A stretch of 64,000 nucleotides of DNA from a virus, in IMG/VR virus record IMGVR_UViG_3300020452_000548, positions 16,545 through 80,544 of that record. One strand, given 5' to 3'. Both the position numbers and the translations under genes were made by a program. The notes under the pieces were generated by a model, which was not told the DNA's origin, searched no databases, and was given only the letters and a program-made list of their open reading frames with translations. Below are positions 1 to 64,000 of the stretch, piece by piece. The stretch's first letter is position 1; each line of letters starts with the position of its first letter.

Positions 1-1
1 T

Positions 2-3000
2 GCACCAGACGCATTAGATACTCTAAACGAGCTTGCAGCCGCTTTGAATGATGATGCGTCATTCTCAACAACAGTTACAACCAGTATAGGTACTAAGCTT
101 GCTAAATCAAGCAACCTTTCTGATTTGGTCAATGCTGGAACGGCACGGACTAATTTGGGATTAGGCACGGCTGCGGTAAAGGCAGTAGCTACAGATGGTT
201 CATCGGGCGTTGCAGACGGAGAAGCAGGTTTAGTTACAGGTAATGCAGTATATGATTACATAGATGCTCAAGGTTTTGGTTCGGGTGCGGGAGATATTAC
301 TGCTGTCGTAGCTGGAACAGGGCTATCGGGCGGGGCAACATCTGGATCGGCTACGCTTAATGTAAGTGGATTAACCGTGTCCGAGTTTGCTGCTAATAGC
401 ATCCAGCTCAGCTCAGAATCTTTTGCAGACAATGACACTTCTGTAATGACTTCCGCTGCAATTGCAGATAAGATTGAATCATACGGATATTCTACTACTA
501 CGGGAGATATTACAGGAGTTACAGCCGGGACAGGATTATCCGGTGGAGGCAGTAGTGGTTCTGTAACATTGAATGTAAGTGGGATAACAGTATCTGAATT
601 AGCAGGTGCATCTCTAACTACATCGTCAGAATCGTTTGCAGACAATGATACAACTCTAATGACTTCTGCCGCAATTAACGATAGAATAGAATCATTTGGT
701 TATACTACAAATGCGGGTGATATTACTGGTGTGACCGCTGGAACAGGATTATCGGGTGGAGGGTCAAGTGGTAGTGTTACGCTTAATGTTGATTTGAAAG
801 ATGAAGATGACATGGCTTCAGACTCCGCAACACACGCAGCTTCTCAGCAATCAATCAAAGCGTATGTGGATGCAGAAGTATCTGGATTAGTCGCTTCAGC
901 CCCCGGTGCATTAGATACCTTGAATGAATTAGCTGCCGCTATCAATGACGATGCAAGCTTCTCATCCACTATTACTACCAGTATTGGTACTAAACTCGCA
1001 AAATCAAGTAATCTATCGGATCTAGCCAATGCAGGTACGGCTCGAACAAACTTAGGATTAGGCACAGGTGCGGTTTTAGATACTGCTGCGATAGCCGATG
1101 GGGGTTCGGGGTTAGCTACAGCAGATCAGATACATACATTTGTTACTGATTTCGGTTACACTACGAATACAGGAGATATTACTGCGGTAGTAGCAGGGAC
1201 AGGACTTTCTGGTGGAGCTACGAGTGGGTCTGCAACCCTCAATGTTAGTGGGCTAACAGTATCTGAGTTCGCTGCTAACAGTATTCAACTCAGTTCTGAG
1301 TCCTTTGCTGATAATGATACTTCTGTAATGACAAGTGCCGCAATTCAAGATAAGATAGAGGCATACGGATACACAACCAACACAGGCGACATAACTGCTG
1401 TTGTAGCGGGAACGGGCTTATCGGGCGGGGCTACGAGTGGGTCTGCGACTCTCAATGTTAGTGGCCTTACTGTGTCTGAATTGGCTGCAAATAGCTTACA
1501 ACTCAGTTCTGAGTCTTTCTCAGATGACGATACGAGCTTGATGACCTCAGCTGCAATTCAAGATAAGATAGAAGCATACGGTTATACTACGAATACAGGA
1601 GATATTACGGGTGTTGATTTAACCGTCACATCTCCGATTACAATTTCAAGTGAAACAAACACAACATCTGGTTCATACTCGGCAACACTTGGTTTAGATG
1701 ACCCTGCTAATCTATCTGAGCTTAATGAAAGCACGGATGCTACTGACGATAAGATTCTGCTTTGGGATGAGTCTGCCGGATCTTGGAAATACATGACGCT
1801 TGATAACCTACAAGATTCCATTGACACTACTGCATCGGGAGGGATTGGGGGTAGCATCGCTAATACTCAGGTAGCGTTTGGAAGCGGAACGAACATTACA
1901 GGGTCATCCACTTTCTTCTATACTGATGCGACTAACACGCTCAATATAGCCAATGGTGCGGCAGCGGGAACGCTCACATCGGGTTCTCATAACTTGATAT
2001 TGAGGAATAGTGCGGCAACAGGACACTCGAAAATCACAATTGCGTATGATAGTGTCGCAGCAGCTAATTCTCATATTGAATTAGAAACTGATGGTACGGG
2101 GAATGTTGAGATACATAAGGAGGGTGCGGTTGTTTTCAAACTACCTAACACAATAGGTTCTTCTGGTCAGATATTGAAAGTTCCATCAAGCGGTACTATC
2201 TTAGAATGGGGAGATTCGGGAACGACTTACTCAGCAGGTACTAACATCTCATTGAGTGGTACTACTTTCAATGTGGATGATGCTTTCTTAGTCAATAACG
2301 CTAACGATACAACATCAGGTGTAATTACTGCGGGCGGATTTACTACCGCAGGTTCGGTAACAATAGGCGGTCATGCGTTTGATGATATTGATATTGGTTC
2401 TGAGTTTGTTGATACTGATGACCATATTATGTCATCTGGTGCAATTAAGGAGAAAATTGAGAGCTATGGATATACGACTAACACAGGAGATATTACATCA
2501 GTAGTAGCCGGAACAAATCTTTCGGGTGGAGCTACAAGTGGTGCAGCTACTCTCAATGTAAGTGCAGATCCGTCATTCAGCACCGTTACAGTAGAAACAG
2601 AAATTATTCACGATGGGGATACAAATACAAAAATTGGATTTACTCCTGATGTGATAACACTTGGTACAGGTGGCTCAACCAAACTCACAGCAAACAATTC
2701 GGGTATTAAGATAGGAAGCGGTGCTACTGTTACTACAATCGCCACCAGTTTTACAGATAACGACACATCTTTGATGACTTCTGCCGCTATTGCAGATAAA
2801 ATAGAATCATACGGATATGGAACAGGCGGGGGCGACATTACAGCAGTAGTAGCTGGAACAGGTCTGAGTGGCGGTGCAACAAGTGGTTCTGCAACTCTCA
2901 ATGTAAGTGGTCTTACTGTTTCAGAATTAGCAGCAGGTAGTATTCAGTTAAGTTCCGAGTCATTTTCTGATGACGACACTTCTTTGATGACTTCTGCTGC

Positions 3001-5050
3001 TATTGCCGATAAGATTGAGGCTTATGGATATACTACCAACACAGGCGACATAACTGGGGTTACTGCGGGTACAGGTCTATCTGGTGGCGGTTCAAGTGGC
3101 GGTGTCACGCTCAATATTGATTTGAAAGATGAAGATGATATGACTTCAAACTCAGCGACTCACGCTGCATCCCAACAGTCAATCAAGACCTATGTTGATA
3201 CTTCTGTATCTAACTTGGTCGCTTCTGCCCCTGCTGCGTTAGACACGCTAAACGAATTGGCGGCAGCGATTAACGATGATGCTTCCTTCTCATCCACTAT
3301 TACTACAAGCATCGGCACTAAGCTCGCTAAATCGAGCAACTTATCTGACTTAGCTAATGCCGGAACAGCAAGAACCAACTTAGGGTTAGGAACGGGTGCG
3401 GTCTTAGATACCGCTACAATTGCTGATGGTGGAAGTGGTTTAGCCACCGCCGATCAGATACATACTTTCGTCACGGACTTTGGCTATACGACCAATACAG
3501 GCGACATTACAGCAGTAGTAGCTGGAACGGGATTGAGTGGCGGAGCTACCAGTGGATCTGCTACGCTTAATGTGAGTGGATTGACTGTATCTGAGTTTGC
3601 AGCCAACTCAATTCAATTATCATCAGAATCCTTCGCCAATAACGATACATCAATAATGACCTCAGCTGCTATTGAAGATAAGATTCTATCATACAGCTAC
3701 ACTACCAATACAGGTGACATTACAGGCGTAACTGCCGGAACGGGGTTATCGGGTGGAGGGTCAAGCGGTGGCGTAACTCTCAATGTAAGCGGTTTGACTG
3801 TATCTGAGTTTGCCGCTAATAGCATACAGCTCAGTAGCGAGTCCTTTTCTAACAATGATACATCAATAATGACTTCTGCCGCTATTGAAGATAAGATTTT
3901 AGCATACGGATATACAACAAATACGGGCGATATAACTGGTGTTGATTTAACAGTAACTTCTCCTATTACAATATCAAGTGAAACAAATACTGGTTCGGGT
4001 AGTTATTCAGCTACATTAGGGTTAGATGATCCTGCAAACCTATCGGAATTAAATGAATCAACTGATGCTACCGATGATAAAATCCTGTTATGGGATGAAT
4101 CGGCTGATGCTTGGAAGTATATGACACTTGATAATTTACAAGATGCAATTGATACTAATACGACATATTCTACAATGGGTAGCGGTAACTCATACGCTGC
4201 GGGTCTAACACCTGCGGGTAATGCTACTCATGGTGGGTATTTCCTTCGAAGAGATGGAACATGGGTAGTTCCGCCCGATACCGACACTAACACGACATAT
4301 AGTGCGATGGGTAGCGGTAACTCATACGCAGCAGGGCTTGTTATTGCAGGTAGCTCTACTCACAATGATACATTCTTGAGGAAGGATGGAACATGGGCAA
4401 CGCCTACCGATACTAATACTAACACTAACCAATTAACTACATTCAATATTGGTGTAGATACAAATAGTAATTCTACAACAATTGCTCATGGAGAAACATT
4501 GACATTTACAGGTGGAACAGGAATAGAAACTGAAACAACTGCTGATGGAACAGTTACTATTACATCTACTGTTACAGATACTAACACTACCTACTCAGCT
4601 GGAACAGGTTTAGATTTGAGCAGTACTACCTTCAGCGTAGATGTATCTGACTTCATGTCTAACGGCTCTAACAATAGAGTCCTAACGGCAACAGGCGCAG
4701 ACGCTATGAACGCAGAAGCAAATATGACCTTTGATGGTTCAGCTTTGACTGTTGCCGGAACAATTCAAGGCTACAAGACCGTTATCAAGGCAGTTAGCTC
4801 TAACACATCATTAGTAGATGCTGATTCGGGCAAGACCATTTATTGGACTGGTGGGACACTTACATTACCCGCTAATGCCGAAGCAGGTCAGCAGTTCGTT
4901 ATCATCAACAATACAAATGGTGCAGCAACACCAAGCTTAGGTTCAGGCAACGCAATCGCAACAAACTGGACAGCTCACGCTGCTATGGCCGATGAAACCG
5001 CAAGAACCTACATTAGCCCTGTAGCTGATAAGTGGATATACATCGGGTGA
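2..5050 (+). CDS. Repeat-rich tail fibre protein (5' end outside window)
   Basis: The reading frame is open from base 2 and already encodes a repeat unit there, so the true start lies upstream; a TTG at 44 is only an artefact of the edge. The visible 1682 residues are built of about ten units carrying GTGLSGG-type turns, each followed by a TLNVSG(L/I)TVSE segment and a (D/N)NDTSxMTSAAIxDKI segment. The whole set is arranged as two superblocks, each with an ATHAASQQSIK / LDTLNELAAAI module. The C-terminal ~120 residues are unique (a GKTIYW...LPANAEAGQQFVIINN segment) and resemble the terminal domains of phage fibres. Such Gly/Ser/Thr-rich beta-repeat proteins are known as tail fibres of marine phages; host binding at the virion tip is inferred. 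Ends 4 bases before the next adhesin-like gene. Confidence 0.8.
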   Translation, partial: APDALDTLNELAAALNDDASFSTTVTTSIGTKLAKSSNLSDLVNAGTARTNLGLGTAAVKAVATDGSSGVADGEAGLVTGNAVYDYIDAQGFGSGAGDITAVVAGTGLSGGATSGSATLNVSGLTVSEFAANSIQLSSESFADNDTSVMTSAAIADKIESYGYSTTTGDITGVTAGTGLSGGGSSGSVTLNVSGITVSELAGASLTTSSESFADNDTTLMTSAAINDRIESFGYTTNAGDITGVTAGTGLSGGGSSGSVTLNVDLKDEDDMASDSATHAASQQSIKAYVDAEVSGLVASAPGALDTLNELAAAINDDASFSSTITTSIGTKLAKSSNLSDLANAGTARTNLGLGTGAVLDTAAIADGGSGLATADQIHTFVTDFGYTTNTGDITAVVAGTGLSGGATSGSATLNVSGLTVSEFAANSIQLSSESFADNDTSVMTSAAIQDKIEAYGYTTNTGDITAVVAGTGLSGGATSGSATLNVSGLTVSELAANSLQLSSESFSDDDTSLMTSAAIQDKIEAYGYTTNTGDITGVDLTVTSPITISSETNTTSGSYSATLGLDDPANLSELNESTDATDDKILLWDESAGSWKYMTLDNLQDSIDTTASGGIGGSIANTQVAFGSGTNITGSSTFFYTDATNTLNIANGAAAGTLTSGSHNLILRNSAATGHSKITIAYDSVAAANSHIELETDGTGNVEIHKEGAVVFKLPNTIGSSGQILKVPSSGTILEWGDSGTTYSAGTNISLSGTTFNVDDAFLVNNANDTTSGVITAGGFTTAGSVTIGGHAFDDIDIGSEFVDTDDHIMSSGAIKEKIESYGYTTNTGDITSVVAGTNLSGGATSGAATLNVSADPSFSTVTVETEIIHDGDTNTKIGFTPDVITLGTGGSTKLTANNSGIKIGSGATVTTIATSFTDNDTSLMTSAAIADKIESYGYGTGGGDITAVVAGTGLSGGATSGSATLNVSGLTVSELAAGSIQLSSESFSDDDTSLMTSAAIADKIEAYGYTTNTGDITGVTAGTGLSGGGSSGGVTLNIDLKDEDDMTSNSATHAASQQSIKTYVDTSVSNLVASAPAALDTLNELAAAINDDASFSSTITTSIGTKLAKSSNLSDLANAGTARTNLGLGTGAVLDTATIADGGSGLATADQIHTFVTDFGYTTNTGDITAVVAGTGLSGGATSGSATLNVSGLTVSEFAANSIQLSSESFANNDTSIMTSAAIEDKILSYSYTTNTGDITGVTAGTGLSGGGSSGGVTLNVSGLTVSEFAANSIQLSSESFSNNDTSIMTSAAIEDKILAYGYTTNTGDITGVDLTVTSPITISSETNTGSGSYSATLGLDDPANLSELNESTDATDDKILLWDESADAWKYMTLDNLQDAIDTNTTYSTMGSGNSYAAGLTPAGNATHGGYFLRRDGTWVVPPDTDTNTTYSAMGSGNSYAAGLVIAGSSTHNDTFLRKDGTWATPTDTNTNTNQLTTFNIGVDTNSNSTTIAHGETLTFTGGTGIETETTADGTVTITSTVTDTNTTYSAGTGLDLSSTTFSVDVSDFMSNGSNNRVLTATGADAMNAEANMTFDGSALTVAGTIQGYKTVIKAVSSNTSLVDADSGKTIYWTGGTLTLPANAEAGQQFVIINNTNGAATPSLGSGNAIATNWTAHAAMADETARTYISPVADKWIYIG

Positions 5051-5054
5051 TTCA

Positions 5055-7013
5055 ATGGCATACATGAAAGGTCTGATTGGCTGTATTCAACAATTTGAAT
5101 CTGCTAACGAAGCAGACCCCGATATTTGGGCTAAGACATTATCCGGCTTCAATAGTGGCAATATTGATCAGACTTACGATTTAGACGGCAAAACAACATA
5201 CGCTCATGGCGTTGGGCTAAAACCAGACGGTTCTATTTTGTTTGCGGGTTCAATGGCGGGAACATTCAATGATTATGTGATTGAATACCCCCTAAGTACC
5301 AACTTTGACCTTTCAACGGCATCCGTATCAAGCACAGCTTCAGACCACTTATCTATCGGCACTTACGAACACCTACTCGGTGGTTTTGATTTTGCAGATG
5401 ATGGTAGTAAGCTCTTCACATTTGGAAGGACTGTTGTTGATAGGTGGGATTTATCCACCGCTTATGACCTCTCAACAGGATCTCATGTAACGAACACATT
5501 ATCAGTTTCAAGTCAAACCACTACTATGTATGATGGCTATGTGAGAAATGATGGCCTAAAGCTATATGTTGTTGGCTATCAACCAGACAATGTAGATGAA
5601 TATGACTTATCAACGGCTTATGATTTAGGCACAGCGAGTCATAATCAATCATTTGACATATCGGCAAAATCAGTAGTTACATCTGGACTCCATTTTTCAA
5701 GTGATGGATATGCCTTTGTAGTGTATGATAATAGTGGTGGCGATTGTCACAAATACAATCTTACAACTGCATGGGATATATCAACAGCAGCATTTCATTC
5801 GTCATCGGGGGGTTTTGGATTAAGCACGGGTGGCGGTATTTGGTTTGATGACGATTGGAGTTATCTGTATATCATAGAAGAAACGGATGATGAAGTTAAT
5901 AGAGTCGTGTTAGCTCAAATACCCGGAGTGCCTACAAGTTTAGCAATAACCACAGCTTCAACTTCACAGCTAAACCTATCTTGGTCAGATGGTTCGGGTA
6001 GTGGAAGCACGGATTCATACACAATTGATCGCTCTCTTTCATCCGGTTCGGGATATTCGCAAATTGCGTCAGGTGTTACGGCAACATCATATAACGATAC
6101 TGGATTAAGTGCAGGGACACGGTACTATTACAGAATCAAAGCTGTAAATACTGAAGGCACCAGTGCATATTCAAGTATAGAGAACCGTTTTACATTACCT
6201 AATCAAGTTTCTGGACTGTCTGCAAGTGCGGTATCAAATACTCAAATCAATTTGTCATGGAATAACCCCACAGGCACGGAAGCCGGATACAAAATTGAAC
6301 GATCCACATCATCCGGTTCGGGATATTCTCAGATTGGGACTACAGCATCCACATCTTATAATGCAACGGGATTGACATTGAATACCACTTATTACTTTAG
6401 AGTTCGAGCATATACCGACCCCGGAGGGGATGGAGCTTATTCTTCTGTAGCTAACGCAACTACTCAGAATAATGCAAGCGCACCATCAGGGGTAAGCATA
6501 GCAACCAGCTCAAGTGGAAATTACAATAATGCGGTCAGTATTGAATTGACTACACTTGGGGCTTCCGGTCAAAATCCTATGACATCAGCACCCGCATCTG
6601 ATGGTAGTGGTTTTTCAAGTAATCAAGTGACATTAGATCTGGTTTTTGGTCAAGATTACAATCAGGCTCTATTGAATAATAGCGGTATTCTAAGATGGGC
6701 TGTGAGAGCTTATATTCGTGCATCAGGGGCTACTAGCTACGCATGGGATTTAAGCGGTGCTACTGTAAATCAAGACACCTTTAGCGCACTTGCGAGTGTC
6801 AGCACATCTGGTACGCCATCAACAGCTCAAGATTGCACGGGTACGGGCGGAATAGGCGAAACGGCTGTTGCGGAACACAATTCAGGAGGAAGAGGATATT
6901 TGTTGTTGAGTCAATCGGGCGATGGGTTTCATTTTGATGTTGATGCTACTGCTACTAATAGCTCAGGCAGTACCACAGCCACGCAACTTAAAGTGAATAT
7001 AGAGATTCCGTGA
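5055..7013 (+). CDS. Beta-propeller plus two FN3 domains, tail adhesin
   Basis: The 652-residue protein starts with MAYMKGLIGC. Residues ~30-285 hold repeated blade-like units (YDLSTAYDLST, DEYDLSTAYDLG, HKYNLTTAWDIST, each with a preceding FxxDG strand turn), consistent with a beta-propeller. Two fibronectin type III domains follow at ~290-383 and ~384-473, each with the LNLSW/INLSW and YYYRIKAVN/YYFRVRAYT signatures. The last ~180 residues are Ser/Gly/Thr rich. FN3 domains and propellers are common on virion surfaces and bind carbohydrate or host surface proteins. Position between two structural genes supports a tail appendage role; the exact role is inferred. Confidence 0.7.
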   Translation: MAYMKGLIGCIQQFESANEADPDIWAKTLSGFNSGNIDQTYDLDGKTTYAHGVGLKPDGSILFAGSMAGTFNDYVIEYPLSTNFDLSTASVSSTASDHLSIGTYEHLLGGFDFADDGSKLFTFGRTVVDRWDLSTAYDLSTGSHVTNTLSVSSQTTTMYDGYVRNDGLKLYVVGYQPDNVDEYDLSTAYDLGTASHNQSFDISAKSVVTSGLHFSSDGYAFVVYDNSGGDCHKYNLTTAWDISTAAFHSSSGGFGLSTGGGIWFDDDWSYLYIIEETDDEVNRVVLAQIPGVPTSLAITTASTSQLNLSWSDGSGSGSTDSYTIDRSLSSGSGYSQIASGVTATSYNDTGLSAGTRYYYRIKAVNTEGTSAYSSIENRFTLPNQVSGLSASAVSNTQINLSWNNPTGTEAGYKIERSTSSGSGYSQIGTTASTSYNATGLTLNTTYYFRVRAYTDPGGDGAYSSVANATTQNNASAPSGVSIATSSSGNYNNAVSIELTTLGASGQNPMTSAPASDGSGFSSNQVTLDLVFGQDYNQALLNNSGILRWAVRAYIRASGATSYAWDLSGATVNQDTFSALASVSTSGTPSTAQDCTGTGGIGETAVAEHNSGGRGYLLLSQSGDGFHFDVDATATNSSGSTTATQLKVNIEIP

Positions 7014-7017
7014 TAAT

Positions 7018-7629
7018 ATGAGTCGTTGGGAGGTAACAGGAATACCTGAAGGAGAATCAGGGCGATTTTCTATACAGATATTAGATTATCAAAGGGTTGA
7101 TACCGAGCCAAAAGGCCCTTTATCTTGGCAGACTTATTGTAAATATGCAGATTTGCCCGATGGAACATATACTGTTTTGTTTGAGGCTTATGGCCCTCAA
7201 AACGCTAAGCTCAATATAATGCAAGACTCACCGAGAGAATACAAAGAACATAAATGGGTTACTGAGAGAAGTGGTTCTGTTCTTATTGGCGGTTTAGGGA
7301 TAGGGATGATTAACATCCCCCTATTAGCTTCAGACGATATTACAAGCGTTACTATTGTTGAAAAAGAGCAAGATGTGATTGATTTGGTTTGGGAACATTG
7401 TTCGAAAGATGACCGATTTACATTGATTCATGCCGATATAGACACATGGGAAGCCCCAGAAGGAAGCTATTGGGATTTCGCTTGGTTTGATACTTGGCTT
7501 ACTCACGAAGAACCGATAGAAGAATACATCCAAAGAATGTTTGAGAAGTATGGAGATTTCGTAGGCGACATAAACGGTTGGAATTGGCCTTACATTCCTG
7601 TCAAGGATGATAGCATTCAAGAACCATAA
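7018..7629 (+). CDS. Rossmann-fold methyltransferase-like protein (spermidine-synthase type)
   Basis: The 203-residue protein has an N-terminal beta-rich segment (~1-80). A class I methyltransferase core follows: SVLIGGLGIGM is the glycine-rich SAM loop, TIVEKEQDVIDLV is the acidic second strand, and LIHADIDTWE then WDFAWFDTW are the fourth and fifth strands. This is the strand order of spermidine synthase/SAM-dependent methyltransferase proteins. The substrate cannot be told. The gene sits between two tail genes and starts 4 bases after the adhesin stop, so it is co-transcribed with structural genes rather than with the DNA methyltransferases on the other strand. It could be catalytic or a structural reuse of the fold. 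Confidence 0.6.
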   Translation: MSRWEVTGIPEGESGRFSIQILDYQRVDTEPKGPLSWQTYCKYADLPDGTYTVLFEAYGPQNAKLNIMQDSPREYKEHKWVTERSGSVLIGGLGIGMINIPLLASDDITSVTIVEKEQDVIDLVWEHCSKDDRFTLIHADIDTWEAPEGSYWDFAWFDTWLTHEEPIEEYIQRMFEKYGDFVGDINGWNWPYIPVKDDSIQEP

Positions 7630-7646
7630 GCCATCCCCCTGCACTA

Positions 7647-7922
7647 ATGGCGAAGAAAGGCAAGTCTGAAAAGGTCGAAGAAACAGTAGAACCGCAAGAG
7701 CGTGTTATATCAGGAGAAGAGCTTTTGAATATGCTCAAGCGATCTGAAGTTATTTCTGCCGATAGATTAGTTTTCGTTAGAGCTTTAGAGAGATTCTATG
7801 CAGCCGTTGATGGTGCAAGAACGCAATTATTGAACGATATTAGCGAGATTCAGAATGCAATCCGCATTAGAGATGAGGGCGTTATACCGGAAAATCAAGA
7901 ACCAGACGCTGAAGAAGAATGA
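7647..7922 (+). CDS. Small acidic coiled-coil protein, unknown
   Basis: Not recognised. The 91 residues open with a lysine-rich stretch (MAKKGKSEK), continue with predicted helix (EELLNMLKR ... LVFVRALERFY ... LLNDISEIQNAIRIRD) and end in DAEEE. The mostly helical composition and position just before the tail-tube candidate suggest a minor structural or assembly protein, but no family is assigned. Confidence 0.55.
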   Translation: MAKKGKSEKVEETVEPQERVISGEELLNMLKRSEVISADRLVFVRALERFYAAVDGARTQLLNDISEIQNAIRIRDEGVIPENQEPDAEEE

Positions 7923-7936
7923 TTTTTAGCAACTGC

Positions 7937-7953
7937 TTAAGAACGATTGTCCT
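7937..7953 (+). promoter_or_regulatory. Repeated upstream motif TTAAGAACGATTGTCCT, candidate promoter
   Basis: The 17-base sequence TTAAGAACGATTGTCCT lies 37 bases before the ATG of the tail-tube candidate, and an identical copy lies at 63701-63717, 30 bases before another plus-strand start. Identity of a non-coding 17-mer at two gene starts 56 kb apart suggests a shared control element. The TTAAG core also occurs ahead of minus-strand genes. Confidence 0.5.
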
Positions 7954-7973
7954 TCGTAGTCTATTTGATAGCC

Positions 7974-10175
7974 ATGGCGAACACGCTTTACAAAGGTGAC
8001 TTAGCGGAAGTATCATTCGGCAAGGAAACCGGACTTAGAATTGATGGAAAAACATCTCAAGCCAATTGGGTTCATACTTCGGTATCTGGAAATACCAGTC
8101 TTTTGACATTGGGTGCTGACGAATACTGGACAGCAACAGGCCCTGATTTGAAACTGCCCGATAACATACTTGTTGGTTGCACAATGAGGATTGAAGGCGG
8201 GGGTGCTTATTCCGCAGATGACTTTGCTACCACTAAGAGAACATATTACATTACTGCAAATGATACTGGAGCAGGTACGATTACCGTTCAACCTGCTTTA
8301 TTGACTACTGCCGCAACAGCGACTACAGATGACGATAACTTGGTAATTGATTTCTATCGGTGTCCTACCTTTGAATCAACTATGACTACAACTAATCAGC
8401 AGGTAAAGACGGATCAGTTCATTGGCTTGTTGAATGAGTTCGCAATACCCGAACCAGAAATTGATGTTAGACAACAGCACATTGTAGGTCTTGGAAGAGA
8501 TGTAAATATCCTAACAAGCGGGAGAGAAACCCTATCGGGCGGTTCTATGCAACTAAATGCACATACTCTAAGGTGGATGAAATACGCATTGGGCGGTCAT
8601 TCGGCCAAGAGTCAAGGTGAGTTCGCATACAGCTCGGCAGCAGGGACAGCGATAGGTGGCTTCCCTCTAAATATCAAAACGGGTTCAGTTTCCGCTACTT
8701 TTGCAGCTCAAGGATATGGCGTTTCAGACGACACAGACACTTCAATCACCGCAACAAATAGCTCGGCTCTTACTATGACAGGAAATAGCCTAACGGGTAA
8801 TTTCCTATTGGGTGGAATGGTTACGGCAGACACAGGCACGGACATTACATTTGATACTGCAATCGCAACCACATTCGAAAACGCCCTTACAACGGGTGGA
8901 ATCTTCAAGGTTCTCTCAGCTACGGGTGCTGTCCTCTATGGATCCTACGGTTCAGCTTCTGGGGCGGTTTTGAGTAGCTGTGCAGATATAGATTCTGGAG
9001 CTTTAGCGAGGGCGCAGACTGAAGATAAAGCGGTTTATCTGTTAGGTAGTGTTACTGCTAACATATCTGCGGGCGATATTAGAATCAAAGTCGGTTCGGC
9101 TAATGCTGCTAAGTTCACAGCTGGAACAAGTTATGTGCAAATCATAGACAAAGACAAGCACACCATACCGGGGCAAGATGCAGCTGAAACAGATCGTCAG
9201 ATATTCAAGAATGAGCTTAGAAGAGTTATAGCAATAGGCACATCTAACGGTAATGATGCCGATTATATTTATGTGGAAGAACCACTAACATTTGACCACA
9301 CATCTACATCATGTGGCGTTGAGAGGCTACAATACACCGGAACGAGCAATCAAAGAGGAAGCCCACACATAGATGCAACATCAAAAGAGCTACAATTCGG
9401 TGTGACTCATACTTTGTTCGGACACAATGTATTGCCTTCATTCACGGTTGAGCAATCCTTTAGGCAGAAAGACGCAGATGTGGATTCAAAGCAATTGCTT
9501 CGTCTGTATAGCGGGTGCAAGGCTACTGAAGCTACCATTGATGCTGATTCTGAGGGCGAAGTCAAACTAAACCTAAGTTATGAAGCTGCAAGGCACTACA
9601 CCGCTACAACAAACACGATGAAGCCTCACAGGATGTTTGACAATACTGCTGAATCTGCGGTAAATAGAAAAATATCTGGTATTGCAGTAGATGGTGAGAA
9701 ACCATATCTGTTCCAAGATGTGAATGTTGAAGTGTTCGGCAGACCAGTCCTTAGAGGAACACAGTTCAGCCTATCTGTAACTAATAATTTGGAATCACGA
9801 TGGTTTATTCGAGGATATGAAGGCACTACCGTTGATAACGATCAGATTCAACACGGTGCAACACAACTTCCACTTGAGATTACTGAGGGCAAGAGAGAAT
9901 ACAGCTTCTCTATGCAGGTAATGGTTGAGGATGAGAGGCTTTGGGATGAATTGAGAACCAGAAAACATCACAAAAACACCAATGACATTACAATCACTAT
10001 GACTAAGGTTGGAAGTAATGCAACAAGAGAAACTGCGACCATTACTTTAGAGGACTATACGATTACTAAATCGGAACACCAAGTTCCGTCTGATAAATCT
10101 CCCGTCATGGCTGATGTGGAGATAGTCGTAAGGCACATGAAGGTGTCTGAAAACTCGCCATACTTCATACTATGA
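7974..10175 (+). CDS. Tail-tube-like major tail protein candidate
   Basis: Start chosen at ATG 7974 (MANTLYKGDLAEVSFG); the frame extends upstream to a TTG inside the conserved promoter motif, which is unlikely to be used. The 733 residues include a central segment (TDQFIGLLNEFAIPEPEIDV ... VNILTSGRETLSGG) and a C-terminal part (ITITMTKVGS ... ATITLEDYTI ... VMADVEIVVRHM) that resemble the beta-sandwich repeats of phage tail-tube proteins. A tail tube is usually shorter, so this may carry extra surface domains. Gene order supports the call: it is followed within 400 bases by assembly-chaperone and tape-measure genes. It could alternatively be another abundant structural protein. Confidence 0.55.
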   Translation: MANTLYKGDLAEVSFGKETGLRIDGKTSQANWVHTSVSGNTSLLTLGADEYWTATGPDLKLPDNILVGCTMRIEGGGAYSADDFATTKRTYYITANDTGAGTITVQPALLTTAATATTDDDNLVIDFYRCPTFESTMTTTNQQVKTDQFIGLLNEFAIPEPEIDVRQQHIVGLGRDVNILTSGRETLSGGSMQLNAHTLRWMKYALGGHSAKSQGEFAYSSAAGTAIGGFPLNIKTGSVSATFAAQGYGVSDDTDTSITATNSSALTMTGNSLTGNFLLGGMVTADTGTDITFDTAIATTFENALTTGGIFKVLSATGAVLYGSYGSASGAVLSSCADIDSGALARAQTEDKAVYLLGSVTANISAGDIRIKVGSANAAKFTAGTSYVQIIDKDKHTIPGQDAAETDRQIFKNELRRVIAIGTSNGNDADYIYVEEPLTFDHTSTSCGVERLQYTGTSNQRGSPHIDATSKELQFGVTHTLFGHNVLPSFTVEQSFRQKDADVDSKQLLRLYSGCKATEATIDADSEGEVKLNLSYEAARHYTATTNTMKPHRMFDNTAESAVNRKISGIAVDGEKPYLFQDVNVEVFGRPVLRGTQFSLSVTNNLESRWFIRGYEGTTVDNDQIQHGATQLPLEITEGKREYSFSMQVMVEDERLWDELRTRKHHKNTNDITITMTKVGSNATRETATITLEDYTITKSEHQVPSDKSPVMADVEIVVRHMKVSENSPYFIL

Positions 10176-10214
10176 TGAAAACTGTTATGAAAGAGAGAAA
10201 GATGAGATGATACA

Positions 10215-10604
10215 ATGAGGATACATGGAACAGTAATTGTCGGTGGTTCAAGCCACCTTGTTGATTGGACTATTGATGAAACGGGAACAATAACATCTGC
10301 GGGTGGTTTAAGCTCAGCAGGGCTATCTTGGACTGGTTCTTTGTTTATCCCTGTTGAGGTTGAAGCGGAAGCGGTTGTGACTGATAATTACGAAAGTTTG
10401 ACGGTAGTAGATTTGAGAGTTCTCTTAACAGAAAGGGGAGAGCCAATTTATGGTAACAAGAGCGATTTAATTACTCGACTTAGGGCTTGGGAAGCATCCA
10501 ACCCCGATGGTGTTGGGGTTGTAGTGGAAGAAGCTGTGGAGGATTCGGGGGAGTCTGATGAAATAGCGGTTGATGGCGAGTCAGAAGGTGATACGATTGA
10601 GTAG
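10215..10604 (+). CDS. SAP-domain-containing small tail-region protein
   Basis: The 129-residue product begins with a beta-rich ~50-residue part (GTVIVGGSSHLVDWTID). Residues ~60-93 (SLTVVDLRVLLTERGEPIYG ... DLITRLRAWE) match the helix-extended-loop-helix pattern of SAP motifs, which usually bind DNA. The C-terminus is very acidic. The 3' end overlaps the start region of the chaperone gene, suggesting coupled translation. A DNA-binding motif in a tail operon is odd; it may bind packaged DNA or be a protein-interaction helix pair. Confidence 0.5.
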   Translation: MRIHGTVIVGGSSHLVDWTIDETGTITSAGGLSSAGLSWTGSLFIPVEVEAEAVVTDNYESLTVVDLRVLLTERGEPIYGNKSDLITRLRAWEASNPDGVGVVVEEAVEDSGESDEIAVDGESEGDTIE

Positions 10605-10944
10605 TCGTTTCATAATTAGTAGTGATCCAGATCATCATACAATAGAAACCAAAGAGGGCAACCTTGAGGTTTGGATTAAACCATTATCTTGGATTGAGCA
10701 ACAAGAAGCTCTTACTAAGTTCGTTGAGTTCAATATGGAGGGAGATGATATTAGCCCCCAATTGGATTTTGGCGGTTATTGGAAATATGTTCTAAACAAG
10801 TGTGTAGTGAAAACCGAGCCTCAAATCAAAAAGTCGGATCTGAATAAGCTAAAGCCTGAAGTCGGCTCAAAGCTACAGGCAGTATTGCCTAGCCTTACTC
10901 AATTGATGGAGAACATAGGTGGCGAAACATCCCCTTTGGGATAA
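10573..10944 (+). CDS. Tail assembly chaperone, short (zero-frame) form
   Basis: The 123-residue protein lies between the tail-tube candidate and the tape measure, exactly where lambda G-type chaperones sit. Possible starts are ATG 10573 and TTG 10597; the latter has AAGGTGAT about 6 bases upstream and would remove 8 residues. Sequence includes TIETKEGNLEVWIKPLSW and a helical region to the C-terminus (LPSLTQLMENIGGET). Immediately before the stop lies a -1 slippery heptamer, so some ribosomes should read on into the next frame. The function, chaperoning the tape measure during tail assembly, is inferred from order and from the frameshift. Confidence 0.65.
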   Translation: MASQKVIRLSSRFIISSDPDHHTIETKEGNLEVWIKPLSWIEQQEALTKFVEFNMEGDDISPQLDFGGYWKYVLNKCVVKTEPQIKKSDLNKLKPEVGSKLQAVLPSLTQLMENIGGETSPLG

Positions 10945-11312
10945 CCTTCCCCAACTTGAAGAAGTATATTGATAGTGAAGGGAAGGTCAATCCTTTCAGC
11001 AAGGAACAAACAAACGCCTTGACCTTTCAAACGATTAGATTTGTTCTTGGAACGCATTTTAATTGCCCACCTCATTCATGGGATGACCAACCATATGATC
11101 GTGTTATGCTCGATTATATGTTCGTGCAGGTGTCGCAAGAAAAACAGGCAGAAGCTTTGGATAAACAGCGTAAAGAGCAACAAAGGCAGTATAACAAAGG
11201 CAACAATAAAGGCGGGCGTGTTATACGGACTACCAGTGATGCGGGGGAGCTGGAAGATTTCTTTGATCGTGTCAATGCTGACATGAGGGGAGAGGGAGAT
11301 GGCGGCAGGTGA
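10573..11312 (+). CDS. Tail assembly chaperone, predicted -1 frameshift product
   Basis: The reading frame that ends at 11312 has no ATG and no convincing ribosome site near its beginning; its first possible codon is a TTG at 10956. Yet the frame is open and protein-like upstream of that (PFGITFPNLKKYID) back to the slippery site at 10932-10938. Slipping by -1 would fuse 122 residues of the short chaperone to 124 more, about 246 in total. The second part has a helical, Lys/Gln-rich region (EKQAEALDKQRKEQQRQYN) and a charged C-terminus. This is the G/GT arrangement known from lambda-like tails. The end overlaps the tape-measure start by 14 bases. Confidence 0.65.
10932..10938 (+). promoter_or_regulatory. 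-1 programmed frameshift heptamer CCCTTTG
   Basis: In the frame of the short chaperone the codons are TCC CCT TTG GGA TAA, so C CCT TTG fits X XXY YYZ exactly, four codons before the stop. After slippage both tRNAs can re-pair (CCC, TTT). No downstream pseudoknot was identified by eye. Confidence 0.65.
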
Positions 11313-12918
11313 TTTTACAGCCGGGTTAAGTGGATTAGCCAACGCTATGGTTGGGATGAAAAAATCTAGCAAAGAAGCACAAGTAGCCGCATTGAAGTAC
11401 AAAGTTCTGAATACGACATTAGGGCCACTAACTGATATATTCATGAAGGCAAAACAGTATCTTATTCTGTTAGCTGAGGCATTTACAGACACGGATAAGA
11501 CCGTTGATGAAACAACAGAATCCGTTGAAGCGTTGAGTGACGCATTAAGCCCACTAACAAAGACGCTTCAAGCCATGAAAATGACGATTTTATTCCTTGT
11601 TGGAATATTTGCTTTGGTATCAACAGCTCTTGTGATATTTACAGGATCAATAGGAGGGGCTACGGCAGCGTTCCCTGAGTTCTTTGCCGCATTTGAAAAT
11701 ATTAAGGACTCTATAATGGAAGTCATTGGTCATCTTCAGACTATCGGAGCTACAATTCTTGCATTAGACTGGTCGCCTTTACTGAATGTAGCAACAGTAG
11801 CAATCATGGGTCTTATATCACTAATAATGCAATTCTATGTGTTTGCATTCAATGTAATTGCTATGGTAATTGGAGAGTTCGCTAGATTATTCACATATAT
11901 GGCCGAAACAGGTGCATTCCAAGCTATTATTGATGGCTATTCAGGCATTTTGACCGCAGTATTATTGGTCTTTGGTTACATTGGAGAGATATTGAATGCC
12001 TTCGGTATAAACTTTGATTCGGTGTTTGCGGCAGTATCAGCAATCTTTGGCGGTTTTGTTGATTTCATGATAAATAGCGGGTTATTGCTATTCTTTGCGG
12101 ATTTGATTGGTTGGATAGGTGCGGTTTTACCACCCTTTGTAATCGTAGTAGGGGAGATATTGGTTCTAACCGCAAAAGTTCTCGCATTCTTCTTAGGGCC
12201 AATTGCTGTTGGAATTGTTAGTGTAGTTAAAATCATCATAAATGTAATTGCGGGGGCAATAGCAATAGTAGTAGCTGCATTTAGAATCGCTTTTGCCGTG
12301 ATGAAAACAATTGCAGATGTATGGATGGCTATATTCACAGGGAATTGGCGTGACATACCGGGAATCATCGGTGGCTTGTTTAGCAAGGTTTTGGATATAG
12401 CCGGAGATTTGTTTGACTCTTTGGTAGCGATATTCATCAACATTGGGGAAGCGATTATCGCACCATTTGTGTATGTATTTGAAGAAGTAGCGGGCATATT
12501 CGAATCAATGTATGATGCAATAAAGGATCCAATAACAGAAGCTATTGATTATGTTATGTCCCCAATCAATGAGTTAATTGATGCAATTGACTCAATATCA
12601 TTAGGTGGCCTTATGGATGCGGGTGGTGGTTTGTTAGATAGTCTGAATCCGTTTGCTTCTGGGGGTATATCAAGAGGGCCAACAAGCGGATACCCTGTCG
12701 CATTACACGGAACGGAAGCGGTAGTTCCTCTTCCAGACGGTAGGACTATCCCTGTAACCGTCAAAGGAATGGGTGGCGGTAGTGGAGATAACATCACGGT
12801 TAATATCGCTGTGAAGGGTGGCGGTAATGCTAAGGATATAGCTAGAGCCGTCAGTCAAGAGGTTCAACGCACATTCAGAAATAGGTCAAGAGGAATGGGC
12901 TTCACAAGGGGTGTCTGA
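11299..12918 (+). CDS. Tail tape measure protein
   Basis: The 539-residue protein starts at ATG 11299 after GGAGAGGGAG and overlaps the chaperone frame. Residues ~90-340 contain many long hydrophobic segments (ILFLVGIFALVSTALVIF, TAVLLVFGYIGEIL, GIVSVVKIIINVIAGAIAIV), typical of tape measures that later insert into the host membrane. Near residue 445 the FASGGISRGPTSGYPVALHG ... VVPLPDGRTIPV segment matches the conserved C-terminal element of many tape measures. At roughly 0.15 nm per residue the tail would be about 80 nm long (rule of thumb). The role is to set tail length and aid DNA ejection. Confidence 0.8.
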   Translation: MAAGDFTAGLSGLANAMVGMKKSSKEAQVAALKYKVLNTTLGPLTDIFMKAKQYLILLAEAFTDTDKTVDETTESVEALSDALSPLTKTLQAMKMTILFLVGIFALVSTALVIFTGSIGGATAAFPEFFAAFENIKDSIMEVIGHLQTIGATILALDWSPLLNVATVAIMGLISLIMQFYVFAFNVIAMVIGEFARLFTYMAETGAFQAIIDGYSGILTAVLLVFGYIGEILNAFGINFDSVFAAVSAIFGGFVDFMINSGLLLFFADLIGWIGAVLPPFVIVVGEILVLTAKVLAFFLGPIAVGIVSVVKIIINVIAGAIAIVVAAFRIAFAVMKTIADVWMAIFTGNWRDIPGIIGGLFSKVLDIAGDLFDSLVAIFINIGEAIIAPFVYVFEEVAGIFESMYDAIKDPITEAIDYVMSPINELIDAIDSISLGGLMDAGGGLLDSLNPFASGGISRGPTSGYPVALHGTEAVVPLPDGRTIPVTVKGMGGGSGDNITVNIAVKGGGNAKDIARAVSQEVQRTFRNRSRGMGFTRGV

Positions 12919-12920
12919 TA

Positions 12921-14204
12921 ATGCCGAAGATACAGCTCATTAGAAGGGATAGCTCAATTATCGAGTTAGATGCGAATACCATCACCTTTGATTTGAAAAG
13001 AAACACTACGGTTGCACCGATACCATTCTTAGGTCAGCGTTTTGGTATTGATACCAACCTAACCGATGTAGGAATCAGCATAGGTGGAATAGTTACAGAT
13101 GACGATAGCGAAGTATTGGGTACAGGGTCAGCTTTTACCATAGATCTATCTCAAGCTTCAGGAACAATCCCTAGCTCAACATGGTATGGGCAGTATTCAA
13201 CATCATCAGGTGCATGGAACACAGTAAAAGCAGATTTAGACGGTGTTGAGATTTCATTCAAATCAAAAGGGCAACTTGATGCAGGGCTAGGAGAAACTAC
13301 TGCCATAAGGCTCGCCAACGGCACTACAACATCAAGTGTAGGAGATAGTATAATCGGTGTAAATATCAGCTCAACGACTACATCAGACTCTCTTGCTACT
13401 ACTATTGTAAATGCACTCAATTCTGCAAGTATAACCATTGATGGTGCAACAACCGCCTTCACAACGGCCTTTTCCATATCTCAAGCCAAAGGCCAACAGA
13501 TGAATAATTCATATTTTCACCAAACAGGCGATATAAGCACCGTCTATAATGGCGAGCAGATCTTAATCAAGAATAAATCAATAGGATCGGGCGGAGATGT
13601 TGCGGTTTCAATTCAAAAAGGCGTGAATGCAGGTAGTAATACATACGCTTTGGTTGATGGTTCAAGAGCTAAATGGGATAAGTCGTTCTATGTTAGCAAT
13701 ATGACTGGTGGCGTTAATTCCAATAAAATGACAATGGGAGATAAGGTGCAAGAATTACTGAATCTTGCTAATATGTCTGCGGGTGGTGCTTTACTCTCCC
13801 CAAATACACTAACGGGCGATGTAATTGATTTGCCCGATAGCGTTGCATCTTTTGACGCATCAAGGTTCTTACAAATTGAAGATGCCGAAGTGGTGAAGAA
13901 GTATATCGTAGGTGTTCGAGTTCCTTATGAGTCAATAGCAAGTTCAAGCACAGGCCAAGAAGTATTGAGGCAATTCATAATACCCGCAGGGCCGGGAACA
14001 AACTATTCTGCCTCACAAAACACAAGAGAGTTTGACCCTGTGTCAATTGTAAATAACGAAAAAGTGCGACCCAACCCATATTTGGAACAGGGTGTTGCAT
14101 TACCTTGTACTCTTCTGACTTGGAATCCTTCATACGAAGCTGGCGATGGATTTTGGAGTTATGAATTGAGCTTGGCTGTTGTTGAGCAATTGGTCGGTAT
14201 TTGA
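12921..14204 (+). CDS. Distal tail / tail-tip protein candidate
   Basis: The 427-residue protein starts 3 bases after the tape-measure stop. The N-terminus (MPKIQLIRRDSSIIELDANT ... FLGQRFGIDTNLTDVGIS) is beta-rich, the middle is Ser/Thr/Gly rich, and the C-terminus (LLTWNPSYEAGDGFWSYELS) is aromatic. No family is firmly recognised. In siphovirus-like tail operons the gene after the tape measure is usually the distal tail protein connecting tube to baseplate; that placement is the main support. Confidence 0.45.
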   Translation: MPKIQLIRRDSSIIELDANTITFDLKRNTTVAPIPFLGQRFGIDTNLTDVGISIGGIVTDDDSEVLGTGSAFTIDLSQASGTIPSSTWYGQYSTSSGAWNTVKADLDGVEISFKSKGQLDAGLGETTAIRLANGTTTSSVGDSIIGVNISSTTTSDSLATTIVNALNSASITIDGATTAFTTAFSISQAKGQQMNNSYFHQTGDISTVYNGEQILIKNKSIGSGGDVAVSIQKGVNAGSNTYALVDGSRAKWDKSFYVSNMTGGVNSNKMTMGDKVQELLNLANMSAGGALLSPNTLTGDVIDLPDSVASFDASRFLQIEDAEVVKKYIVGVRVPYESIASSSTGQEVLRQFIIPAGPGTNYSASQNTREFDPVSIVNNEKVRPNPYLEQGVALPCTLLTWNPSYEAGDGFWSYELSLAVVEQLVGI

Positions 14205-14205
14205 G

Positions 14206-17200
14206 ATGGGGTTGATTCGTTATCATGGTAAAGCCGTTAGGCTAAATGGCCTAACTGATGGATTAGTCGTGCCGACAGGCAAGTTCCGTGAATCGGGCAT
14301 AGATCTAAGACACCCTGCATTTGCCGCAACAGCAAAATCACCTAAGAGCGATGCACCAAGAATAGGTAGGTTGCATGAGCCTTCGATTTCTAATCCGTTG
14401 AATACGATTAGAGGTTCATTTACTATTGATGCGTGTATTATCCCAGATTATGGTGGTGTTGTTCTTGAAAAACCCGGACAATTCAAGCTAACCTATGGGA
14501 ATCCTTTTTCTTCTGGGCCGATGGTTTTTGATGTTATTACTGATGAACGCACATATCGCTTAGAAACCACATACAATGCACCTGTAGCTACTCAAAGCAA
14601 CTCAGGAACATATAGTGGTAGTGAGCATAAGCCACACGACCTTACTCTTGGAGAACAACCATTGGTAATGCTCACAGCTCAATTCACAAGGCAGTTCATT
14701 CGCTGTTATATCAATGGCGATCTTGTTGCTGAACAAAATCTCGCAGGTGAAAAACCGTTAGTAGCTGAGAAATCTTCTGACTTGTTTATAGGGGGTCAAG
14801 GTGGAGAGTTTAGGGGGATAATAGAGTCAATAAGATTGAATCGAGGGATTACAGACCCTAAATTAGAACCATTAACCAACAACGACACCACACTTGGACT
14901 GTGGTTATTTGAAGATGATTTTGAAATGCCCGATATTTACTTCTTTGATAATGCCCGTGCAGCAGTTACCAATCAAGGGAGAGATGGGCCGGATACTCAT
15001 GATGGTTTGATGCCTTTACCTATGGTAGCAGTAGGACATACATTCACAGGCGATAGCGGGACTACATTCAAGATCCGTGATTATCCAGCTAATCCCAATG
15101 CAAGTGTGGATCGTTATACCGCATTGGAAAAGTTAGCATCTTACATCACAGGCGTTGATTTGGAGGACATTAAGAATCAAACATGGTATGCTTCGGGAAC
15201 ATTGAGCTTAACCGATGCAGAATACTTTAGCGGGGTTGCCTCAACTTCATTAAATGCGATAATCAACCATTCTGGAACGCACCCACTAACTGGTCTTTGC
15301 ACCAGTCCGGCAAGCAAGATGATTAGGTGGTCTGATGATGTAGCAACAGCTTCAGCTACTGCGGTTGATATGAATCCCATGTCAATAGTTCCAGAAAGAG
15401 TTAGGATTACTGCAATAGATTTCGTAAATAGTAAATTGAGTTATACATCTATTCATTTGGCTAATGATGAGCAGAACAATGGTGTTGATAATCTCCCCGA
15501 AACCCAAAAGCCATTGTTCCCACCAAGCACGGATGCACTTGTATGGTTTGTATTAGGAAAATCCGATGTATTGATTGATCAAGGTAATGAGAATACCCAT
15601 GCAAGCGTAGGCGGTCAGAAAACAAGGGCAAAGGACACATTTACAAAATACACATTTACTCAGAATCAAAGATTCTCGGATAGCACCGAGTTCAACAATG
15701 ACGCATATTTCATATCTCCAAAAAGTCGCACACTTTCATCAAATAGTGCTACTGTGTTAGCTGACCCTGCTGATACATATCCAGCTATGGGTGGTGTTAC
15801 ATCATACACATTGGTTGATGGTGATTTCTTCCTCAAAAAATTACCACAGCCCGATGAGCAGACGGTGAAGCAGACTGTTCAAGGAATTGCTAACTCGTTT
15901 GAATACATTAGCGATGATATGTCTATTGGCTCTATTATTGGGCAGAACGATATAGTCAAAGTTACTGAGAATGTATATTCTGGTGGAATTACAAGAGTTA
16001 CTAATACTTCGTCATCAGTATTAGCTACAGATGCAAGTAGCGTTCCTTTCAACAGGATAATTACGGAATCAGGAGTAGGGGCATACGCTACCAACAGCTT
16101 TTCTGCATCAACCCGTGATGAAATAGTCGCTTTGGCGGTTGAAGATATTAGGCCATTCATGCTAAAGGGCTTAGATACGGATCATACAGCTCAATTATCC
16201 AATGGCGTTCCCACCAATGACGCATACATCCGACACCTAACCCCAGAGAAGGAAGCTCGGATTGCAGTTATCAAATCACCAACCGCACTTGTTAGTGCAG
16301 GTGGCCCTTCGAAAGTGTTAGTCTATTATGATGCAATAGATTTGACTGGAGAAGTAGTAGCTGGAACAGGGTTTAATCTTAGAAGCGGAATCAACACCAA
16401 ACTTACGGGCTATCATGCAATAGGGAATACAGGCTATTTGGTCGTGCGTAAGACCGTTCCCTGTGGTAGTGCATACTTTGGCTCTAAGTCGCTCTCAGAA
16501 TGGCTTAGAAAGCCCTTTTCAAGCACACCTGCTAATCACAAAGACATACTATTCAAGATTACAGCTCCGGGCGGGCTGATTTCAGTTCCAACAGCATCAT
16601 TCAACGGCACATTCTCAAGCCATTCGCTAACAGCTTCACCGACAGGCGACATAACACCCTCTCCTTTCATCAATATCGAAGATTGCGTAGTTACAGTAGG
16701 CACGGGCATTCAAGGATATGGCCGACCCAAGCCCGTTCCAAGCACTAACACCCCCGATGACACAAGCAACTCGGAATACCATTCATTATTCATAGAAAAC
16801 ATACAACGGTCAAAACAGACCGATTATAGAGGGCAAACCCAAACACCTGCATCATTTAGACGGTCTAATCTAACAGGCTTTGATTTGATAGACAATGACC
16901 TCAAAACAGACGAGAGCTTAGTCTTAGTCCATCCAGCTAAGAGAAGCAGATTTGCTACATTAGACGATATACTGACTACAAGAGATGGGGGTGGCAATTC
17001 ATCAACCGCTATAATTGAATTGAATCTTATGAAAGGAAGAATCGAAGAGGTAGCCCCTATATCTGACGATATGGGTACTACTCAATTGGTATTGAGGGGG
17101 CGTTCAATACTGATGGATATTGCAGATAGCAGGGCGATACGAGATTTTAATTTGAGTCAGGGTTCTCCGATTAAGGAAATAGGAGATTTAGGAACACCGA

Positions 17201-20200
17201 CTGTTAGCTTGACTTTAGGCGGATTAGGACAGGGCGGAATAGATATTCAACCCACATACACCGAACACCCGCTATTTCCCGGTTGGAAAGACAGGATAGT
17301 GGGTAGTGGTAATGCTTCAGTTAGGAATGACAAGCAAGCATCCACCTATTATGCCTCAACAAGAGCTATTACCGAAATACCATTATTCCCGTCTATGTTT
17401 TTCGATGTTGATTCAATTGAAAACTCGGATAACGATTCAAGGACACCGCTATCCTCAGTCCGATCCACTAAGATGAGTATTGATTGCACCATGACGGCAA
17501 CAAACAGACCTCAGATGAAAACATACGAAAGCAGGTTTTCTATTGATTGGGGGATGGCTGACGATGTGTCGTCAATTGAAATTACAGACCAGTATTGGGA
17601 TTTCCTTACGGCTGATACAGGCAGATGGATTTCAAGATGTCAAAGGCCATCGGTTCAAGGCGTTATCACGACTTACAATAGCGGTGTTTTCACACTGGAT
17701 GATGCTTCTGCATTTGCTAAATCTACTTTGGAGAGGGGTAGTGCAGATTATTGTGATAATACATTTTGGATCACAATAGGTGAAGGCCATCCTACGATTA
17801 ACGATGGCTTAGGTCAATTAGTAAAGGTCACATATACCAACGCCACTACTTTGACGAGAGTAAATGGAATCCCCATACGCCATCCAGTGACATTGGCCGA
17901 CCAAGACTCAACAACACCTAACGGGCTTTTTACAGGTTCTGTAGCTACATTGGGCGGATACATACACTTGGGCGTAGGGTATGTGCAAAACGCAGATGGT
18001 AGTAACAGCTCAACCGCAGTAACAAATGCAGACTTCATAGCTAGTTTGGCTGATGTAATTGCAGCTTACAACTCAGCACATGGTACACCAAGCTCGTTAG
18101 ATGGTTATGAGTTCTCAAAATTAGCACCATTGTTAGCTGAAGAAATGGCTACCGCAGCTTGTAATTTGTTAGGCAAGACTTCATCTGCAAGACAACAAGA
18201 CCCCGATAATGTAGCTCGATACCTAATCAAAGAAGGCCCTAACATGGAAGCCTTTGATTGGGATATAGCTGAGGTTCAAGAAGCATCTGCTGACCGTTAT
18301 ACCGATCCTCCAGTCATAATGAAATGTAGCCACCTTTCATTGAAAGGCAAAAAATCCGATGGTTCTGCATTGGACTATGTTCGACCATTAGAGCTAGATT
18401 TCAACGATATTGCCGTCAAAATGGGCGACTTCAATCTATGTGTTGAAGAAGTCATTAGGCGAATCAACATGGCGGGCCATCCCCAAGCTAAGAATAGTCA
18501 AAGTGGTAGTGCCTTTGACCCGCCACCTTTGTTTGCTACGACTAATGCAGATACAGGAACGCACATGGGGTATGTTCGAGCTTTCATGGGCAAGGATACT
18601 GAGAGTAGAGATGGTGAAGCAGGGGCTTCAATTGTAATACACAGTACCGTTCCCGGTGCAACAGGCAGAAACTTCTGCGTACACATCAACAACAACACAC
18701 CCTATGCCTACAAACCAGCTACGGTAATAGGGTATGGGGGGTTGTCGGCTAACAATAGTAGGTCGTATCACCCCAACTCATTCCCTGCACCGTTACCGAT
18801 AGGTTCGGATGGAGAAACCTATGTACCTATATCCACATTTAGAGGCGCACCGCACGGCTCTATACACGATGCCGAGGGCAACATAAGGTCATACGATGGG
18901 TTAGGTGGCGTATGCAAGATAAAGACAGTCGCAACTCCTTCCGTTGTTCAAACATCCGATGGAAATACATACGCACTATGGAACGGCAAAATGGTATTTC
19001 CTCAAGCAAATGTATCATCAGCAGTATCAACAGGATATATCTCAGGATTAGCTGTTAGCATAAAAACTGAGGATTGGATGAAGAGGATAGGGGCATTGAC
19101 TTCTGCTGCTAACAAAGGCATAATGAGAGTAAAAGGTCAATTAGCCGATTTTGAATACATCAGTCAATCGGTAGGTTCGGGAACATCAACAAACGCATTC
19201 TATATCCACAAGATATATCCCAGAGAGGATTTGGATTCTTTCTATCAGATATTCTATGAGGATGTAGGAGATGCAGCTACGGAGATTAACAACATAGATG
19301 TTGAGATTCTTTGGCCTCGCCTCGATCCCAATGGGATAGTGTTCTTTGGTGGCGGTCATACGGGTGTGGTGCTTGATATAAGCGATGGAACGGCAAATGA
19401 TTACTCATCGGACTACAAACACTTCCTATCTAAAGGCCCTACCGGATTTAGCGGATTCCAAAACCTACACGAAACATCAACAGCTTCAGCCGTTCTTGAT
19501 TTTACAGACATAACAAATGAAGATACGATAAACGAAAACACCCTAAGAGGATTCCATCACAAGTTAATCGTGGATAGTTCTGGTAACATGGTTGATGGTT
19601 GCCGAGTATATGTGAGGATGAATGAAACGGTTGCATCGGGTTCTCATAGTCAGAACAATGCCCAAATGACTGAGGACATATATGGATCCCCGATTCGTGT
19701 AACAGGAACAGGTGCTAATTTCACGCTTGTAAATGGCCCTGCAAATAGCGTTGATAGTGCAGATAAAGGCATTCAGTTTAATGATGGCGGAACAGGAGAG
19801 AAAGACCAGTGTATTGCGCTATACAATTACAATTCGGGTGTAGAAGCTGAGTATGGGCCAATGGCAGATTTTGATTGCCGGACTGATTTTTCAATTAGTG
19901 CATTCTTTAATCAGGGGTCATTATCAAATCCTACTTGTGGGCCAATAATCTCCGGTTTAGATTCCAATGGTCGGCCTTGGGGTTTGTTTTTAGCTGGAAA
20001 GAATGCGGGTGTGAATCAGTATATCCAAGTCGCCTTCTGTTATGCCACATCATCGGGTAATAAGAAAGTGGTTTTTAATGATGTAGATAGGGGCGGGCTG
20101 AGAATAGATCGTGACGCATGGTCTTGTGTTGTTGCATCTAAGTCAGGCGATAACGCAACAATCTATTTGGCTAACGCAACGGGGTTGAAGTTCGGTGGCA

Positions 20201-20703
20201 ACAACATAGGCGGTTCATGGGATATTGGGACTGTTAATTTAACAGGAATGCAAGACATTACCACATCTCGAAGAGTTCACGATGGGGGTTCTTTGAGTAA
20301 TGAAGTGAATGTATCTACTACTTCTTCATCTTCGGCTCTCTATGTTGCAGCATCCATACCCTCAGCTCTCGGCACTACTGCTGCAACAAAGATGAGTTTG
20401 ATTGGCGTTTCTGCATTGAAGAAAATTAGTTTCGGTTCTTCAACAACTACGAATATGATTGGAAAAATGTATCAACATCCCTATGATGCAATAACAAGCA
20501 GTTCCTATGTGGAGATGAGTCATATAGCCAAGAAAGGTTCTGATGGCACATTCATAGACGCATCCGATGGGGCTAATGATGGAAGAATGGATATTAGCGA
20601 TACCCTCTTCTTTTCGGGAACGCTATCAAATGTAGCAATACATAATTATCCATTGACACAAGCCGATGCAACGGCTTTATGGGATGCTAAGGGGGTATGG
20701 TGA
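14206..20703 (+). CDS. Giant baseplate/adhesin protein with LamG-like domains
   Basis: Start set at ATG 14206, one base after the previous stop; an upstream in-frame TTG at 14179 would overlap the previous gene and is less likely. At 2165 residues this is unusually long. Residues ~55-240 (GSFTIDACIIPDYGGVVLE ... QFTRQFIRCYINGDLVAEQ ... LFIGGQGGEFRGIIESIRLN) are a LamG/concanavalin-like jelly roll. A second such domain ends the protein (~1885-2160: DFSISAFFNQG, SLSNPTCGPIISGL, GTLSNVAIHNYPLTQADA). The middle part (for example TTQLVLRGRSILMDIADSR) is unassigned. LamG folds bind glycans or proteins, suggesting receptor contact. Location between the tip protein and the hub-like giant supports a baseplate role. 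Confidence 0.6.
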   Translation: MGLIRYHGKAVRLNGLTDGLVVPTGKFRESGIDLRHPAFAATAKSPKSDAPRIGRLHEPSISNPLNTIRGSFTIDACIIPDYGGVVLEKPGQFKLTYGNPFSSGPMVFDVITDERTYRLETTYNAPVATQSNSGTYSGSEHKPHDLTLGEQPLVMLTAQFTRQFIRCYINGDLVAEQNLAGEKPLVAEKSSDLFIGGQGGEFRGIIESIRLNRGITDPKLEPLTNNDTTLGLWLFEDDFEMPDIYFFDNARAAVTNQGRDGPDTHDGLMPLPMVAVGHTFTGDSGTTFKIRDYPANPNASVDRYTALEKLASYITGVDLEDIKNQTWYASGTLSLTDAEYFSGVASTSLNAIINHSGTHPLTGLCTSPASKMIRWSDDVATASATAVDMNPMSIVPERVRITAIDFVNSKLSYTSIHLANDEQNNGVDNLPETQKPLFPPSTDALVWFVLGKSDVLIDQGNENTHASVGGQKTRAKDTFTKYTFTQNQRFSDSTEFNNDAYFISPKSRTLSSNSATVLADPADTYPAMGGVTSYTLVDGDFFLKKLPQPDEQTVKQTVQGIANSFEYISDDMSIGSIIGQNDIVKVTENVYSGGITRVTNTSSSVLATDASSVPFNRIITESGVGAYATNSFSASTRDEIVALAVEDIRPFMLKGLDTDHTAQLSNGVPTNDAYIRHLTPEKEARIAVIKSPTALVSAGGPSKVLVYYDAIDLTGEVVAGTGFNLRSGINTKLTGYHAIGNTGYLVVRKTVPCGSAYFGSKSLSEWLRKPFSSTPANHKDILFKITAPGGLISVPTASFNGTFSSHSLTASPTGDITPSPFINIEDCVVTVGTGIQGYGRPKPVPSTNTPDDTSNSEYHSLFIENIQRSKQTDYRGQTQTPASFRRSNLTGFDLIDNDLKTDESLVLVHPAKRSRFATLDDILTTRDGGGNSSTAIIELNLMKGRIEEVAPISDDMGTTQLVLRGRSILMDIADSRAIRDFNLSQGSPIKEIGDLGTPTVSLTLGGLGQGGIDIQPTYTEHPLFPGWKDRIVGSGNASVRNDKQASTYYASTRAITEIPLFPSMFFDVDSIENSDNDSRTPLSSVRSTKMSIDCTMTATNRPQMKTYESRFSIDWGMADDVSSIEITDQYWDFLTADTGRWISRCQRPSVQGVITTYNSGVFTLDDASAFAKSTLERGSADYCDNTFWITIGEGHPTINDGLGQLVKVTYTNATTLTRVNGIPIRHPVTLADQDSTTPNGLFTGSVATLGGYIHLGVGYVQNADGSNSSTAVTNADFIASLADVIAAYNSAHGTPSSLDGYEFSKLAPLLAEEMATAACNLLGKTSSARQQDPDNVARYLIKEGPNMEAFDWDIAEVQEASADRYTDPPVIMKCSHLSLKGKKSDGSALDYVRPLELDFNDIAVKMGDFNLCVEEVIRRINMAGHPQAKNSQSGSAFDPPPLFATTNADTGTHMGYVRAFMGKDTESRDGEAGASIVIHSTVPGATGRNFCVHINNNTPYAYKPATVIGYGGLSANNSRSYHPNSFPAPLPIGSDGETYVPISTFRGAPHGSIHDAEGNIRSYDGLGGVCKIKTVATPSVVQTSDGNTYALWNGKMVFPQANVSSAVSTGYISGLAVSIKTEDWMKRIGALTSAANKGIMRVKGQLADFEYISQSVGSGTSTNAFYIHKIYPREDLDSFYQIFYEDVGDAATEINNIDVEILWPRLDPNGIVFFGGGHTGVVLDISDGTANDYSSDYKHFLSKGPTGFSGFQNLHETSTASAVLDFTDITNEDTINENTLRGFHHKLIVDSSGNMVDGCRVYVRMNETVASGSHSQNNAQMTEDIYGSPIRVTGTGANFTLVNGPANSVDSADKGIQFNDGGTGEKDQCIALYNYNSGVEAEYGPMADFDCRTDFSISAFFNQGSLSNPTCGPIISGLDSNGRPWGLFLAGKNAGVNQYIQVAFCYATSSGNKKVVFNDVDRGGLRIDRDAWSCVVASKSGDNATIYLANATGLKFGGNNIGGSWDIGTVNLTGMQDITTSRRVHDGGSLSNEVNVSTTSSSSALYVAASIPSALGTTAATKMSLIGVSALKKISFGSSTTTNMIGKMYQHPYDAITSSSYVEMSHIAKKGSDGTFIDASDGANDGRMDISDTLFFSGTLSNVAIHNYPLTQADATALWDAKGVW

Positions 20704-23700
20704 TGACTCGTTATACCAAGCAGTTATACCCCGCAGTAGTCAAACCATTAGCTGGTGCATCCGGTTATCCCGCAAGCGGTTATTTCGCCATGCACATTAC
20801 TTATCCCAATACTGAATACGCAGATGATGTTACCACTTGGCAGTATGGTGCTAATAGCAATAACTGGAAGCAAGGGCTAACGGTACTTATTAGAACGCCA
20901 TTAGCAACATCTTCTGTACCATCTGAAGCTGACAATGTAATAGTGGTTGATTTGCATCAGCTCAATGCTGATTTGGGCAGTAATGGAACAGGCTTCACAT
21001 ACAACTTAGGAAGCCAAGAAGCAACAAGAGCTATCGCTGCGAAAATAAACAGTAGGCGGGTAAAACAGGTATCAAAGAACGGAACAAGGTATCTTCGAGC
21101 AAGGTATGTTAGAATGTCTGGGAAGCCGACATACACAGGATCTGCGTTTAGAACAACAAGCGATAGCAATTTGATATTGAGGTTTGACGGGGCTTACAGA
21201 AATGGATTCCCTTCCGATTTGCCTACAACAGGAACAATTACTTACAATGATTCCAGTCATACAAATCTAACTTTGAATTACACTAACATATCTGGATATT
21301 ACTATGGCCCTAAGCGATTAGGCCATGTAGTCACAGGACAGGATAGCAAAGCCAACTTCACTATTACAGAAAACCTATCATCAACTATTACTCAAGTGAG
21401 TAGCCATCCTGATACACTTAGCGGTGCAACCTTTGAGATTGCGGGTGAGCCGGAGAAGCATACAATAGTGCTTACTTGGGAACAACGGGCTACAAGCCCG
21501 AATTGGGATAGCGATCACAACTATTGGTCGCCAGCTAATGGTGGCCCAGTAATTCAAGGATTGGGGCAAAGCGTTCCTACATGGAATCTGTTAGCTAAAC
21601 CGTTAGATGGGGGCAACATGGGGCTACCTGCGACTAACTACGATTGTAAGGGGTCAGTAGCAACAGCTCATTCATCGGGACACGGATATGTCCGATTTAG
21701 CATAGAGGGACTTAACTCATGCGACCTGCCCGATATTCCCCCGCCTGATTACACAGTAACACAGCCATCTCTTAGAGGAATCACAAAGGTTGATTCAGAT
21801 ACCACAGGTTCTAACAAGGTTAAGATGGCGAATATGGAATATGGGACTAAGCTACCTATGACTTCGGGAGATATACTCCATACTAAGGAAGGATACAAGG
21901 CAACAACAGGCACATCCACGAATATAGTCGCCCATACTACTGATGAATTAACATCCGTGACCACATATTCTGGTGACTTTGTAGCTCAAGGTCTGAAATA
22001 TGATAACGATAGGTACGCCCCTCGACCCATATTCACTACCAAATCCTTGAACACATCATCCAAAGTTAGGGGGTTGCAGATAAGTAATGAGAATATGGTC
22101 TTTGATGATTTGACTACCAAAGACGACCAAGGCAACATATTGACTTTATTCGGTGGTTCGCCTTGGGGCGTAGTGATTCAAGATTACAAGCTACAGAACA
22201 CAAGAGAAGATCCAATTACAGGAGAAGAAGTTACAGGGCCATCAACAACAGACGGCAAATTAACGCCAAATCTCGCAATCCAGCTTCCAGACCCATCCGA
22301 AATACCGGGAGAAATATTCGTTAGAAGCGGGCATGATCGCATCCAAGCTCATTCAAACATGACTTGGGGGTTGGGTGGATTGACCGCCCCCGACCCTCGA
22401 AAACCCGGTATAGCTGAGGATTCAAACGAAGCTTCCCAATTTGACACTCATGACCGCACACTAATTTTCCACACACAAAGGCTTCTGCATCCCGATTTAA
22501 GCACGAAACAGGGTCTAACCCCTCATACCCCCGCTGGTGCTGTTCCAAGCGGTACTACACGCTTATTCTCAGCACATAGAATAACTGACCATGCAGAAAG
22601 AGGTTCGGTATTGACTCAAACGAACAACGGTAGCCCCACAGGAAATGCCTATCCACACCATAGAATACGCTTTGCACGGCAAGGACACAGTTTCGTTACC
22701 CCGTTAATGCACCGAGGCACACCGTCTGCTATGAGGCGACAATTGCATCGTTCTCACGGTTCTTCCTACACTTTGTTGTTTGAAGCTGAAACAGAACACA
22801 AGCATCATGGCTTTGGATCGGGTAAGAGTTCTAACAGCACTACCGTATTTGAGCTTGATACGCTTGATACAAAGGCTCAGACGGGGTATGACCACTCAAC
22901 AGGTTCTTTTGCCTCAGACGGGCTTCCATTGGGTGAAATTAAGGGATTCAGATTGCCCGATGTGAAAGCTGCATACAACTCAGTCACGCCAAGAGATGAT
23001 TTGGACTACCTTATTGCACCCGGACAAGAACACACTAAACGATTAGGGGCGGGGAATCAAGTCAGAAGGGGTGCATTAAGTGAAGATGCTTCCTTCTCAG
23101 TAGCTGGCCCTACAAAGCTCACTTTAGCTACTGCATTATCGGGCGGAACACGCTATAACACGGCCTCAGAAGTCAGTATAAACGGTATATTGCTTGGGGA
23201 CTACCATCTCGGTGGTGGCTCTCCAATACCTACAATTACCTATGTTGGTTCGTCTGCTTACTTCGTAACAGGAAGGGAAGAAGGCGTAGCAGTACCCCGA
23301 ATCGGCACGGAGTTAGCAACAGTCCCACCTCTCTTGTGTCACGACCCTGAGTATGTCAATTTGGCTGCACGGAATAGTGGGGGTGGTGGTATAACGGCAA
23401 GCAACGCAGATTTAGCTCTCCTTGGTGCTTCGAACACCGGAACGGGTGCAAAACCTGACGCATTTCTATGTAATTGGCTTGCCGAATACAATCATCCCGC
23501 TTTCTTTGGAACAAGCCGAGAACACTTCCTCACATTCCGCTATCGGGAAGCAGGGATGCCCCGTTCTCTCAACTACCCACCCGTAAGAGGACTGTATCTG
23601 CGTAATCATTCACACGCATCCACCACAGCTCAAGCTGAAAACGCACTTCCGATAGAACGACTATATGTGTATCAATGGCTTCAGAATTATGGATACAACG

Positions 23701-26700
23701 GATTGAATGCTGGAGGACATGGGAATACAGATGGTTTGCGTAGTGCGAATGCTGTCCTTATGGGTCATACTACTGTTAGAGAACCGCACGGCACTATCAG
23801 ATTACTCAAACAATATGAGAATATAAGATACTCAAGAGGTGAAGGTATAGGAGATGGTATCAATCCAGAGAGAGAAGGTGGTATCATATCTTATGATGTG
23901 GATACCGATAGTCAAACTTTCACGAAATATATAGCAGTTAGAGATAGTATGGTCGCCTATGATATGAGTAGGAGATTACCAATAAGGGCATGGGGCATTA
24001 GGACAGCTTCAGATGCACTGGATATGTTAGCGGGCGACCCCAATGAAGGCACTAACACACAAGGAGTATATGGTAAGGCAAGATTTGACGGTGGAATACA
24101 TGATTCCGTTCAGAAAATACCTAACGCCACAGATCACGGTGCTTCTTGGTTCTTCGACAAAGATTACTCCGGTGTTGAGCGTTCAACCCCTATTGGATTA
24201 GTCCTTAGCGGGCATACGGCTGATGCTACACCTTACTCAAGCACAGTAAGAAGGTCTAATCTGCCCGTCAATTCGGGAGAGTCACCAATTGGTATCGGAA
24301 TTACATTAGGACTTGAATCTGGGGGGATGACTCTCCCTACATCCATGCCCGCAGGTCTTTGGGATACAGAATACCTTGAAACACCGTTGAAAGCAAGACC
24401 TCACAACAAAGGTTCGGATCCATTCATTGACCTAACGCAATATACTGGTTCAAAATCCTACGATCAATCAAAATCGAGTTCTGCTGTCGGTGAAACAACA
24501 GCATTTGGGGTAACAGGTGGCTTCTATCACCTTCGAGGAAATGCTTTGCATACCAATGCGTCAGCAATTGACCATTCAGGGATGCGTCAGCTCGCTGCAT
24601 CTAACGGTGAGAAGAAAACACACTATCCTACAACAGGATGGGGAGAGGCTACATACAATTCAAGTAATAACGCCACTAAAACCGTGAAAGCAATTCCTCT
24701 ATCTGAAATAGCCGACCATCGCCAAGTTCAATCAAGAACCGAACCAAGATTGGGATTGATTATTGATACTGAGAATGAAAGAAACCTCAATAAAACGGTT
24801 GAATACCAAATTATGGGAACAAAAGCGACCTCTCTAAATACAGACTTATCAGTAGGTCAGCACTTCCCAATCACGCCTTCTTGGGTTGTTAAGACCAAGC
24901 TTGAGAAAGACGCATTCACACTTGATGGGGGGGCAGGTAGCACAGTCACCCACTCAAATGAATATGTAGCTCCGACATGGAGTCCAGATAGTGATGATGC
25001 AAAGGGAATGGGCGGTGCTGCAATAACGGCACTATCACTCACAGCAGGTGGTTCGGGATATTCTGATGGAACATTAACAGCTTCTGGTGGTGGCGGTTCA
25101 AGCTTTGCAGGTACTTACATCGTGAATAAATCTGTATCTGGACTATCTCATAGCGGTGGTTCAGGGGCTTACAGCTCAAGTGAAACGGGGGGAAGCATAT
25201 CGGTATCGGGTGGTAATCCTACAACGGCTTTTACAGGAACATATACGACTACATCAGATGGTGCTGCGGTTTCTTCAATTTCAATTTCTTCTGCGGGTAG
25301 CGGATACAACAACACCAATGCGGGCTGTGGAGTATCGGGTGGGGGCGGTTCTAACTTTGCAGCTACTTACTATGTAGGACACGCACTTTCAGCAGTAGAT
25401 GTAACAGGCTCAACTGCTATGCGATTGAGTGATTCCTTTGAAGCGGGTTCGTCATGGAGATTATTGATTAACGGTGCTAAAAGTGGTAGCGATTATTATC
25501 CTAACACCAATGCTACGCAAGCTATACTAACATTGAATCTAAATGAAGTAACTCAAGTGCTTACAAATAATACACTTTCTGGGGGCAACCATTTCCAATC
25601 TAATCACACCTTGTCTTACGAATTACAATTTAACGCAGGTTCACTGTGGGAAGCTTATCCCGGAAATTACCAATTCGGCAACGGTGCGCCAACCGTGACT
25701 CTAAACACGGCTGCGAGTTCGGGAACAGTAAGGCAGATCCATGTTACTAACTATGGTTCGGGATACACATCTAACCCCACAGTAACAGCTCCTTTGCTTC
25801 TTGGCGGGATTACGCTTGCATCTCTTTCACCGACTCTTGCATCTGCTACTCGTTCTTTGAGTGGTGTATCAACAACTAATGCAGGTGCAGGGTATGAAAC
25901 AGCACCTACCTTATCTATTCCTCATGGAACAGTAACTGCCTCTATGACCTCAACAGGATCGGTAAAGAGCATTACCATGACAAATGGGGGTTCGGGTTAT
26001 ACTTCAGAACCTACAATCGTATTCAGTAATGCAGGGTCAAATGCGTTAGTGTCCGTAACTGTTGGTTCGGGTACAACAGAAGAACCCGTAGTGCATTCAA
26101 ATAGCCATGCACTTGACGCTTGGGCAGTTAGGGGTTCAGCAGATTTACCTGCTTGGGGCGGAGTCTATGTCCTTCGTAAGAGCTACCTAAACAGATCACA
26201 AGAGGGGTCATTATCTACTGAGATATTCGGCACGGGCGGAAAACCGATGACCAGTCATCCTCGAAGAAAGTATGTTGATTATATCGTTAGACCTGTAAGG
26301 CCGTTGAAGTTATTTGGTTTTGCATCAAGCCTTCTGCAAGATGGTTGGACTCATGGTGCGAGATGTAAAACGACCAATACTGATAACATAGCATATCAGC
26401 CATTCACAAGAGATGGAAGATATGGTCTGTTTGAAACCGATGTATCTCAAGGACTAGGCAACAGTAGTTTCGTTGGCTCACCCGAAGGTGCATTCACTAT
26501 GGATTGGCCTGATGCGAATGACTACGACATAGCGTGGCATCTGATTCCAACGGCATCTATGCTTCAATTCTTCAAATCAGACGCAGCTCGAAAAACAATT
26601 GACGGTTCATTTAACCCAGAGATAGAACCCCGATATTCTCAAACGCTTCATCCCGGTGGTGGTGAGCCGATATATCAAACACAAGTTCGTTATATCAACG

Positions 26701-28520
26701 ATGGAACAGGCATTGGTGGCGACTTTGCTAAGCACGGATTAGAAGATGAGGTCACGCACATCTCAATGAAATCATTGATGAGAACCTATCCTTCTTTTGA
26801 AGTCAAATCCCACTATACTGCGGGTAGCACCTTCCTAATACTTGATGATGCAAGCATACTTCCCTCATCCGGTGTCTTATTCATACCGGGAATAAGCGGC
26901 AAGTTTTCTTACTCCGCTAAATCGGGCAACAAGCTCACGCAATCCGGCAACACTATCACAGGATACACATCTGTTGGGGATTTAGAAGGCAAGGTGTTGC
27001 ATTACACAACCGTAGCCTCACCATCAACCATCAACGACATAAGGTCGCTCACACTACCCTATCCAGTCATACCAACATTAACGGACAACACACTTGTAAT
27101 AGCTAAATTGGAATCAGACAGCTGGAGAAGATACGATACATCATTAGATTCCGTGAAAGAAACATCTCTAACATATCGTGGCCTATTGGAATACGATCCA
27201 TCCGACTTTATCATGACCAGTCAAAGGCCATTGAAGATAGCCAACAGTAAGAATATAGCTGAGCTGAAAAACATATCAACATCTATTCAAAAGATAAGAA
27301 TTGATGGTAGGGAGCTGTCTGAAACATTCTCTCCACCATATCTATTTGATAAGAATGGTATGAGATTGAGAGTAGGTGGAGTCAAGATTGAAAACCACAC
27401 CACATCCTTAATTTTCAAGAATATCAATGCAGATACATTATCCGATCATGGTTTGGATGTGGAGAATGGTATTCTTCTGGGCCAGTTAGGGTATGTAGGT
27501 ATCAGAACATCGGATGCAGCTTTGATGATGTTAGATGATGCTGAAGCTGATGTGGCGGGATACAATGTTACACCGACTTCTGCGTTGATTGCTAATGATA
27601 GAGATATATCTGATACACTCAAAGCTCATCCTTCATTACGCATCATCAATGACCATTCTTCAACATTCGTAGCTCGAAAGACAAGGGGCATAAGCATCAT
27701 GGAAGCAATAAAGAATCTGACTCAGTTAGATGGTCGCCAGCTCGTCAATGAAAGAAATGGCGGGCTGATATACGGCAGTAGTACCTTCAAAAATAAGGGT
27801 GCTACTATCGGTATGGGGAGTATCGTCAAGTCGGTTGGAGTTAGTCGTATGATAGATTCGCCTAATGAAGTGATTGTTAGTGGTGATGATTTAGCTTCTA
27901 ATGAGAAGGTATTCGTTGCTATCAAAGACCCAGAAAGGATGAGAAGCGAAGCAGGTAGGGGTGCTACATCCAACTTAGCAAGAGTTCTAAGACAAAACAT
28001 TCCCGGTTTGAAAACCAAACAGGAAGCCATGAAGTTAGCCAAGTCAATCTTAGCAAGAACGGAGAATACCACACCTGTAATAGAAATCAAGGGTGCTGTT
28101 CGAGCTACAGATATAACACCCGGAGATATGATTAACATTGATTTACCACTACATGGTCTAAGGGGAGAATATGCTGTCTTTGAGTCTGAACACAATTACA
28201 ATCGGCTTGAGAGTAACTTTGTAGTAGGCCAATATGACAAAGGAATTGAAGGTCTGCTGTCCGATCTGCAATCTGTATCTTCAACGAATGAACCAACAGA
28301 TGAGTCAGCTTCTACGATTGTAGATTTGGTTGAGCTTGCAGTATCTGGGGCTATCAAAGTAAAGGCGGTTCATCGTATATCAGTTCGTTCCGTGAGCAAT
28401 AGAGGATTCCTCATCGGTGCGAAAGAGGCAAAAGGAATGGGGAAAATAGGTGTGCGTAGTGGGAATAAGCGAGCTTTGCCTATCGGTCAATCAAAATCAA
28501 TATTTTATGTGGTGAAATAA
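20703..28520 (+). CDS. Giant baseplate protein with hub-like C-terminus
   Basis: ATG 20703 is preferred because GGGGGT lies 7 bases upstream; ATG 20697 in the same frame is possible. The start overlaps the previous stop. The product has 2605 residues. The region ~1435-1800 is Gly/Ser rich with recurring GSGYTSxP(T) / AGYETAPT units. The last ~350 residues (AIKNLTQLDGRQLVNERNG ... NEVIVSGDDL ... PVIEIKGAVRATDITPGDMI ... YAVFESEHNYNRLESNFVV) resemble the gpD/gp27-like baseplate hub fold that caps the tube. Together with its neighbour it suggests a large, elaborate baseplate. The hub assignment is from pattern resemblance only. Confidence 0.55.
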   Translation: MTRYTKQLYPAVVKPLAGASGYPASGYFAMHITYPNTEYADDVTTWQYGANSNNWKQGLTVLIRTPLATSSVPSEADNVIVVDLHQLNADLGSNGTGFTYNLGSQEATRAIAAKINSRRVKQVSKNGTRYLRARYVRMSGKPTYTGSAFRTTSDSNLILRFDGAYRNGFPSDLPTTGTITYNDSSHTNLTLNYTNISGYYYGPKRLGHVVTGQDSKANFTITENLSSTITQVSSHPDTLSGATFEIAGEPEKHTIVLTWEQRATSPNWDSDHNYWSPANGGPVIQGLGQSVPTWNLLAKPLDGGNMGLPATNYDCKGSVATAHSSGHGYVRFSIEGLNSCDLPDIPPPDYTVTQPSLRGITKVDSDTTGSNKVKMANMEYGTKLPMTSGDILHTKEGYKATTGTSTNIVAHTTDELTSVTTYSGDFVAQGLKYDNDRYAPRPIFTTKSLNTSSKVRGLQISNENMVFDDLTTKDDQGNILTLFGGSPWGVVIQDYKLQNTREDPITGEEVTGPSTTDGKLTPNLAIQLPDPSEIPGEIFVRSGHDRIQAHSNMTWGLGGLTAPDPRKPGIAEDSNEASQFDTHDRTLIFHTQRLLHPDLSTKQGLTPHTPAGAVPSGTTRLFSAHRITDHAERGSVLTQTNNGSPTGNAYPHHRIRFARQGHSFVTPLMHRGTPSAMRRQLHRSHGSSYTLLFEAETEHKHHGFGSGKSSNSTTVFELDTLDTKAQTGYDHSTGSFASDGLPLGEIKGFRLPDVKAAYNSVTPRDDLDYLIAPGQEHTKRLGAGNQVRRGALSEDASFSVAGPTKLTLATALSGGTRYNTASEVSINGILLGDYHLGGGSPIPTITYVGSSAYFVTGREEGVAVPRIGTELATVPPLLCHDPEYVNLAARNSGGGGITASNADLALLGASNTGTGAKPDAFLCNWLAEYNHPAFFGTSREHFLTFRYREAGMPRSLNYPPVRGLYLRNHSHASTTAQAENALPIERLYVYQWLQNYGYNGLNAGGHGNTDGLRSANAVLMGHTTVREPHGTIRLLKQYENIRYSRGEGIGDGINPEREGGIISYDVDTDSQTFTKYIAVRDSMVAYDMSRRLPIRAWGIRTASDALDMLAGDPNEGTNTQGVYGKARFDGGIHDSVQKIPNATDHGASWFFDKDYSGVERSTPIGLVLSGHTADATPYSSTVRRSNLPVNSGESPIGIGITLGLESGGMTLPTSMPAGLWDTEYLETPLKARPHNKGSDPFIDLTQYTGSKSYDQSKSSSAVGETTAFGVTGGFYHLRGNALHTNASAIDHSGMRQLAASNGEKKTHYPTTGWGEATYNSSNNATKTVKAIPLSEIADHRQVQSRTEPRLGLIIDTENERNLNKTVEYQIMGTKATSLNTDLSVGQHFPITPSWVVKTKLEKDAFTLDGGAGSTVTHSNEYVAPTWSPDSDDAKGMGGAAITALSLTAGGSGYSDGTLTASGGGGSSFAGTYIVNKSVSGLSHSGGSGAYSSSETGGSISVSGGNPTTAFTGTYTTTSDGAAVSSISISSAGSGYNNTNAGCGVSGGGGSNFAATYYVGHALSAVDVTGSTAMRLSDSFEAGSSWRLLINGAKSGSDYYPNTNATQAILTLNLNEVTQVLTNNTLSGGNHFQSNHTLSYELQFNAGSLWEAYPGNYQFGNGAPTVTLNTAASSGTVRQIHVTNYGSGYTSNPTVTAPLLLGGITLASLSPTLASATRSLSGVSTTNAGAGYETAPTLSIPHGTVTASMTSTGSVKSITMTNGGSGYTSEPTIVFSNAGSNALVSVTVGSGTTEEPVVHSNSHALDAWAVRGSADLPAWGGVYVLRKSYLNRSQEGSLSTEIFGTGGKPMTSHPRRKYVDYIVRPVRPLKLFGFASSLLQDGWTHGARCKTTNTDNIAYQPFTRDGRYGLFETDVSQGLGNSSFVGSPEGAFTMDWPDANDYDIAWHLIPTASMLQFFKSDAARKTIDGSFNPEIEPRYSQTLHPGGGEPIYQTQVRYINDGTGIGGDFAKHGLEDEVTHISMKSLMRTYPSFEVKSHYTAGSTFLILDDASILPSSGVLFIPGISGKFSYSAKSGNKLTQSGNTITGYTSVGDLEGKVLHYTTVASPSTINDIRSLTLPYPVIPTLTDNTLVIAKLESDSWRRYDTSLDSVKETSLTYRGLLEYDPSDFIMTSQRPLKIANSKNIAELKNISTSIQKIRIDGRELSETFSPPYLFDKNGMRLRVGGVKIENHTTSLIFKNINADTLSDHGLDVENGILLGQLGYVGIRTSDAALMMLDDAEADVAGYNVTPTSALIANDRDISDTLKAHPSLRIINDHSSTFVARKTRGISIMEAIKNLTQLDGRQLVNERNGGLIYGSSTFKNKGATIGMGSIVKSVGVSRMIDSPNEVIVSGDDLASNEKVFVAIKDPERMRSEAGRGATSNLARVLRQNIPGLKTKQEAMKLAKSILARTENTTPVIEIKGAVRATDITPGDMINIDLPLHGLRGEYAVFESEHNYNRLESNFVVGQYDKGIEGLLSDLQSVSSTNEPTDESASTIVDLVELAVSGAIKVKAVHRISVRSVSNRGFLIGAKEAKGMGKIGVRSGNKRALPIGQSKSIFYVVK

Positions 28521-28861
28521 TGCCTGTGTTAGATACTCTCAAGTCAGCTCTTACCGACCATCTCTCCACATTAGTTACAAGGATGACATTGGGTTCAACG
28601 GGTGGAGATTCTTCAAGTAAAGACGGTGGGGCGGGTAATCCTCAGATTACAGTTACGCCCAATGTAAGAAGGATAGATGATAGAACCCTATCTGTATCAG
28701 CTATATTTGATACTCAGCAATCCTCATCCCAATCAATCAAAGAGCTGGTAGTGCATGGCGACACGGCACTTGACACCCCTGCCTACCGTGCTACATTCAT
28801 GCCGATTACAAAGGACTCGACCAATGAAATAAAGGTGGATGTTCTACTGGAGGTACGCTGA
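28520..28861 (+). CDS. Small tail protein, unknown
   Basis: The 113-residue protein has its start codon overlapping the preceding stop (TAATG). A helical N-terminus (LDTLKSALTDHLSTLVTRM) is followed by a Ser/Gly linker and a beta-rich C-terminal half (RTLSVSAIFDTQQ ... EIKVDVLLEVR). Position between hub-like protein and fibre fits a connector, but no family is recognised. Confidence 0.5.
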   Translation: MPVLDTLKSALTDHLSTLVTRMTLGSTGGDSSSKDGGAGNPQITVTPNVRRIDDRTLSVSAIFDTQQSSSQSIKELVVHGDTALDTPAYRATFMPITKDSTNEIKVDVLLEVR

Positions 28862-28938
28862 TGGACTCATATTCTCAATTTCGCCACCGCCCCAATTTGC
28901 TGAAAAAAGCTGTCAGCATTGACAGGAGGGATAATTGA
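28861..28938 (+). CDS. Possible 25-residue ORF between tail genes
   Basis: ATG at 28861 shares its A with the previous stop (TGATG), and its own TGA overlaps the next ATG at 28938. The peptide MDSYSQFRHRPNLLKKAVSI is basic and ends DRRDN. Exact stop-start overlap on both sides suggests a translated coupling peptide. The AGGAGGG that serves the next gene and a CTGTC-type palindrome lie inside it. Confidence 0.4.
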   Translation: MDSYSQFRHRPNLLKKAVSIDRRDN

Positions 28939-30086
28939 TGGCGGGCTTGGGTCAAGGGCATGAATCTGCGGAACAATCCTATCAGAATGATGGATTAAGA
29001 GATACTGATGTGTTAGCCAGTCCAACGCTGACTAACTTCAATGAGAGAGCTTTGTTGAATGGCGTAGTTCCGACTACAATAAATGATTACCACACATCAA
29101 ACTCCAATCGAAACTCACATACAGTAGGAAATTGCTCGGTATCTAAGACTGGAACAAGTGTAGTGGTTGCAGCGGGTACTGTTCTATTGGATGGTATGTT
29201 CTATGAAATCTCAAGCACCACGATAGATATTACATCGGGGGGCAACGCTTCAAAGTTCTTGGGTGGGGCTATACCTACTCTTACGGGTGCGAATTATGAA
29301 AGAATACTATTGGTATATGTTGATCCTACAATATCGGGATACATCAAAATGGCCTTTGGCGATGAGATAGACACATCCGGTGGCTCATACCCTCAAAGCC
29401 CGTCTGGTCATTTGGTCAATCAATCAGTAGTTCTTGGTTCTTGCAGACTCACATACAGTAGCGGTGTCGTAATTACTACCGTTGAAGATAAGAGGGTGTT
29501 TGTAAGACCCGGCCCTGTTCCTCTATCCGCATTAACCAATCACGCATCAAATGGTAGCTTCCCTGCTAACGATTTCATATCAGGCTCACAAGCAGGGACA
29601 TTACCTGTAGCTAACTTGGGATTCCTATTCGCAAGAGATCCGGCAGGGATTACAAACGCACAGGGTTCAGGGCAACTTCATTTGTTTTGGCAATCCGATC
29701 AAGGTTTAGGAGAAAACGCAGGTGGTGGTGGTGCTTACCAGCTGACCCCCACTCATCGGACTTCAAAAAAGATATTTACATGGGATGCGACTTCATCAAA
29801 AACAATTACATTTGGAACAGATATTCTATACACACCCTTACAATCACAAGACCAAACGGATTTGTATCTAATTGAAATAACAGCTTTTGATGTTAGCGAT
29901 ACAGGTTCAAATAAACTAAATGATGGTGTTTTGATTCAAGGGCCAAAGGGTGGTGGTGGCACACCTGCCGGAGAGTTCTATGTCGCAAGCGATGGTAATA
30001 GTATCACTATCCCTGCTCATACAGGGTACAATTCCGGTGGAGCTGATAGAATCATACTTACTTACACCCATGCGGGGCATAACTGA
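28938..30086 (+). CDS. Tail fibre / baseplate appendage protein
   Basis: The 382-residue protein starts at ATG 28938 with AGGAGGG about 8 bases upstream. The N-terminal ~90 residues resemble attachment domains (SPTLTNFNERALLNGVVP). Then come VVVAAGTVLLDGMFYEI and a region common to phage fibre proteins (YERILLVYVDPT, VEDKRVFVRPGPV). The C-terminus is Gly-rich (VLIQGPKGGGGTPAGEFYVA). Likely a receptor-binding or fibre-connecting protein, inferred from composition and place. Confidence 0.5.
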   Translation: MAGLGQGHESAEQSYQNDGLRDTDVLASPTLTNFNERALLNGVVPTTINDYHTSNSNRNSHTVGNCSVSKTGTSVVVAAGTVLLDGMFYEISSTTIDITSGGNASKFLGGAIPTLTGANYERILLVYVDPTISGYIKMAFGDEIDTSGGSYPQSPSGHLVNQSVVLGSCRLTYSSGVVITTVEDKRVFVRPGPVPLSALTNHASNGSFPANDFISGSQAGTLPVANLGFLFARDPAGITNAQGSGQLHLFWQSDQGLGENAGGGGAYQLTPTHRTSKKIFTWDATSSKTITFGTDILYTPLQSQDQTDLYLIEITAFDVSDTGSNKLNDGVLIQGPKGGGGTPAGEFYVASDGNSITIPAHTGYNSGGADRIILTYTHAGHN

Positions 30087-30301
30087 TGTTATCTGGTCGA
30101 GCAAGAGCTAAAGCATATCAAGATAAGATTAGTCAAGACTGTCCTGAATGCAATCAACGGGTTTTAGCTATTCGAATAAACGGGTTCTATGCAGGGTCAA
30201 GAGATAGGATATTCCTGTGGGAATGCCCTATATGCGAGTCCGTTTGGAAGAAAACTCGGCCTAAAGTCCATGTATCATTGTCCGATGTGGGTCAAGCATG
30301 A
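30086..30301 (+). CDS. Small zinc-ribbon protein
   Basis: The 71-residue protein has CPEC near residue 19 and CPIC near residue 48, a treble-clef or ribbon pair around a hydrophobic strand (IFLWECPICESVW). It overlaps both neighbours by stop-start fusion (TGATG, ATGA). It is one of the few Cys-knuckle proteins on the plus strand. Function unknown. Confidence 0.55.
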   Translation: MLSGRARAKAYQDKISQDCPECNQRVLAIRINGFYAGSRDRIFLWECPICESVWKKTRPKVHVSLSDVGQA

Positions 30302-30825
30302 GCGATGCCTTTGACCAAGCTTGGGGTGTAGCAAAGGCATATCCCCTACTTTGGCCGAAAGAATTAGACAATGACCCCGATTTTGGTGATTTCTTCAATA
30401 CCAGTGAGCCAAGTGCCTTCACCGTAATTCCTACTCAGCAAGGTCGTAGTAAAGGAAAAGGAGCTGCAAGCTTTGTTCGTTTGCCTAATCTATGGAGGGG
30501 AACATCAAGGAGAAGGAGAAATGAAAGCCCAGACGATAAAGAGCTGAGGCTTATTCACGATTATTTGGAATCTGATGTGCATGAAGATGTTCATGTTGCT
30601 ATGGATAATATCGGAGAAACATCAGATGTTCCGCTTCATAATGAAATCCCTGCTACTATCGGCCAAGCACTACAATTTCAAAGAAGGCCAAGACACTTAG
30701 ATCCTCATGACAAAACATGGGAGAATATTGATGCAGGGGTATCACCTACTAAGACAGCCGTTGATACTGCTTTTGGGCTTGCACCTCATCATCATCAAGC
30801 AAAAAGGGGGAATTACAAATGGTAA
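30298..30825 (+). CDS. Protein with F-x-x-A-W-x-x-x-K N-terminal motif, unknown body
   Basis: The 175-residue protein begins MSDAFDQAWGVAKAYP, one of at least six plus-strand products with this motif. The rest is Pro/Arg/His rich (RGTSRRRRNESPDD ... HHHQAKRGNYKW), with no recognised domain. ATGA overlap with the preceding zinc-ribbon gene and 7-base overlap with the following methyltransferase-like gene imply one transcript. The low-complexity basic body fits a packaged internal protein, but that is inference. Confidence 0.6.
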   Translation: MSDAFDQAWGVAKAYPLLWPKELDNDPDFGDFFNTSEPSAFTVIPTQQGRSKGKGAASFVRLPNLWRGTSRRRRNESPDDKELRLIHDYLESDVHEDVHVAMDNIGETSDVPLHNEIPATIGQALQFQRRPRHLDPHDKTWENIDAGVSPTKTAVDTAFGLAPHHHQAKRGNYKW

Positions 30826-32360
30826 CTGACCCTTTTGACGAAGCTTGGGATGTAGCTAAGGGCAAGTTCCGAGGATATTCTCGAAACAATATTAGCGATA
30901 GAGATAGCAAGGCAAGCAAAGCCCGTGCATGGAGTCAATCACGCAAGAATAAGCGTAAAAGAACCAGTAGAAGGTATAATCGTAATAAAACAAGAGGTAA
31001 TGTGCGACCTAAGATGAGAAGGCAATTAGGGGCAGGTGGCTCAAGAGAGCAGGTGGCTAAAGCAGTAAATATTCCTGATTTGTCGAGTTTGAATCTTGGT
31101 AATATGTATGCAGGTCTTGGTGGTTCTGAGCTTACACAATATCGGCCTTTAGGCTTGGGTGGCTTCATGGGGGCAGGTAAGCAAAGAGGACACAATGTCC
31201 AGTCTTTTGACTGGGGGATGCGTGAAGATGGCATTACTGATGCCGAGCTAAAACAGAATGATCCCAACTATCACTATGACGATATTACTGAAGGTTCGGT
31301 TTCTGCATTAGCAGATAGGGTTCTTGATCGGTTTGATGGGGATTACATACACGGTCTAACTGCCGGAACACCATGCAAGGCATTCAGTATGGGTGGAGAG
31401 AATGTAGGTTGGAAATTAGAAGAGGATTCTATTCAAAGATTATGGGATAAACTCTATCCCGGTCAAGATTATCCAGAAGTTACAAGAGATATGAGAAGGA
31501 CATTCACACCTGAAGCTTTGGCGTGGAGTAGGGGTAGCATCCATAGCCCCAAAAGCATCAAAGGATACTTGAATAGCATAAGAGGTCAAGAAGGCGGTTG
31601 GGGTATGCCCACCTTTGTTCCTCGTAGTATTGATGAGATAATGTTCGATTCATTTGGTGAGCCAAGAATTAGGCACGGCAAGGAAATGACCGAGAGTGCA
31701 GCTGAAAGGATTCGTGGTAATACGCAGACTGGTGTTGATATGCTAGAGAGAACGGTTGCCCTGTATGATGAATTAAAGAGAAGAGGAAAATTGGGTTATG
31801 GATTCATTGAAAACCCAATGGGTAAAATGCGATATATGAATCAAATATCTCATTTGCCTCTCCATGCAATATCGGCCGCATCGTATAGAGAACCCGCACA
31901 TTCAAGATTATTCGGCCTACCGCCTGAACCCGATGAGTTTGATATGGGAGCTTACATGAGGCATACAAGACCGAATATGGATATTTCTGGTTTGCCACCT
32001 TTGAAGATGACTGATTTATTTGGCGATTTGCCCCCGCAAATGACATTACGGCCTTCATTGAAAACAATGAATGTGGCGGGTGATTTGTATGCTCATGGGC
32101 CGAGAGGAAGTATAGATGAATCAATACAGGGGATGAAGGGATTACCTGCTAACACATTGTTCGCAGGTTCTCCAAAAATAGATCCGTATCATGTTCGCTC
32201 AATTGCACCATTCCAATTGGGCAAGGATTTTGTTCAAGCTCTTGAGTCGGATTATGAGATACCTGCACCTATCCCTCAATATAGAAAACAATTAGACCAG
32301 AATAGAGCATTACGGGAATTAGCTGATGCTGCTCGAAACAAGACCCTGTTTGATTATTGA
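30819..32360 (+). CDS. Cytosine-5 DNA methyltransferase-like protein with shared N-terminal motif
   Basis: The 513-residue protein begins MVTDPFDEAWDVAKGKF (shared motif), then a ~55-residue Arg/Lys-rich stretch (KNKRKRTSRRYNRNKTRG). The body has the C5-methyltransferase order: motif I at ~93-102 (LGNMYAGLGG), motif IV at 183-190 (GTPCKAFS, candidate catalytic Cys186) and motif VI as GYGFIENPMG near 320, with ENP in place of the usual ENV. No QRRRR motif VIII was spotted, so activity is uncertain. RBS GGGGG lies ~10 bases upstream. It closes the structural operon and its end overlaps the convergent exonuclease-like gene by 7 bases, whereas the standard Dcm-type enzyme is on the other strand. 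Confidence 0.6.
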   Translation: MVTDPFDEAWDVAKGKFRGYSRNNISDRDSKASKARAWSQSRKNKRKRTSRRYNRNKTRGNVRPKMRRQLGAGGSREQVAKAVNIPDLSSLNLGNMYAGLGGSELTQYRPLGLGGFMGAGKQRGHNVQSFDWGMREDGITDAELKQNDPNYHYDDITEGSVSALADRVLDRFDGDYIHGLTAGTPCKAFSMGGENVGWKLEEDSIQRLWDKLYPGQDYPEVTRDMRRTFTPEALAWSRGSIHSPKSIKGYLNSIRGQEGGWGMPTFVPRSIDEIMFDSFGEPRIRHGKEMTESAAERIRGNTQTGVDMLERTVALYDELKRRGKLGYGFIENPMGKMRYMNQISHLPLHAISAASYREPAHSRLFGLPPEPDEFDMGAYMRHTRPNMDISGLPPLKMTDLFGDLPPQMTLRPSLKTMNVAGDLYAHGPRGSIDESIQGMKGLPANTLFAGSPKIDPYHVRSIAPFQLGKDFVQALESDYEIPAPIPQYRKQLDQNRALRELADAARNKTLFDY

Positions 32361-33067
32361 TTTTCATTATCCTCAAATAATTCTGGATTCTCAATCCAAG
32401 CTTGAGGTAGGATATGGTCGTATATGTCAATTGGTATGGTTTCTAACCTTCCTGTATCGGGGTCAATTATCTTCACACGCTTCTTTCTTCGCAATTTATG
32501 ACCAAACTTAGCTACCATTTCACATTCAGCACATAGGCTCTTAGCTACGCTTCTAAATCTTTGATTGAACCATTCCTCAAACAGCTCAAAGGAATTGAAT
32601 ATCCATGAGAGATGAGGAAGCCATGTCTGCTTTACGCCATTCCACCGTATCACTTCTCTCATAGGGTATCTTCTCTTTGCGAGGCTGAAAGCTTCAGCAC
32701 CAGTCAATCCAACGGCATCCATCAAATCAATCGTCTTGAAATTGATACTGTATGCCTTTGCTAAGAGCTGGTAATCTAACTTTGTTGAGTTATATCCCAT
32801 CAATGTAGTATCTTCTGGTAGCTCTTTCAACCAATCTTCTAATTCAGATAAGCTCAGCATCTCCGACTCGTATCTCTTGTGTTTGATTGGTTTGTTCAAC
32901 ACATCTGAGAATACAAAGAAGCAATCACCACTAAAGAAAACCGCAGTATCAATGTGAAACTTGTCTAAGTTTGAGTAGTCCTTATCTGGATCTTCGCTAC
33001 TAAATATTCTGAAAGCAAGCACCTTTTCTGTATTCATCCATGTAGGTAATCTTGACCATATTCTCAT
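32354..33067 (-). CDS. Possible DEDD-type exonuclease-like protein
   Basis: The 237-residue protein starts at ATG 33067 with GGTGAT 3 bases upstream. The segment LMGYNSTKLDYQLLAKAY followed by FKTIDLMDAVG resembles exo motif II and the following strand of RNase-H-fold 3'-5' exonucleases. A canonical first DxE motif is not evident, so it may be degenerate or misassigned. The C-terminal half is aromatic and basic (KFGHKLRRKKRVKIID). Last gene of the minus-strand operon, next to the helicase, consistent with a replication role. Confidence 0.35.
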   Translation of the reverse strand: MRIWSRLPTWMNTEKVLAFRIFSSEDPDKDYSNLDKFHIDTAVFFSGDCFFVFSDVLNKPIKHKRYESEMLSLSELEDWLKELPEDTTLMGYNSTKLDYQLLAKAYSINFKTIDLMDAVGLTGAEAFSLAKRRYPMREVIRWNGVKQTWLPHLSWIFNSFELFEEWFNQRFRSVAKSLCAECEMVAKFGHKLRRKKRVKIIDPDTGRLETIPIDIYDHILPQAWIENPELFEDNENQ

Positions 33068-33071
33068 GTTA

Positions 33072-34529
33072 TCACCAATTCATTTGGATGTATGCGACCC
33101 TACCCTTCATGTGCCTCTCGGCAGTATTGTTCTGTATATGCTTATCCAATCGCCTTTGTGCCGTCTTGACGCTCACATCGTTTAGCTGAGCATACACGGA
33201 TTCAAGCTCGGCTTTCTTAACAACTTCTCTACCAGTCTTAGGGTGAATCTCCTTAGACACTTTGTTGAATGCTTGCTTCCATGCGTGTTGCTCGGCCTGT
33301 GTCCTCTTTCGGGTCTTGACGCTTTGCTTCTGTTCCAACCAAATGATTGTGTTATACAGATTGTCATAGATAATTTCCTTAGCCATCATCACATACTCCG
33401 CAGTAATGACTGAGCTTTTCATGATTGAAGCTATGTGATTAGCCATTATTACTGTGTAATTCTCAACATTAGGTAGGAAGCTGGTTGCCGTATCTCTAAT
33501 CTCATCGTTTGATATGCCTCTTACCAAATCATAGTAGTCATCAACGGCATTTAGCAAAGCAGCGTGGTATGATGGGCCAACGCTGAATATATCGTATGCG
33601 TGTCTGATAGCAGTATCCTCACGCTCGCCATCAGATAGTGCATTCCACTCTTCCTCAGTCAAGCCCGCAGCTTTGAACAGTCTGCTTTTGACTTCATCCC
33701 TGCATTCCATGAGATACTTAGCTAAGTCCTCATACCCCCATAGCTTATCAGGAACAGGAACATAAGTGCCGGACATACGGTGTTCGCTTGTAGTCTGCCT
33801 TGTTTCCATCGTTACATCGTTTTGATAAAAGAATACACGCTGAAAGAATCCCTTCTCAAGCACATGAACCATAATGTCCTTTGGCGGGAATGTGGTCATC
33901 CACATAGAAACGCCTGATGGTGTCCTTACTGTTCCAGATACCAAGTGCTTGACCAACACATTTGTTTCTGAACCAATCGGAGCCATGGCCTGTTGTAGAT
34001 AGAGTATCTTATCTGAGAAATACGCCTTCTGGTCATTCAACAACACGCTTGCTTCATCAAAGGTCAGCGATTTGTATCCATTCAACAGACCGGGAACAAC
34101 TTCGTAATCCACTTTGCCTGTTGGCTTACCATCCTCATCATACAATGGGACTTCTTTGACCGTACCTATCATCTTAGCATCAGAACCTGAGCTGAACATT
34201 TCTGTTTCAATTTCGCATAACTTCAGTATCTTGGCAAGAAACTCATAGGCAACAGATTTACCGGATCGAGAACCTTGAACCCAATACACATGGAATCTGC
34301 AATCAACAAAAATACCGTGAATAGGTATTCTCATGTATGGGGCGCACATCAAACCCATAGTGAAAAAGAAAGACAGGATACCTGCATATTCATTGAAATA
34401 ACTAACGCTATTGAACCTGCTAAGATATTCCTTTAGAAACTTTGAACCCTCATAATCCGATGAAATTAACTTGTAATCACTCCACTTCCTTGTAGTTTGA
34501 GTTTCGTTTCGGAGTAGCATGGGAATCAC
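33072..34529 (-). CDS. AAA+/SF3-like replicative helicase candidate
   Basis: The 485-residue protein has a Walker A at ~86-92 (GSRSGKS), a Walker B-like YKSLTFDEAS near 155, a sensor-like strand (GVSMWMTTFPP) and a putative arginine finger (FFQRVFFYQND). The C-terminal ~60 residues look like a winged helix (KAELESVYAQLN ... KTAQRRLDKHIQ). This layout is found in phage DNA helicases of the primase-helicase/MCM-like AAA+ group. GTG 34529 or ATG 34520 could be the start; a TTATAATC box about 28 bases upstream would fit leaderless transcription. Placement with primase, nuclease and SSB supports a replication role. Confidence 0.6.
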   Translation of the reverse strand: MIPMLLRNETQTTRKWSDYKLISSDYEGSKFLKEYLSRFNSVSYFNEYAGILSFFFTMGLMCAPYMRIPIHGIFVDCRFHVYWVQGSRSGKSVAYEFLAKILKLCEIETEMFSSGSDAKMIGTVKEVPLYDEDGKPTGKVDYEVVPGLLNGYKSLTFDEASVLLNDQKAYFSDKILYLQQAMAPIGSETNVLVKHLVSGTVRTPSGVSMWMTTFPPKDIMVHVLEKGFFQRVFFYQNDVTMETRQTTSEHRMSGTYVPVPDKLWGYEDLAKYLMECRDEVKSRLFKAAGLTEEEWNALSDGEREDTAIRHAYDIFSVGPSYHAALLNAVDDYYDLVRGISNDEIRDTATSFLPNVENYTVIMANHIASIMKSSVITAEYVMMAKEIIYDNLYNTIIWLEQKQSVKTRKRTQAEQHAWKQAFNKVSKEIHPKTGREVVKKAELESVYAQLNDVSVKTAQRRLDKHIQNNTAERHMKGRVAYIQMNW

Positions 34530-34553
34530 TGGGAATGTTCGGTAGTATCAACT

Positions 34554-34561
34554 GATTATAA
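34554..34561 (-). promoter_or_regulatory. TATA-like box before the helicase gene
   Basis: TTATAATC lies in the 40-base gap between the nuclease stop and the helicase start, ~25-30 bases before GTG 34529, the spacing expected for an archaeal TATA box with a leaderless transcript. Single instance, so weak. Confidence 0.3.
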
Positions 34562-34569
34562 CACCTTAC

Positions 34570-35277
34570 TCAAGACCGAGCCATTCTGACCCTTTCGCTC
34601 GCCATTTTCGTTTCGCTATTTAGAACCTCAGAAATACGGGTTGCTCGAATCTTACCTAAACCTACAATCTCCGTCAGCTCTTTGACTGATACTGAGCTAA
34701 TCTCAGCTACAGACCCAAACTTCTCAAGGAGCTTGTGAGCTATGGCTTCGCTTGCCCCCGCAGCTCGTAGTGTATCCACCCTCATATCCTCAGAAGTGGT
34801 TTTTCTTAGAACACGATATGTGGATGATGAACCAAGCGTTCCATCCTTCTCAAATCTTTTACAGATGAATCGAGCTGCCGATGATCTATCGGGCAGGGTG
34901 ATGATTTGTATGTCGTAGTCCGTGCAATACCTTGCTAAAGAGCCGACATAGCTTGACCATGCCTGTTGGTATCTGATTTTCCTACCACTCTTCATGACTT
35001 GAGTAAGATACTGGTCAAGAGTACCCCATACCAATAGTATTGCATTGTTGTAGTTATCATCCAGATTGTTGAGCTGTTGCTCAAGATGCCCACTCATCAT
35101 GCTACCCATGTAGTCATGAATGCTCTTTGCTTCTATGCCTACGCTGTTGAATGCGTAGTCAGCAATCATGTTCTGCTTAGTCTTGTGATGCAGACCATCT
35201 TTCTTGTCAATATACTTCTTCACTAAGTCCTCTAATCCAGATCGCTCTCTATTATCAATAAACAATACTTTTGTCAT
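34570..35277 (-). CDS. ERCC4/XPF-family nuclease with helix-hairpin-helix
   Basis: Start set at ATG 35277 (MTKVLFIDNRERSGLED), whose ATGA overlaps the previous stop; the frame is open further upstream but inside the neighbour. The 235 residues carry FIDNRE (metal-binding D-x-R-E), NMIADYAF and GIEAKSIHDYMGSM, which corresponds to the ERKxxxD motif with the first R replaced by A. A tandem helix-hairpin-helix region follows (LRAAGASEAIAHKLLEKFG; LTEIVGLGKIRATRISEVL). Family members (XPF, Mus81, Hef) cut branched DNA; here it likely resolves replication or recombination intermediates. Confidence 0.75.
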   Translation of the reverse strand: MTKVLFIDNRERSGLEDLVKKYIDKKDGLHHKTKQNMIADYAFNSVGIEAKSIHDYMGSMMSGHLEQQLNNLDDNYNNAILLVWGTLDQYLTQVMKSGRKIRYQQAWSSYVGSLARYCTDYDIQIITLPDRSSAARFICKRFEKDGTLGSSSTYRVLRKTTSEDMRVDTLRAAGASEAIAHKLLEKFGSVAEISSVSVKELTEIVGLGKIRATRISEVLNSETKMASERVRMARS

Positions 35278-36035
35278 ACGCTCGCCCCTATTCTTTCCGC
35301 CCAGCTCAATGCAAAATTGATACAATTCCTACAACTTGACGCACAGTCTGGTAATTTGACACACTTTGATTCGTCTTTTCTTGCTCGAAAAGACCAAGCC
35401 ATAGAATCAGCAGATGCGATATATTCCTTTGACTTGACCAATCCTAACTTCTTCACACCAAATGCGTGAAGCTTCAGATTGTATTTGCCTGTTGAAAATG
35501 TCTTGAGGATATGTGAAATCTCATCGGTGTTTTGCCTTCTACATACAGAACCTATACCCACCAATGGTTCGTCTTGAAGATTCACGCCATGTTCAACATA
35601 TAGCTCAAAGCAATCTTGATACTCATTCATCTCAAAACCCTGCAAAACGGGAATAATAGGTAAATCAGGTGCAAGGCTTTTCAGCTTGAGATAATTATCA
35701 ACAGTAAGCTTTTGATGTTCCTTTACCGATAGCCCTGTTTTTTCAATCATGTGCGGTTCGCACATCCAGTCTTGAGGTGCAATAAAATCAAAGCTCAAAC
35801 CTATATCACTCATCAAACGCCTAATTCCAGCCACATATTCTTGAGGCGTTACAGTCCATTCGCCATACTTTTCCAATTCGGTGAAGCCACCGGAATCTAA
35901 GGCCAATGGTGCTTTCTGCTCAATTTTCTTCTTTCTGTTTTTGAGCCACCTGTAAGATACCATCAACGGGTGATTCGTTCTTTCAATATGTTTCAACTGC
36001 CATGTTCCAATATAAAACTCATTCAAGATTGACAC
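35274..36035 (-). CDS. TGT/DpdA-like DNA 7-deazaguanine transglycosylase candidate
   Basis: The 253-residue protein starts at GTG 36035, overlapping a tiny zinc-ribbon ORF. It has DSGGF at 47-51, FDFIAPQDWM at 82-91 (D89 a candidate nucleophile), IPVLQGF at 128-134, GIGSVCRR at 160-167, LHAFGVK at 189-195 and ADSMAWSFRAR at 209-219. Four cysteines follow (225, 231, 235, 238) and could bind zinc. This is the motif series of tRNA-guanine transglycosylase relatives. Short viral DpdA proteins of this kind swap guanine in DNA for preQ0-type bases. No preQ0 synthesis genes are visible here, so a host archaeosine pathway would have to supply the base. It lies between nuclease and primase genes rather than any tRNA gene. 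Confidence 0.6.
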   Translation of the reverse strand: MSILNEFYIGTWQLKHIERTNHPLMVSYRWLKNRKKKIEQKAPLALDSGGFTELEKYGEWTVTPQEYVAGIRRLMSDIGLSFDFIAPQDWMCEPHMIEKTGLSVKEHQKLTVDNYLKLKSLAPDLPIIPVLQGFEMNEYQDCFELYVEHGVNLQDEPLVGIGSVCRRQNTDEISHILKTFSTGKYNLKLHAFGVKKLGLVKSKEYIASADSMAWSFRARKDESKCVKLPDCASSCRNCINFALSWAERIGASV

Positions 36036-36144
36036 CCCCGTTTTTCATTAGACAATCATAACACACCTTATGTTCTGGATCCCAAACAAGATTACGCTTC
36101 TTTTTGCATTGATGACAAGTCAGCATTTGGTATGGGTTAATCAT
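36019..36144 (-). CDS. 41-residue zinc-ribbon ORF
   Basis: MINPYQMLTCHQCKKKRN then VCYDCL gives two CxxC knuckles. ATGA overlap with the upstream zinc-ribbon gene and a 17-base overlap with the transglycosylase gene indicate a real, translationally coupled gene. GAGAAGGTGG lies just upstream. Function unknown. Confidence 0.6.
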   Translation of the reverse strand: MINPYQMLTCHQCKKKRNLVWDPEHKVCYDCLMKNGGVNLE

Positions 36145-36383
36145 CCATCCACCTTCTCTAACCAATGTTCCCATTCAGAACCGAAGCGATAGTCTGCCTT
36201 CTGATTATCACTTAGCTTATTCACGAAGGCAGCCATAGCACCACAATGAGAGCATTCCAATGTTACTAACATACCTTCGCCTTCCAACCCCATTTCCTCA
36301 AAGGGTATATCTGACTTCCACAGTAATTGTTCGCCACAAAAAATGCAAGAGCAGACACCTTGAGGCACTACAATATTACTCAT
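36141..36383 (-). CDS. 80-residue zinc-ribbon protein
   Basis: Start at ATG 36383 (MSNIVVPQG), with GGTGA upstream and an 8-base overlap with the previous stop. Cys pairs CIFC and CSHC flank a beta strand (MLVTLE), followed by a short acidic helical tail. Unknown function; part of a run of Cys-knuckle proteins in this operon. Confidence 0.6.
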   Translation of the reverse strand: MSNIVVPQGVCSCIFCGEQLLWKSDIPFEEMGLEGEGMLVTLECSHCGAMAAFVNKLSDNQKADYRFGSEWEHWLEKVDG

Positions 36384-36708
36384 TATCCTCACCATTTATC
36401 TCAGCTACAGACATACCTGATTCATGGATTAAGAAGGCTCGATTTAGCATATCAGTAATCATATCTGCCCATTCAGGATCCATAGCTAATGCTACAACAT
36501 CTGCTTGGTCTTGACTTTGCCTCATCTGAGGGTGATGGCATATCTCAGTAACACCCGTTGATACATTCAATCTGAAAGACCAAGGCAGTATGTCTTTGAT
36601 TTCTTCCAAATCCTTTGCATATTCTTCCTCAGTCTTGTCGCCACTCTTTAGGCTCTCAAACAATTCTCTCGCTTTCTTTTTCCTTATTTCATCTATGTCG
36701 TCTGTCAT
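36376..36708 (-). CDS. Conserved-looking acidic protein, unknown
   Basis: Start at ATG 36708 (MTDDIDEIRKKK) with GGGGA about 8 bases upstream, right after the primase stop; the open frame extends upstream into the primase and is not used. The 110 residues are mainly helical and acidic, with LEEIKDILPWSFRLNVSTGV in the middle. No domain recognised. Lies in the primase operon. Confidence 0.5.
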   Translation of the reverse strand: MTDDIDEIRKKKARELFESLKSGDKTEEEYAKDLEEIKDILPWSFRLNVSTGVTEICHHPQMRQSQDQADVVALAMDPEWADMITDMLNRAFLIHESGMSVAEINGEDNE

Positions 36709-36710
36709 AA

Positions 36711-37811
36711 TTATGTCCCCTTTCCATCGTAATACGGGCAACGCCCTACACATAAGCCCTCGCTGAAAAGCTTAGGGCAACTGGGAGTTTTGTAATACCT
36801 GTTAGCACCGTGAGATAACATTTGGTGCGTAACACTTGGTTTGTAATCTGACCATTCAAGTGATTTGATGAATGCGTGAGCTTTTGATACTGCCTCTTTG
36901 TTTGATATTGAGCTGGTTTCGGGTGGCCGTGCGAATCTTCTGAAGTAATCAAGCAGATACATCATGAGATACACACGGGGCTGATGTGCAGGGTTATCAC
37001 CTTTGGTGCAAGCCGCAGCGTGAAGGCAGGGTAGCATTGGTATTCCCTCTATATTCTTCATATCCACCGAAATCTCGTCAGCGTCAAACTTACCAAAGAA
37101 TCCTGTCAGTCCTGTCATACGATATTCTGGGTCATCAATTTTGATTAGCTTGAGAGGCATACCTCTCTTACCCCTAATGTGCATACCGCTTGACGGCTTC
37201 TCAGCCTTCAATATGATAGCATCCCAACCTCTTGATAATAACTCAGCAGATACTGGTATAGACCAAAGCCCCCTCTTTACATTGTATGTGTTGGGGATTC
37301 GAATATGTCTATCGGGTCTGAATGATACGACAGGATCAAGAGATACCAAATCCAAATCACGAACCCACTTATTCACAATCATCCTTCCAGAGAACAACAA
37401 CTGACTAAGCTCATCCGGTGGTAAATCGTATGTCTTGTCTAACAGAACCCAAATGTGGAATCCGCCACCGCTAAAGAATACCGTGTGCTTCCAACCGTTA
37501 TCCAATAAATGTGCAGATAGCTTCCAAGTATCCTCAGCACATCTTTCTCCAGCTTCTTCATCAGACATACCTAACTGTTCTATGGCCCTGCCTTTGTCAA
37601 GATCCACTACGAAATGAGGAACAATAGCTGTGGTATATTCGCATCTTTTACCTCCCGGCTTAGTTTCTTTGAAGGGATATACGGTCACGGTTAGGTTTGC
37701 TTTACCGTTAGTGTTTGAGATGTATCTTTGAAACTCTTTCTTGGAATGGATGACTCTCCTTACACGCATATCCACTTCTCTTGGATAACCATCGAAAACG
37801 CTACTCATCAT
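36711..37811 (-). CDS. Archaeo-eukaryotic primase fused to PriL-like Fe-S domain
   Basis: Start set at ATG 37811 or 37808 (MSSVFDGYPREV) after GGGGG; the frame runs further upstream through a neighbouring gene. Counting from MSS, the catalytic AEP half shows VVDLD at 67-71 (metal-binding D69, D71), FFSGGGFHIW at 111-120 and a DPVVSFRPDRHIRIPNTYN segment near 180-200. The C-terminal ~110 residues (C261, C267, then C344, C353, C357: LPCLHAAAC ... PSCPKLFSEGLCVGRCPYY) look like the iron-sulphur domain of the large primase subunit. A PriS-PriL fusion is known from some archaeal plasmid replicases. It would prime, and possibly extend, viral DNA synthesis. Confidence 0.7.
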   Translation of the reverse strand: MMSSVFDGYPREVDMRVRRVIHSKKEFQRYISNTNGKANLTVTVYPFKETKPGGKRCEYTTAIVPHFVVDLDKGRAIEQLGMSDEEAGERCAEDTWKLSAHLLDNGWKHTVFFSGGGFHIWVLLDKTYDLPPDELSQLLFSGRMIVNKWVRDLDLVSLDPVVSFRPDRHIRIPNTYNVKRGLWSIPVSAELLSRGWDAIILKAEKPSSGMHIRGKRGMPLKLIKIDDPEYRMTGLTGFFGKFDADEISVDMKNIEGIPMLPCLHAAACTKGDNPAHQPRVYLMMYLLDYFRRFARPPETSSISNKEAVSKAHAFIKSLEWSDYKPSVTHQMLSHGANRYYKTPSCPKLFSEGLCVGRCPYYDGKGT

Positions 37812-37923
37812 CTGCCCCCTTCTTACAAGTACAGGCTGCAAATAACATCTGTTTGAGCTTTGAACGCTGAAGGTTAGCCTCATTTGAGTATTGAGAATGA
37901 TATGGGCAATTAGGGTCTGACAT
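37801..37923 (-). CDS. 40-residue Cys/His knuckle ORF
   Basis: MSDPNCPYHSQYS ... CTCKKGADDE sits exactly between the Cas4-like stop (37924) and the primase start, overlapping the primase by 11 bases. CPYH and CTC can bind a metal. The GGGGG used by the primase lies in its 3' end. Too short for a family call. Confidence 0.5.
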   Translation of the reverse strand: MSDPNCPYHSQYSNEANLQRSKLKQMLFAACTCKKGADDE

Positions 37924-38886
37924 TTACTCATCCTCCCAAGGTATTGCTGTTGCACCATATCGTGGGCAGAACGCCTTGACCCTGCACCATGGCTCACAAA
38001 TGTATGGAACAGCACCTAACGGCTTCAATAGAAAGCTATCTCCGTTATAGCTACCGTCATACCCTTGATGTGATTTGATTAAATCGCTAATGTCCTTCTT
38101 CATTAGAGCTATTTCTGGTGACTTTACGGTTTCAATGACTCTAAACACACGGTCATCGTATTCTTCAAACAAACCACCTGTATGATCCCACCCCCAGTAT
38201 GATGTATTCACGCCTTTCAACTTGGGATGGTCGCAGATAGTAAGAAGATAGACATAGAACGCCATCTCCTTACGCATTGATTCCCATTTGCTTTTCTTAT
38301 CCTTGAATACACCCGTTTTCAATTCATGAAGATGAATAGCTCCATCCTCATCCATGAACATCCTATCTATTATCCCGGTAAGATGTACCTTTTGACCGTC
38401 TATCTCAACCAAAGCATTCAATGTAATTTCATTACCGACTGGTTTGAAATATTCAGGGTTGCTAACCATGAATCTCTTAGCTTCAGCGACAAAGAGCTTG
38501 TCGAGATGTTCTTGCTCTCCTAGCTCAAAGACACCCCTCTTAGGACTGGAATTAGGTATGAATGTTCGAAAGTGCTTGAGGACTTTTTCATAGCCGTGCT
38601 TCTTTAGAGCAACGGCATCTTCAATATCAAGGTCGTTGTAAAAGTCCTCAGTAGCATCATGCACATTACTTCCCCGTATCATAGCTTCAGTTTCTGGTTC
38701 TTTGACACCAAGAACCCGCTTGATGAAGTATTGTTGTTGGCAGAAGCTGTAATCGCCTACTGATGACTTAGACATTCTGAGTATAACATTCTCCGGCATA
38801 CCGGGATGATATTGGTAGCTGGATTCTAAATCAGGATGACCCGGCACGGGATATGATCGTGCAGGTCTGATTTCCATTCCTCTCAC
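37924..38886 (-). CDS. Cas4/RecB-like PD-(D/E)XK nuclease
   Basis: The 320-residue protein has the RecB-nuclease order. C49 lies in a YSFCQQQYF segment and H76 in RGSNVHDA. Then come GIIDRMFMDEDGAIHLHELKTG (catalytic D, then ExK), KEMAFYVYLL (QxxxY-like) and a C-terminal CEPWCRVKAFC. One N-terminal plus three C-terminal cysteines match a Cas4/AddB-type 4Fe-4S site. GTG 38886 overlaps the upstream stop; ATG 38877 is an alternative. Phage Cas4-like enzymes process ends for recombination. It sits beside the RecA-like ATPase. Confidence 0.75.
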   Translation of the reverse strand: MRGMEIRPARSYPVPGHPDLESSYQYHPGMPENVILRMSKSSVGDYSFCQQQYFIKRVLGVKEPETEAMIRGSNVHDATEDFYNDLDIEDAVALKKHGYEKVLKHFRTFIPNSSPKRGVFELGEQEHLDKLFVAEAKRFMVSNPEYFKPVGNEITLNALVEIDGQKVHLTGIIDRMFMDEDGAIHLHELKTGVFKDKKSKWESMRKEMAFYVYLLTICDHPKLKGVNTSYWGWDHTGGLFEEYDDRVFRVIETVKSPEIALMKKDISDLIKSHQGYDGSYNGDSFLLKPLGAVPYICEPWCRVKAFCPRYGATAIPWEDE

Positions 38887-40181
38887 TCCGATGAATCCTT
38901 TACATCATCGGGGTGTGAAAACGAACCATCTCTTAATCCCGGCCAACCATACCATGCTGAACCTGCGGGATCTCTTCTGAATATCTTGACCCTGCCTGTT
39001 GCATACAAGCTCGCTCTATTCTCAACAAGAGTAGCAAAGGACTCACTAACGCCTGTTAGCTTACCTGTCGCATCTCTTTCTTGAACCACTTCACCGACTA
39101 CTAATTGTTGCAGCTTACCTTCTGTTCCGTCTAACCAAGCAGGTACTTCGCCACCTACAACGACATTACCATCGCCATCGTAGTTTTTCTTCATGTGAGT
39201 TAGAAGATAGACATGAACGCCTCTTCGAGATAACTCTTGAAGTGCCGTAATAGCTGAATAATATCTCACCTTTCTGATGTTCCAATTGAATCTACCTGAG
39301 CCAAGAAGCTCTTTGTGAGGCTTACCCGATACAGATATTCCATCAACACCTAATCCCAAATCCTCAACCTTCATGAGAGTTTCACAGATGTTTAACCATT
39401 GGTCTGCACCGTCAAAAACTACGGTCTTGAGATAAGGACTGGGCATACGGCCATGCTGTCTAAAATATTCATTCTGCTTATCTGCCATTTCTATCTGCGC
39501 TCTTAGAATATCCATGACCTTCTGATATGTTGCAGGGAAATCGTAAGGTATTCTGCTTGTACTGTCGGGGTCAATAACCCAAGGGTCTAGCACAACAATG
39601 TTAGCTGAGCCACCATGATGAGCTGACTTGGTTGTTTCACCCGCAGTATCAAAATCATGTAAATGAACCTCAGCACCATTGGCTTTTTCTTCATCAGTCA
39701 ATGAATCAAGAGCCGAACCAGTCTTACCCGATTTGGGTGGTGCAGCCCAACCAACAAACACAGGTGGCTTGTTAGATAGGTGTGCTATGTTTCTCGCACC
39801 TTTGATTTGATTCCATGCAGGGTTGCTACTGTGAGTCATCCAATTCTTCTGGGCCTGTGCAGGTTTAGTCTGCTTAACTACAACAGGTTCTGGATCAGCT
39901 TTGGCGATTTGCGGAGCTACGGGTGGCGTAGGTGTTGATGCACCTGTGGCCTTCTTGTATTCCTCTTCAAGAGCTTCCATCTCATCCAACATCTCATCAG
40001 GCATACCATCCTTTAGCTCGGATACGAAATCATTCGTAGGAGCTTCTGGTACATTACCCTCAAACCCCGAAGGGAGATTGAAGGACTGGGTAGGTGTTTT
40101 TGATGGCTTCTTCTCGATTGCGCCCTTTTCTGAGCTGGTATCAATCGGTTCAAAACTCTCAAAGAATCCTGTTCCACTCAC
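38883..40181 (-). CDS. Sak4/RecA-like recombination ATPase
   Basis: GTG 40181 is preferred because it overlaps the SSB stop (GTGA) and has GGAG upstream; GTG 40196 is an alternative. About 432 residues. The first ~130 are a Pro/Glu-rich low-complexity tail. The ATPase core then shows Walker A APPKSGKTGS (~150), hydrophobic-rich TVVFDGADQW (Walker B) and VYLLTHMKKN. This is the single-domain RecA fold used by phage Sak4 annealing/recombination proteins. Next to the SSB candidate and the Cas4-like nuclease, it forms a recombination set. Confidence 0.65.
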   Translation of the reverse strand: MSGTGFFESFEPIDTSSEKGAIEKKPSKTPTQSFNLPSGFEGNVPEAPTNDFVSELKDGMPDEMLDEMEALEEEYKKATGASTPTPPVAPQIAKADPEPVVVKQTKPAQAQKNWMTHSSNPAWNQIKGARNIAHLSNKPPVFVGWAAPPKSGKTGSALDSLTDEEKANGAEVHLHDFDTAGETTKSAHHGGSANIVVLDPWVIDPDSTSRIPYDFPATYQKVMDILRAQIEMADKQNEYFRQHGRMPSPYLKTVVFDGADQWLNICETLMKVEDLGLGVDGISVSGKPHKELLGSGRFNWNIRKVRYYSAITALQELSRRGVHVYLLTHMKKNYDGDGNVVVGGEVPAWLDGTEGKLQQLVVGEVVQERDATGKLTGVSESFATLVENRASLYATGRVKIFRRDPAGSAWYGWPGLRDGSFSHPDDVKDSSE

Positions 40182-41521
40182 GGCAAGCCACTCCACTTGT
40201 CGTCTGAGTTACCAAATCCATCAAATTGGGCAACATCGTTAGTGTCGGCAGGTGGGGGCGGAGATACGATTGAGCGTAGCGGTAGTGCATACACATTCAA
40301 TCCATCCATGTTGTAGTTAATATCTCCAGAATCACGGCTAATCCATGTCCTTGTTTGAATAACGCACCATACCCTTGAGCCTTGTTGGTAGTCATGCCAA
40401 CCATCTTCCTTCTTTACCTTGTGAGCATGATGGTCATTCACATGAGTAGCATTGAGATTTACCCATACGCCTGAGTTAGATGGATCTTCCCTTCTCAAGC
40501 TTTGATTAGTCAGAACGATAGGATGCCTTGCACCACCTTCTGCATACTCATCGGGCTTACCATCAGAATTGATGTAATCTACTTCACCCATAACGGCAAA
40601 TATCGGGCCAATTTCTCCACCGTTGTTCATGGTGATTTTATTCTCGGCTGAATCGTGGTAATTCATGTAGTCCTCAAGAGGGCATACAGGAACGAATTGA
40701 GCTATGTATTGGTCGGGTTGGAACATAGCGTTGGCCTTAGACAACGATTCTTCTGGAACCCAATCAAGACCATAGTTAGGGTCAAGGTTGCGAGCTTCTA
40801 AGATTCTTTCTTCTGTACCCCATGATGTTGCTTCTTCTGCTCTAAAGCTGATTGGGACATTCATCACTAGCTTAACATTTGCCGCATCAAAGGCACACTC
40901 CAATATGACTGGAGCTTGTGGGCCTTCGGATAGAAACTTGTCAATGGTATTACCGGAGAACACCCATCGTGCCTTCCAAAGATATGCAATCTTTGGCTTA
41001 CGATCTTGCTTCAATAGACAAATGTTAGCCACGCCACTATTGATTGGTATAACCCAATTCGGTGGGTTCTCTTGCGTTCCGGGTTCAGTATGCAATCTGT
41101 TATCAGTCGCATCAACGGCAACCCAATTGCCGTTATCGAAATAAACACGGCCAATGGGGATATTCTTATCGTTATTCACGATACCATACTTGAGAACATT
41201 ATCCATGTTGATTTCAGCTGCATCAACGGCATTCTGCCTTTGCCTTCTCATGTTGTCTTGCCTACCTAAGTATCCGATAATCATACCAACTTGTGTTTCA
41301 CCTGAGCCACTACCGCCACCTGCTCTCCTTGCTGATGCTGCGTAGTATTGCTTGAATACATCCAATTTGTCGTCTTTGTCCCAGTTATCTAATGATTCGC
41401 CCTGTGCGACCCATAAATCGGATAGAGCTGTTTTCAGCCATTCCGTAAATGCTGTTTCAACCTCATCCTTAGACAATCCTCTTTCTTTTGCTGTTGCTTT
41501 CAATTCCTGTGCGTATGTCAT
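40178..41521 (-). CDS. Single-stranded DNA-binding protein candidate
   Basis: The 447-residue protein starts at ATG 41521 after GGAGAGAGAAGAG. Helical N-terminus (~1-60), a Gly/Ser linker (GGGSGSG), then beta-rich aromatic segments (GRVYFDNGNWVAVD, IAYLWKARWVFSG, VWCVIQTRTWIS). The tail after SPPPPADTNDV is acidic and short (NSDDKWSGLP), like the protein-docking tails of SSBs. No OB fold is proven from sequence. Operon position directly before the Sak4-like ATPase is the strongest support. Could be RPA-like. Confidence 0.45.
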   Translation of the reverse strand: MTYAQELKATAKERGLSKDEVETAFTEWLKTALSDLWVAQGESLDNWDKDDKLDVFKQYYAASARRAGGGSGSGETQVGMIIGYLGRQDNMRRQRQNAVDAAEINMDNVLKYGIVNNDKNIPIGRVYFDNGNWVAVDATDNRLHTEPGTQENPPNWVIPINSGVANICLLKQDRKPKIAYLWKARWVFSGNTIDKFLSEGPQAPVILECAFDAANVKLVMNVPISFRAEEATSWGTEERILEARNLDPNYGLDWVPEESLSKANAMFQPDQYIAQFVPVCPLEDYMNYHDSAENKITMNNGGEIGPIFAVMGEVDYINSDGKPDEYAEGGARHPIVLTNQSLRREDPSNSGVWVNLNATHVNDHHAHKVKKEDGWHDYQQGSRVWCVIQTRTWISRDSGDINYNMDGLNVYALPLRSIVSPPPPADTNDVAQFDGFGNSDDKWSGLP

Positions 41522-41573
41522 TCTCTTCTCTCTCCAATTACTGTTCGGGGAATCTTCGGATAGTCATACAATA

Positions 41574-41583
41574 CTTAACATCT
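41574..41583 (-). promoter_or_regulatory. AGATGTTAAG motif before the SSB candidate
   Basis: On the minus strand AGATGTTAAG spans the 3' end of the preceding gene and the 53-base gap before the SSB start. The same ten bases recur at 49871-49880, 55851-55860 and 57389-57398, always in one of the rare gaps of this strand. Confidence 0.5.
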
Positions 41584-41946
41584 CACACCCAATAGCTGTT
41601 CTAGGTGTGATATTGTAGCTACAACTTCATCATGCGTTGTTGGCTGTGTAATTTCTCCATTAGTAACTCTAACCATTTCTATACCATAAGAAGTAGGAGA
41701 TAAATCTTCAATACCATCTATGGCCTCAAGTAGTAATGATATTTCATCGGGCTTAGAATACGACCCTCTTGCTTCCACACCGATGTTATCTAAAGCTCGA
41801 AGAATACTTTTGTTAGTCCTATTGAACCATAATTCTGGTCTGATTATGTATCCACAGCTAATCTCTTTGGTTATCTGACACTTGATACCACCACGAAGAT
41901 TGGTCGCCAACACAATCAAATCTTTGATTTCTGGTGTTAGCTCCAT
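41575..41946 (-). CDS. Small protein, unknown (weak LAGLIDADG-like look)
   Basis: The 123-residue protein starts at ATG 41946 with GGAGG about 7 bases upstream, overlapping the ligase-like gene by 10 bases. The segment GYIIRPELWFNRTNKSILRA then LDNIGVEARGSYSKPDE resembles half of a homing-endonuclease/LAGLIDADG fold, but no clear catalytic motif is visible. It might equally be a transcription regulator. Ends in VRC, where the AGATGTTAAG motif begins. Confidence 0.4.
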   Translation of the reverse strand: MELTPEIKDLIVLATNLRGGIKCQITKEISCGYIIRPELWFNRTNKSILRALDNIGVEARGSYSKPDEISLLLEAIDGIEDLSPTSYGIEMVRVTNGEITQPTTHDEVVATISHLEQLLGVRC

Positions 41947-43355
41947 CCAATTTCCTCCACACCTATTACATCTGAAATGCCCGATGATGGACTTCCTTTG
42001 ACTATATTACCTGATATGTATGGGCCGTAATCACCCCACCCCGCAGCATCAACAGCTACTTCAACAAAGCATGGAACATCAACTCTAATGTTCTCCCCTT
42101 CTTGCATCTTGTAAGTGGATTCTATGTGTCTCTTGATGTATTTTGTAGCTTCAGCATTTGATTCTAGCTCGCCAAGAGGATAGTACCCTAATCCATCTCT
42201 TGCAGATACAGTCCAGACGGGATAAGGTGCAGATCCAGTCTGAAGCTGAACCACCTTACCATTAGTCACTCTCAAAACTCTTGGCTTTTTCTCAGCTCTA
42301 ATCAGAACCAACTCATCGGATGTATTCTCATAAGACAATATCCCCCTCGCATTTCTTAGCACTACCGGGTTCTTTTCAGATAACTCAACAACCGATAATG
42401 GATCATCTAATTCAGTAAGAACCTTGATTGCCCATCGTGCTATTGTTTCTTTAACCCACTTCCTACGAGATTCAAATGACATTTTCGTATCATCGGGCGT
42501 GAGCCAATCAACAATCAACAACGGATTATCTCTCATCTCAGCATAATCGCACAGGTAAATCCCGTTTGGTATGTTAGCACCCTGCGCCCAACCTCTCAAT
42601 GTAGTGGGGGCTTCCGGCAACTCGCCACCCGATGCCGTGAATCCCAAACATTGGTTGTCATTGATATGTATAGTTACCCACGCACCTTCAGCATTTTCAA
42701 CAAAACATTTGGTGAATTGGATTGAGGCGGGGTCATCAACAAAGGTCGGAGATGGAATCACCAAAGGCCAACCGTTTCTGGGCCTAATTACTTCATACTC
42801 AAAAGCCCCACCCGATAACAACATGGCCGTTTTCTTCAAACCAGTTAGGTTGATTGATGAACGAATATGATGGAATCTCTCTCCATTAGCCTTAGCAAGC
42901 CCAGAAATAATATCACGCCTCTTTGCAGGGCCACCCCTAACACTTAACCTATGCAAAAACACCTTCATATCTCGACTGTTGAGTTTGAAGAATAATGGAT
43001 GAAGAAGCTTAGACCTTGTTTCATTGTCTATGTTTGGTTTCAATATGCCTTCTATGCGAGTATAAGCAGATAACATAGACATATCCGTAACTTCGCTTTC
43101 ACAAAGCTGACTGAGCAACACCAATGGATCTGGACTATCCTCAACCTCAGATGGGAATGCACCAGTCAGCAGGTAATACATCTCACGAAAATCCTCATCA
43201 GACAATCTAAACTCAGAAGCTGGAGAATAGAAGAAAAAGGCCACAGGCCATTGATTGCTTGATGCGGCAATTAAATTGTTAGCAATTAAATCTGAACGGT
43301 TTCGAGCTTTAGTCAAGACTCTCCATGTTTCTGCGATAGCTCGGTATGATAGCAT
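41937..43355 (-). CDS. ATP-dependent DNA ligase-fold protein lacking the catalytic lysine
   Basis: Start set at ATG 43355 with GGTGAT 4 bases upstream. The 472 residues follow the archaeal/eukaryotic ligase plan. A helical DNA-binding-like region lies at ~115-182 (LHPLFFKLNSRDMKVFLHRL ... INLTGLKKTAMLLSGG). Then comes PLVIPSPTFVDDP, then FVENAEGAWVTIH where motif I KxDG should be but reads NAEG (221-224). IYLCDYAE falls at motif III, LLIVDWLTPDDTKMSFESRR (279-298) at IIIa, and DELVLIRAEKKP near motif IV. The nucleophilic lysine therefore appears to be asparagine, so a nick-sealing activity is doubtful. A DNA end-binding or regulatory pseudoenzyme is possible. Assignment is from motif spacing and is not certain. 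Confidence 0.5.
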   Translation of the reverse strand: MLSYRAIAETWRVLTKARNRSDLIANNLIAASSNQWPVAFFFYSPASEFRLSDEDFREMYYLLTGAFPSEVEDSPDPLVLLSQLCESEVTDMSMLSAYTRIEGILKPNIDNETRSKLLHPLFFKLNSRDMKVFLHRLSVRGGPAKRRDIISGLAKANGERFHHIRSSINLTGLKKTAMLLSGGAFEYEVIRPRNGWPLVIPSPTFVDDPASIQFTKCFVENAEGAWVTIHINDNQCLGFTASGGELPEAPTTLRGWAQGANIPNGIYLCDYAEMRDNPLLIVDWLTPDDTKMSFESRRKWVKETIARWAIKVLTELDDPLSVVELSEKNPVVLRNARGILSYENTSDELVLIRAEKKPRVLRVTNGKVVQLQTGSAPYPVWTVSARDGLGYYPLGELESNAEATKYIKRHIESTYKMQEGENIRVDVPCFVEVAVDAAGWGDYGPYISGNIVKGSPSSGISDVIGVEEIGWS

Positions 43356-43360
43356 CGTAA

Positions 43361-44830
43361 TCACCAATAATCAGACAGTCTAATCTGCCCCAATCTAAAT
43401 CCACTTGCGATAGATGCGACTCTATTTGGAATTAAAGCTGCAAACTCTTCATTCAATTCGCAGATAACTGCATTTCTATTGTGTAGTATTGCGACACCTG
43501 CTGTTGTTCCCGAACCCCCAAACGGATCCAAAACAACTGAAGAAATGACTGGATGTTCATCAAGAGGCATATCGCTCTTGTATATCTGCATAATCTTGAT
43601 TCTATCTTTTGTTTTGTTTTCTATGATTCTCTTCTTTACATCACTTGCAGGTTGAGCCATTGAAGATTCGTAATCCTTCTGATTATCTCCAAAGTACTCT
43701 CCCTTTGTAGTAACGCCCCATGTCGTTTTAGCCACCTGTGCAGGTGTCATCTCAGCAGGGATTACTACTTCTTCCATCACTAACTCACCAAAGCATTCAC
43801 AACTTGGTTGCCAATCATTTCCTATTCTTGTATATGGTGAGCCACATTCGCCACAGCAACCGTGAGCTGATGTTGAAGCTAACACGCATGGTTCAATCAG
43901 CTCTGGTGGAAATACTGCGAAGTGTGCGCCTTTGTATGGCTTGGTAGTAACAGTCCATACTGAACGCTTGTTTCTACCACTACCATTTGATACCCATTCA
44001 TCACCACCAATCCCACCAGATACTGCTTGATGGTCTGCACCACCCTGCCTACTTCTGAAGCTATTGCCTGAACGACCACCACCATCTCTTTCTTTGATTG
44101 CTACATGATCGTAGTAATACTTCTTGTTCTTAGTGAGTAGGAATATGTATTCATGGGATTTAGTAGGTCTATCTTTAACACTCTCAGGCATGGGATTAGG
44201 CTTATTCCAAATAACATCTGAACGCAGATACCAACCATCAGCTCGTAATGCGAAAGCAAGCATCCAAGGTATTCCAATCAAGTCTTTTGGCTTGATTTCA
44301 TCGTGAGTCCTATCTGTTGGCCTTGTCTTGCCCTTACCGCCTGTTGCATTATGATGAGCTTTGTTCAGACTGTCTGTTCTCGCAGCTTGGACTTCTGCAT
44401 CTTTCATACCGCTACGACCTTTACCGCCCCAGTATGAATCACCTATGTTCAGCCATAAGCTACCTGTTGGCTTCAGCTTCTTTCTTACCAGTCTAAACAC
44501 TTCGACCAAGTTTTCTATGAATTGCTCAGGCGTATCTTCCAAACCTATTTGCTCATCAATCCGTGTAGCACCGCATTTTAGACAGGCGTTTGATTTACCG
44601 CCTCTATGAGCCACTTCGGGTCTGAGAACATTCTTACCCCTCTTAGGATCATTCCATTTGGTATCCATAGATACTGTATGCTCGCAGTTAGGGTCGCCCC
44701 CTTCCCATTCAGCCGTTCCGTAATCTCGAAGGCCGTAATATGGCGGAGATGTTATGCAAGTATCAATGGACTCATCCTCTAATTCATGTAATGAATCGAG
44801 GCAGTTACCTAATAGCAACCTGTAGCTCAC
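43361..44830 (-). CDS. N4-cytosine/N6-adenine DNA methyltransferase
   Basis: GTG 44830 overlaps the previous stop (GTGA). The 489-residue protein is of the beta-class layout: motif IV SPPYYGLRDYG near residue 28, LKPTGSLWLNIGDSYWG in the middle, and SAM-binding VVLDPFGGSGTTAGVA near the C-terminus. A CxxC pair (CLKCGAT) and another zinc-like group (CCGECGSPY, then CEC) are inserted. Methylates a specific DNA sequence. Overlaps with the next methyltransferase, suggesting co-expression. No restriction endonuclease partner is adjacent, so self-protection is the likely use. Confidence 0.8.
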   Translation of the reverse strand: MSYRLLLGNCLDSLHELEDESIDTCITSPPYYGLRDYGTAEWEGGDPNCEHTVSMDTKWNDPKRGKNVLRPEVAHRGGKSNACLKCGATRIDEQIGLEDTPEQFIENLVEVFRLVRKKLKPTGSLWLNIGDSYWGGKGRSGMKDAEVQAARTDSLNKAHHNATGGKGKTRPTDRTHDEIKPKDLIGIPWMLAFALRADGWYLRSDVIWNKPNPMPESVKDRPTKSHEYIFLLTKNKKYYYDHVAIKERDGGGRSGNSFRSRQGGADHQAVSGGIGGDEWVSNGSGRNKRSVWTVTTKPYKGAHFAVFPPELIEPCVLASTSAHGCCGECGSPYTRIGNDWQPSCECFGELVMEEVVIPAEMTPAQVAKTTWGVTTKGEYFGDNQKDYESSMAQPASDVKKRIIENKTKDRIKIMQIYKSDMPLDEHPVISSVVLDPFGGSGTTAGVAILHNRNAVICELNEEFAALIPNRVASIASGFRLGQIRLSDYW

Positions 44831-46368
44831 TCAGACCCCCCTAAGAAATCAAGAAGCGATGGTTGTTTGATTCTCTTCATAGTCAAATCCTCAGTTATTT
44901 CGTATTCACCCGAATGAGCTATCCTTGCCCGTGCGATTTTCACATAATTCTCATCCATCTCTATACCAATGAAGCTGAATCCTTCCAAGTTTGCAGCTAT
45001 CCCGGTTGTCCCACTACCCATGAATGGGTCAAGTGTGATGCCGTTTGGTGGTGTAACAAGCCTACACAAATATCTCATCAAATCTACTGGTTTGACTGTG
45101 GGGTGGGTATTCTTTCTCAGAATGCCCCCTCTATTACGAGGATTGTTAGCTCCATCCTTTGATGTATCTTCTCTATCACTAACATTCTGAGCTTCAAAAT
45201 TATCCAACCCTGCTTCTTTCTCTTTACCCGATGGTTTGGCGCAATAGAAGAATCGAGATGCACCGCCTTCATCGCCAATCTGGAATGTATGTCTTTCTTG
45301 TTGAACGCCATAGGTATTGAATTGCCCGCCTTTAGCTATTGAATCCATATCTCCTGATTTCAAATGCCCGCTTTGCTCATCAAGAGCCTCGCCCGCTTCT
45401 TCATCAAGAATCACATTTGAGGGGAATCTACCTTGTTTTGGTTGATAGAAGAATCGAGATGCACCACCCAATCCGTCAAAGACACCGTTTGAATCACCTT
45501 CATTCTTTGATGAGGTACTCCATGAATTACCTGTTCCGCCTGATGTTGTTGTCTTTCTTGTAGCACTCATCATGTTGCCTACATTTGGTGCTTGCTCGTC
45601 AAGAATCTCGCCAGCTTCCTTATCCATAATTACATTCGCAGGGAAGCGACCTTTACCTATGTCTTGAACACCGAAATTGCCCCCATGTAATTTGTTTCTT
45701 TCTTTACCTGCATTTGAGCCATCAATTCGTGAAGTGCCACCTTCTGCACCAATTCGGCAACCATCAATGTTTATCCCACCAGTCCCATGCTCAAGCACAT
45801 TCTCAATTACTGTGCCGTCAATAGGCTTACGAGCTACTACAACAGGCTCATGAGCTGGTTTGAGAGCTGTCCCCCAACCTTCCCATTCTTTCGCTTTGGG
45901 TGATGTGGCTTTAGTAATATCATACTCGCCACCCATTTCACTTGAACCGCCTGTACTCATATTGTAAGATGTTAGATGTGTTTCTGGTGAGCCACTACGA
46001 CCTATCCCAATTACTTCTGATTCTACACCTTCGGCCTTGTCTATCGCCTTGCTGATGTTCAATGACTTTGGGAATCCGCTACCATAAATCCACATGATTT
46101 GATCACGAATCTCAAACCCCGCATCCTCGACATTGACAGCTAACCTATGATATGTCCTTGAACCTGCAAATGCGAGAAGATGACCTCCGGGCTTGAGAAC
46201 CCTAAGAGCTTCTTTCCAGATTTCAACTGAAGGCACATCATAATCCCATTGTTTGCCCATAAAGCTGAGTCCGTATGGTGGATCGGTCACAATTGAATCA
46301 ACCGAATTATCCGCCATTTCCCTCATCGCTACTAAACAATCATTACAAATTAACTGACTTGATACCAT
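44827..46368 (-). CDS. DNA methyltransferase, N4/N6 type, with internal repeats
   Basis: ATG 46368 follows AGGTGA. In 513 residues, motif IV is TDPPYGLSFMG (~32-42) with HLLAFAGSRTYHRL after it, and the SAM motif is LDPFMGSGTTGIAA near 460 followed by FIGIEMDE. Between them, a target-recognition region has two copies of GRFPxNVIxDxEAGExLDEQ, and RFFY segments (GGASRFFYQPKQ, GGASRFFYCAKP). Such RFPANVI elements occur in many phage adenine methyltransferases. Second enzyme of a three-gene methyltransferase cluster. Confidence 0.8.
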   Translation of the reverse strand: MVSSQLICNDCLVAMREMADNSVDSIVTDPPYGLSFMGKQWDYDVPSVEIWKEALRVLKPGGHLLAFAGSRTYHRLAVNVEDAGFEIRDQIMWIYGSGFPKSLNISKAIDKAEGVESEVIGIGRSGSPETHLTSYNMSTGGSSEMGGEYDITKATSPKAKEWEGWGTALKPAHEPVVVARKPIDGTVIENVLEHGTGGINIDGCRIGAEGGTSRIDGSNAGKERNKLHGGNFGVQDIGKGRFPANVIMDKEAGEILDEQAPNVGNMMSATRKTTTSGGTGNSWSTSSKNEGDSNGVFDGLGGASRFFYQPKQGRFPSNVILDEEAGEALDEQSGHLKSGDMDSIAKGGQFNTYGVQQERHTFQIGDEGGASRFFYCAKPSGKEKEAGLDNFEAQNVSDREDTSKDGANNPRNRGGILRKNTHPTVKPVDLMRYLCRLVTPPNGITLDPFMGSGTTGIAANLEGFSFIGIEMDENYVKIARARIAHSGEYEITEDLTMKRIKQPSLLDFLGGSE

Positions 46369-46379
46369 ACATTTTCACC

Positions 46380-48086
46380 TCAAAAGTCAAAGATAGATTT
46401 CTGCTCAACACGCACAGGCTCTTGTCTATCCTCAAGGCCATCCAAGATACCATCAACAGCTTCGATGCCCATAGCAATCCATCTCATGACTGGAACGGCC
46501 ATTGAATTGCCGAGAGCTTTGTATCTCACACCATCAGGGCATTCCTCAGCAGGTTTGCCCCGCCATGGTATCTGCGTGTAGTTATCTGGGAATCCCTGCA
46601 ATCTCTCACATTCAATAGGTGTTAAACGCCTAACTACATGATGTGCTTGCGTGGCCTTTGAAACAAGTGTTTCAGAACCACCGCCCTGCGCCCCACCGGA
46701 TGCCCTAACAGTACCCGCAACATCTGATTCCTTGTATTCTGTTTTCTTGCCGAACCCAGATGCAACTGCTGATTCATCTTCTGCAACCAATGGAACATTA
46801 CCTCTATCTGCATTTGCAGCTAATGTGGGAGCTACACCCTCAAGCTCATCGTGCCTTGAGGTCATGAAATGGTTATCGAAAAGCTTCCGTTCCTCAGTTT
46901 GGAATACTGAATGATTACCTGCCGTGTCTAATGTAGGGCATGGGTCGCCCTCTTTACCTATGCCAAGACCATTCTGAGCTTTGGTTCTCGTAGTCTTATC
47001 ATGAATCGGGATTGCCGATGTTTCTGATACCAATGGAAGGTTGTTGCCCCCTGTTCCAGCTCTTGCTGTGATAGTAGGGCTTACATCAACCTCAGATACT
47101 CTTGAGTCTGTTCCATGATTCTCATACACCTTCTGCGTTATACCCATGAAATTGCCCTTATCAGGCATGGTTTGGTCTATGGATCGTGTAGTCAAGGTGC
47201 TTGTCTTGTCTGTTCCATCCCAAAACTCACCGATTATCTGACGCTCAATACCTGCTCTCTCTCCTGTGCCTTTACCGTATGAGGCATCAAGAGTATTACT
47301 TACAGGGCCATGTAGTGGTTCTTGATTAGATGTAGCTACAGCTTGACCTTGACCGCCAGCTCGAAGTGTTGGGAATACATCTTCTGATGGTTGGGCATCC
47401 AATCCTTGAGTATGAGAAAAACCAATCATTCCTCTTCCGTCTGACTGTTTTGAGTCCTCTCTTTCAATGCCCTCTCCAATAAAGGAGGCAAGACTTTGCC
47501 CCGCCTCTTCGCCCGGCGGAGGATTCCCGAACAAGCTCTCTCGCTCAAATAATACCGAGAAGGGACTTCGCCAATCTCCTGAAGAATGTCCGACAACGAA
47601 GAGTCGCCTCCGTCTTTGGGGGACTCCGAAGTACTGAGAGTCCAAAACTCGGTAGGCGAACCCATACCCGCATTTTGCCACTTCCCCAAGGAAGGCCGCA
47701 AAATCCCTTCCTCCGTCAGACGACAGTAATCCGGGGACATTTTCAAAGATGAACCACGCTGGTTTAATTGCCTTAACAGCCCCAAGGAAGTGGAGAGCCA
47801 AGTTACCCCTTGGGTCATCCATTCCAAGTCGCTTACCCGCAACGGAGAAGGATTGGCATGGGCTTCCTCCGACAACGAGATCTGCTTTTCCTTCGTACTC
47901 ACTCCAATCCACCTTCGTTACATCGCCTCTATCAGGCACATCGGGGTAATGATGTGCAAGAACCTCTTTTGGAAACTTATCAAAGTCGCTGAATGCGACA
48001 GGCTTCCAACCAAGCTCATGCCAAGCAACCGTAGCTGCCTCAATACCACTAAACATACTGACATATCTAATCTCACTCTTCCTCAT
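46380..48086 (-). CDS. Cytosine-5 DNA methyltransferase (Dcm-like)
   Basis: The 568-residue protein has all main C5 motifs: I (VSMFSGIEAATVAW), IV (GGSPCQSFSVAG), VI (FIFENVPGLL), VIII (QRRRRLFVVG), and a C-terminal motif IX/X region (VRRLTPIECERLQGFPDNY ... YKALGNSMAVPV). Between VIII and IX is a long region with several PTL-containing units (PTLRAGGQGQ, PTITARAGTGG, PTLDTAGNHS, PTLAANADRG), probably variable target recognition. Start ATG overlaps the preceding EEE tail. Fully equipped, unlike the plus-strand C5-like gene. Confidence 0.85.
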   Translation of the reverse strand: MRKSEIRYVSMFSGIEAATVAWHELGWKPVAFSDFDKFPKEVLAHHYPDVPDRGDVTKVDWSEYEGKADLVVGGSPCQSFSVAGKRLGMDDPRGNLALHFLGAVKAIKPAWFIFENVPGLLSSDGGRDFAAFLGEVAKCGYGFAYRVLDSQYFGVPQRRRRLFVVGHSSGDWRSPFSVLFERESLFGNPPPGEEAGQSLASFIGEGIEREDSKQSDGRGMIGFSHTQGLDAQPSEDVFPTLRAGGQGQAVATSNQEPLHGPVSNTLDASYGKGTGERAGIERQIIGEFWDGTDKTSTLTTRSIDQTMPDKGNFMGITQKVYENHGTDSRVSEVDVSPTITARAGTGGNNLPLVSETSAIPIHDKTTRTKAQNGLGIGKEGDPCPTLDTAGNHSVFQTEERKLFDNHFMTSRHDELEGVAPTLAANADRGNVPLVAEDESAVASGFGKKTEYKESDVAGTVRASGGAQGGGSETLVSKATQAHHVVRRLTPIECERLQGFPDNYTQIPWRGKPAEECPDGVRYKALGNSMAVPVMRWIAMGIEAVDGILDGLEDRQEPVRVEQKSIFDF

Positions 48087-48486
48087 TCATCCACCCCGAT
48101 ACCAAGCCGTCATACAGGGGTTCAACATCATCGTAATTATCTCCACCACATACCTTGATGATTATCTCTTTGCATTCCGGTTTCTTCCACCATGCACCTT
48201 CTTTACCAGCTCTCCATACAGTTAGTGGCCTACCAAGTATTTGTAATGCAATATCATTCATATCAGATATTGAGATAGGGTTGCCCGATATTGATAATAC
48301 AATATAGCAACAATCAAAACATAGACTGGTGGGTGTTCTACCTGCTAATCTTCTGGTCTTATTCCATAGCTCGCAAGATAAATCCGCAATACCTGTGTAA
48401 TGTTCTTCGGGAGCTGTTGCATCACACACCCTGTTGATAATTGATTCATGGAAATCAATAAACTCACCAATGCTATTCCACTTCAT
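48073..48486 (-). CDS. Unknown protein, Cys-containing
   Basis: Start set at ATG 48486 (MKWNSIGEFIDFHE) with GGGGGTGAATGGG upstream; a longer frame would overlap the neighbour heavily. The 137 residues include SLCFDCCYIV and AWWKKPECKEIIIKVCGG. No domain recognised. The end (MNEEE) overlaps the Dcm-like start. Confidence 0.5.
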   Translation of the reverse strand: MKWNSIGEFIDFHESIINRVCDATAPEEHYTGIADLSCELWNKTRRLAGRTPTSLCFDCCYIVLSISGNPISISDMNDIALQILGRPLTVWRAGKEGAWWKKPECKEIIIKVCGGDNYDDVEPLYDGLVSGWMNEEE

Positions 48487-48760
48487 CCCATTCACCCCCA
48501 TCTGGATCCCAAGCTGAATCATCCTCTATCAAATCAATAAGAGCATCACGGAGCTTGCGAGCTTCAGCACGATTCAGAAACATACCTATCTTTGTGTATC
48601 CAGTATGCCCTGTTTGACTAGGCATAACCCTGTTCATCCTTAGATTGAGGACTCTATCACCATAAGCATTGGATGTGACTATGTGCAGCTCTTGGCCGAC
48701 ATGACATGATGCCTCTATGACCTCATGCACCTTGCTTTGGTAATCGTGTTGCTTCCTCAT
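48473..48760 (-). CDS. Unknown 95-residue protein
   Basis: Starts MRKQHDYQSKVHEVIEAS. Alternating strand (LHIVTSNAYGDRVLNLRMNR) and helix (NRAEARKLRDALIDLIED) elements, ending in acidic DGGEWDEVE. Overlaps both neighbours. No family recognised. Confidence 0.5.
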   Translation of the reverse strand: MRKQHDYQSKVHEVIEASCHVGQELHIVTSNAYGDRVLNLRMNRVMPSQTGHTGYTKIGMFLNRAEARKLRDALIDLIEDDSAWDPDGGEWDEVE

Positions 48761-49281
48761 TCTTCCTCATTCCTACTTACTCTATTCTTCTTTAGTTTGG
48801 TAGCGGTGTCATCAATGACGACCCAATGCCCTACCCAGTCCTTGCTAAATCCCTTCTCTCCGCAACAAGGGCAGTTTTGATTCTCCATTTTGAAATAATA
48901 TTTACCCGGTTCGAAAGGTTCAGCCCTAATGATAGCACCACAGTTAGCCTCACAAACAGCTACATCGCCAATCCTATCATCCGGCCATTCTTCTACGGTT
49001 TCTCCAGACCAATCAAAAGCTCTCTCTATGTTAGTAATTATGTACCAATTGAGAATGGTTGCAGCTTGTATGACCCAATCATGAGTATCAAATGCAGTAT
49101 TACCAAAGGCATCAGGCGTTGGTCTTGAGAAGTATAGCTCGGTCAATGTCAAGCTCTCATCGGTTGTTTTGGTATATATCCCAACATTAGGTAATTGCCA
49201 TTTACCCCCGACTCTCAATGACGACCATAGACGATCACACCAAGCTAACTGCTCATTACTAATTTCTGCATCCTCACTCAT
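48757..49281 (-). CDS. Zinc-ribbon protein, unknown
   Basis: 174 residues: an N-terminal ~100-residue region with WCDRLWSSLRVGG and ATILNWYIITNIERAFDW, then CEANC and CPCCGEKG, a possible zinc site. Ends SRNEEE; the glutamate codons (GAGGAAGAATG) form the ribosome site of the next gene. Function unknown. Confidence 0.5.
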   Translation of the reverse strand: MSEDAEISNEQLAWCDRLWSSLRVGGKWQLPNVGIYTKTTDESLTLTELYFSRPTPDAFGNTAFDTHDWVIQAATILNWYIITNIERAFDWSGETVEEWPDDRIGDVAVCEANCGAIIRAEPFEPGKYYFKMENQNCPCCGEKGFSKDWVGHWVVIDDTATKLKKNRVSRNEEE

Positions 49282-49429
49282 TGAACACCCACCTCCTACA
49301 AACTGGGCATTGAATCGTGGGTCTGTATTCTTTATTCAGAATGTCAAACTTAGGTGGATAAGTGGTCATATACATTGTTCGGCCCTGCGGGTCACGACAA
49401 TTATTGGGGCATACAACATCAGTCATCAT
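49274..49429 (-). CDS. 51-residue zinc-ribbon ORF
   Basis: MMTDVVCPNNCRDPQGR ... CPVCRRWVFNE: C-x3-C then CxxC with a Tyr/Phe-rich loop. The start sits in ATGATGA overlapping the previous tiny ORF and the end overlaps the next gene. Function unknown. Confidence 0.6.
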   Translation of the reverse strand: MMTDVVCPNNCRDPQGRTMYMTTYPPKFDILNKEYRPTIQCPVCRRWVFNE

Positions 49430-49527
49430 ATCAGCCTCAATATAGCACCACATAATCTACAATCACTTTCGGACAAAGGAAGATTCGCAAACTTTGTGTC
49501 GCACGAATCGCAATAAGCATCGGTCAT
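49426..49527 (-). CDS. 33-residue zinc-ribbon ORF
   Basis: MTDAYCDSCDTKFA ... CRLCGAILRLI has the exact spacing of a small ribbon (CxxC, 15 residues, CxxC). Flanked by ATGA overlaps on both sides. Confidence 0.6.
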   Translation of the reverse strand: MTDAYCDSCDTKFANLPLSESDCRLCGAILRLI

Positions 49528-49844
49528 ACTTTGCCCTCCAGCTCATCATCGGATAGTAATGCAATTTCCTTCAACATCTTACGGCTACGAAGCAAACCCA
49601 GTTTCTTGTTGGACTCAGCTCTTTCTGATTCGTAATGATTTAACCAAGCTTCAGCTTCTTTGAGGCGTGTATCAAGGTTGTTCAATCCCATCGCCTTCTC
49701 GATTCCAACAAGGTCTTGATACTCACTACTTCCAAGTAATGCCCCTCTTTCAGATCGCAGGTCATGTATGATTTCCAACCATGGCTTTGATAGTGTGCGA
49801 TAACGCCTTTCAATGTTATACGCCCTAATTCTTACATCGGTCAT
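49524..49844 (-). CDS. Coiled-coil protein, unknown
   Basis: The 106-residue protein is nearly all helix (DTRLKEAEAWLNHYESERAE). It follows a TTAAG motif 31 bases upstream (49871-49880), so it is probably the first gene of a transcript leading into the zinc-ribbon genes. No family recognised. Confidence 0.5.
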   Translation of the reverse strand: MTDVRIRAYNIERRYRTLSKPWLEIIHDLRSERGALLGSSEYQDLVGIEKAMGLNNLDTRLKEAEAWLNHYESERAESNKKLGLLRSRKMLKEIALLSDDELEGKV

Positions 49845-49870
49845 TGAAGCTACCCCATCAGTATATCATT

Positions 49871-49880
49871 CTTAACATCT
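49871..49880 (-). promoter_or_regulatory. AGATGTTAAG candidate promoter
   Basis: Lies in the 53-base gap after the 241-residue gene; its TTAAG ends 31 bases before the start at 49844, the same distance as before the chaperonin gene. Confidence 0.5.
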
Positions 49881-49897
49881 CACGATGAATAGGCCAT

Positions 49898-50623
49898 TCA
49901 AGCCCAATCTTCCGAGAGGTTCATGTTATCACGGGTTTCTATTGAATCGCCCTTAGAATGACAGGCTAAGCATTGAGCTTCACCTACGAAGAAAGGTCTG
50001 ATACTAGAAGAACCACACCACCCACATCTTGTGCCGGGATAGAAACTGTATGTTTTCTGGTCGTATATCCCATCATCATATCTTGGCGGATAGTTATAAT
50101 CGCCCTCGTCTTGAACCAATTCCCAACCAGATTGATTTGCGACCTTCTTAATTTCCTCAGTCATTTCATGGTCAAAGGGCAATTCCATCAAACTCTTTTG
50201 CTCAACCAAATCAACAAAACCTAATTCACCATATTGATTGATGGCTACAAATAGATTAGGTGTATGCTTCTTGAATAAGACTGGTATCTCCACTTCGGGC
50301 AATACAGCTAATATTGAACCCGGAGTCCATGCCTTACCGACAGGAAATGTAGATTCGAGATAGAGCTTCAGCTCTTCAATAGTCCAATCAATAGCTTCCT
50401 GTGGTGCATGGCGTTCATTGACAAACTCCTTAGAATCAACATCTAAGAACCATGTATTCAAAGTGTGGCCTTTGACCGAGCTATACTCATAGATCGTCTT
50501 GATGTAAGGTGTAGGAAATCTATCTTCAACCATCATCTGCACATTCTGGTATGAAGGTCTGCCACTATTGAAGCGATAGAATCCAGCTTTTATTGGCGTG
50601 GGCAAACTATTCGGCCAGCTCAT
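49898..50623 (-). CDS. 241-residue protein with C-terminal zinc ribbon
   Basis: N-terminal ~180 residues look globular (NTWFLDVDSKEF, TIEELKLYLES, FVAINQYGELGFVDLVEQ) with no family recognised. A ribbon follows (GWCGSS ... CLACHSKGD). Start overlaps a 21-residue ORF. Could be a nucleic-acid-binding accessory protein. Confidence 0.5.
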   Translation of the reverse strand: MSWPNSLPTPIKAGFYRFNSGRPSYQNVQMMVEDRFPTPYIKTIYEYSSVKGHTLNTWFLDVDSKEFVNERHAPQEAIDWTIEELKLYLESTFPVGKAWTPGSILAVLPEVEIPVLFKKHTPNLFVAINQYGELGFVDLVEQKSLMELPFDHEMTEEIKKVANQSGWELVQDEGDYNYPPRYDDGIYDQKTYSFYPGTRCGWCGSSSIRPFFVGEAQCLACHSKGDSIETRDNMNLSEDWA

Positions 50624-50685
50624 TCTTTCACCTCTTTCTTCCAGTATATCTGCCCCTGATTGTAGAATATCTTAGGAATCTTCAT
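50620..50685 (-). CDS. Possible 21-residue ORF
   Basis: MKIPKIFYNQGQIYWKKEVKE fills the gap between two genes with stop-start overlap at its end (ATGA) and 14 bases of overlap at its start. Its last codons supply AGAGGTGA for the next gene. May be only a spacer. Confidence 0.3.
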   Translation of the reverse strand: MKIPKIFYNQGQIYWKKEVKE

Positions 50686-50908
50686 TCTCGTCAGCCCTCC
50701 GTTGTAATACATCATTCAAAACGGTAATGGTATGAGTTACACCGCCATCACAAGTCCAAGTCTTTCTCCATAGATCTATACTGTACCTGCTCTTTGGATA
50801 GCCATACATAGGATTCATGTGTCTAATCTTGATAGGCATTCTATCTCCTATCTCGTAATCGTTAAGCTCACAACAATGCTTCTTTGCTTTGGGCTTACTA
50901 ATACTCAT
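50672..50908 (-). CDS. Small basic protein, unknown
   Basis: The 78-residue protein has KKHCCELNDYEIGD, a basic middle (MPIKIRHMNPMYGYPKSRYS) and CDGG. Overlaps the upstream gene by ATGA. No family recognised. Confidence 0.5.
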   Translation of the reverse strand: MSISKPKAKKHCCELNDYEIGDRMPIKIRHMNPMYGYPKSRYSIDLWRKTWTCDGGVTHTITVLNDVLQRRADENEDS

Positions 50909-51165
50909 TCTGTCACCTCATCATGCTTAACATTCTCAGCTTCAGAATCCATGAATGCAATAGGCTTCACATCAATAATATCAAACACATAGCTTAACGC
51001 ACCCGTGCCTTCTAAAACCATCATCAGTCTTTCAACCCCGCAATTGATATTACCATCTATGTGTTCCTTGTCGGGTCTATTGCATGAGCATACAGATATG
51101 AATCCCTTAAAATTAAGATCGTCTGATGGCTCTTTGCTTTTGCGACCCTTCATTAAACGCTTCAT
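50905..51165 (-). CDS. Small Cys-containing protein, unknown
   Basis: The 86-residue protein begins with a Lys/Arg-rich stretch (MKRLMKGRKSKE), has CSCNR and a later CG, and ends acidic. Overlaps both neighbours by 4 bases. Function unknown. Confidence 0.5.
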   Translation of the reverse strand: MKRLMKGRKSKEPSDDLNFKGFISVCSCNRPDKEHIDGNINCGVERLMMVLEGTGALSYVFDIIDVKPIAFMDSEAENVKHDEVTE

Positions 51166-51428
51166 ACCATGTCCTCCATCTGAGCTACAACCTGTGCCTG
51201 ATTACCCATTAGGTCAATCTCGGTGTTGTCGTTGATTTGAATTAGCCATCGAGTAGTAGTGCCTTGACCTGCCGGACACATGATTATCATCTTGTGAGGT
51301 GGCTGACCCAATACAACCCGTGCTTGATCCCATACACGATTAGATGTGCTTCTCTTGGGTCTTTTCGTATGCTCTATCTTTTTACCAAATGTGTGCATTT
51401 TCTTGGTTCTTTCATCACTCACTTTCAT
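51162..51428 (-). CDS. Basic protein, unknown
   Basis: Start set at ATG 51428 (MKVSDERTKKMHTFGKK). 88 residues, Lys/Arg-rich first half and a beta-rich second half (HKMIIMCPAGQGTTTRWLIQ). A nucleic-acid role is conceivable from charge only. Confidence 0.45.
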   Translation of the reverse strand: MKVSDERTKKMHTFGKKIEHTKRPKRSTSNRVWDQARVVLGQPPHKMIIMCPAGQGTTTRWLIQINDNTEIDLMGNQAQVVAQMEDMV

Positions 51429-51636
51429 CACTCTCCTTCTGAATATCAAAATGCTCGGATCCGCCAGCTTTGACGGCCTCATCAACCAAAGCCCAGTATA
51501 TTGCTGAGGCTTCGTTCTTTGCCGTTATTGCATCCCGGAGCTTAGCTTCAAGCTCTTCGACTTCATCTATTGCTACACCGAGCTTCAAATGTAACTTCTT
51601 GGCCTCATCGGACTTCACTATGACTGTCTGACTCAT
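51415..51636 (-). CDS. Coiled-coil protein, unknown
   Basis: The 73-residue protein contains a heptad-like helix (AIDEVEELEAKLRDAITAKN) and an acidic C-terminus. Overlaps both neighbours. No family recognised. Confidence 0.5.
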   Translation of the reverse strand: MSQTVIVKSDEAKKLHLKLGVAIDEVEELEAKLRDAITAKNEASAIYWALVDEAVKAGGSEHFDIQKESDESE

Positions 51637-51989
51637 TCCTCGCCATCTCCCTCAAAGAATGTGTATTCAGACTGTTCGTTCATCAAAAGCTGGAGATTCC
51701 TCTTTAGAGTCGGATGGATAGGTGTATGCTCATCCTCCAGTAGGATTAGAGCATCACCCAATAGAGGCACATTGGCGTTGATTAGAGCCATCAATGCTAC
51801 ATTCATAGGTAGCTGATGTATCCATCCCTCTTCATTAAGATAAATCAAACCGAAGCTTGAGGGGAATCTCTCAATTAGACCACCAACGGCCTTTTGCATA
51901 CTATCCAGTCTGCCTTCATCACCCTCAGCTGGAAGCAATACTTCTGAAATCTCACCATTTGCCTTTATGATGATTGCTTGCTCACTCAT
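51633..51989 (-). CDS. Unknown 118-residue protein
   Basis: Starts MSEQAIIIKANGEISEVLLP. The middle (GLIYLNEEGWIHQLPMNVAL, IEDE-type acidic turns) suggests a small alpha/beta domain. ATGA overlap with both neighbours. Function unknown. Confidence 0.5.
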   Translation of the reverse strand: MSEQAIIIKANGEISEVLLPAEGDEGRLDSMQKAVGGLIERFPSSFGLIYLNEEGWIHQLPMNVALMALINANVPLLGDALILLEDEHTPIHPTLKRNLQLLMNEQSEYTFFEGDGEE

Positions 51990-52099
51990 GCTACCACCTT
52001 ATTGCACCAAAACTGACAATCTGCCTTCGGGCAAATCCACATAGGATCTTCATCGTTCATCTTAGAACCGCAATCAGGGCATATCTCAGACCAAATCAT
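51986..52099 (-). CDS. 37-residue zinc-ribbon ORF
   Basis: MIWSEICPDCGSKMNDEDPM ... CPKADCQFWC gives CxxC, then C-x4-C and a final Cys. Flanked by ATGA overlaps with both neighbours. Resembles the tiny ribbon of rubredoxin-like or transposase-type zinc fingers. Confidence 0.6.
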   Translation of the reverse strand: MIWSEICPDCGSKMNDEDPMWICPKADCQFWCNKVVA

Positions 52100-52335
52100 G
52101 CTTCCACCTCTTTAGCTCGCTCGATTCTATCTTCGTAGTCCAAGACATACTTCACACGATTCAGCTTCTTCCTGATAGTTTCACGGCTCGCACCCATAGA
52201 TACTAGCTCTTGAACATCTGAGAGCATACTGAACGCCATGTCCTTTGTACCGCCCCTGCGAGGCTTGCTGAGCCATTCTTCTACGGCCTCGTCTATGACT
52301 GATACATCACAACCGAACATTCGCTCATAACTCAT
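52096..52335 (-). CDS. Small helical protein, possible helix-turn-helix
   Basis: 79 residues, largely helical: VIDEAVEEWLSKPRRGGTKD then VSMGASRETIRKKLNRVKYV, a pattern compatible with a helix-turn-helix. Start codon overlaps the next ORF. May be DNA binding; not certain. Confidence 0.4.
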   Translation of the reverse strand: MSYERMFGCDVSVIDEAVEEWLSKPRRGGTKDMAFSMLSDVQELVSMGASRETIRKKLNRVKYVLDYEDRIERAKEVEA

Positions 52336-52721
52336 GCAATCACCTTCTCATCCTCTTCAATCGTCTGATTGATGTTATCTTGATTGACTACATAGTGAAG
52401 GATAGTGCCGAGAGCTGGTGGAAAACCATCATGCTTAGCATTCTCTTCGGGAGATCCGCAAATGTCGTTCCTATTAGGATACTGACTGAATATCTGTTGG
52501 TATCGTGCCTGTGCTGAATACTTAGCTATCCACCACTCATCACCCTCAGAAGGCAACAGACTGGTAGGTACATGGACTTCAACGCTGAATCCTCTATACT
52601 TGTAATGCCAAGTCCAATGCTCTCCTATCTCAGAAGATGTGTCCTTGTAGGACATTCCCTTGACCCACACAGGAGCTTCAACACGCACATCAGATGATCC
52701 TCTTAGAACAACCGTATTCAT
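52332..52721 (-). CDS. Unknown 129-residue protein
   Basis: Beta-rich and aromatic (WTWHYKYRGFSVEVHVPTSL, GDEWWIAKYSAQARYQQIF), acidic C-terminus. Overlaps the winged-helix-like gene by 4 bases. No family recognised. Confidence 0.5.
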   Translation of the reverse strand: MNTVVLRGSSDVRVEAPVWVKGMSYKDTSSEIGEHWTWHYKYRGFSVEVHVPTSLLPSEGDEWWIAKYSAQARYQQIFSQYPNRNDICGSPEENAKHDGFPPALGTILHYVVNQDNINQTIEEDEKVIA

Positions 52722-53680
52722 GCACTCACCCCCATAGTGTAGCGTGTGCTACGAGGCCCACCATTGGTGGTCTTGACTACAACACCTGCATCCACTAAGG
52801 ACTCAAGCTCAGCGACCCATAGAGGCTCAGCAATTGATTCGCAGACCGCCTTTCTAATGTCGCCCTTAGTCATAGGCTCATCACCTATTACAGACTGGAG
52901 AAGGTTGGAAGCAGACACACCAACCGTGTTGTCTGCCCCCTCATCAACCATAGCTACAGGGCCGTTGCCCAGTTGATCTATGTCGGCTACCTGACCTGCT
53001 TGGGATGTTGCAGGGGTTGGTGCTACGGGTGAATTAGGGGTAGCCACGAAACCTGTGTTCCTTACAGGTATGCGTGGGATAACTGAATCATCTTGTTGCT
53101 CTATAACAAGGTCAATGTTGAATAGGGTTGAACCCTTTGCTTTTGATATGGTCTGCCTCTTGTGAGATGTAACCATGTCTGAAGTCAAGACGGCCATAGC
53201 AGGTGAGGGTAGCTTCTTTGCGTCTATCTTTTGGATGCTACCGTCATCGTTGTGAATAGTAGCGAAGTCAAGGCAATCGTTGATGAATCCTTGAACCTGC
53301 TCAGCGAATGTGGTGTCGCCACCATTACAGTCAATGATGAATTGATACAATGACTGAATCATCCAATCTTTGGGTAGCGAAGCCTGTGTAATCCTGTCGG
53401 ATAGGCCGAAGGGTGTGGATACAGCAGGTGCGTTGTCTTTGTCTTGCTTGACTGTGAGGACTTGATTGCCGATTGTAATGGATAACTCATCCATTGTTTC
53501 TGCAACAGACATAGGTTTCTTACGATTGTCTGAACGAGCATTTGAGTCAAGATACTGTCCGTGCTTACTCCATGCAAGCTCTTTTGCTATCTTGCCGACA
53601 TACTCTATGGTTGCAGCTTGTTCTATTGTTAGATTACCTAACTGTGCGTCTAATTTTTCTGTTATCTGTGTCTTACTCAT
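52718..53680 (-). CDS. Putative DNA-binding protein with C-terminal winged helix
   Basis: ATG 53680 (MSKTQITEK) is preferred; ATG 53686 and 53689 are in frame. About 320 residues. The N-terminal two thirds (to ~210) are mixed alpha/beta, a Pro/Val/Ala linker follows (NSPVAPTPATSQAG), and the last ~65 residues (MTKGDIRKAVCESIAEPLWV ... LVDAGVVVKTTNGG) are a winged-helix pattern. It follows a TATAGTGT-type promoter candidate, as does the gene at 59993-60847, so it is likely an early-expressed regulator or replication protein. Confidence 0.5.
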   Translation of the reverse strand: MSKTQITEKLDAQLGNLTIEQAATIEYVGKIAKELAWSKHGQYLDSNARSDNRKKPMSVAETMDELSITIGNQVLTVKQDKDNAPAVSTPFGLSDRITQASLPKDWMIQSLYQFIIDCNGGDTTFAEQVQGFINDCLDFATIHNDDGSIQKIDAKKLPSPAMAVLTSDMVTSHKRQTISKAKGSTLFNIDLVIEQQDDSVIPRIPVRNTGFVATPNSPVAPTPATSQAGQVADIDQLGNGPVAMVDEGADNTVGVSASNLLQSVIGDEPMTKGDIRKAVCESIAEPLWVAELESLVDAGVVVKTTNGGPRSTRYTMGVSA

Positions 53681-53728
53681 AATCATCATACTCCGCCACT
53701 CGTAGTGGTATAGTATGTGAGGGGGTGC

Positions 53729-53738
53729 AACACTATAT
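53729..53738 (-). promoter_or_regulatory. ATATAGTGTT box, candidate promoter
   Basis: On the minus strand CATATAGTGTTGCACCCCC lies ~50 bases before the start of the winged-helix gene. A closely similar sequence, GATATAGTGTGGTAGCCCCC, lies before the gene at 59993-60847. The 100-base gap 53690-53788 holds this and nothing else seen. Confidence 0.45.
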
Positions 53739-53788
53739 GAAGTATTACTATGAAAAGAGGGTCTATCACTATATTTCGTGGTTTTCAG

Positions 53789-53878
53789 CTATGGGCAATT
53801 AGGGCATCTAAACCTGCGATCATGTCGGTGCGAATCCACCTTACAACCACACCATCTACAAGCTTTATTATTTCTCAT
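53789..53878 (-). CDS. 29-residue zinc-ribbon ORF
   Basis: MRNNKACRWCGCKVD ... RRFRCPNCP encodes a minimal ribbon (CxxCxC, 12 residues, CxxC) with a basic loop. It sits right after another tiny ORF. Possibly a DNA/RNA-binding finger. Confidence 0.5.
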   Translation of the reverse strand: MRNNKACRWCGCKVDSHRHDRRFRCPNCP

Positions 53879-53879
53879 G

Positions 53880-53942
53880 TCAATACACTCGACCACATAA
53901 TCTACACGATTTTTCCTTTCTAACTCGCAGGTGATGAATCAT
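53880..53942 (-). CDS. Possible 20-residue CxxC peptide
   Basis: MIHHLRVRKEKSCRLCGRVY is one half of a zinc knuckle located between the 88-residue winged-helix gene and the 29-residue ribbon. May be an independent gene or a remnant. Confidence 0.3.
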   Translation of the reverse strand: MIHHLRVRKEKSCRLCGRVY

Positions 53943-53952
53943 GCAAATCTTA

Positions 53953-54219
53953 TCACTCTTCTTCTCCTTCTGCAAAGGCAAGCCCCCATACTAACATCTC
54001 ATATTTTGAACCTAATGTGCCTGTTACCATTACTTTGTGATGCACTCTAAATCTAGGGTCTTTAGCCAATACATTAGTCATACTATTCATTGTAGAACCC
54101 TGCCGTGAAGCAGAATTGTAGTAATCCAATAATTGCCTTGATGTTTGAGGGCCATTGAGCTTGATATACTCAACCAGTTTATCTCTCAATCTTCTTGTTC
54201 TGTTTGCACGAATGCCCAC
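53953..54219 (-). CDS. Winged-helix DNA-binding protein candidate
   Basis: The 88-residue protein starts at GTG 54219, immediately after the chaperonin stop. Basic N-terminus (MGIRANRTRRLRDKLVEYIK), then NGPQTSRQLLDYYN (helix-turn-helix-like) and a wing (FRVHHKVMVTGTLGSKYEML). Ends EGEEE. A viral transcription regulator is plausible. Confidence 0.5.
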   Translation of the reverse strand: MGIRANRTRRLRDKLVEYIKLNGPQTSRQLLDYYNSASRQGSTMNSMTNVLAKDPRFRVHHKVMVTGTLGSKYEMLVWGLAFAEGEEE

Positions 54220-55824
54220 TTACATCATGCCCCCCGGCATACCGGGAGAATTGATGCCCATACTTAGAACATCGTCAATGCGAAGAATACTGATTGCAGC
54301 TTCGGTTGCAGATTTGATTGCATTTGATACAACCCTGCTTGGTTCAAGAACCTGTAGCTCAAGCATATCAGCAATACTCCCATCCATGCTGACACCAAAG
54401 ACTGGTGCAGATGATGTTGTTACTTGCTTTCTCAAATCAATCATAGCATCAACAGGATCAACACCTGCATTTTCAGATAATGTTCTAGGTATGTCCTCAA
54501 GAGCTGATGCAAACGAATCAATAGCCATCTGTTCACGACCACCCACACTATCAGCATGATTCTTCAATGAACGAGATAGATGTGCGTATGATGCACCGCC
54601 ACCCGCAAGATATTCTCCATCTTCGTAAGCTACAGATACCACACCAATACAATCCTCGAAAGCTCTCTCCAATTCCTCAGCAGTATGAGAGCTAACCCCT
54701 CTTAGAACGGCAGTAACAGGGCCTTTAGCGTCAGCAGACACATGAACACAATGATGCTCACCATACTGGAGAACCCGTGCTGAGCCTTCTCCTAAGTCCT
54801 CAACCTTAAGATCCTTCAATGAATTAACTAGATTAGCACCTGTTGTCTTTCTGACTAGCTCAAGGTCTGAAGGCGATACCCTCTCAACAGCTAAAATCCT
54901 CTCCCTTGATAGGAAGTGCTTAGCTAGGTCATCAATAGCTCCTTTGACTAATACAATAGAAGCACCAGATTTCTTGATTGTATCAACCATCTCTTTGAGA
55001 GCTTCTTCCTCTTTCTCTAAGAACGCTTGAAGAGAATCTGGGTCAGATATGGATAGCTGACTGTCTTGTTTCATTTCCTTTATCTCCATTTCAGAAGTTA
55101 AGCAAAGAACCGACCCTGCGATAGCTGGAGGCATCTGAGTATGTGCAGGGTCTTTCTCTATTAGACAACCCTCAAGTAGCTCAGAATCGCTAAATGAAGC
55201 ACCTGCAAAGGTTACTACCTTCACATCATCAAGATTGACTGATGTTTCATTTGCAGCCTTTCTAACGGCTTCAATAGCTAACTCAGCGACTAAATCAACC
55301 TCACTCTCAGCACTCTTACCAGTCAGCGAAGTCTTAGCTACAGGATCTAACATCAAGTCAATGTTAGTTTCATCGAAAGTACCTGCAAGATAATTCACCT
55401 GTTCTTTCAATTGGTCTAATGCTACCTTTGATGCTTCTCTAAAGCCCTTACAGATAGTAGTAGGGTGAATACCCTTGCTAATCAGAAGCTCAGCTTCTCT
55501 CAACAGACCACCTGCGATAATAACACTAGATGTTGTTCCATCGTATGCAGCTTCCTCTTGATTCTCAGCAACGCTAATCATCAGATTGCCCGCAGGGTGC
55601 TGACAGTCAATCTCTCTCAAGATAGTAGCACCATCATTTGTGATAATGACCTGCTTACCCTCTCCAGATACTAACATTTTGTCTGACCCAGAAGGGCCAA
55701 GTGTTGAACGAACAGCTTCAGCTACTGCCTTTGCTGCGGCAATATTGCTTCTTTGAGCTGACTTACCTGCGGTGCTTTCGATGTTGTTATTCAAGATGTA
55801 TATTGGTTGTTGATCCTGTGCCAT
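54220..55824 (-). CDS. Group II chaperonin (thermosome subunit)
   Basis: 534 residues, the family length. Motifs present: [37 protein letters not shown] (ATP site, DGTT kept, with Tyr where GDG has Gly), [25 protein letters not shown] and the C-terminal GMPGGMM tail typical of thermosomes. It would assemble into double-ring chaperonins that fold proteins with ATP. It has its own upstream TTAAG motif 31 bases before the start (55851-55860). Known in archaea and in some archaeal viruses; the best single marker that the host is archaeal. Possibly helps fold the giant tail proteins, which is inference. Confidence 0.9.
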
Positions 55825-55850
55825 ACCTTCGGTGGCGTGTTGGTCGCACT

Positions 55851-55860
55851 CTTAACATCT
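55851..55860 (-). promoter_or_regulatory. AGATGTTAAG candidate promoter of the chaperonin gene
   Basis: TTAAG ends 31 bases upstream of the chaperonin start in a 65-base gap. Same core and spacing as at 49871-49880. Confidence 0.5.
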
Positions 55861-55889
55861 CACTAACAACAGGGTTGTCAGCATTGATA

Positions 55890-56003
55890 TTAGCTACTTC
55901 GCCAAAACTTGCGAAGTGGCTTCCCACACCACTTACACCGCCCTTTATCATCAGCATATACTTCTTCATGCCAATCTGTTTTGTGGCAATTACAAAACTC
56001 CAT
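55890..56003 (-). CDS. 37-residue zinc-finger ORF
   Basis: Start at ATG 56003 (MEFCNCHKTDWHEEVYA) with GGAGG ~10 bases upstream inside the previous ORF. CNC and later CKWCG form a metal site. A longer frame upstream is another gene. Function unknown. Confidence 0.55.
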   Translation of the reverse strand: MEFCNCHKTDWHEEVYADDKGRCKWCGKPLRKFWRSS

Positions 56004-56127
56004 TTGTTTTCTTCCTCCTTTCTTCAGACATAATAGCACACCTTCGGCAGATATGACAATACTTTCTACCATTAGCAAACCCTTTCGAAACTCTCTTGCA
56101 CTTTGGGTCGGCACATACCCAAGTCAT
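55990..56127 (-). CDS. 45-residue zinc-finger ORF
   Basis: MTWVCADPKCKRVSKG, then YCHICRRCAIM gives C-x4-C, CxxC and a further Cys. Stop-start overlap with the previous ORF and 14-base overlap with the next. Unknown function. Confidence 0.55.
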   Translation of the reverse strand: MTWVCADPKCKRVSKGFANGRKYCHICRRCAIMSEERRKKTNGVL

Positions 56128-56267
56128 TTTCCAGCTCTCCTTCTAAGATGCCTCAGCTCATTCTTCATCCATTGATTATAGCAATACTCACATAGACCAA
56201 GCTCACCCGATTTAGGTGTTTTCTCATCACCACATTTACCGCAAAACTGGTAGTGGTCATCACTCAT
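56124..56267 (-). CDS. 47-residue zinc-finger ORF
   Basis: MSDDHYQFCGKCGDEKTP, then LCEYCYNQWM and a basic helix (NELRHLRRRAGK): two CxxC pairs plus a positively charged tail. Flanked by ATGA overlaps. Likely a nucleic-acid-binding mini protein. Confidence 0.6.
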   Translation of the reverse strand: MSDDHYQFCGKCGDEKTPKSGELGLCEYCYNQWMKNELRHLRRRAGK

Positions 56268-56773
56268 TGGGATCCCTCAACACAACCCATCCACCAGTCT
56301 GGTGCAGGTGTGCCTTTCTCCCATCGGGCAAACTCCTTACTATGGTAATAATTTCGATATGCAACAACAACATCCTCATGCCTGTACTCATCGGGCATAC
56401 TTTGAGGGAATGGCGTAAGCTCTCCTTCTGGTATCAATGAATCCATCTTAGATAGATGGACTAAACCTGCTTGAGAGAAATGCACTTTACCATATCTCTT
56501 AGTGTATTCTTTAGCTAATGCAAGACCATGACGAATCAGCCACTGGTAGTTAGATCTCGTATCACCTGCATGGCGACTGTTCGGATGGTTGTGATAACCA
56601 CCTTTGAGGTAACTCCCTTTTTGGGTGCGAGGCATCATGACTGGTGTAGCACCATGCCTGATAACTGCTGAGCCACACATCTGCAAGCTCTCGACTACCA
56701 TTTTACTTTGGTGCTTGTCACATAGCATGGTTGCAGCTTCTTCTGGGTCTAATGATACAACAAAGGTATTCAT
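56264..56773 (-). CDS. Conserved phage-type protein, function unknown
   Basis: The 169-residue protein carries a motif set I associate with a widespread but uncharacterised marine phage family: LCDKHQSKMVVESLQM, GGYHNHPNSRHAG, YQWLIRHGLALAKEYTKRYG and FPQSMPDEYRHED with AYRNYY ... KGTPAPDWW. Conserved His, Cys and Glu residues could form a metal site. No enzymatic role can be assigned from sequence alone. Ends with an ATGA overlap with a zinc-finger ORF. Confidence 0.55.
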   Translation of the reverse strand: MNTFVVSLDPEEAATMLCDKHQSKMVVESLQMCGSAVIRHGATPVMMPRTQKGSYLKGGYHNHPNSRHAGDTRSNYQWLIRHGLALAKEYTKRYGKVHFSQAGLVHLSKMDSLIPEGELTPFPQSMPDEYRHEDVVVAYRNYYHSKEFARWEKGTPAPDWWMGCVEGSQ

Positions 56774-57333
56774 CGAACCACCTCACTTGCATCTCCATCA
56801 GGCCACTCACCAGAAGCACCTATCATCACTACTTCTTCATCAGTATAGACAGCTTCAGTATGTCTGCATGAAGCATCATTGTTAGGATTGTAGTTAGAAC
56901 AACCCATGAATGAACCCTTGCGACCCCACCTGCATCTAAGCATACCACCACTACATTTGGGGCATGGGTACTGAGCTTGCCATCTGTAATTCCAAGGTTC
57001 GTTGAGAACACGCTCGTATCTATCTAACACATTAGCTCTCCAACCTTTGACTCTATGCACACGCTTGAGTGCCTTCATCCAAGGATAACCTTCTGGATCA
57101 ACTAACACTACTCGAATAGCATCAGCACCTGCATCCCTACCTACGCCTTTGCGTGATATACTGGAATAGATGCGTATCTTGCATCCCGGTGCATAACCAC
57201 TATTCATCGGAAGCTCATACACTTCTTCACCACATACATGGCCTATTTCTTCATAGTCCAGTCGTCTAAACATTTGAGCATCTACTATGAAATCCTCAAA
57301 CTCATCTTTCGTTATTTCCACATACTTAGCCAT
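56770..57333 (-). CDS. Protein with topoisomerase-type zinc finger
   Basis: ATG 57333 (MAKYVEITKDEF) is preferred, preceded by GAGGCGAGATTG. In 187 residues, the N-terminal part has FRRLDYEEIGHVCGEEV and RIYSSISRKGVGRD, and the C-terminal finger reads PCPKCSGGMLRCRWGRKGSF then CSNYNP and CRH, the C4 zinc finger of DNA topoisomerase I tails. A DNA-binding accessory role is inferred; it lacks the topoisomerase core. Confidence 0.55.
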   Translation of the reverse strand: MAKYVEITKDEFEDFIVDAQMFRRLDYEEIGHVCGEEVYELPMNSGYAPGCKIRIYSSISRKGVGRDAGADAIRVVLVDPEGYPWMKALKRVHRVKGWRANVLDRYERVLNEPWNYRWQAQYPCPKCSGGMLRCRWGRKGSFMGCSNYNPNNDASCRHTEAVYTDEEVVMIGASGEWPDGDASEVVR

Positions 57334-57388
57334 CAATCTCGCCTCTTACTATCATACTCATCATCTCTTCATCGTCATAACATTCTAT

Positions 57389-57398
57389 TCTTAACATC
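57389..57398 (-). promoter_or_regulatory. AGATGTTAAG motif
   Basis: Covers the last codons of the 85-residue gene and the 57-base gap before the topoisomerase-finger gene. Fourth copy of the same decamer. Confidence 0.45.
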
Positions 57399-57648
57399 TT
57401 ACCCACTTCCTACCACATTGACCGCAAAAGCTGTCCTCTTTCATAGGACTACCATGCAACAATCTATCACAAGATCGGCAGACATGACTACCGTTCTCTC
57501 TAATGAGAATGTCATCGTGTCTGCATAGGTCAAACTGGTCACAGGAGCTACATCTCGGCTCAACATCTCCCCATGCTGAATCCTCATCATCTGCTACACC
57601 ATCTATGTCTAATGCAGCTTTGACCCATGCAGGTATCTCATCGCTCAA
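57391..57648 (-). CDS. 85-residue protein with several CxxC pairs
   Basis: TTG 57648 is the likely start (MSDEIPAWVKAALDID) with GGGGGATGA upstream; no ATG precedes it. Cys pairs CSSC, CRSC and CGQC (plus single Cys) suggest two zinc ribbons. N-terminal half acidic. Ends WVRC, overlapping the TTAAG motif. Unknown function. Confidence 0.5.
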   Translation of the reverse strand: MSDEIPAWVKAALDIDGVADDEDSAWGDVEPRCSSCDQFDLCRHDDILIRENGSHVCRSCDRLLHGSPMKEDSFCGQCGRKWVRC

Positions 57649-57650
57649 GC

Positions 57651-57779
57651 TCAGTCATCCCCCTTCTTTGTTGGATTACCAAACTTCCATTCAATATCTG
57701 GATCACAAAAGATGCAACAAGTCGCATCTCTCGGTCTATCATAGCGATTACCACACTCACATATTCTGAATACACCCAT
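57651..57779 (-). CDS. 42-residue zinc-ribbon ORF
   Basis: MGVFRICECGNRYDRPRD, then TCCIFCDPDIEW: CxC and CxxC pairs. It begins right after the helicase stop, and the helicase's last codons (GGAGGAAG) are its ribosome site. Confidence 0.6.
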   Translation of the reverse strand: MGVFRICECGNRYDRPRDATCCIFCDPDIEWKFGNPTKKGDD

Positions 57780-59996
57780 TCACTCTTCCTCCTGATTACC
57801 ATCCCATGCAGACTGGTAGCTATCCCATGTAGGATACCTATCAGCTAACGCAGGGTCACAAGTCACATAGACCACTCTATCAATTGCTCTTGTTACTGCA
57901 ACATAGCAAGCATTTAGCTCTTGGATGACTTCTGGTGCATCTTTCATACAATGGTCGAGCATGAATGTGGATTGCAGACCATCCTCAATGACCTTATCAA
58001 TCACAATGAAAGCAACAGGGCCTTGCGCCCCTTTAGTGCGATGAACGGATGCGAACCTGATTGTATCGTCATGACCAGTCCTCCCCTCAGTAGTACCGCA
58101 TAGACTGGTAAGCCAACCCTCAAAGCCCCTAATTGTAGGTGTTTCAACCCTGTCTATGTATCCATGCAGAATCTCAGCAGTAGCTTCAGCCTTATCTCTA
58201 AGGTCGCAGTATCTTTGCTCTCTCTTTGCAGCTTGAAGGTCGCCACCACATCTTCTCTCAGCAGCCTCAAGGTTTGAATCAAGGAAGCTTGAGAGCCTGT
58301 CCTCAACAACATCATGATTGAGGATGTGAGATATATCACGATCATACATTAGGTCAAACCCAACCCATGCACCACGATGCTTCTTAGCTCCCCTAAAGAT
58401 GCCCATGACCATCTTATCAATACCAGAATTGCCTCCCGGTAGTGTAATGCTTTTCTCACCGTCTATGAGCGTTCTCAAAGCGAGCTTAGCTAATGGTGCG
58501 TTGATTCTGCAAGTCACTAAGTCGCCATGCTGAGCAGCGTATGGTAGTAGGTGTGCGGGCATCATTACTGCCTTCTGCCCCTCTCTCCAATCGCCTTCTG
58601 GTGTCCTGTGAGCTGAGTAATCACCCATGCCTGATTCCAATAGCTTCTCTTCAGTATATCCCTTCATCAATGCTACATCCATGTTGGACTTCATGAAGCG
58701 ATGAACATCTTGCTCAACATTCATACTGTTTCTCCAACAGATAGTCATGGGCATCTCTATGCAATCGTATGTCTGAACAAGCTTGCGTGTTGCAGCTGAG
58801 TCAGCGTGATTGAATAGATACAGGCTTTGGCGAATATCACCAACAATGACTATGTTAGTGTCCTCATTGACGAAGCAATTTAGGAAGCGACCCTGCAATA
58901 CTGAGAAGTCCTGTACCTCATCAACAATGAGCAGGTTGATTCTCTTACCATATCGTAGGTTTAGAGCTACTGGCGCATAGATGTGGTCTTGGAAGGCCAC
59001 AGGCACTTTCTCTCCCCCGAAGCTCATACCAAGAGCATTGAATACATTCTGACCGTCAGACTGGGTAAGGAGCTGACGAATACTGACTAATGATCTTCTG
59101 TTGTAGTATCCTGTAACTGAGTTAGGCACTACGCAATCAGCAGTAGCCGTTCTGCGATAGTTAGACCACCCATAGCCCTCAGCACCCATGATTGGATTGA
59201 GGCACTTCATACCATCAGCGATAACAGACACAACAGCATCTGCATACTCTAGCTCTCCCAACAGGGCCTTAGTGAATACAATATCATCATCACGACCATA
59301 CCTACCTGATAGTAGCTCTACGACTTCAAGAGCAGGTTCTTCGGCATCAATCATCACGCCACCCGCCATACAAGCAGTAACGCCCTTCTCTATGCCTCTT
59401 GCACCCGCCATCCAACCTGCTATCTCATTCTTGATAGTGTCATGACCCTGTGTAGCATTGTATAGCCTATTCTTCAAATCAGGAGTCATTGATAGCTGGA
59501 TTCTGCTGAGGTTGCGATACTTGTTCCCATCACGATCATCAATAGGAGTCATGCCGTTGCTCTTGATGTAATCAAATATCATTGAGCGACCACCTGCATT
59601 GGCGGTGTTGCTTCTGCCTAGCTGAGTAAAACCAGTAAGACCGGATGCCTTTAGTGAATTACCTACCTCTAACAAAGCTTCAGCGATGTGCTTGTTGAAG
59701 GCAGTAGCTACAACTGGCTGATTGCCGTAGCCCAAGTTAGACCATAGTTTCATGATACATTCAACAGTAGTGGTCTTTCCAGAACCCGCTACTGCCGAGA
59801 TAGAGAGCTTGAGAGGATTAGCGGGCTTGACCGCAGTTAGTGGGTCATCACCTGCAAATCCTTGTTGAGCGAAATTGAGTATGTCTGCTTGCTCGTCTGA
59901 ATGAGGGAAGCCATCTCGATTGGTGGTTGGAACACAGCTAAGTAACGATGTGTTCCCGGTAGCAGAAGCTCCGCCAATATCATTGAACCCACTCAT
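57780..59996 (-). CDS. UvrD/Rep-like superfamily 1 DNA helicase
   Basis: The 738-residue protein has Walker A AGSGKTT at 70-76, AFNKHIAEAL (motif Ia), LLIVDEVQDFSVLQGRF (motif II), IVIVGDIRQSLYLFN (motif III), FASVHRTKGAQGPVAFIV (motif V) and ELNACYVAVTRAIDRVVYV (motif VI). The middle has an insert with a CRINAPLA-type strand. It unwinds DNA 3'-5' in most relatives and can work in replication restart or repair. The start overlaps the upstream gene by ATGA. Confidence 0.8.
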   Translation of the reverse strand: MSGFNDIGGASATGNTSLLSCVPTTNRDGFPHSDEQADILNFAQQGFAGDDPLTAVKPANPLKLSISAVAGSGKTTTVECIMKLWSNLGYGNQPVVATAFNKHIAEALLEVGNSLKASGLTGFTQLGRSNTANAGGRSMIFDYIKSNGMTPIDDRDGNKYRNLSRIQLSMTPDLKNRLYNATQGHDTIKNEIAGWMAGARGIEKGVTACMAGGVMIDAEEPALEVVELLSGRYGRDDDIVFTKALLGELEYADAVVSVIADGMKCLNPIMGAEGYGWSNYRRTATADCVVPNSVTGYYNRRSLVSIRQLLTQSDGQNVFNALGMSFGGEKVPVAFQDHIYAPVALNLRYGKRINLLIVDEVQDFSVLQGRFLNCFVNEDTNIVIVGDIRQSLYLFNHADSAATRKLVQTYDCIEMPMTICWRNSMNVEQDVHRFMKSNMDVALMKGYTEEKLLESGMGDYSAHRTPEGDWREGQKAVMMPAHLLPYAAQHGDLVTCRINAPLAKLALRTLIDGEKSITLPGGNSGIDKMVMGIFRGAKKHRGAWVGFDLMYDRDISHILNHDVVEDRLSSFLDSNLEAAERRCGGDLQAAKREQRYCDLRDKAEATAEILHGYIDRVETPTIRGFEGWLTSLCGTTEGRTGHDDTIRFASVHRTKGAQGPVAFIVIDKVIEDGLQSTFMLDHCMKDAPEVIQELNACYVAVTRAIDRVVYVTCDPALADRYPTWDSYQSAWDGNQEEE

Positions 59997-60847
59997 TGAG
60001 CCACCTCCACTTTCTTAACTGATACGAAGTGCTTGATGTGTTGTAGTATATCATCCACCAGCTCGTCAGAAGTCATAGTGCCGTTAGCTATCTCAGTAGC
60101 ACGGATGATCGCGTCAGATGCGTTAGCAATCTCTCTCTTAGCTCTTGAGCGTGAATCCCATACTGCCCTGATTCCTTCGGGCGTAAGCAATTCCTCATGC
60201 GTGTATGTAGAGGTTGCAGGTGATACACAATTCCTAACTTCGGACTTGTATTCACCGAACAACCAACCCATGATGCAACCACGACTGACTGAAGCTTGGA
60301 ATGGCTTCTTGCTGTTGCCGTTCTTGTTGAATATGGATGTAATGATGTGGCGACCATCGCCAACCTGATTCCCTCTCTTGGCGAATCTGTGAGCGAATCC
60401 CTTGTTGCCGTAGTAGGTGATGCCGTCTGTTCTAACAGCTGCACATATGATGTTGTATCCACCTATGCTACTTGCATATCCGATTGCCTTGTCTGTGTGG
60501 ATTTCACTAATGAGTATAGGCTCGTTTGAGAAGTATTTCTGTGCTGACTCTTCGCCATGCTTCTCGCTCCAGTCTGCGTAGTTTAGCCTATCCTTCTTGG
60601 TGTTCTCAAATCTGCCTACGAGCATTGTCTTGCCGATGGTGTAGGTGTGTCCGGCTAATACTGCTGCCGATAGATCGTAGTCTGCGTGAATGCAAGCGTG
60701 GTGGTAATCCACGATTACTGGGTCAGTAACTACATACTGGAAGGTGATTCTCTCACCAAACCTTTGAGCTGACCGAGCTTCTGCTTTGGCCTCTCGAAGG
60801 GCGTTCCTTATTGTGTCCGTCATTGTTGGTTTGCTGTGTCCTATCAT
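59993..60847 (-). CDS. Unknown protein, first gene of the minus-strand block
   Basis: The 284-residue protein starts at ATG 60847; ATG 60823 (MTDTIRNALREAKAEARSAQ) is an alternative. It lies next to the gene-free region and is preceded by a TATAGTGT-type box. It has EILISEIHTDKAIGYASSIG-like and GYNIICAAVRTDG strands, GDGRHIITSIFNKNG and a helical C-terminus. Co-operonic with the helicase. Family not recognised; position suggests an early replication or regulatory protein. Confidence 0.55.
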   Translation of the reverse strand: MIGHSKPTMTDTIRNALREAKAEARSAQRFGERITFQYVVTDPVIVDYHHACIHADYDLSAAVLAGHTYTIGKTMLVGRFENTKKDRLNYADWSEKHGEESAQKYFSNEPILISEIHTDKAIGYASSIGGYNIICAAVRTDGITYYGNKGFAHRFAKRGNQVGDGRHIITSIFNKNGNSKKPFQASVSRGCIMGWLFGEYKSEVRNCVSPATSTYTHEELLTPEGIRAVWDSRSRAKREIANASDAIIRATEIANGTMTSDELVDDILQHIKHFVSVKKVEVAQ

Positions 60848-60895
60848 AATATCACTCTCAGCCTCTCATAGAGGCACAACCTTTCGGGGGCTACC

Positions 60896-60904
60896 ACACT
60901 ATAT
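60896..60904 (-). promoter_or_regulatory. ATATAGTGT box, candidate early promoter
   Basis: On the minus strand TAGTATTGATATAGTGTGG is followed by TAGCCCCC, ~50 bases before ATG 60847. It matches the box before the winged-helix gene at 53680. A second ATTATAGTGG copy lies ~20 bases further upstream. Confidence 0.45.
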
Positions 60905-61209
60905 CAATACTACCACTATAATGTAGGTCTAATGCCTCTAAACGCACTATTCTGCGGTCATCAGCTCACGACAGATTTAGCTATGGTTCGGGGCTTCATC
61001 AGACACCTTCCCCACCATAGACACTACCCATAGGGGGTATAACATACATAGTATGTAATATACCTTGTATTGTATAGTATAATGTGTCTGTCTAAAGTGT
61101 CATTAGTGTCTTGTATTGCTCGCAGTAAGCCCTTTTGTTATAGGACACCTTAGACAACTTGTCTAACGACACCTCACCTTATACCACACACACTAGCGCC
61201 TTGGCTCGG

Positions 61210-61252
61210 CATTGGGTAATGGGGGGCGAAAAATGCGTTGCATTACCCAATG
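61210..61252 (+). repeat. 12-base inverted repeat CATTGGGTAATG / CATTACCCAATG
   Basis: Perfect 12-base arms separated by 19 bases in the gene-free region. A third copy of the second arm occurs at 61487-61498. Confidence 0.6.
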
Positions 61253-61420
61253 TGGGGCTGAGCAACGGTGCATTGGGGGGTGAATCGGGGTCGAGAGGGG
61301 GGTTCGCTGAGCCTATTGCCCAATGACTGGCCTATTGCAGGGCTGAGCTAGGCGGATCGGGCTGAAGCTGAGCCGAAAACAGGGCCAAAAGCCCGCAGAA
61401 CGGGCGAAACTGGGGGTGTG

Positions 61421-61439
61421 GCCGAGCCTTTAGCTCGGC
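61421..61439 (+). repeat. Perfect hairpin GCCGAGC / GCTCGGC
   Basis: 7-base arms with a 5-base loop. Neighbouring hairpin GCCCG-CAGAA-CGGGC at 61391-61405. Both lie in the GC-rich half of the gene-free region. Confidence 0.5.
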
Positions 61440-61578
61440 ATTCCCTAATGTGGGGGGTTAAGTCGCATTGAATGGGGGCTAAGCCCCATTACCCAATGCA
61501 ATACAACCCCCATTGACCAATGCAAGGCCATTGAATGGGGCTGAGCTGGGGGCTGAGCCATTGGCTTAGGCATCGAGA

Positions 61579-61609
61579 TTTTTTTTTTTTGGCGGGGCTA
61601 CGCCCCGCC
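61579..61609 (+). repeat. T12 tract followed by hairpin GGCGGGGC-TAC-GCCCCGCC
   Basis: The T-run precedes the 8-base hairpin on the plus strand, and the opposite strand has the hairpin followed by As. Neither order makes a classical intrinsic terminator. Might be an archaeal T-tract stop or part of the origin. Confidence 0.4.
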
Positions 61610-61735
61610 TAACCGCATACGCTCGGCGGAACAAAATACGGTTTTTTTCTGTCAATACTGACAGCTTCTGCCCTTTCAATGCCTATTTTTGCCCGCAGAA
61701 TGTTTTTTTGATGAATTGCTGTCGGGATTGACAGC

Positions 61736-61855
61736 ATGAGTGAGAAGTGGTATTTGGAACACATGGGGGTCATGGCTTTTTGGCGAACCGTGATCGGTTT
61801 GATGAACCTAACTCTCACAGGGATAGTAGCTCTCAAGATTTTTGGCGTGATTTGA
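61736..61855 (+). CDS. 39-residue small membrane protein
   Basis: ATG 61736 opens MSEKWYLEHMGVMAFWRTVI, followed by a hydrophobic segment (GLMNLTLTGIVALKIFGVI) predicted to cross the membrane once. It overlaps a CTGTC palindrome at its start. Function unknown. The longer alternative frame reading through to 62472 is not supported. Confidence 0.5.
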   Translation: MSEKWYLEHMGVMAFWRTVIGLMNLTLTGIVALKIFGVI

Positions 61856-61890
61856 GAATGCTCAAATACGATTGCAGAAAAGGTGTAGTC

Positions 61891-62472
61891 ATGTCGGATA
61901 GCTTCGAGAGAGCTTGGCGTATCGTCAAAGCGTTGCCGGAACAGCAAGCAGTAAGCCGAAGAGGAGCTGAGAAGTTTATGTTCGCAGATTTAGCTGAAGG
62001 TTCTGGGCCATACATGGGTCATGGCTTTGAGTCTGAAGGCACTATTCACCCCGCAATCTTGGGTATGATGGCTCGAAGGGAGAAGGCTCGCCACGATGAG
62101 TCTGTTGAGAGGAACAGGTCTGAGCCTAATGAACAGCTAAGGCGGATACTCACAAAACCAAAATCAGTAGAGCAGATATTAGAAGATGGTGATATGGATA
62201 TGAATATAGAGGCTAACCGTGAATCTCAGAATCGTAGAGATTTTTCAAGCTGGAACAGGGGGCAAAGGTATAATGAAATGAAACCGACACCCCTTGAAGA
62301 ACAAGAACCGGGTAAATTGATGGGTCGCAACGAATATCCTGAGAGCTTTGATACGGGATGGGCAGACAAGGTTCATCCCGGTTCTGGTGAGTTTGATCGC
62401 CATGAGATGAGCGATGGGCAAAGTCCACATTGGATGAGCCATCGAACAAGTGAAGAAAAGGCTCGTCAATGA
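61891..62472 (+). CDS. F-x-x-A-W-x-x-x-K motif protein, unknown body
   Basis: Start set at ATG 61891 (MSDSFERAWRIVKALPEQ) with AAAAGGTGTAG upstream. The 193 residues continue with a charged, low-complexity body (MARREKARHDESVERNRSEP ... RRILTKPKSVEQIL) and end DGQSPHWMSHRTSEEKARQ. No domain recognised. Shares the N-terminal motif with five other plus-strand proteins. Confidence 0.6.
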   Translation: MSDSFERAWRIVKALPEQQAVSRRGAEKFMFADLAEGSGPYMGHGFESEGTIHPAILGMMARREKARHDESVERNRSEPNEQLRRILTKPKSVEQILEDGDMDMNIEANRESQNRRDFSSWNRGQRYNEMKPTPLEEQEPGKLMGRNEYPESFDTGWADKVHPGSGEFDRHEMSDGQSPHWMSHRTSEEKARQ

Positions 62473-62509
62473 TAAACGGTTAAAATCCATTGACTGTTGT
62501 TGTTCAATC

Positions 62510-63022
62510 ATGACGGCAGATGCGTTCTCAAAGGCTTGGATCTTGGCTAAAGGCGAAGAAAAGAGCATGGCCTATATGGATAAGGGCAAAAAGCGTGGTC
62601 TTTGGGATAATGTTCATGCTAAGAGGAAAAGAGGCGAGAAGGCAGCTAAACCCGGAGATAAGGACTACCCTGATAAGAAAAACTGGGATAAGCTGACTAA
62701 CAAGAGCTATGAGTGCGATTGTAATGCTTGCGTGACTATTCACAACATCTTGGAGAAGAAAGAGAAAGACGACAAACCATTTCACGGGTACAACCCTAAC
62801 AAGCACAGTCGCAAAGGTGGGCTGAATGCGAAGGGTCGTGCAAAGGCAAAGAAGGAAGAGGGTGCTAACCTCAAACCACCCGTTACCGAGAAGAATCCTA
62901 CCGGGAAGAGAAAAGCTCGAAAGAAATCATTCTGCGCTCGTATGGGTGGTGTCAAAGGGCCTACCAGTAAAGAAGGTAAGAAAACACCGAAAGGTGCAGC
63001 TCTTGACAGGTGGAATTGTTGA
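62510..63022 (+). CDS. DUF6321-like basic protein with shared N-terminal motif
   Basis: Start set at ATG 62510 (MTADAFSKAWILAKGEE). 170 residues, very basic. The C-terminus (SRKGGLNAKGRAKAKKEEG ... VTEKNPTGKRKARKKSFCAR ... MGGVKGP ... ALDRWNC) strongly matches a family I know as DUF6321, widespread in marine phages and of unknown function. A CxCxxC cluster (ECDCNAC) lies at ~70. Stop-start overlap with the next gene. Confidence 0.65.
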   Translation: MTADAFSKAWILAKGEEKSMAYMDKGKKRGLWDNVHAKRKRGEKAAKPGDKDYPDKKNWDKLTNKSYECDCNACVTIHNILEKKEKDDKPFHGYNPNKHSRKGGLNAKGRAKAKKEEGANLKPPVTEKNPTGKRKARKKSFCARMGGVKGPTSKEGKKTPKGAALDRWNC

Positions 63023-63681
63023 TGAGTGATGGGTGCTGTTGCGGGGCAACCAAGTCAAACCCCTGCGTCTGCATGAAGAAAGGCATCACTAAATGTTCCA
63101 AGTCAGAACCCAAGTGTCCTTGCTACGCAGAAAAAGACAAGAAATCATTTGAGAAGGCTTGGTCTGTTGTAAAGGAAGATAGCAGACCACCTACGCCTCT
63201 TGAAGCGATGCAATCAAGATACCTGCATTTTCCTAATGAGGTAATGAATTGTCGAAAACTTGCAGCGGAACATGGGGGAGAACCTTGTGTATTGTGTGGT
63301 GGTAATGGTGATTGGTGTTGGAATGCAGGTTTGAATGTCAATGAGGATGGTTCTTTGGATTATTCTATGATGCAAGGCTATGATGAGAAAGGCAGACCTT
63401 TGAAAAAGAGCGACTTTTTGGTGAAGATGCCTCGAACACTTGAGCATCTGAAGCTGTATGAATCAGGCAAATGCCCATCATGCGAGGGTACAGGTCAGCA
63501 ACTGGTGACGATTGGTTCAGGAGATACATCCCAGTCGCAAACATTTGAGGAAGCGAAAGAGATGGCGATGAGAGATGTAGAGTATATGATGATGGAATGT
63601 GCTGCTTGTGGCGGAACAGGCGTTCCAGATGATGAAATCTGGGGCGATGAAGGTATAATGGAATACGAGGATTACGAATAA
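63022..63681 (+). CDS. DnaJ-type zinc-finger protein with internal shared motif
   Basis: Start at ATG 63022 (MSDGCCCGATKS). In 219 residues, an N-terminal Cys cluster (CVCMKKGITKCSKSEPKCPC) is followed by KSFEKAWSVVKE, the shared motif moved inward. Three CxxCxGxG-type elements follow (CVLCGGNGDW, CPSCEGTGQQ, CAACGGTGVP), as in the DnaJ zinc domain. It ends in an acidic tail (DEGIMEYEDYE). No J-domain HPD is present. May bind unfolded protein or DNA. Confidence 0.6.
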   Translation: MSDGCCCGATKSNPCVCMKKGITKCSKSEPKCPCYAEKDKKSFEKAWSVVKEDSRPPTPLEAMQSRYLHFPNEVMNCRKLAAEHGGEPCVLCGGNGDWCWNAGLNVNEDGSLDYSMMQGYDEKGRPLKKSDFLVKMPRTLEHLKLYESGKCPSCEGTGQQLVTIGSGDTSQSQTFEEAKEMAMRDVEYMMMECAACGGTGVPDDEIWGDEGIMEYEDYE

Positions 63682-63700
63682 CGCCTTGTTTAGAGAGCTG

Positions 63701-63717
63701 TTAAGAACGATTGTCCT
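63701..63717 (+). promoter_or_regulatory. Second copy of TTAAGAACGATTGTCCT
   Basis: Identical to 7937-7953 and 30 bases before ATG 63731, in the 49-base gap after the zinc-finger gene. Confidence 0.5.
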
Positions 63718-63730
63718 CTTAGGTTGAACG

Positions 63731-64000
63731 ATGATTGGCGGTGCGAGCTTTGAGAAGGCTTGGAAGATAGCAAAGGAATTGTCTTTGCATGAGAGAGCTG
63801 TAGCTGAAGAGTTTGCACACCCCGATGATATGGAAGGACACAGATTGAGAGATAAAGTGCCTTCGTGGATGAATCGTAGCAAGACGGGAGAGCTAAACCC
63901 AAAGGATTTGGATGAAATGAGGCAAACCGCTGCAACCAGTCCTTTCAGATTCTTTGATGACGATGAGATTTACGAGAGGATAATGGAAAACATGAGTGAG
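63731..64000 (+). CDS. F-x-x-A-W-x-x-x-K motif protein, 3' end outside window
   Basis: ATG 63731 opens MIGGASFEKAWKIAKELSLH. The 90 visible codons are charged and helical (HERAVAEEFAHPDD, NPKDLDEMRQTA) and the frame is open at the window edge. Preceded by the conserved TTAAG motif, so it likely heads a new transcript (perhaps the head/packaging module). Identity unknown. Confidence 0.6.
   Translation, partial: MIGGASFEKAWKIAKELSLHERAVAEEFAHPDDMEGHRLRDKVPSWMNRSKTGELNPKDLDEMRQTAATSPFRFFDDDEIYERIMENMSE

Follow-up and report, generated by a model that had tools for sequence, protein, structure and literature searches.

A short, probable docking tag on unrelated proteins of an archaeal virus

A short peptide, F-x-x-A-W-x-x-x-K, recurs on otherwise unrelated proteins of a virus linked to Candidatus Poseidoniales and of its relatives, and our best reading, to which we give a probability of roughly 0.7, is that it acts as an archaeal-virus analogue of the capsid-targeting sequence (CTS) of phage T4. 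The stretch analysed (the window) is 64,000 bases long and comprises bases 16545–80544 of an 80,544-base IMG/VR record, read on one strand. Six-frame translation of the window returned six copies of the motif, at the places named in an earlier sequence-only reading (Table 1), each on a plus-strand protein and none on a minus-strand protein, against a mean of 0.115 and a maximum of 2 in 400 residue shuffles of the same translation. Within the whole record, seven of the 72 called genes carry the motif in their first 70 residues (0.011 expected), the seventh copy lying outside the window at L003:10754. The cluster of tagged genes at 61.9–64 kb is the start of a longer array within which the window ends; in a near-identical strain this array extends to at least 13 tagged genes. 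Tagged gene 6 is a 152-aa stop-to-stop frame in such a strain (L084). Tagged gene 1 gave no Pfam or PHROG match and was assigned to no known family.

Table 1. Tagged genes of the window and the tag copies that they carry (window coordinates).
Feature	Position	Strand	Description
Tagged gene 1	30298..30825	+	175 aa, Pro/Arg-rich, tag FDQAWGVAK
Tag FDQAWGVAK	30310..30336	+	In tagged gene 1
Tagged gene 2	30819..32360	+	513 aa; tag, then basic module, then divergent cytosine-5 DNA methyltransferase-like domain
Tag FDEAWDVAK	30834..30860	+	In tagged gene 2
Tagged gene 3 (MSDSFERAWRIVK...)	61891..62472	+	Opens the tagged array
Tag FERAWRIVK	61903..61929	+	In tagged gene 3
Tagged gene 4 (MTADAFSKAWILAK...)	62510..63022	+	170 aa, C-terminal DUF6321
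Tag FSKAWILAK	62525..62551	+	In tagged gene 4
Tagged gene 5	63010..63681	+	223 aa: Cys-rich head, tag at about residue 47, zinc-ribbon-like body
Tag FEKAWSVVK	63148..63174	+	In tagged gene 5, internal position
Tagged gene 6	63731..64000	+	Incomplete at record end
Tag FEKAWKIAK	63749..63775	+	In tagged gene 6

Anatomy of the tag

The tag spans about 11 residues with the consensus [TSND]-[AP]-F-[DE]-x-A-W-x-[ILV]-[LV]-K, its information concentrated at F, [DE], A, W, the two aliphatic positions and K, where conservation ends. At position −2, 77% of N-terminal tags have one of S, T, D and N, as do 60% of other tags, against a background of 23%; such a residue at −2 together with D or E at +1 makes a helix capping box, and the tag is an N-capped amphipathic helix. 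AlphaFold2 modelled it as a helix in two proteins, one of the two models being poor overall: in the product of tagged gene 2 the helix covers residues 5–14 of a low-confidence model (pLDDT 40, the rest of this methyltransferase-like protein being unusable), and in an ADP-ribosyltransferase-like cargo protein the tag helix directly precedes the first strand. Variant spellings (M, L or I for F; S, G, T or V for A) numbered 504, against 10 for the reversed motif. Phenylalanine is encoded by TTT 226 times and by TTC 161 times, lysine by AAA 219 times and by AAG 168 times, and the alanine codons also vary; because synonymous codons vary, selection acts on the peptide.

The sequence-only reading had described an N-terminal leader. 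This description holds to the extent that the six window copies lie near N-termini, and fails in its strict form, as the motif of tagged gene 5 begins only well into the protein and relatives also carry it mid-protein and at the C-terminus. The high-scoring copies number 503: 420 close to a Met start, 77 elsewhere (some of these being N-terminal in frames with a non-ATG start) and six C-terminal. One 691-aa protein has four copies, and another, of 646 aa, has three copies ahead of two ADP-ribosyltransferase-like stretches (recognised by eye) and an HD domain. In L233/L234 the tag stands between an unassigned domain and a D12-type methyltransferase-like region (assigned by motif), and in L086 a front domain like that of L233/L234 precedes the tag and a GP88-like region (assigned partly by eye). 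The internal and C-terminal copies rule out a strict N-terminal leader, and because of them the tag is, as judged from sequence, a linear docking motif.

We also observed a conserved, disordered-looking protein (L244/L254, L230, L210 and L252) with one or two tags and repeated C-terminal SLLPxG motifs. Its gene, as seen in strain G011, is just upstream of the terminase gene, and the protein is a candidate for a core or scaffold-like partner.

Distribution of the tag

Loci were gathered through three routes: the capsid gene, a single cargo gene and a DNA pattern. A motif search across related viral contigs recovered at least 387 distinct tagged sequences, and in non-overlapping open frames the true motif matched 405 times and the reversed motif once. 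Twenty-six of the 31 records searched whole carry the pattern, with up to 18 copies per record (control matches, 2). In records with a known capsid gene, 138 of the 141 copies tallied share the strand of that gene, and the tagged genes are for the most part found in the head module or upstream of it. The 374 tagged bodies among the matches listed fell into 197 unrelated clusters, 141 of them singletons, which bears out the claim that the bodies behind the shared motif are unrelated and excludes the outcome in which the motif would be part of one homologous full-length domain; with conservation ending at K, it refutes a common domain. For tagged genes the median number of other loci with a homologue was 2, versus 17 for untagged genes, the latter figure being inflated by capsid-gene-centred sampling.

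A strict MTAF version of the motif gave zero matches across 84,980 prokaryote genomes, and the two motif matches in a 1.2-Mb Poseidoniales single-cell assembly are both on its virus contig, with none elsewhere in the assembly; together these results rule out a host-derived motif. No tag was present in the related halovirus HCTV-1 or in vir519, a virus of Methanofastidiosa, although both have the capsid gene, a point against our main reading.

The virus and its host

Among the products encoded by the record are a UvrD-type helicase, a thermosome, the major capsid protein and a prohead protease of family S78. Its structural genes occupy the plus strand and those of replication type the minus strand. 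The S78 gene is just upstream of the major capsid gene, so that a prohead protease is indeed nearby, as the earlier reading had suggested checking. The capsid protein is 33–34% identical to those of Druskaviridae haloviruses and 83% identical to that on a 106-kb virus contig (L256) of the single-cell assembly AG-422-I20 (Candidatus Poseidoniales); the presence of this contig inside the assembly is a direct host link. From the overlap with the near-identical strain G011, about 28 kb are absent from the record and the full genome would be about 108 kb, the size reported for clade A, Apasviridae (PMC12999244). The Druskaviridae-related capsid, the link to Poseidoniales, the opposed structural and replication modules and a size of about 90–110 kb (the size being inferred) match a magrovirus type, and by these features, rather than by comparison with a named magrovirus, we class the virus as a magrovirus-type (Magrovirales) tailed virus of Poseidoniales.

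Several other features of the genome were recorded. The minus strand carries a gene for DpdA (DeoxyPurine in DNA protein A; window 35274–36035, Pfam E 1e-71), which suggests 7-deazaguanine-type DNA modification in this Poseidoniales virus, and a group II chaperonin (thermosome) gene (54220–55824, Pfam E 1e-141). Also on the minus strand, at 43361–48086, are three adjoining DNA methyltransferase genes, two of N6/N4 type and one of cytosine-5 type, which are untagged, in contrast to the tagged methyltransferase-like gene at 30819. The roughly 900 bases between the opposed modules (60848–61746) hold no confident gene and no tandem repeat that we could find, and are possibly a divergent control region. 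Searches of the window for Rfam families and tRNAs returned none. A 1137-aa head-region protein without a family (L003:2399-5812) contains a stretch that by eye resembles the nucleotidyltransferase core of DNA/RNA ligases; at a similar place halovirus HCTV-1 has a zeta-toxin-domain protein.

Exchange of a portal tail for the tag

The portal of the window's virus has a C-terminal tail domain (LFKRDVTDPVHGS...). Such fused tails were found in 29 distinct sequences among relatives, and not one of them is tagged. Other genomes have a portal that goes no further than the same linker and encode the tail next to it in a gene of its own, which usually overlaps; other tagged genes are often inserted between the two. 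All 18 separate tails are tagged: 14 begin at once with the motif (one with V for A), those of L041 and L042 have an N-terminal motif and then an insertion before the tail, and those of L039 and L150 have a tag with K changed to E. The virus of the Poseidoniales single-cell assembly brings this to 19 of 19; two other untagged matches that seemed to be separate were left out, being portal fragments at record ends. On a portal tree there were at least two independent switches between the fused and separate states, the tag arriving with each, and with only about two such events the comparison carries limited weight.

Portals generally have their C-terminus directed towards the head interior. That the same domain is portal-fused in one virus and tagged in another is a classical indication that the tag brings its bearer to one shared location, the head, and the tag appears, as far as gene arrangement can tell, to replace physical attachment to the head. 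We regard this exchange, in which fused tails are untagged and separate tails tagged, as the best functional evidence for the tag among these genome comparisons, and it supports the earlier suggestion of a targeting or docking signal like that of T4.

The junction of fused portals lacks F..AW and in most portals keeps [ILMF][FLMWI]K-R, and a conserved LLKAD stands close to the N-terminus of the capsid protein. The lysine end of the tag is a suspected protease site because its [ILV][LV]K resembles this capsid LLKAD and the FKR at the fused portal junction. When seven head-region proteins and two others were aligned, LLK and VIK sites looked suggestive but no clear conservation pattern emerged.

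Cargo of the tag

A model built from an alignment of nine tagged proteins that share YHGT...GLKP had as its eighteen best PDB matches only Tpt1/KptA-type proteins (best E 0.011, probability 1.00; one of the eighteen is listed as APE0204 only), and on these matches this cargo appears to be Tpt1-like, within the ADP-ribosyltransferase superfamily. A Foldseek comparison of the ADP-ribosyltransferase-like structural model with viral structures gave mixed weak matches, Tpt1 and DarT names among them. The HD domain of the 646-aa protein matches a (p)ppApp hydrolase and RelA (2e-10). Other tagged proteins matched NUDIX, GNAT, D12 methyltransferase, SLOG, Lar-like zinc ribbon and GP88 families, some of them weakly, and inspection by eye alone suggested HExxH metallopeptidase-like and kinase-like motifs. 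Most of the cargo had no Pfam or PHROGs match and no recognised function. Many of the tagged proteins are probably host-attacking enzymes.

Tagged gene 2 is modular, a basic module (KGKFRGYSRN...RGNVRPKMRRQLGAGG) preceding the methyltransferase-like domain. In L159 and L238 the basic module occurs as small tagged proteins, and L240 has an untagged homologue of the methyltransferase-like domain. Over L159, L238, L087, L194, L223 and the window (30819) the module either stands by itself, with or without a tag, or is joined to the methyltransferase-like domain.

A proposed mechanism and its alternatives

As a working mechanism we propose that a short docking helix sends its bearer into the assembling head by binding the scaffold/protease core or the portal, F-x-x-A-W probably making the contact. 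Tagged proteins would be made from the late strand alongside structural proteins, be loaded into the procapsid and probably be delivered with the DNA at the next infection, and the closing residues of the tag, [ILV][LV]K, may also be where the S78 prohead protease cuts. The types of cargo (ADP-ribosyltransferase-like, acetyltransferase-like, alarmone-hydrolase-like, DNA-methyltransferase and zinc proteins) would fit host takeover and protection of the incoming DNA. Packaging of the tagged proteins into the head is the part that we hold probable; their co-injection is favoured somewhat less strongly, and cleavage at the tag lysine is a tentative suggestion. Rather doubtful is the boldest extension, in which, throughout the archaeal tailed-virus lineage, a position-independent docking helix would be a universal cargo code for some 20 effectors per genome, the prohead protease would cut multi-tag polyprotein-like chains at each tag, and each virion would inject a configurable arsenal of ADP-ribosyltransferases, alarmone hydrolases, acetyltransferases and methyltransferases into Poseidoniales.

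The most serious competitor, in our judgement unlikely, places the docking site on a complex for assembly or replication late in infection, inside the host cell and involving a portal-associated or host factor; the proteins would act there and never enter the virion. What the evidence so far supports is co-location with the portal, and part of the cargo, chiefly small zinc proteins, might work in the cell that produces the virus; against this, the portal tail belongs to a virion protein, and the repertoire and variability of the cargo, with the homologue medians of 2 versus 17 loci given above, match injected internal proteins. A destination in the tail or neck rather than the head interior is less probable still: two of the window's tagged genes do come after the giant genes of the tail/fibre region, but most tagged genes are placed upstream of or within the head module and the domain exchanged for the tag is part of the portal.

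Two explanations do without a docking peptide. In the first, the shared start would be a nucleic-acid signal, for translation initiation or as a recombination site for gene capture. In its favour, codon sharing is slightly higher within a locus (0.54) than between loci (0.46), so that tags may spread by local recombination, but the F, A and K codons vary freely, the DNA upstream of the tags has just a Shine-Dalgarno-like purine stretch, and the motif also occurs mid-protein and C-terminally. The varying codons and the upstream DNA led us to rule out a DNA or RNA leader, and we consider any signal of this kind very improbable. Hardly credible at all is the idea that the tagged proteins are diverged members of one family with a conserved N-terminal domain. 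Tandem duplication could build tag arrays, yet conservation stops at the lysine, the 197 body clusters are unrelated, named unrelated folds come directly after the tag, and untagged homologues of the cargo exist.

Comparison with known packaging signals

The internal proteins of T4 have only a CTS in common (PMC3012670), and one packaged T4 protein, Alt, is an ADP-ribosyltransferase (PMC9026906). Like the CTS of IPI, IPII, IPIII and Alt (PMC3012670, PMC9026906), the tag is a very short sequence on diverse, non-conserved proteins, an ADP-ribosyltransferase is among its apparent cargo and the genome encodes a prohead protease. In T4, residues 4 and 7 serve targeting and residues 8 and 10 processing, and we propose a similar division between F..AW and the lysine. 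Unlike the CTS, the tag is also internal and C-terminal, and it marks up to 18 genes per genome, compared with a handful in T4, in viruses of archaea. We draw the likeness at the level of proposed function. We have not filed the tag as a T4-type CTS because its position is not strictly N-terminal and the likeness is not based on sequence; that it would work as in T4 or P1 is argued by analogy.

In phage P1, 30 residues of DarB direct a reporter to the capsid and the N-terminal signal is required (PMC9024508). There too an N-terminal signal loads an antirestriction protein into the head, and the tagged DNA methyltransferases recall the antirestriction role of Dar; the Dar proteins have no common consensus by BLAST (PMC9024508), whereas the tag has a sharp one. 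Propeptides of the internal head proteins of SPN3US and phiKZ-type phages (PMC10052503) are likewise N-terminal stretches, and their removal by the prohead protease was shown experimentally. Unlike the tag they are mostly long (20–254 residues) and have no common short targeting motif. Encapsulin cargo-loading peptides, usually C-terminal, are short linear peptides that load unrelated enzymes into an HK97-fold shell; they differ from the tag in sequence and serve a non-viral compartment, and we claim no membership for the tag.

Implications

We found no description of the motif in the searchable open-access literature and, if our reading is right, this would be to our knowledge the first capsid-targeting code recognised in archaeal viruses, one larger in scale than that of T4. 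These viruses are known from metagenomes only, and a single regular expression would then identify the virion-borne effector set of viruses that infect archaea ranking among the most abundant in the surface ocean, yielding hundreds of candidate host-takeover and counter-defence proteins. As a short peptide, the tag could also serve to load foreign proteins into HK97-fold heads, and the portal-tail exchange would illustrate an evolutionary route to arsenals of internal proteins, by which a domain is split off the portal and given a tag.
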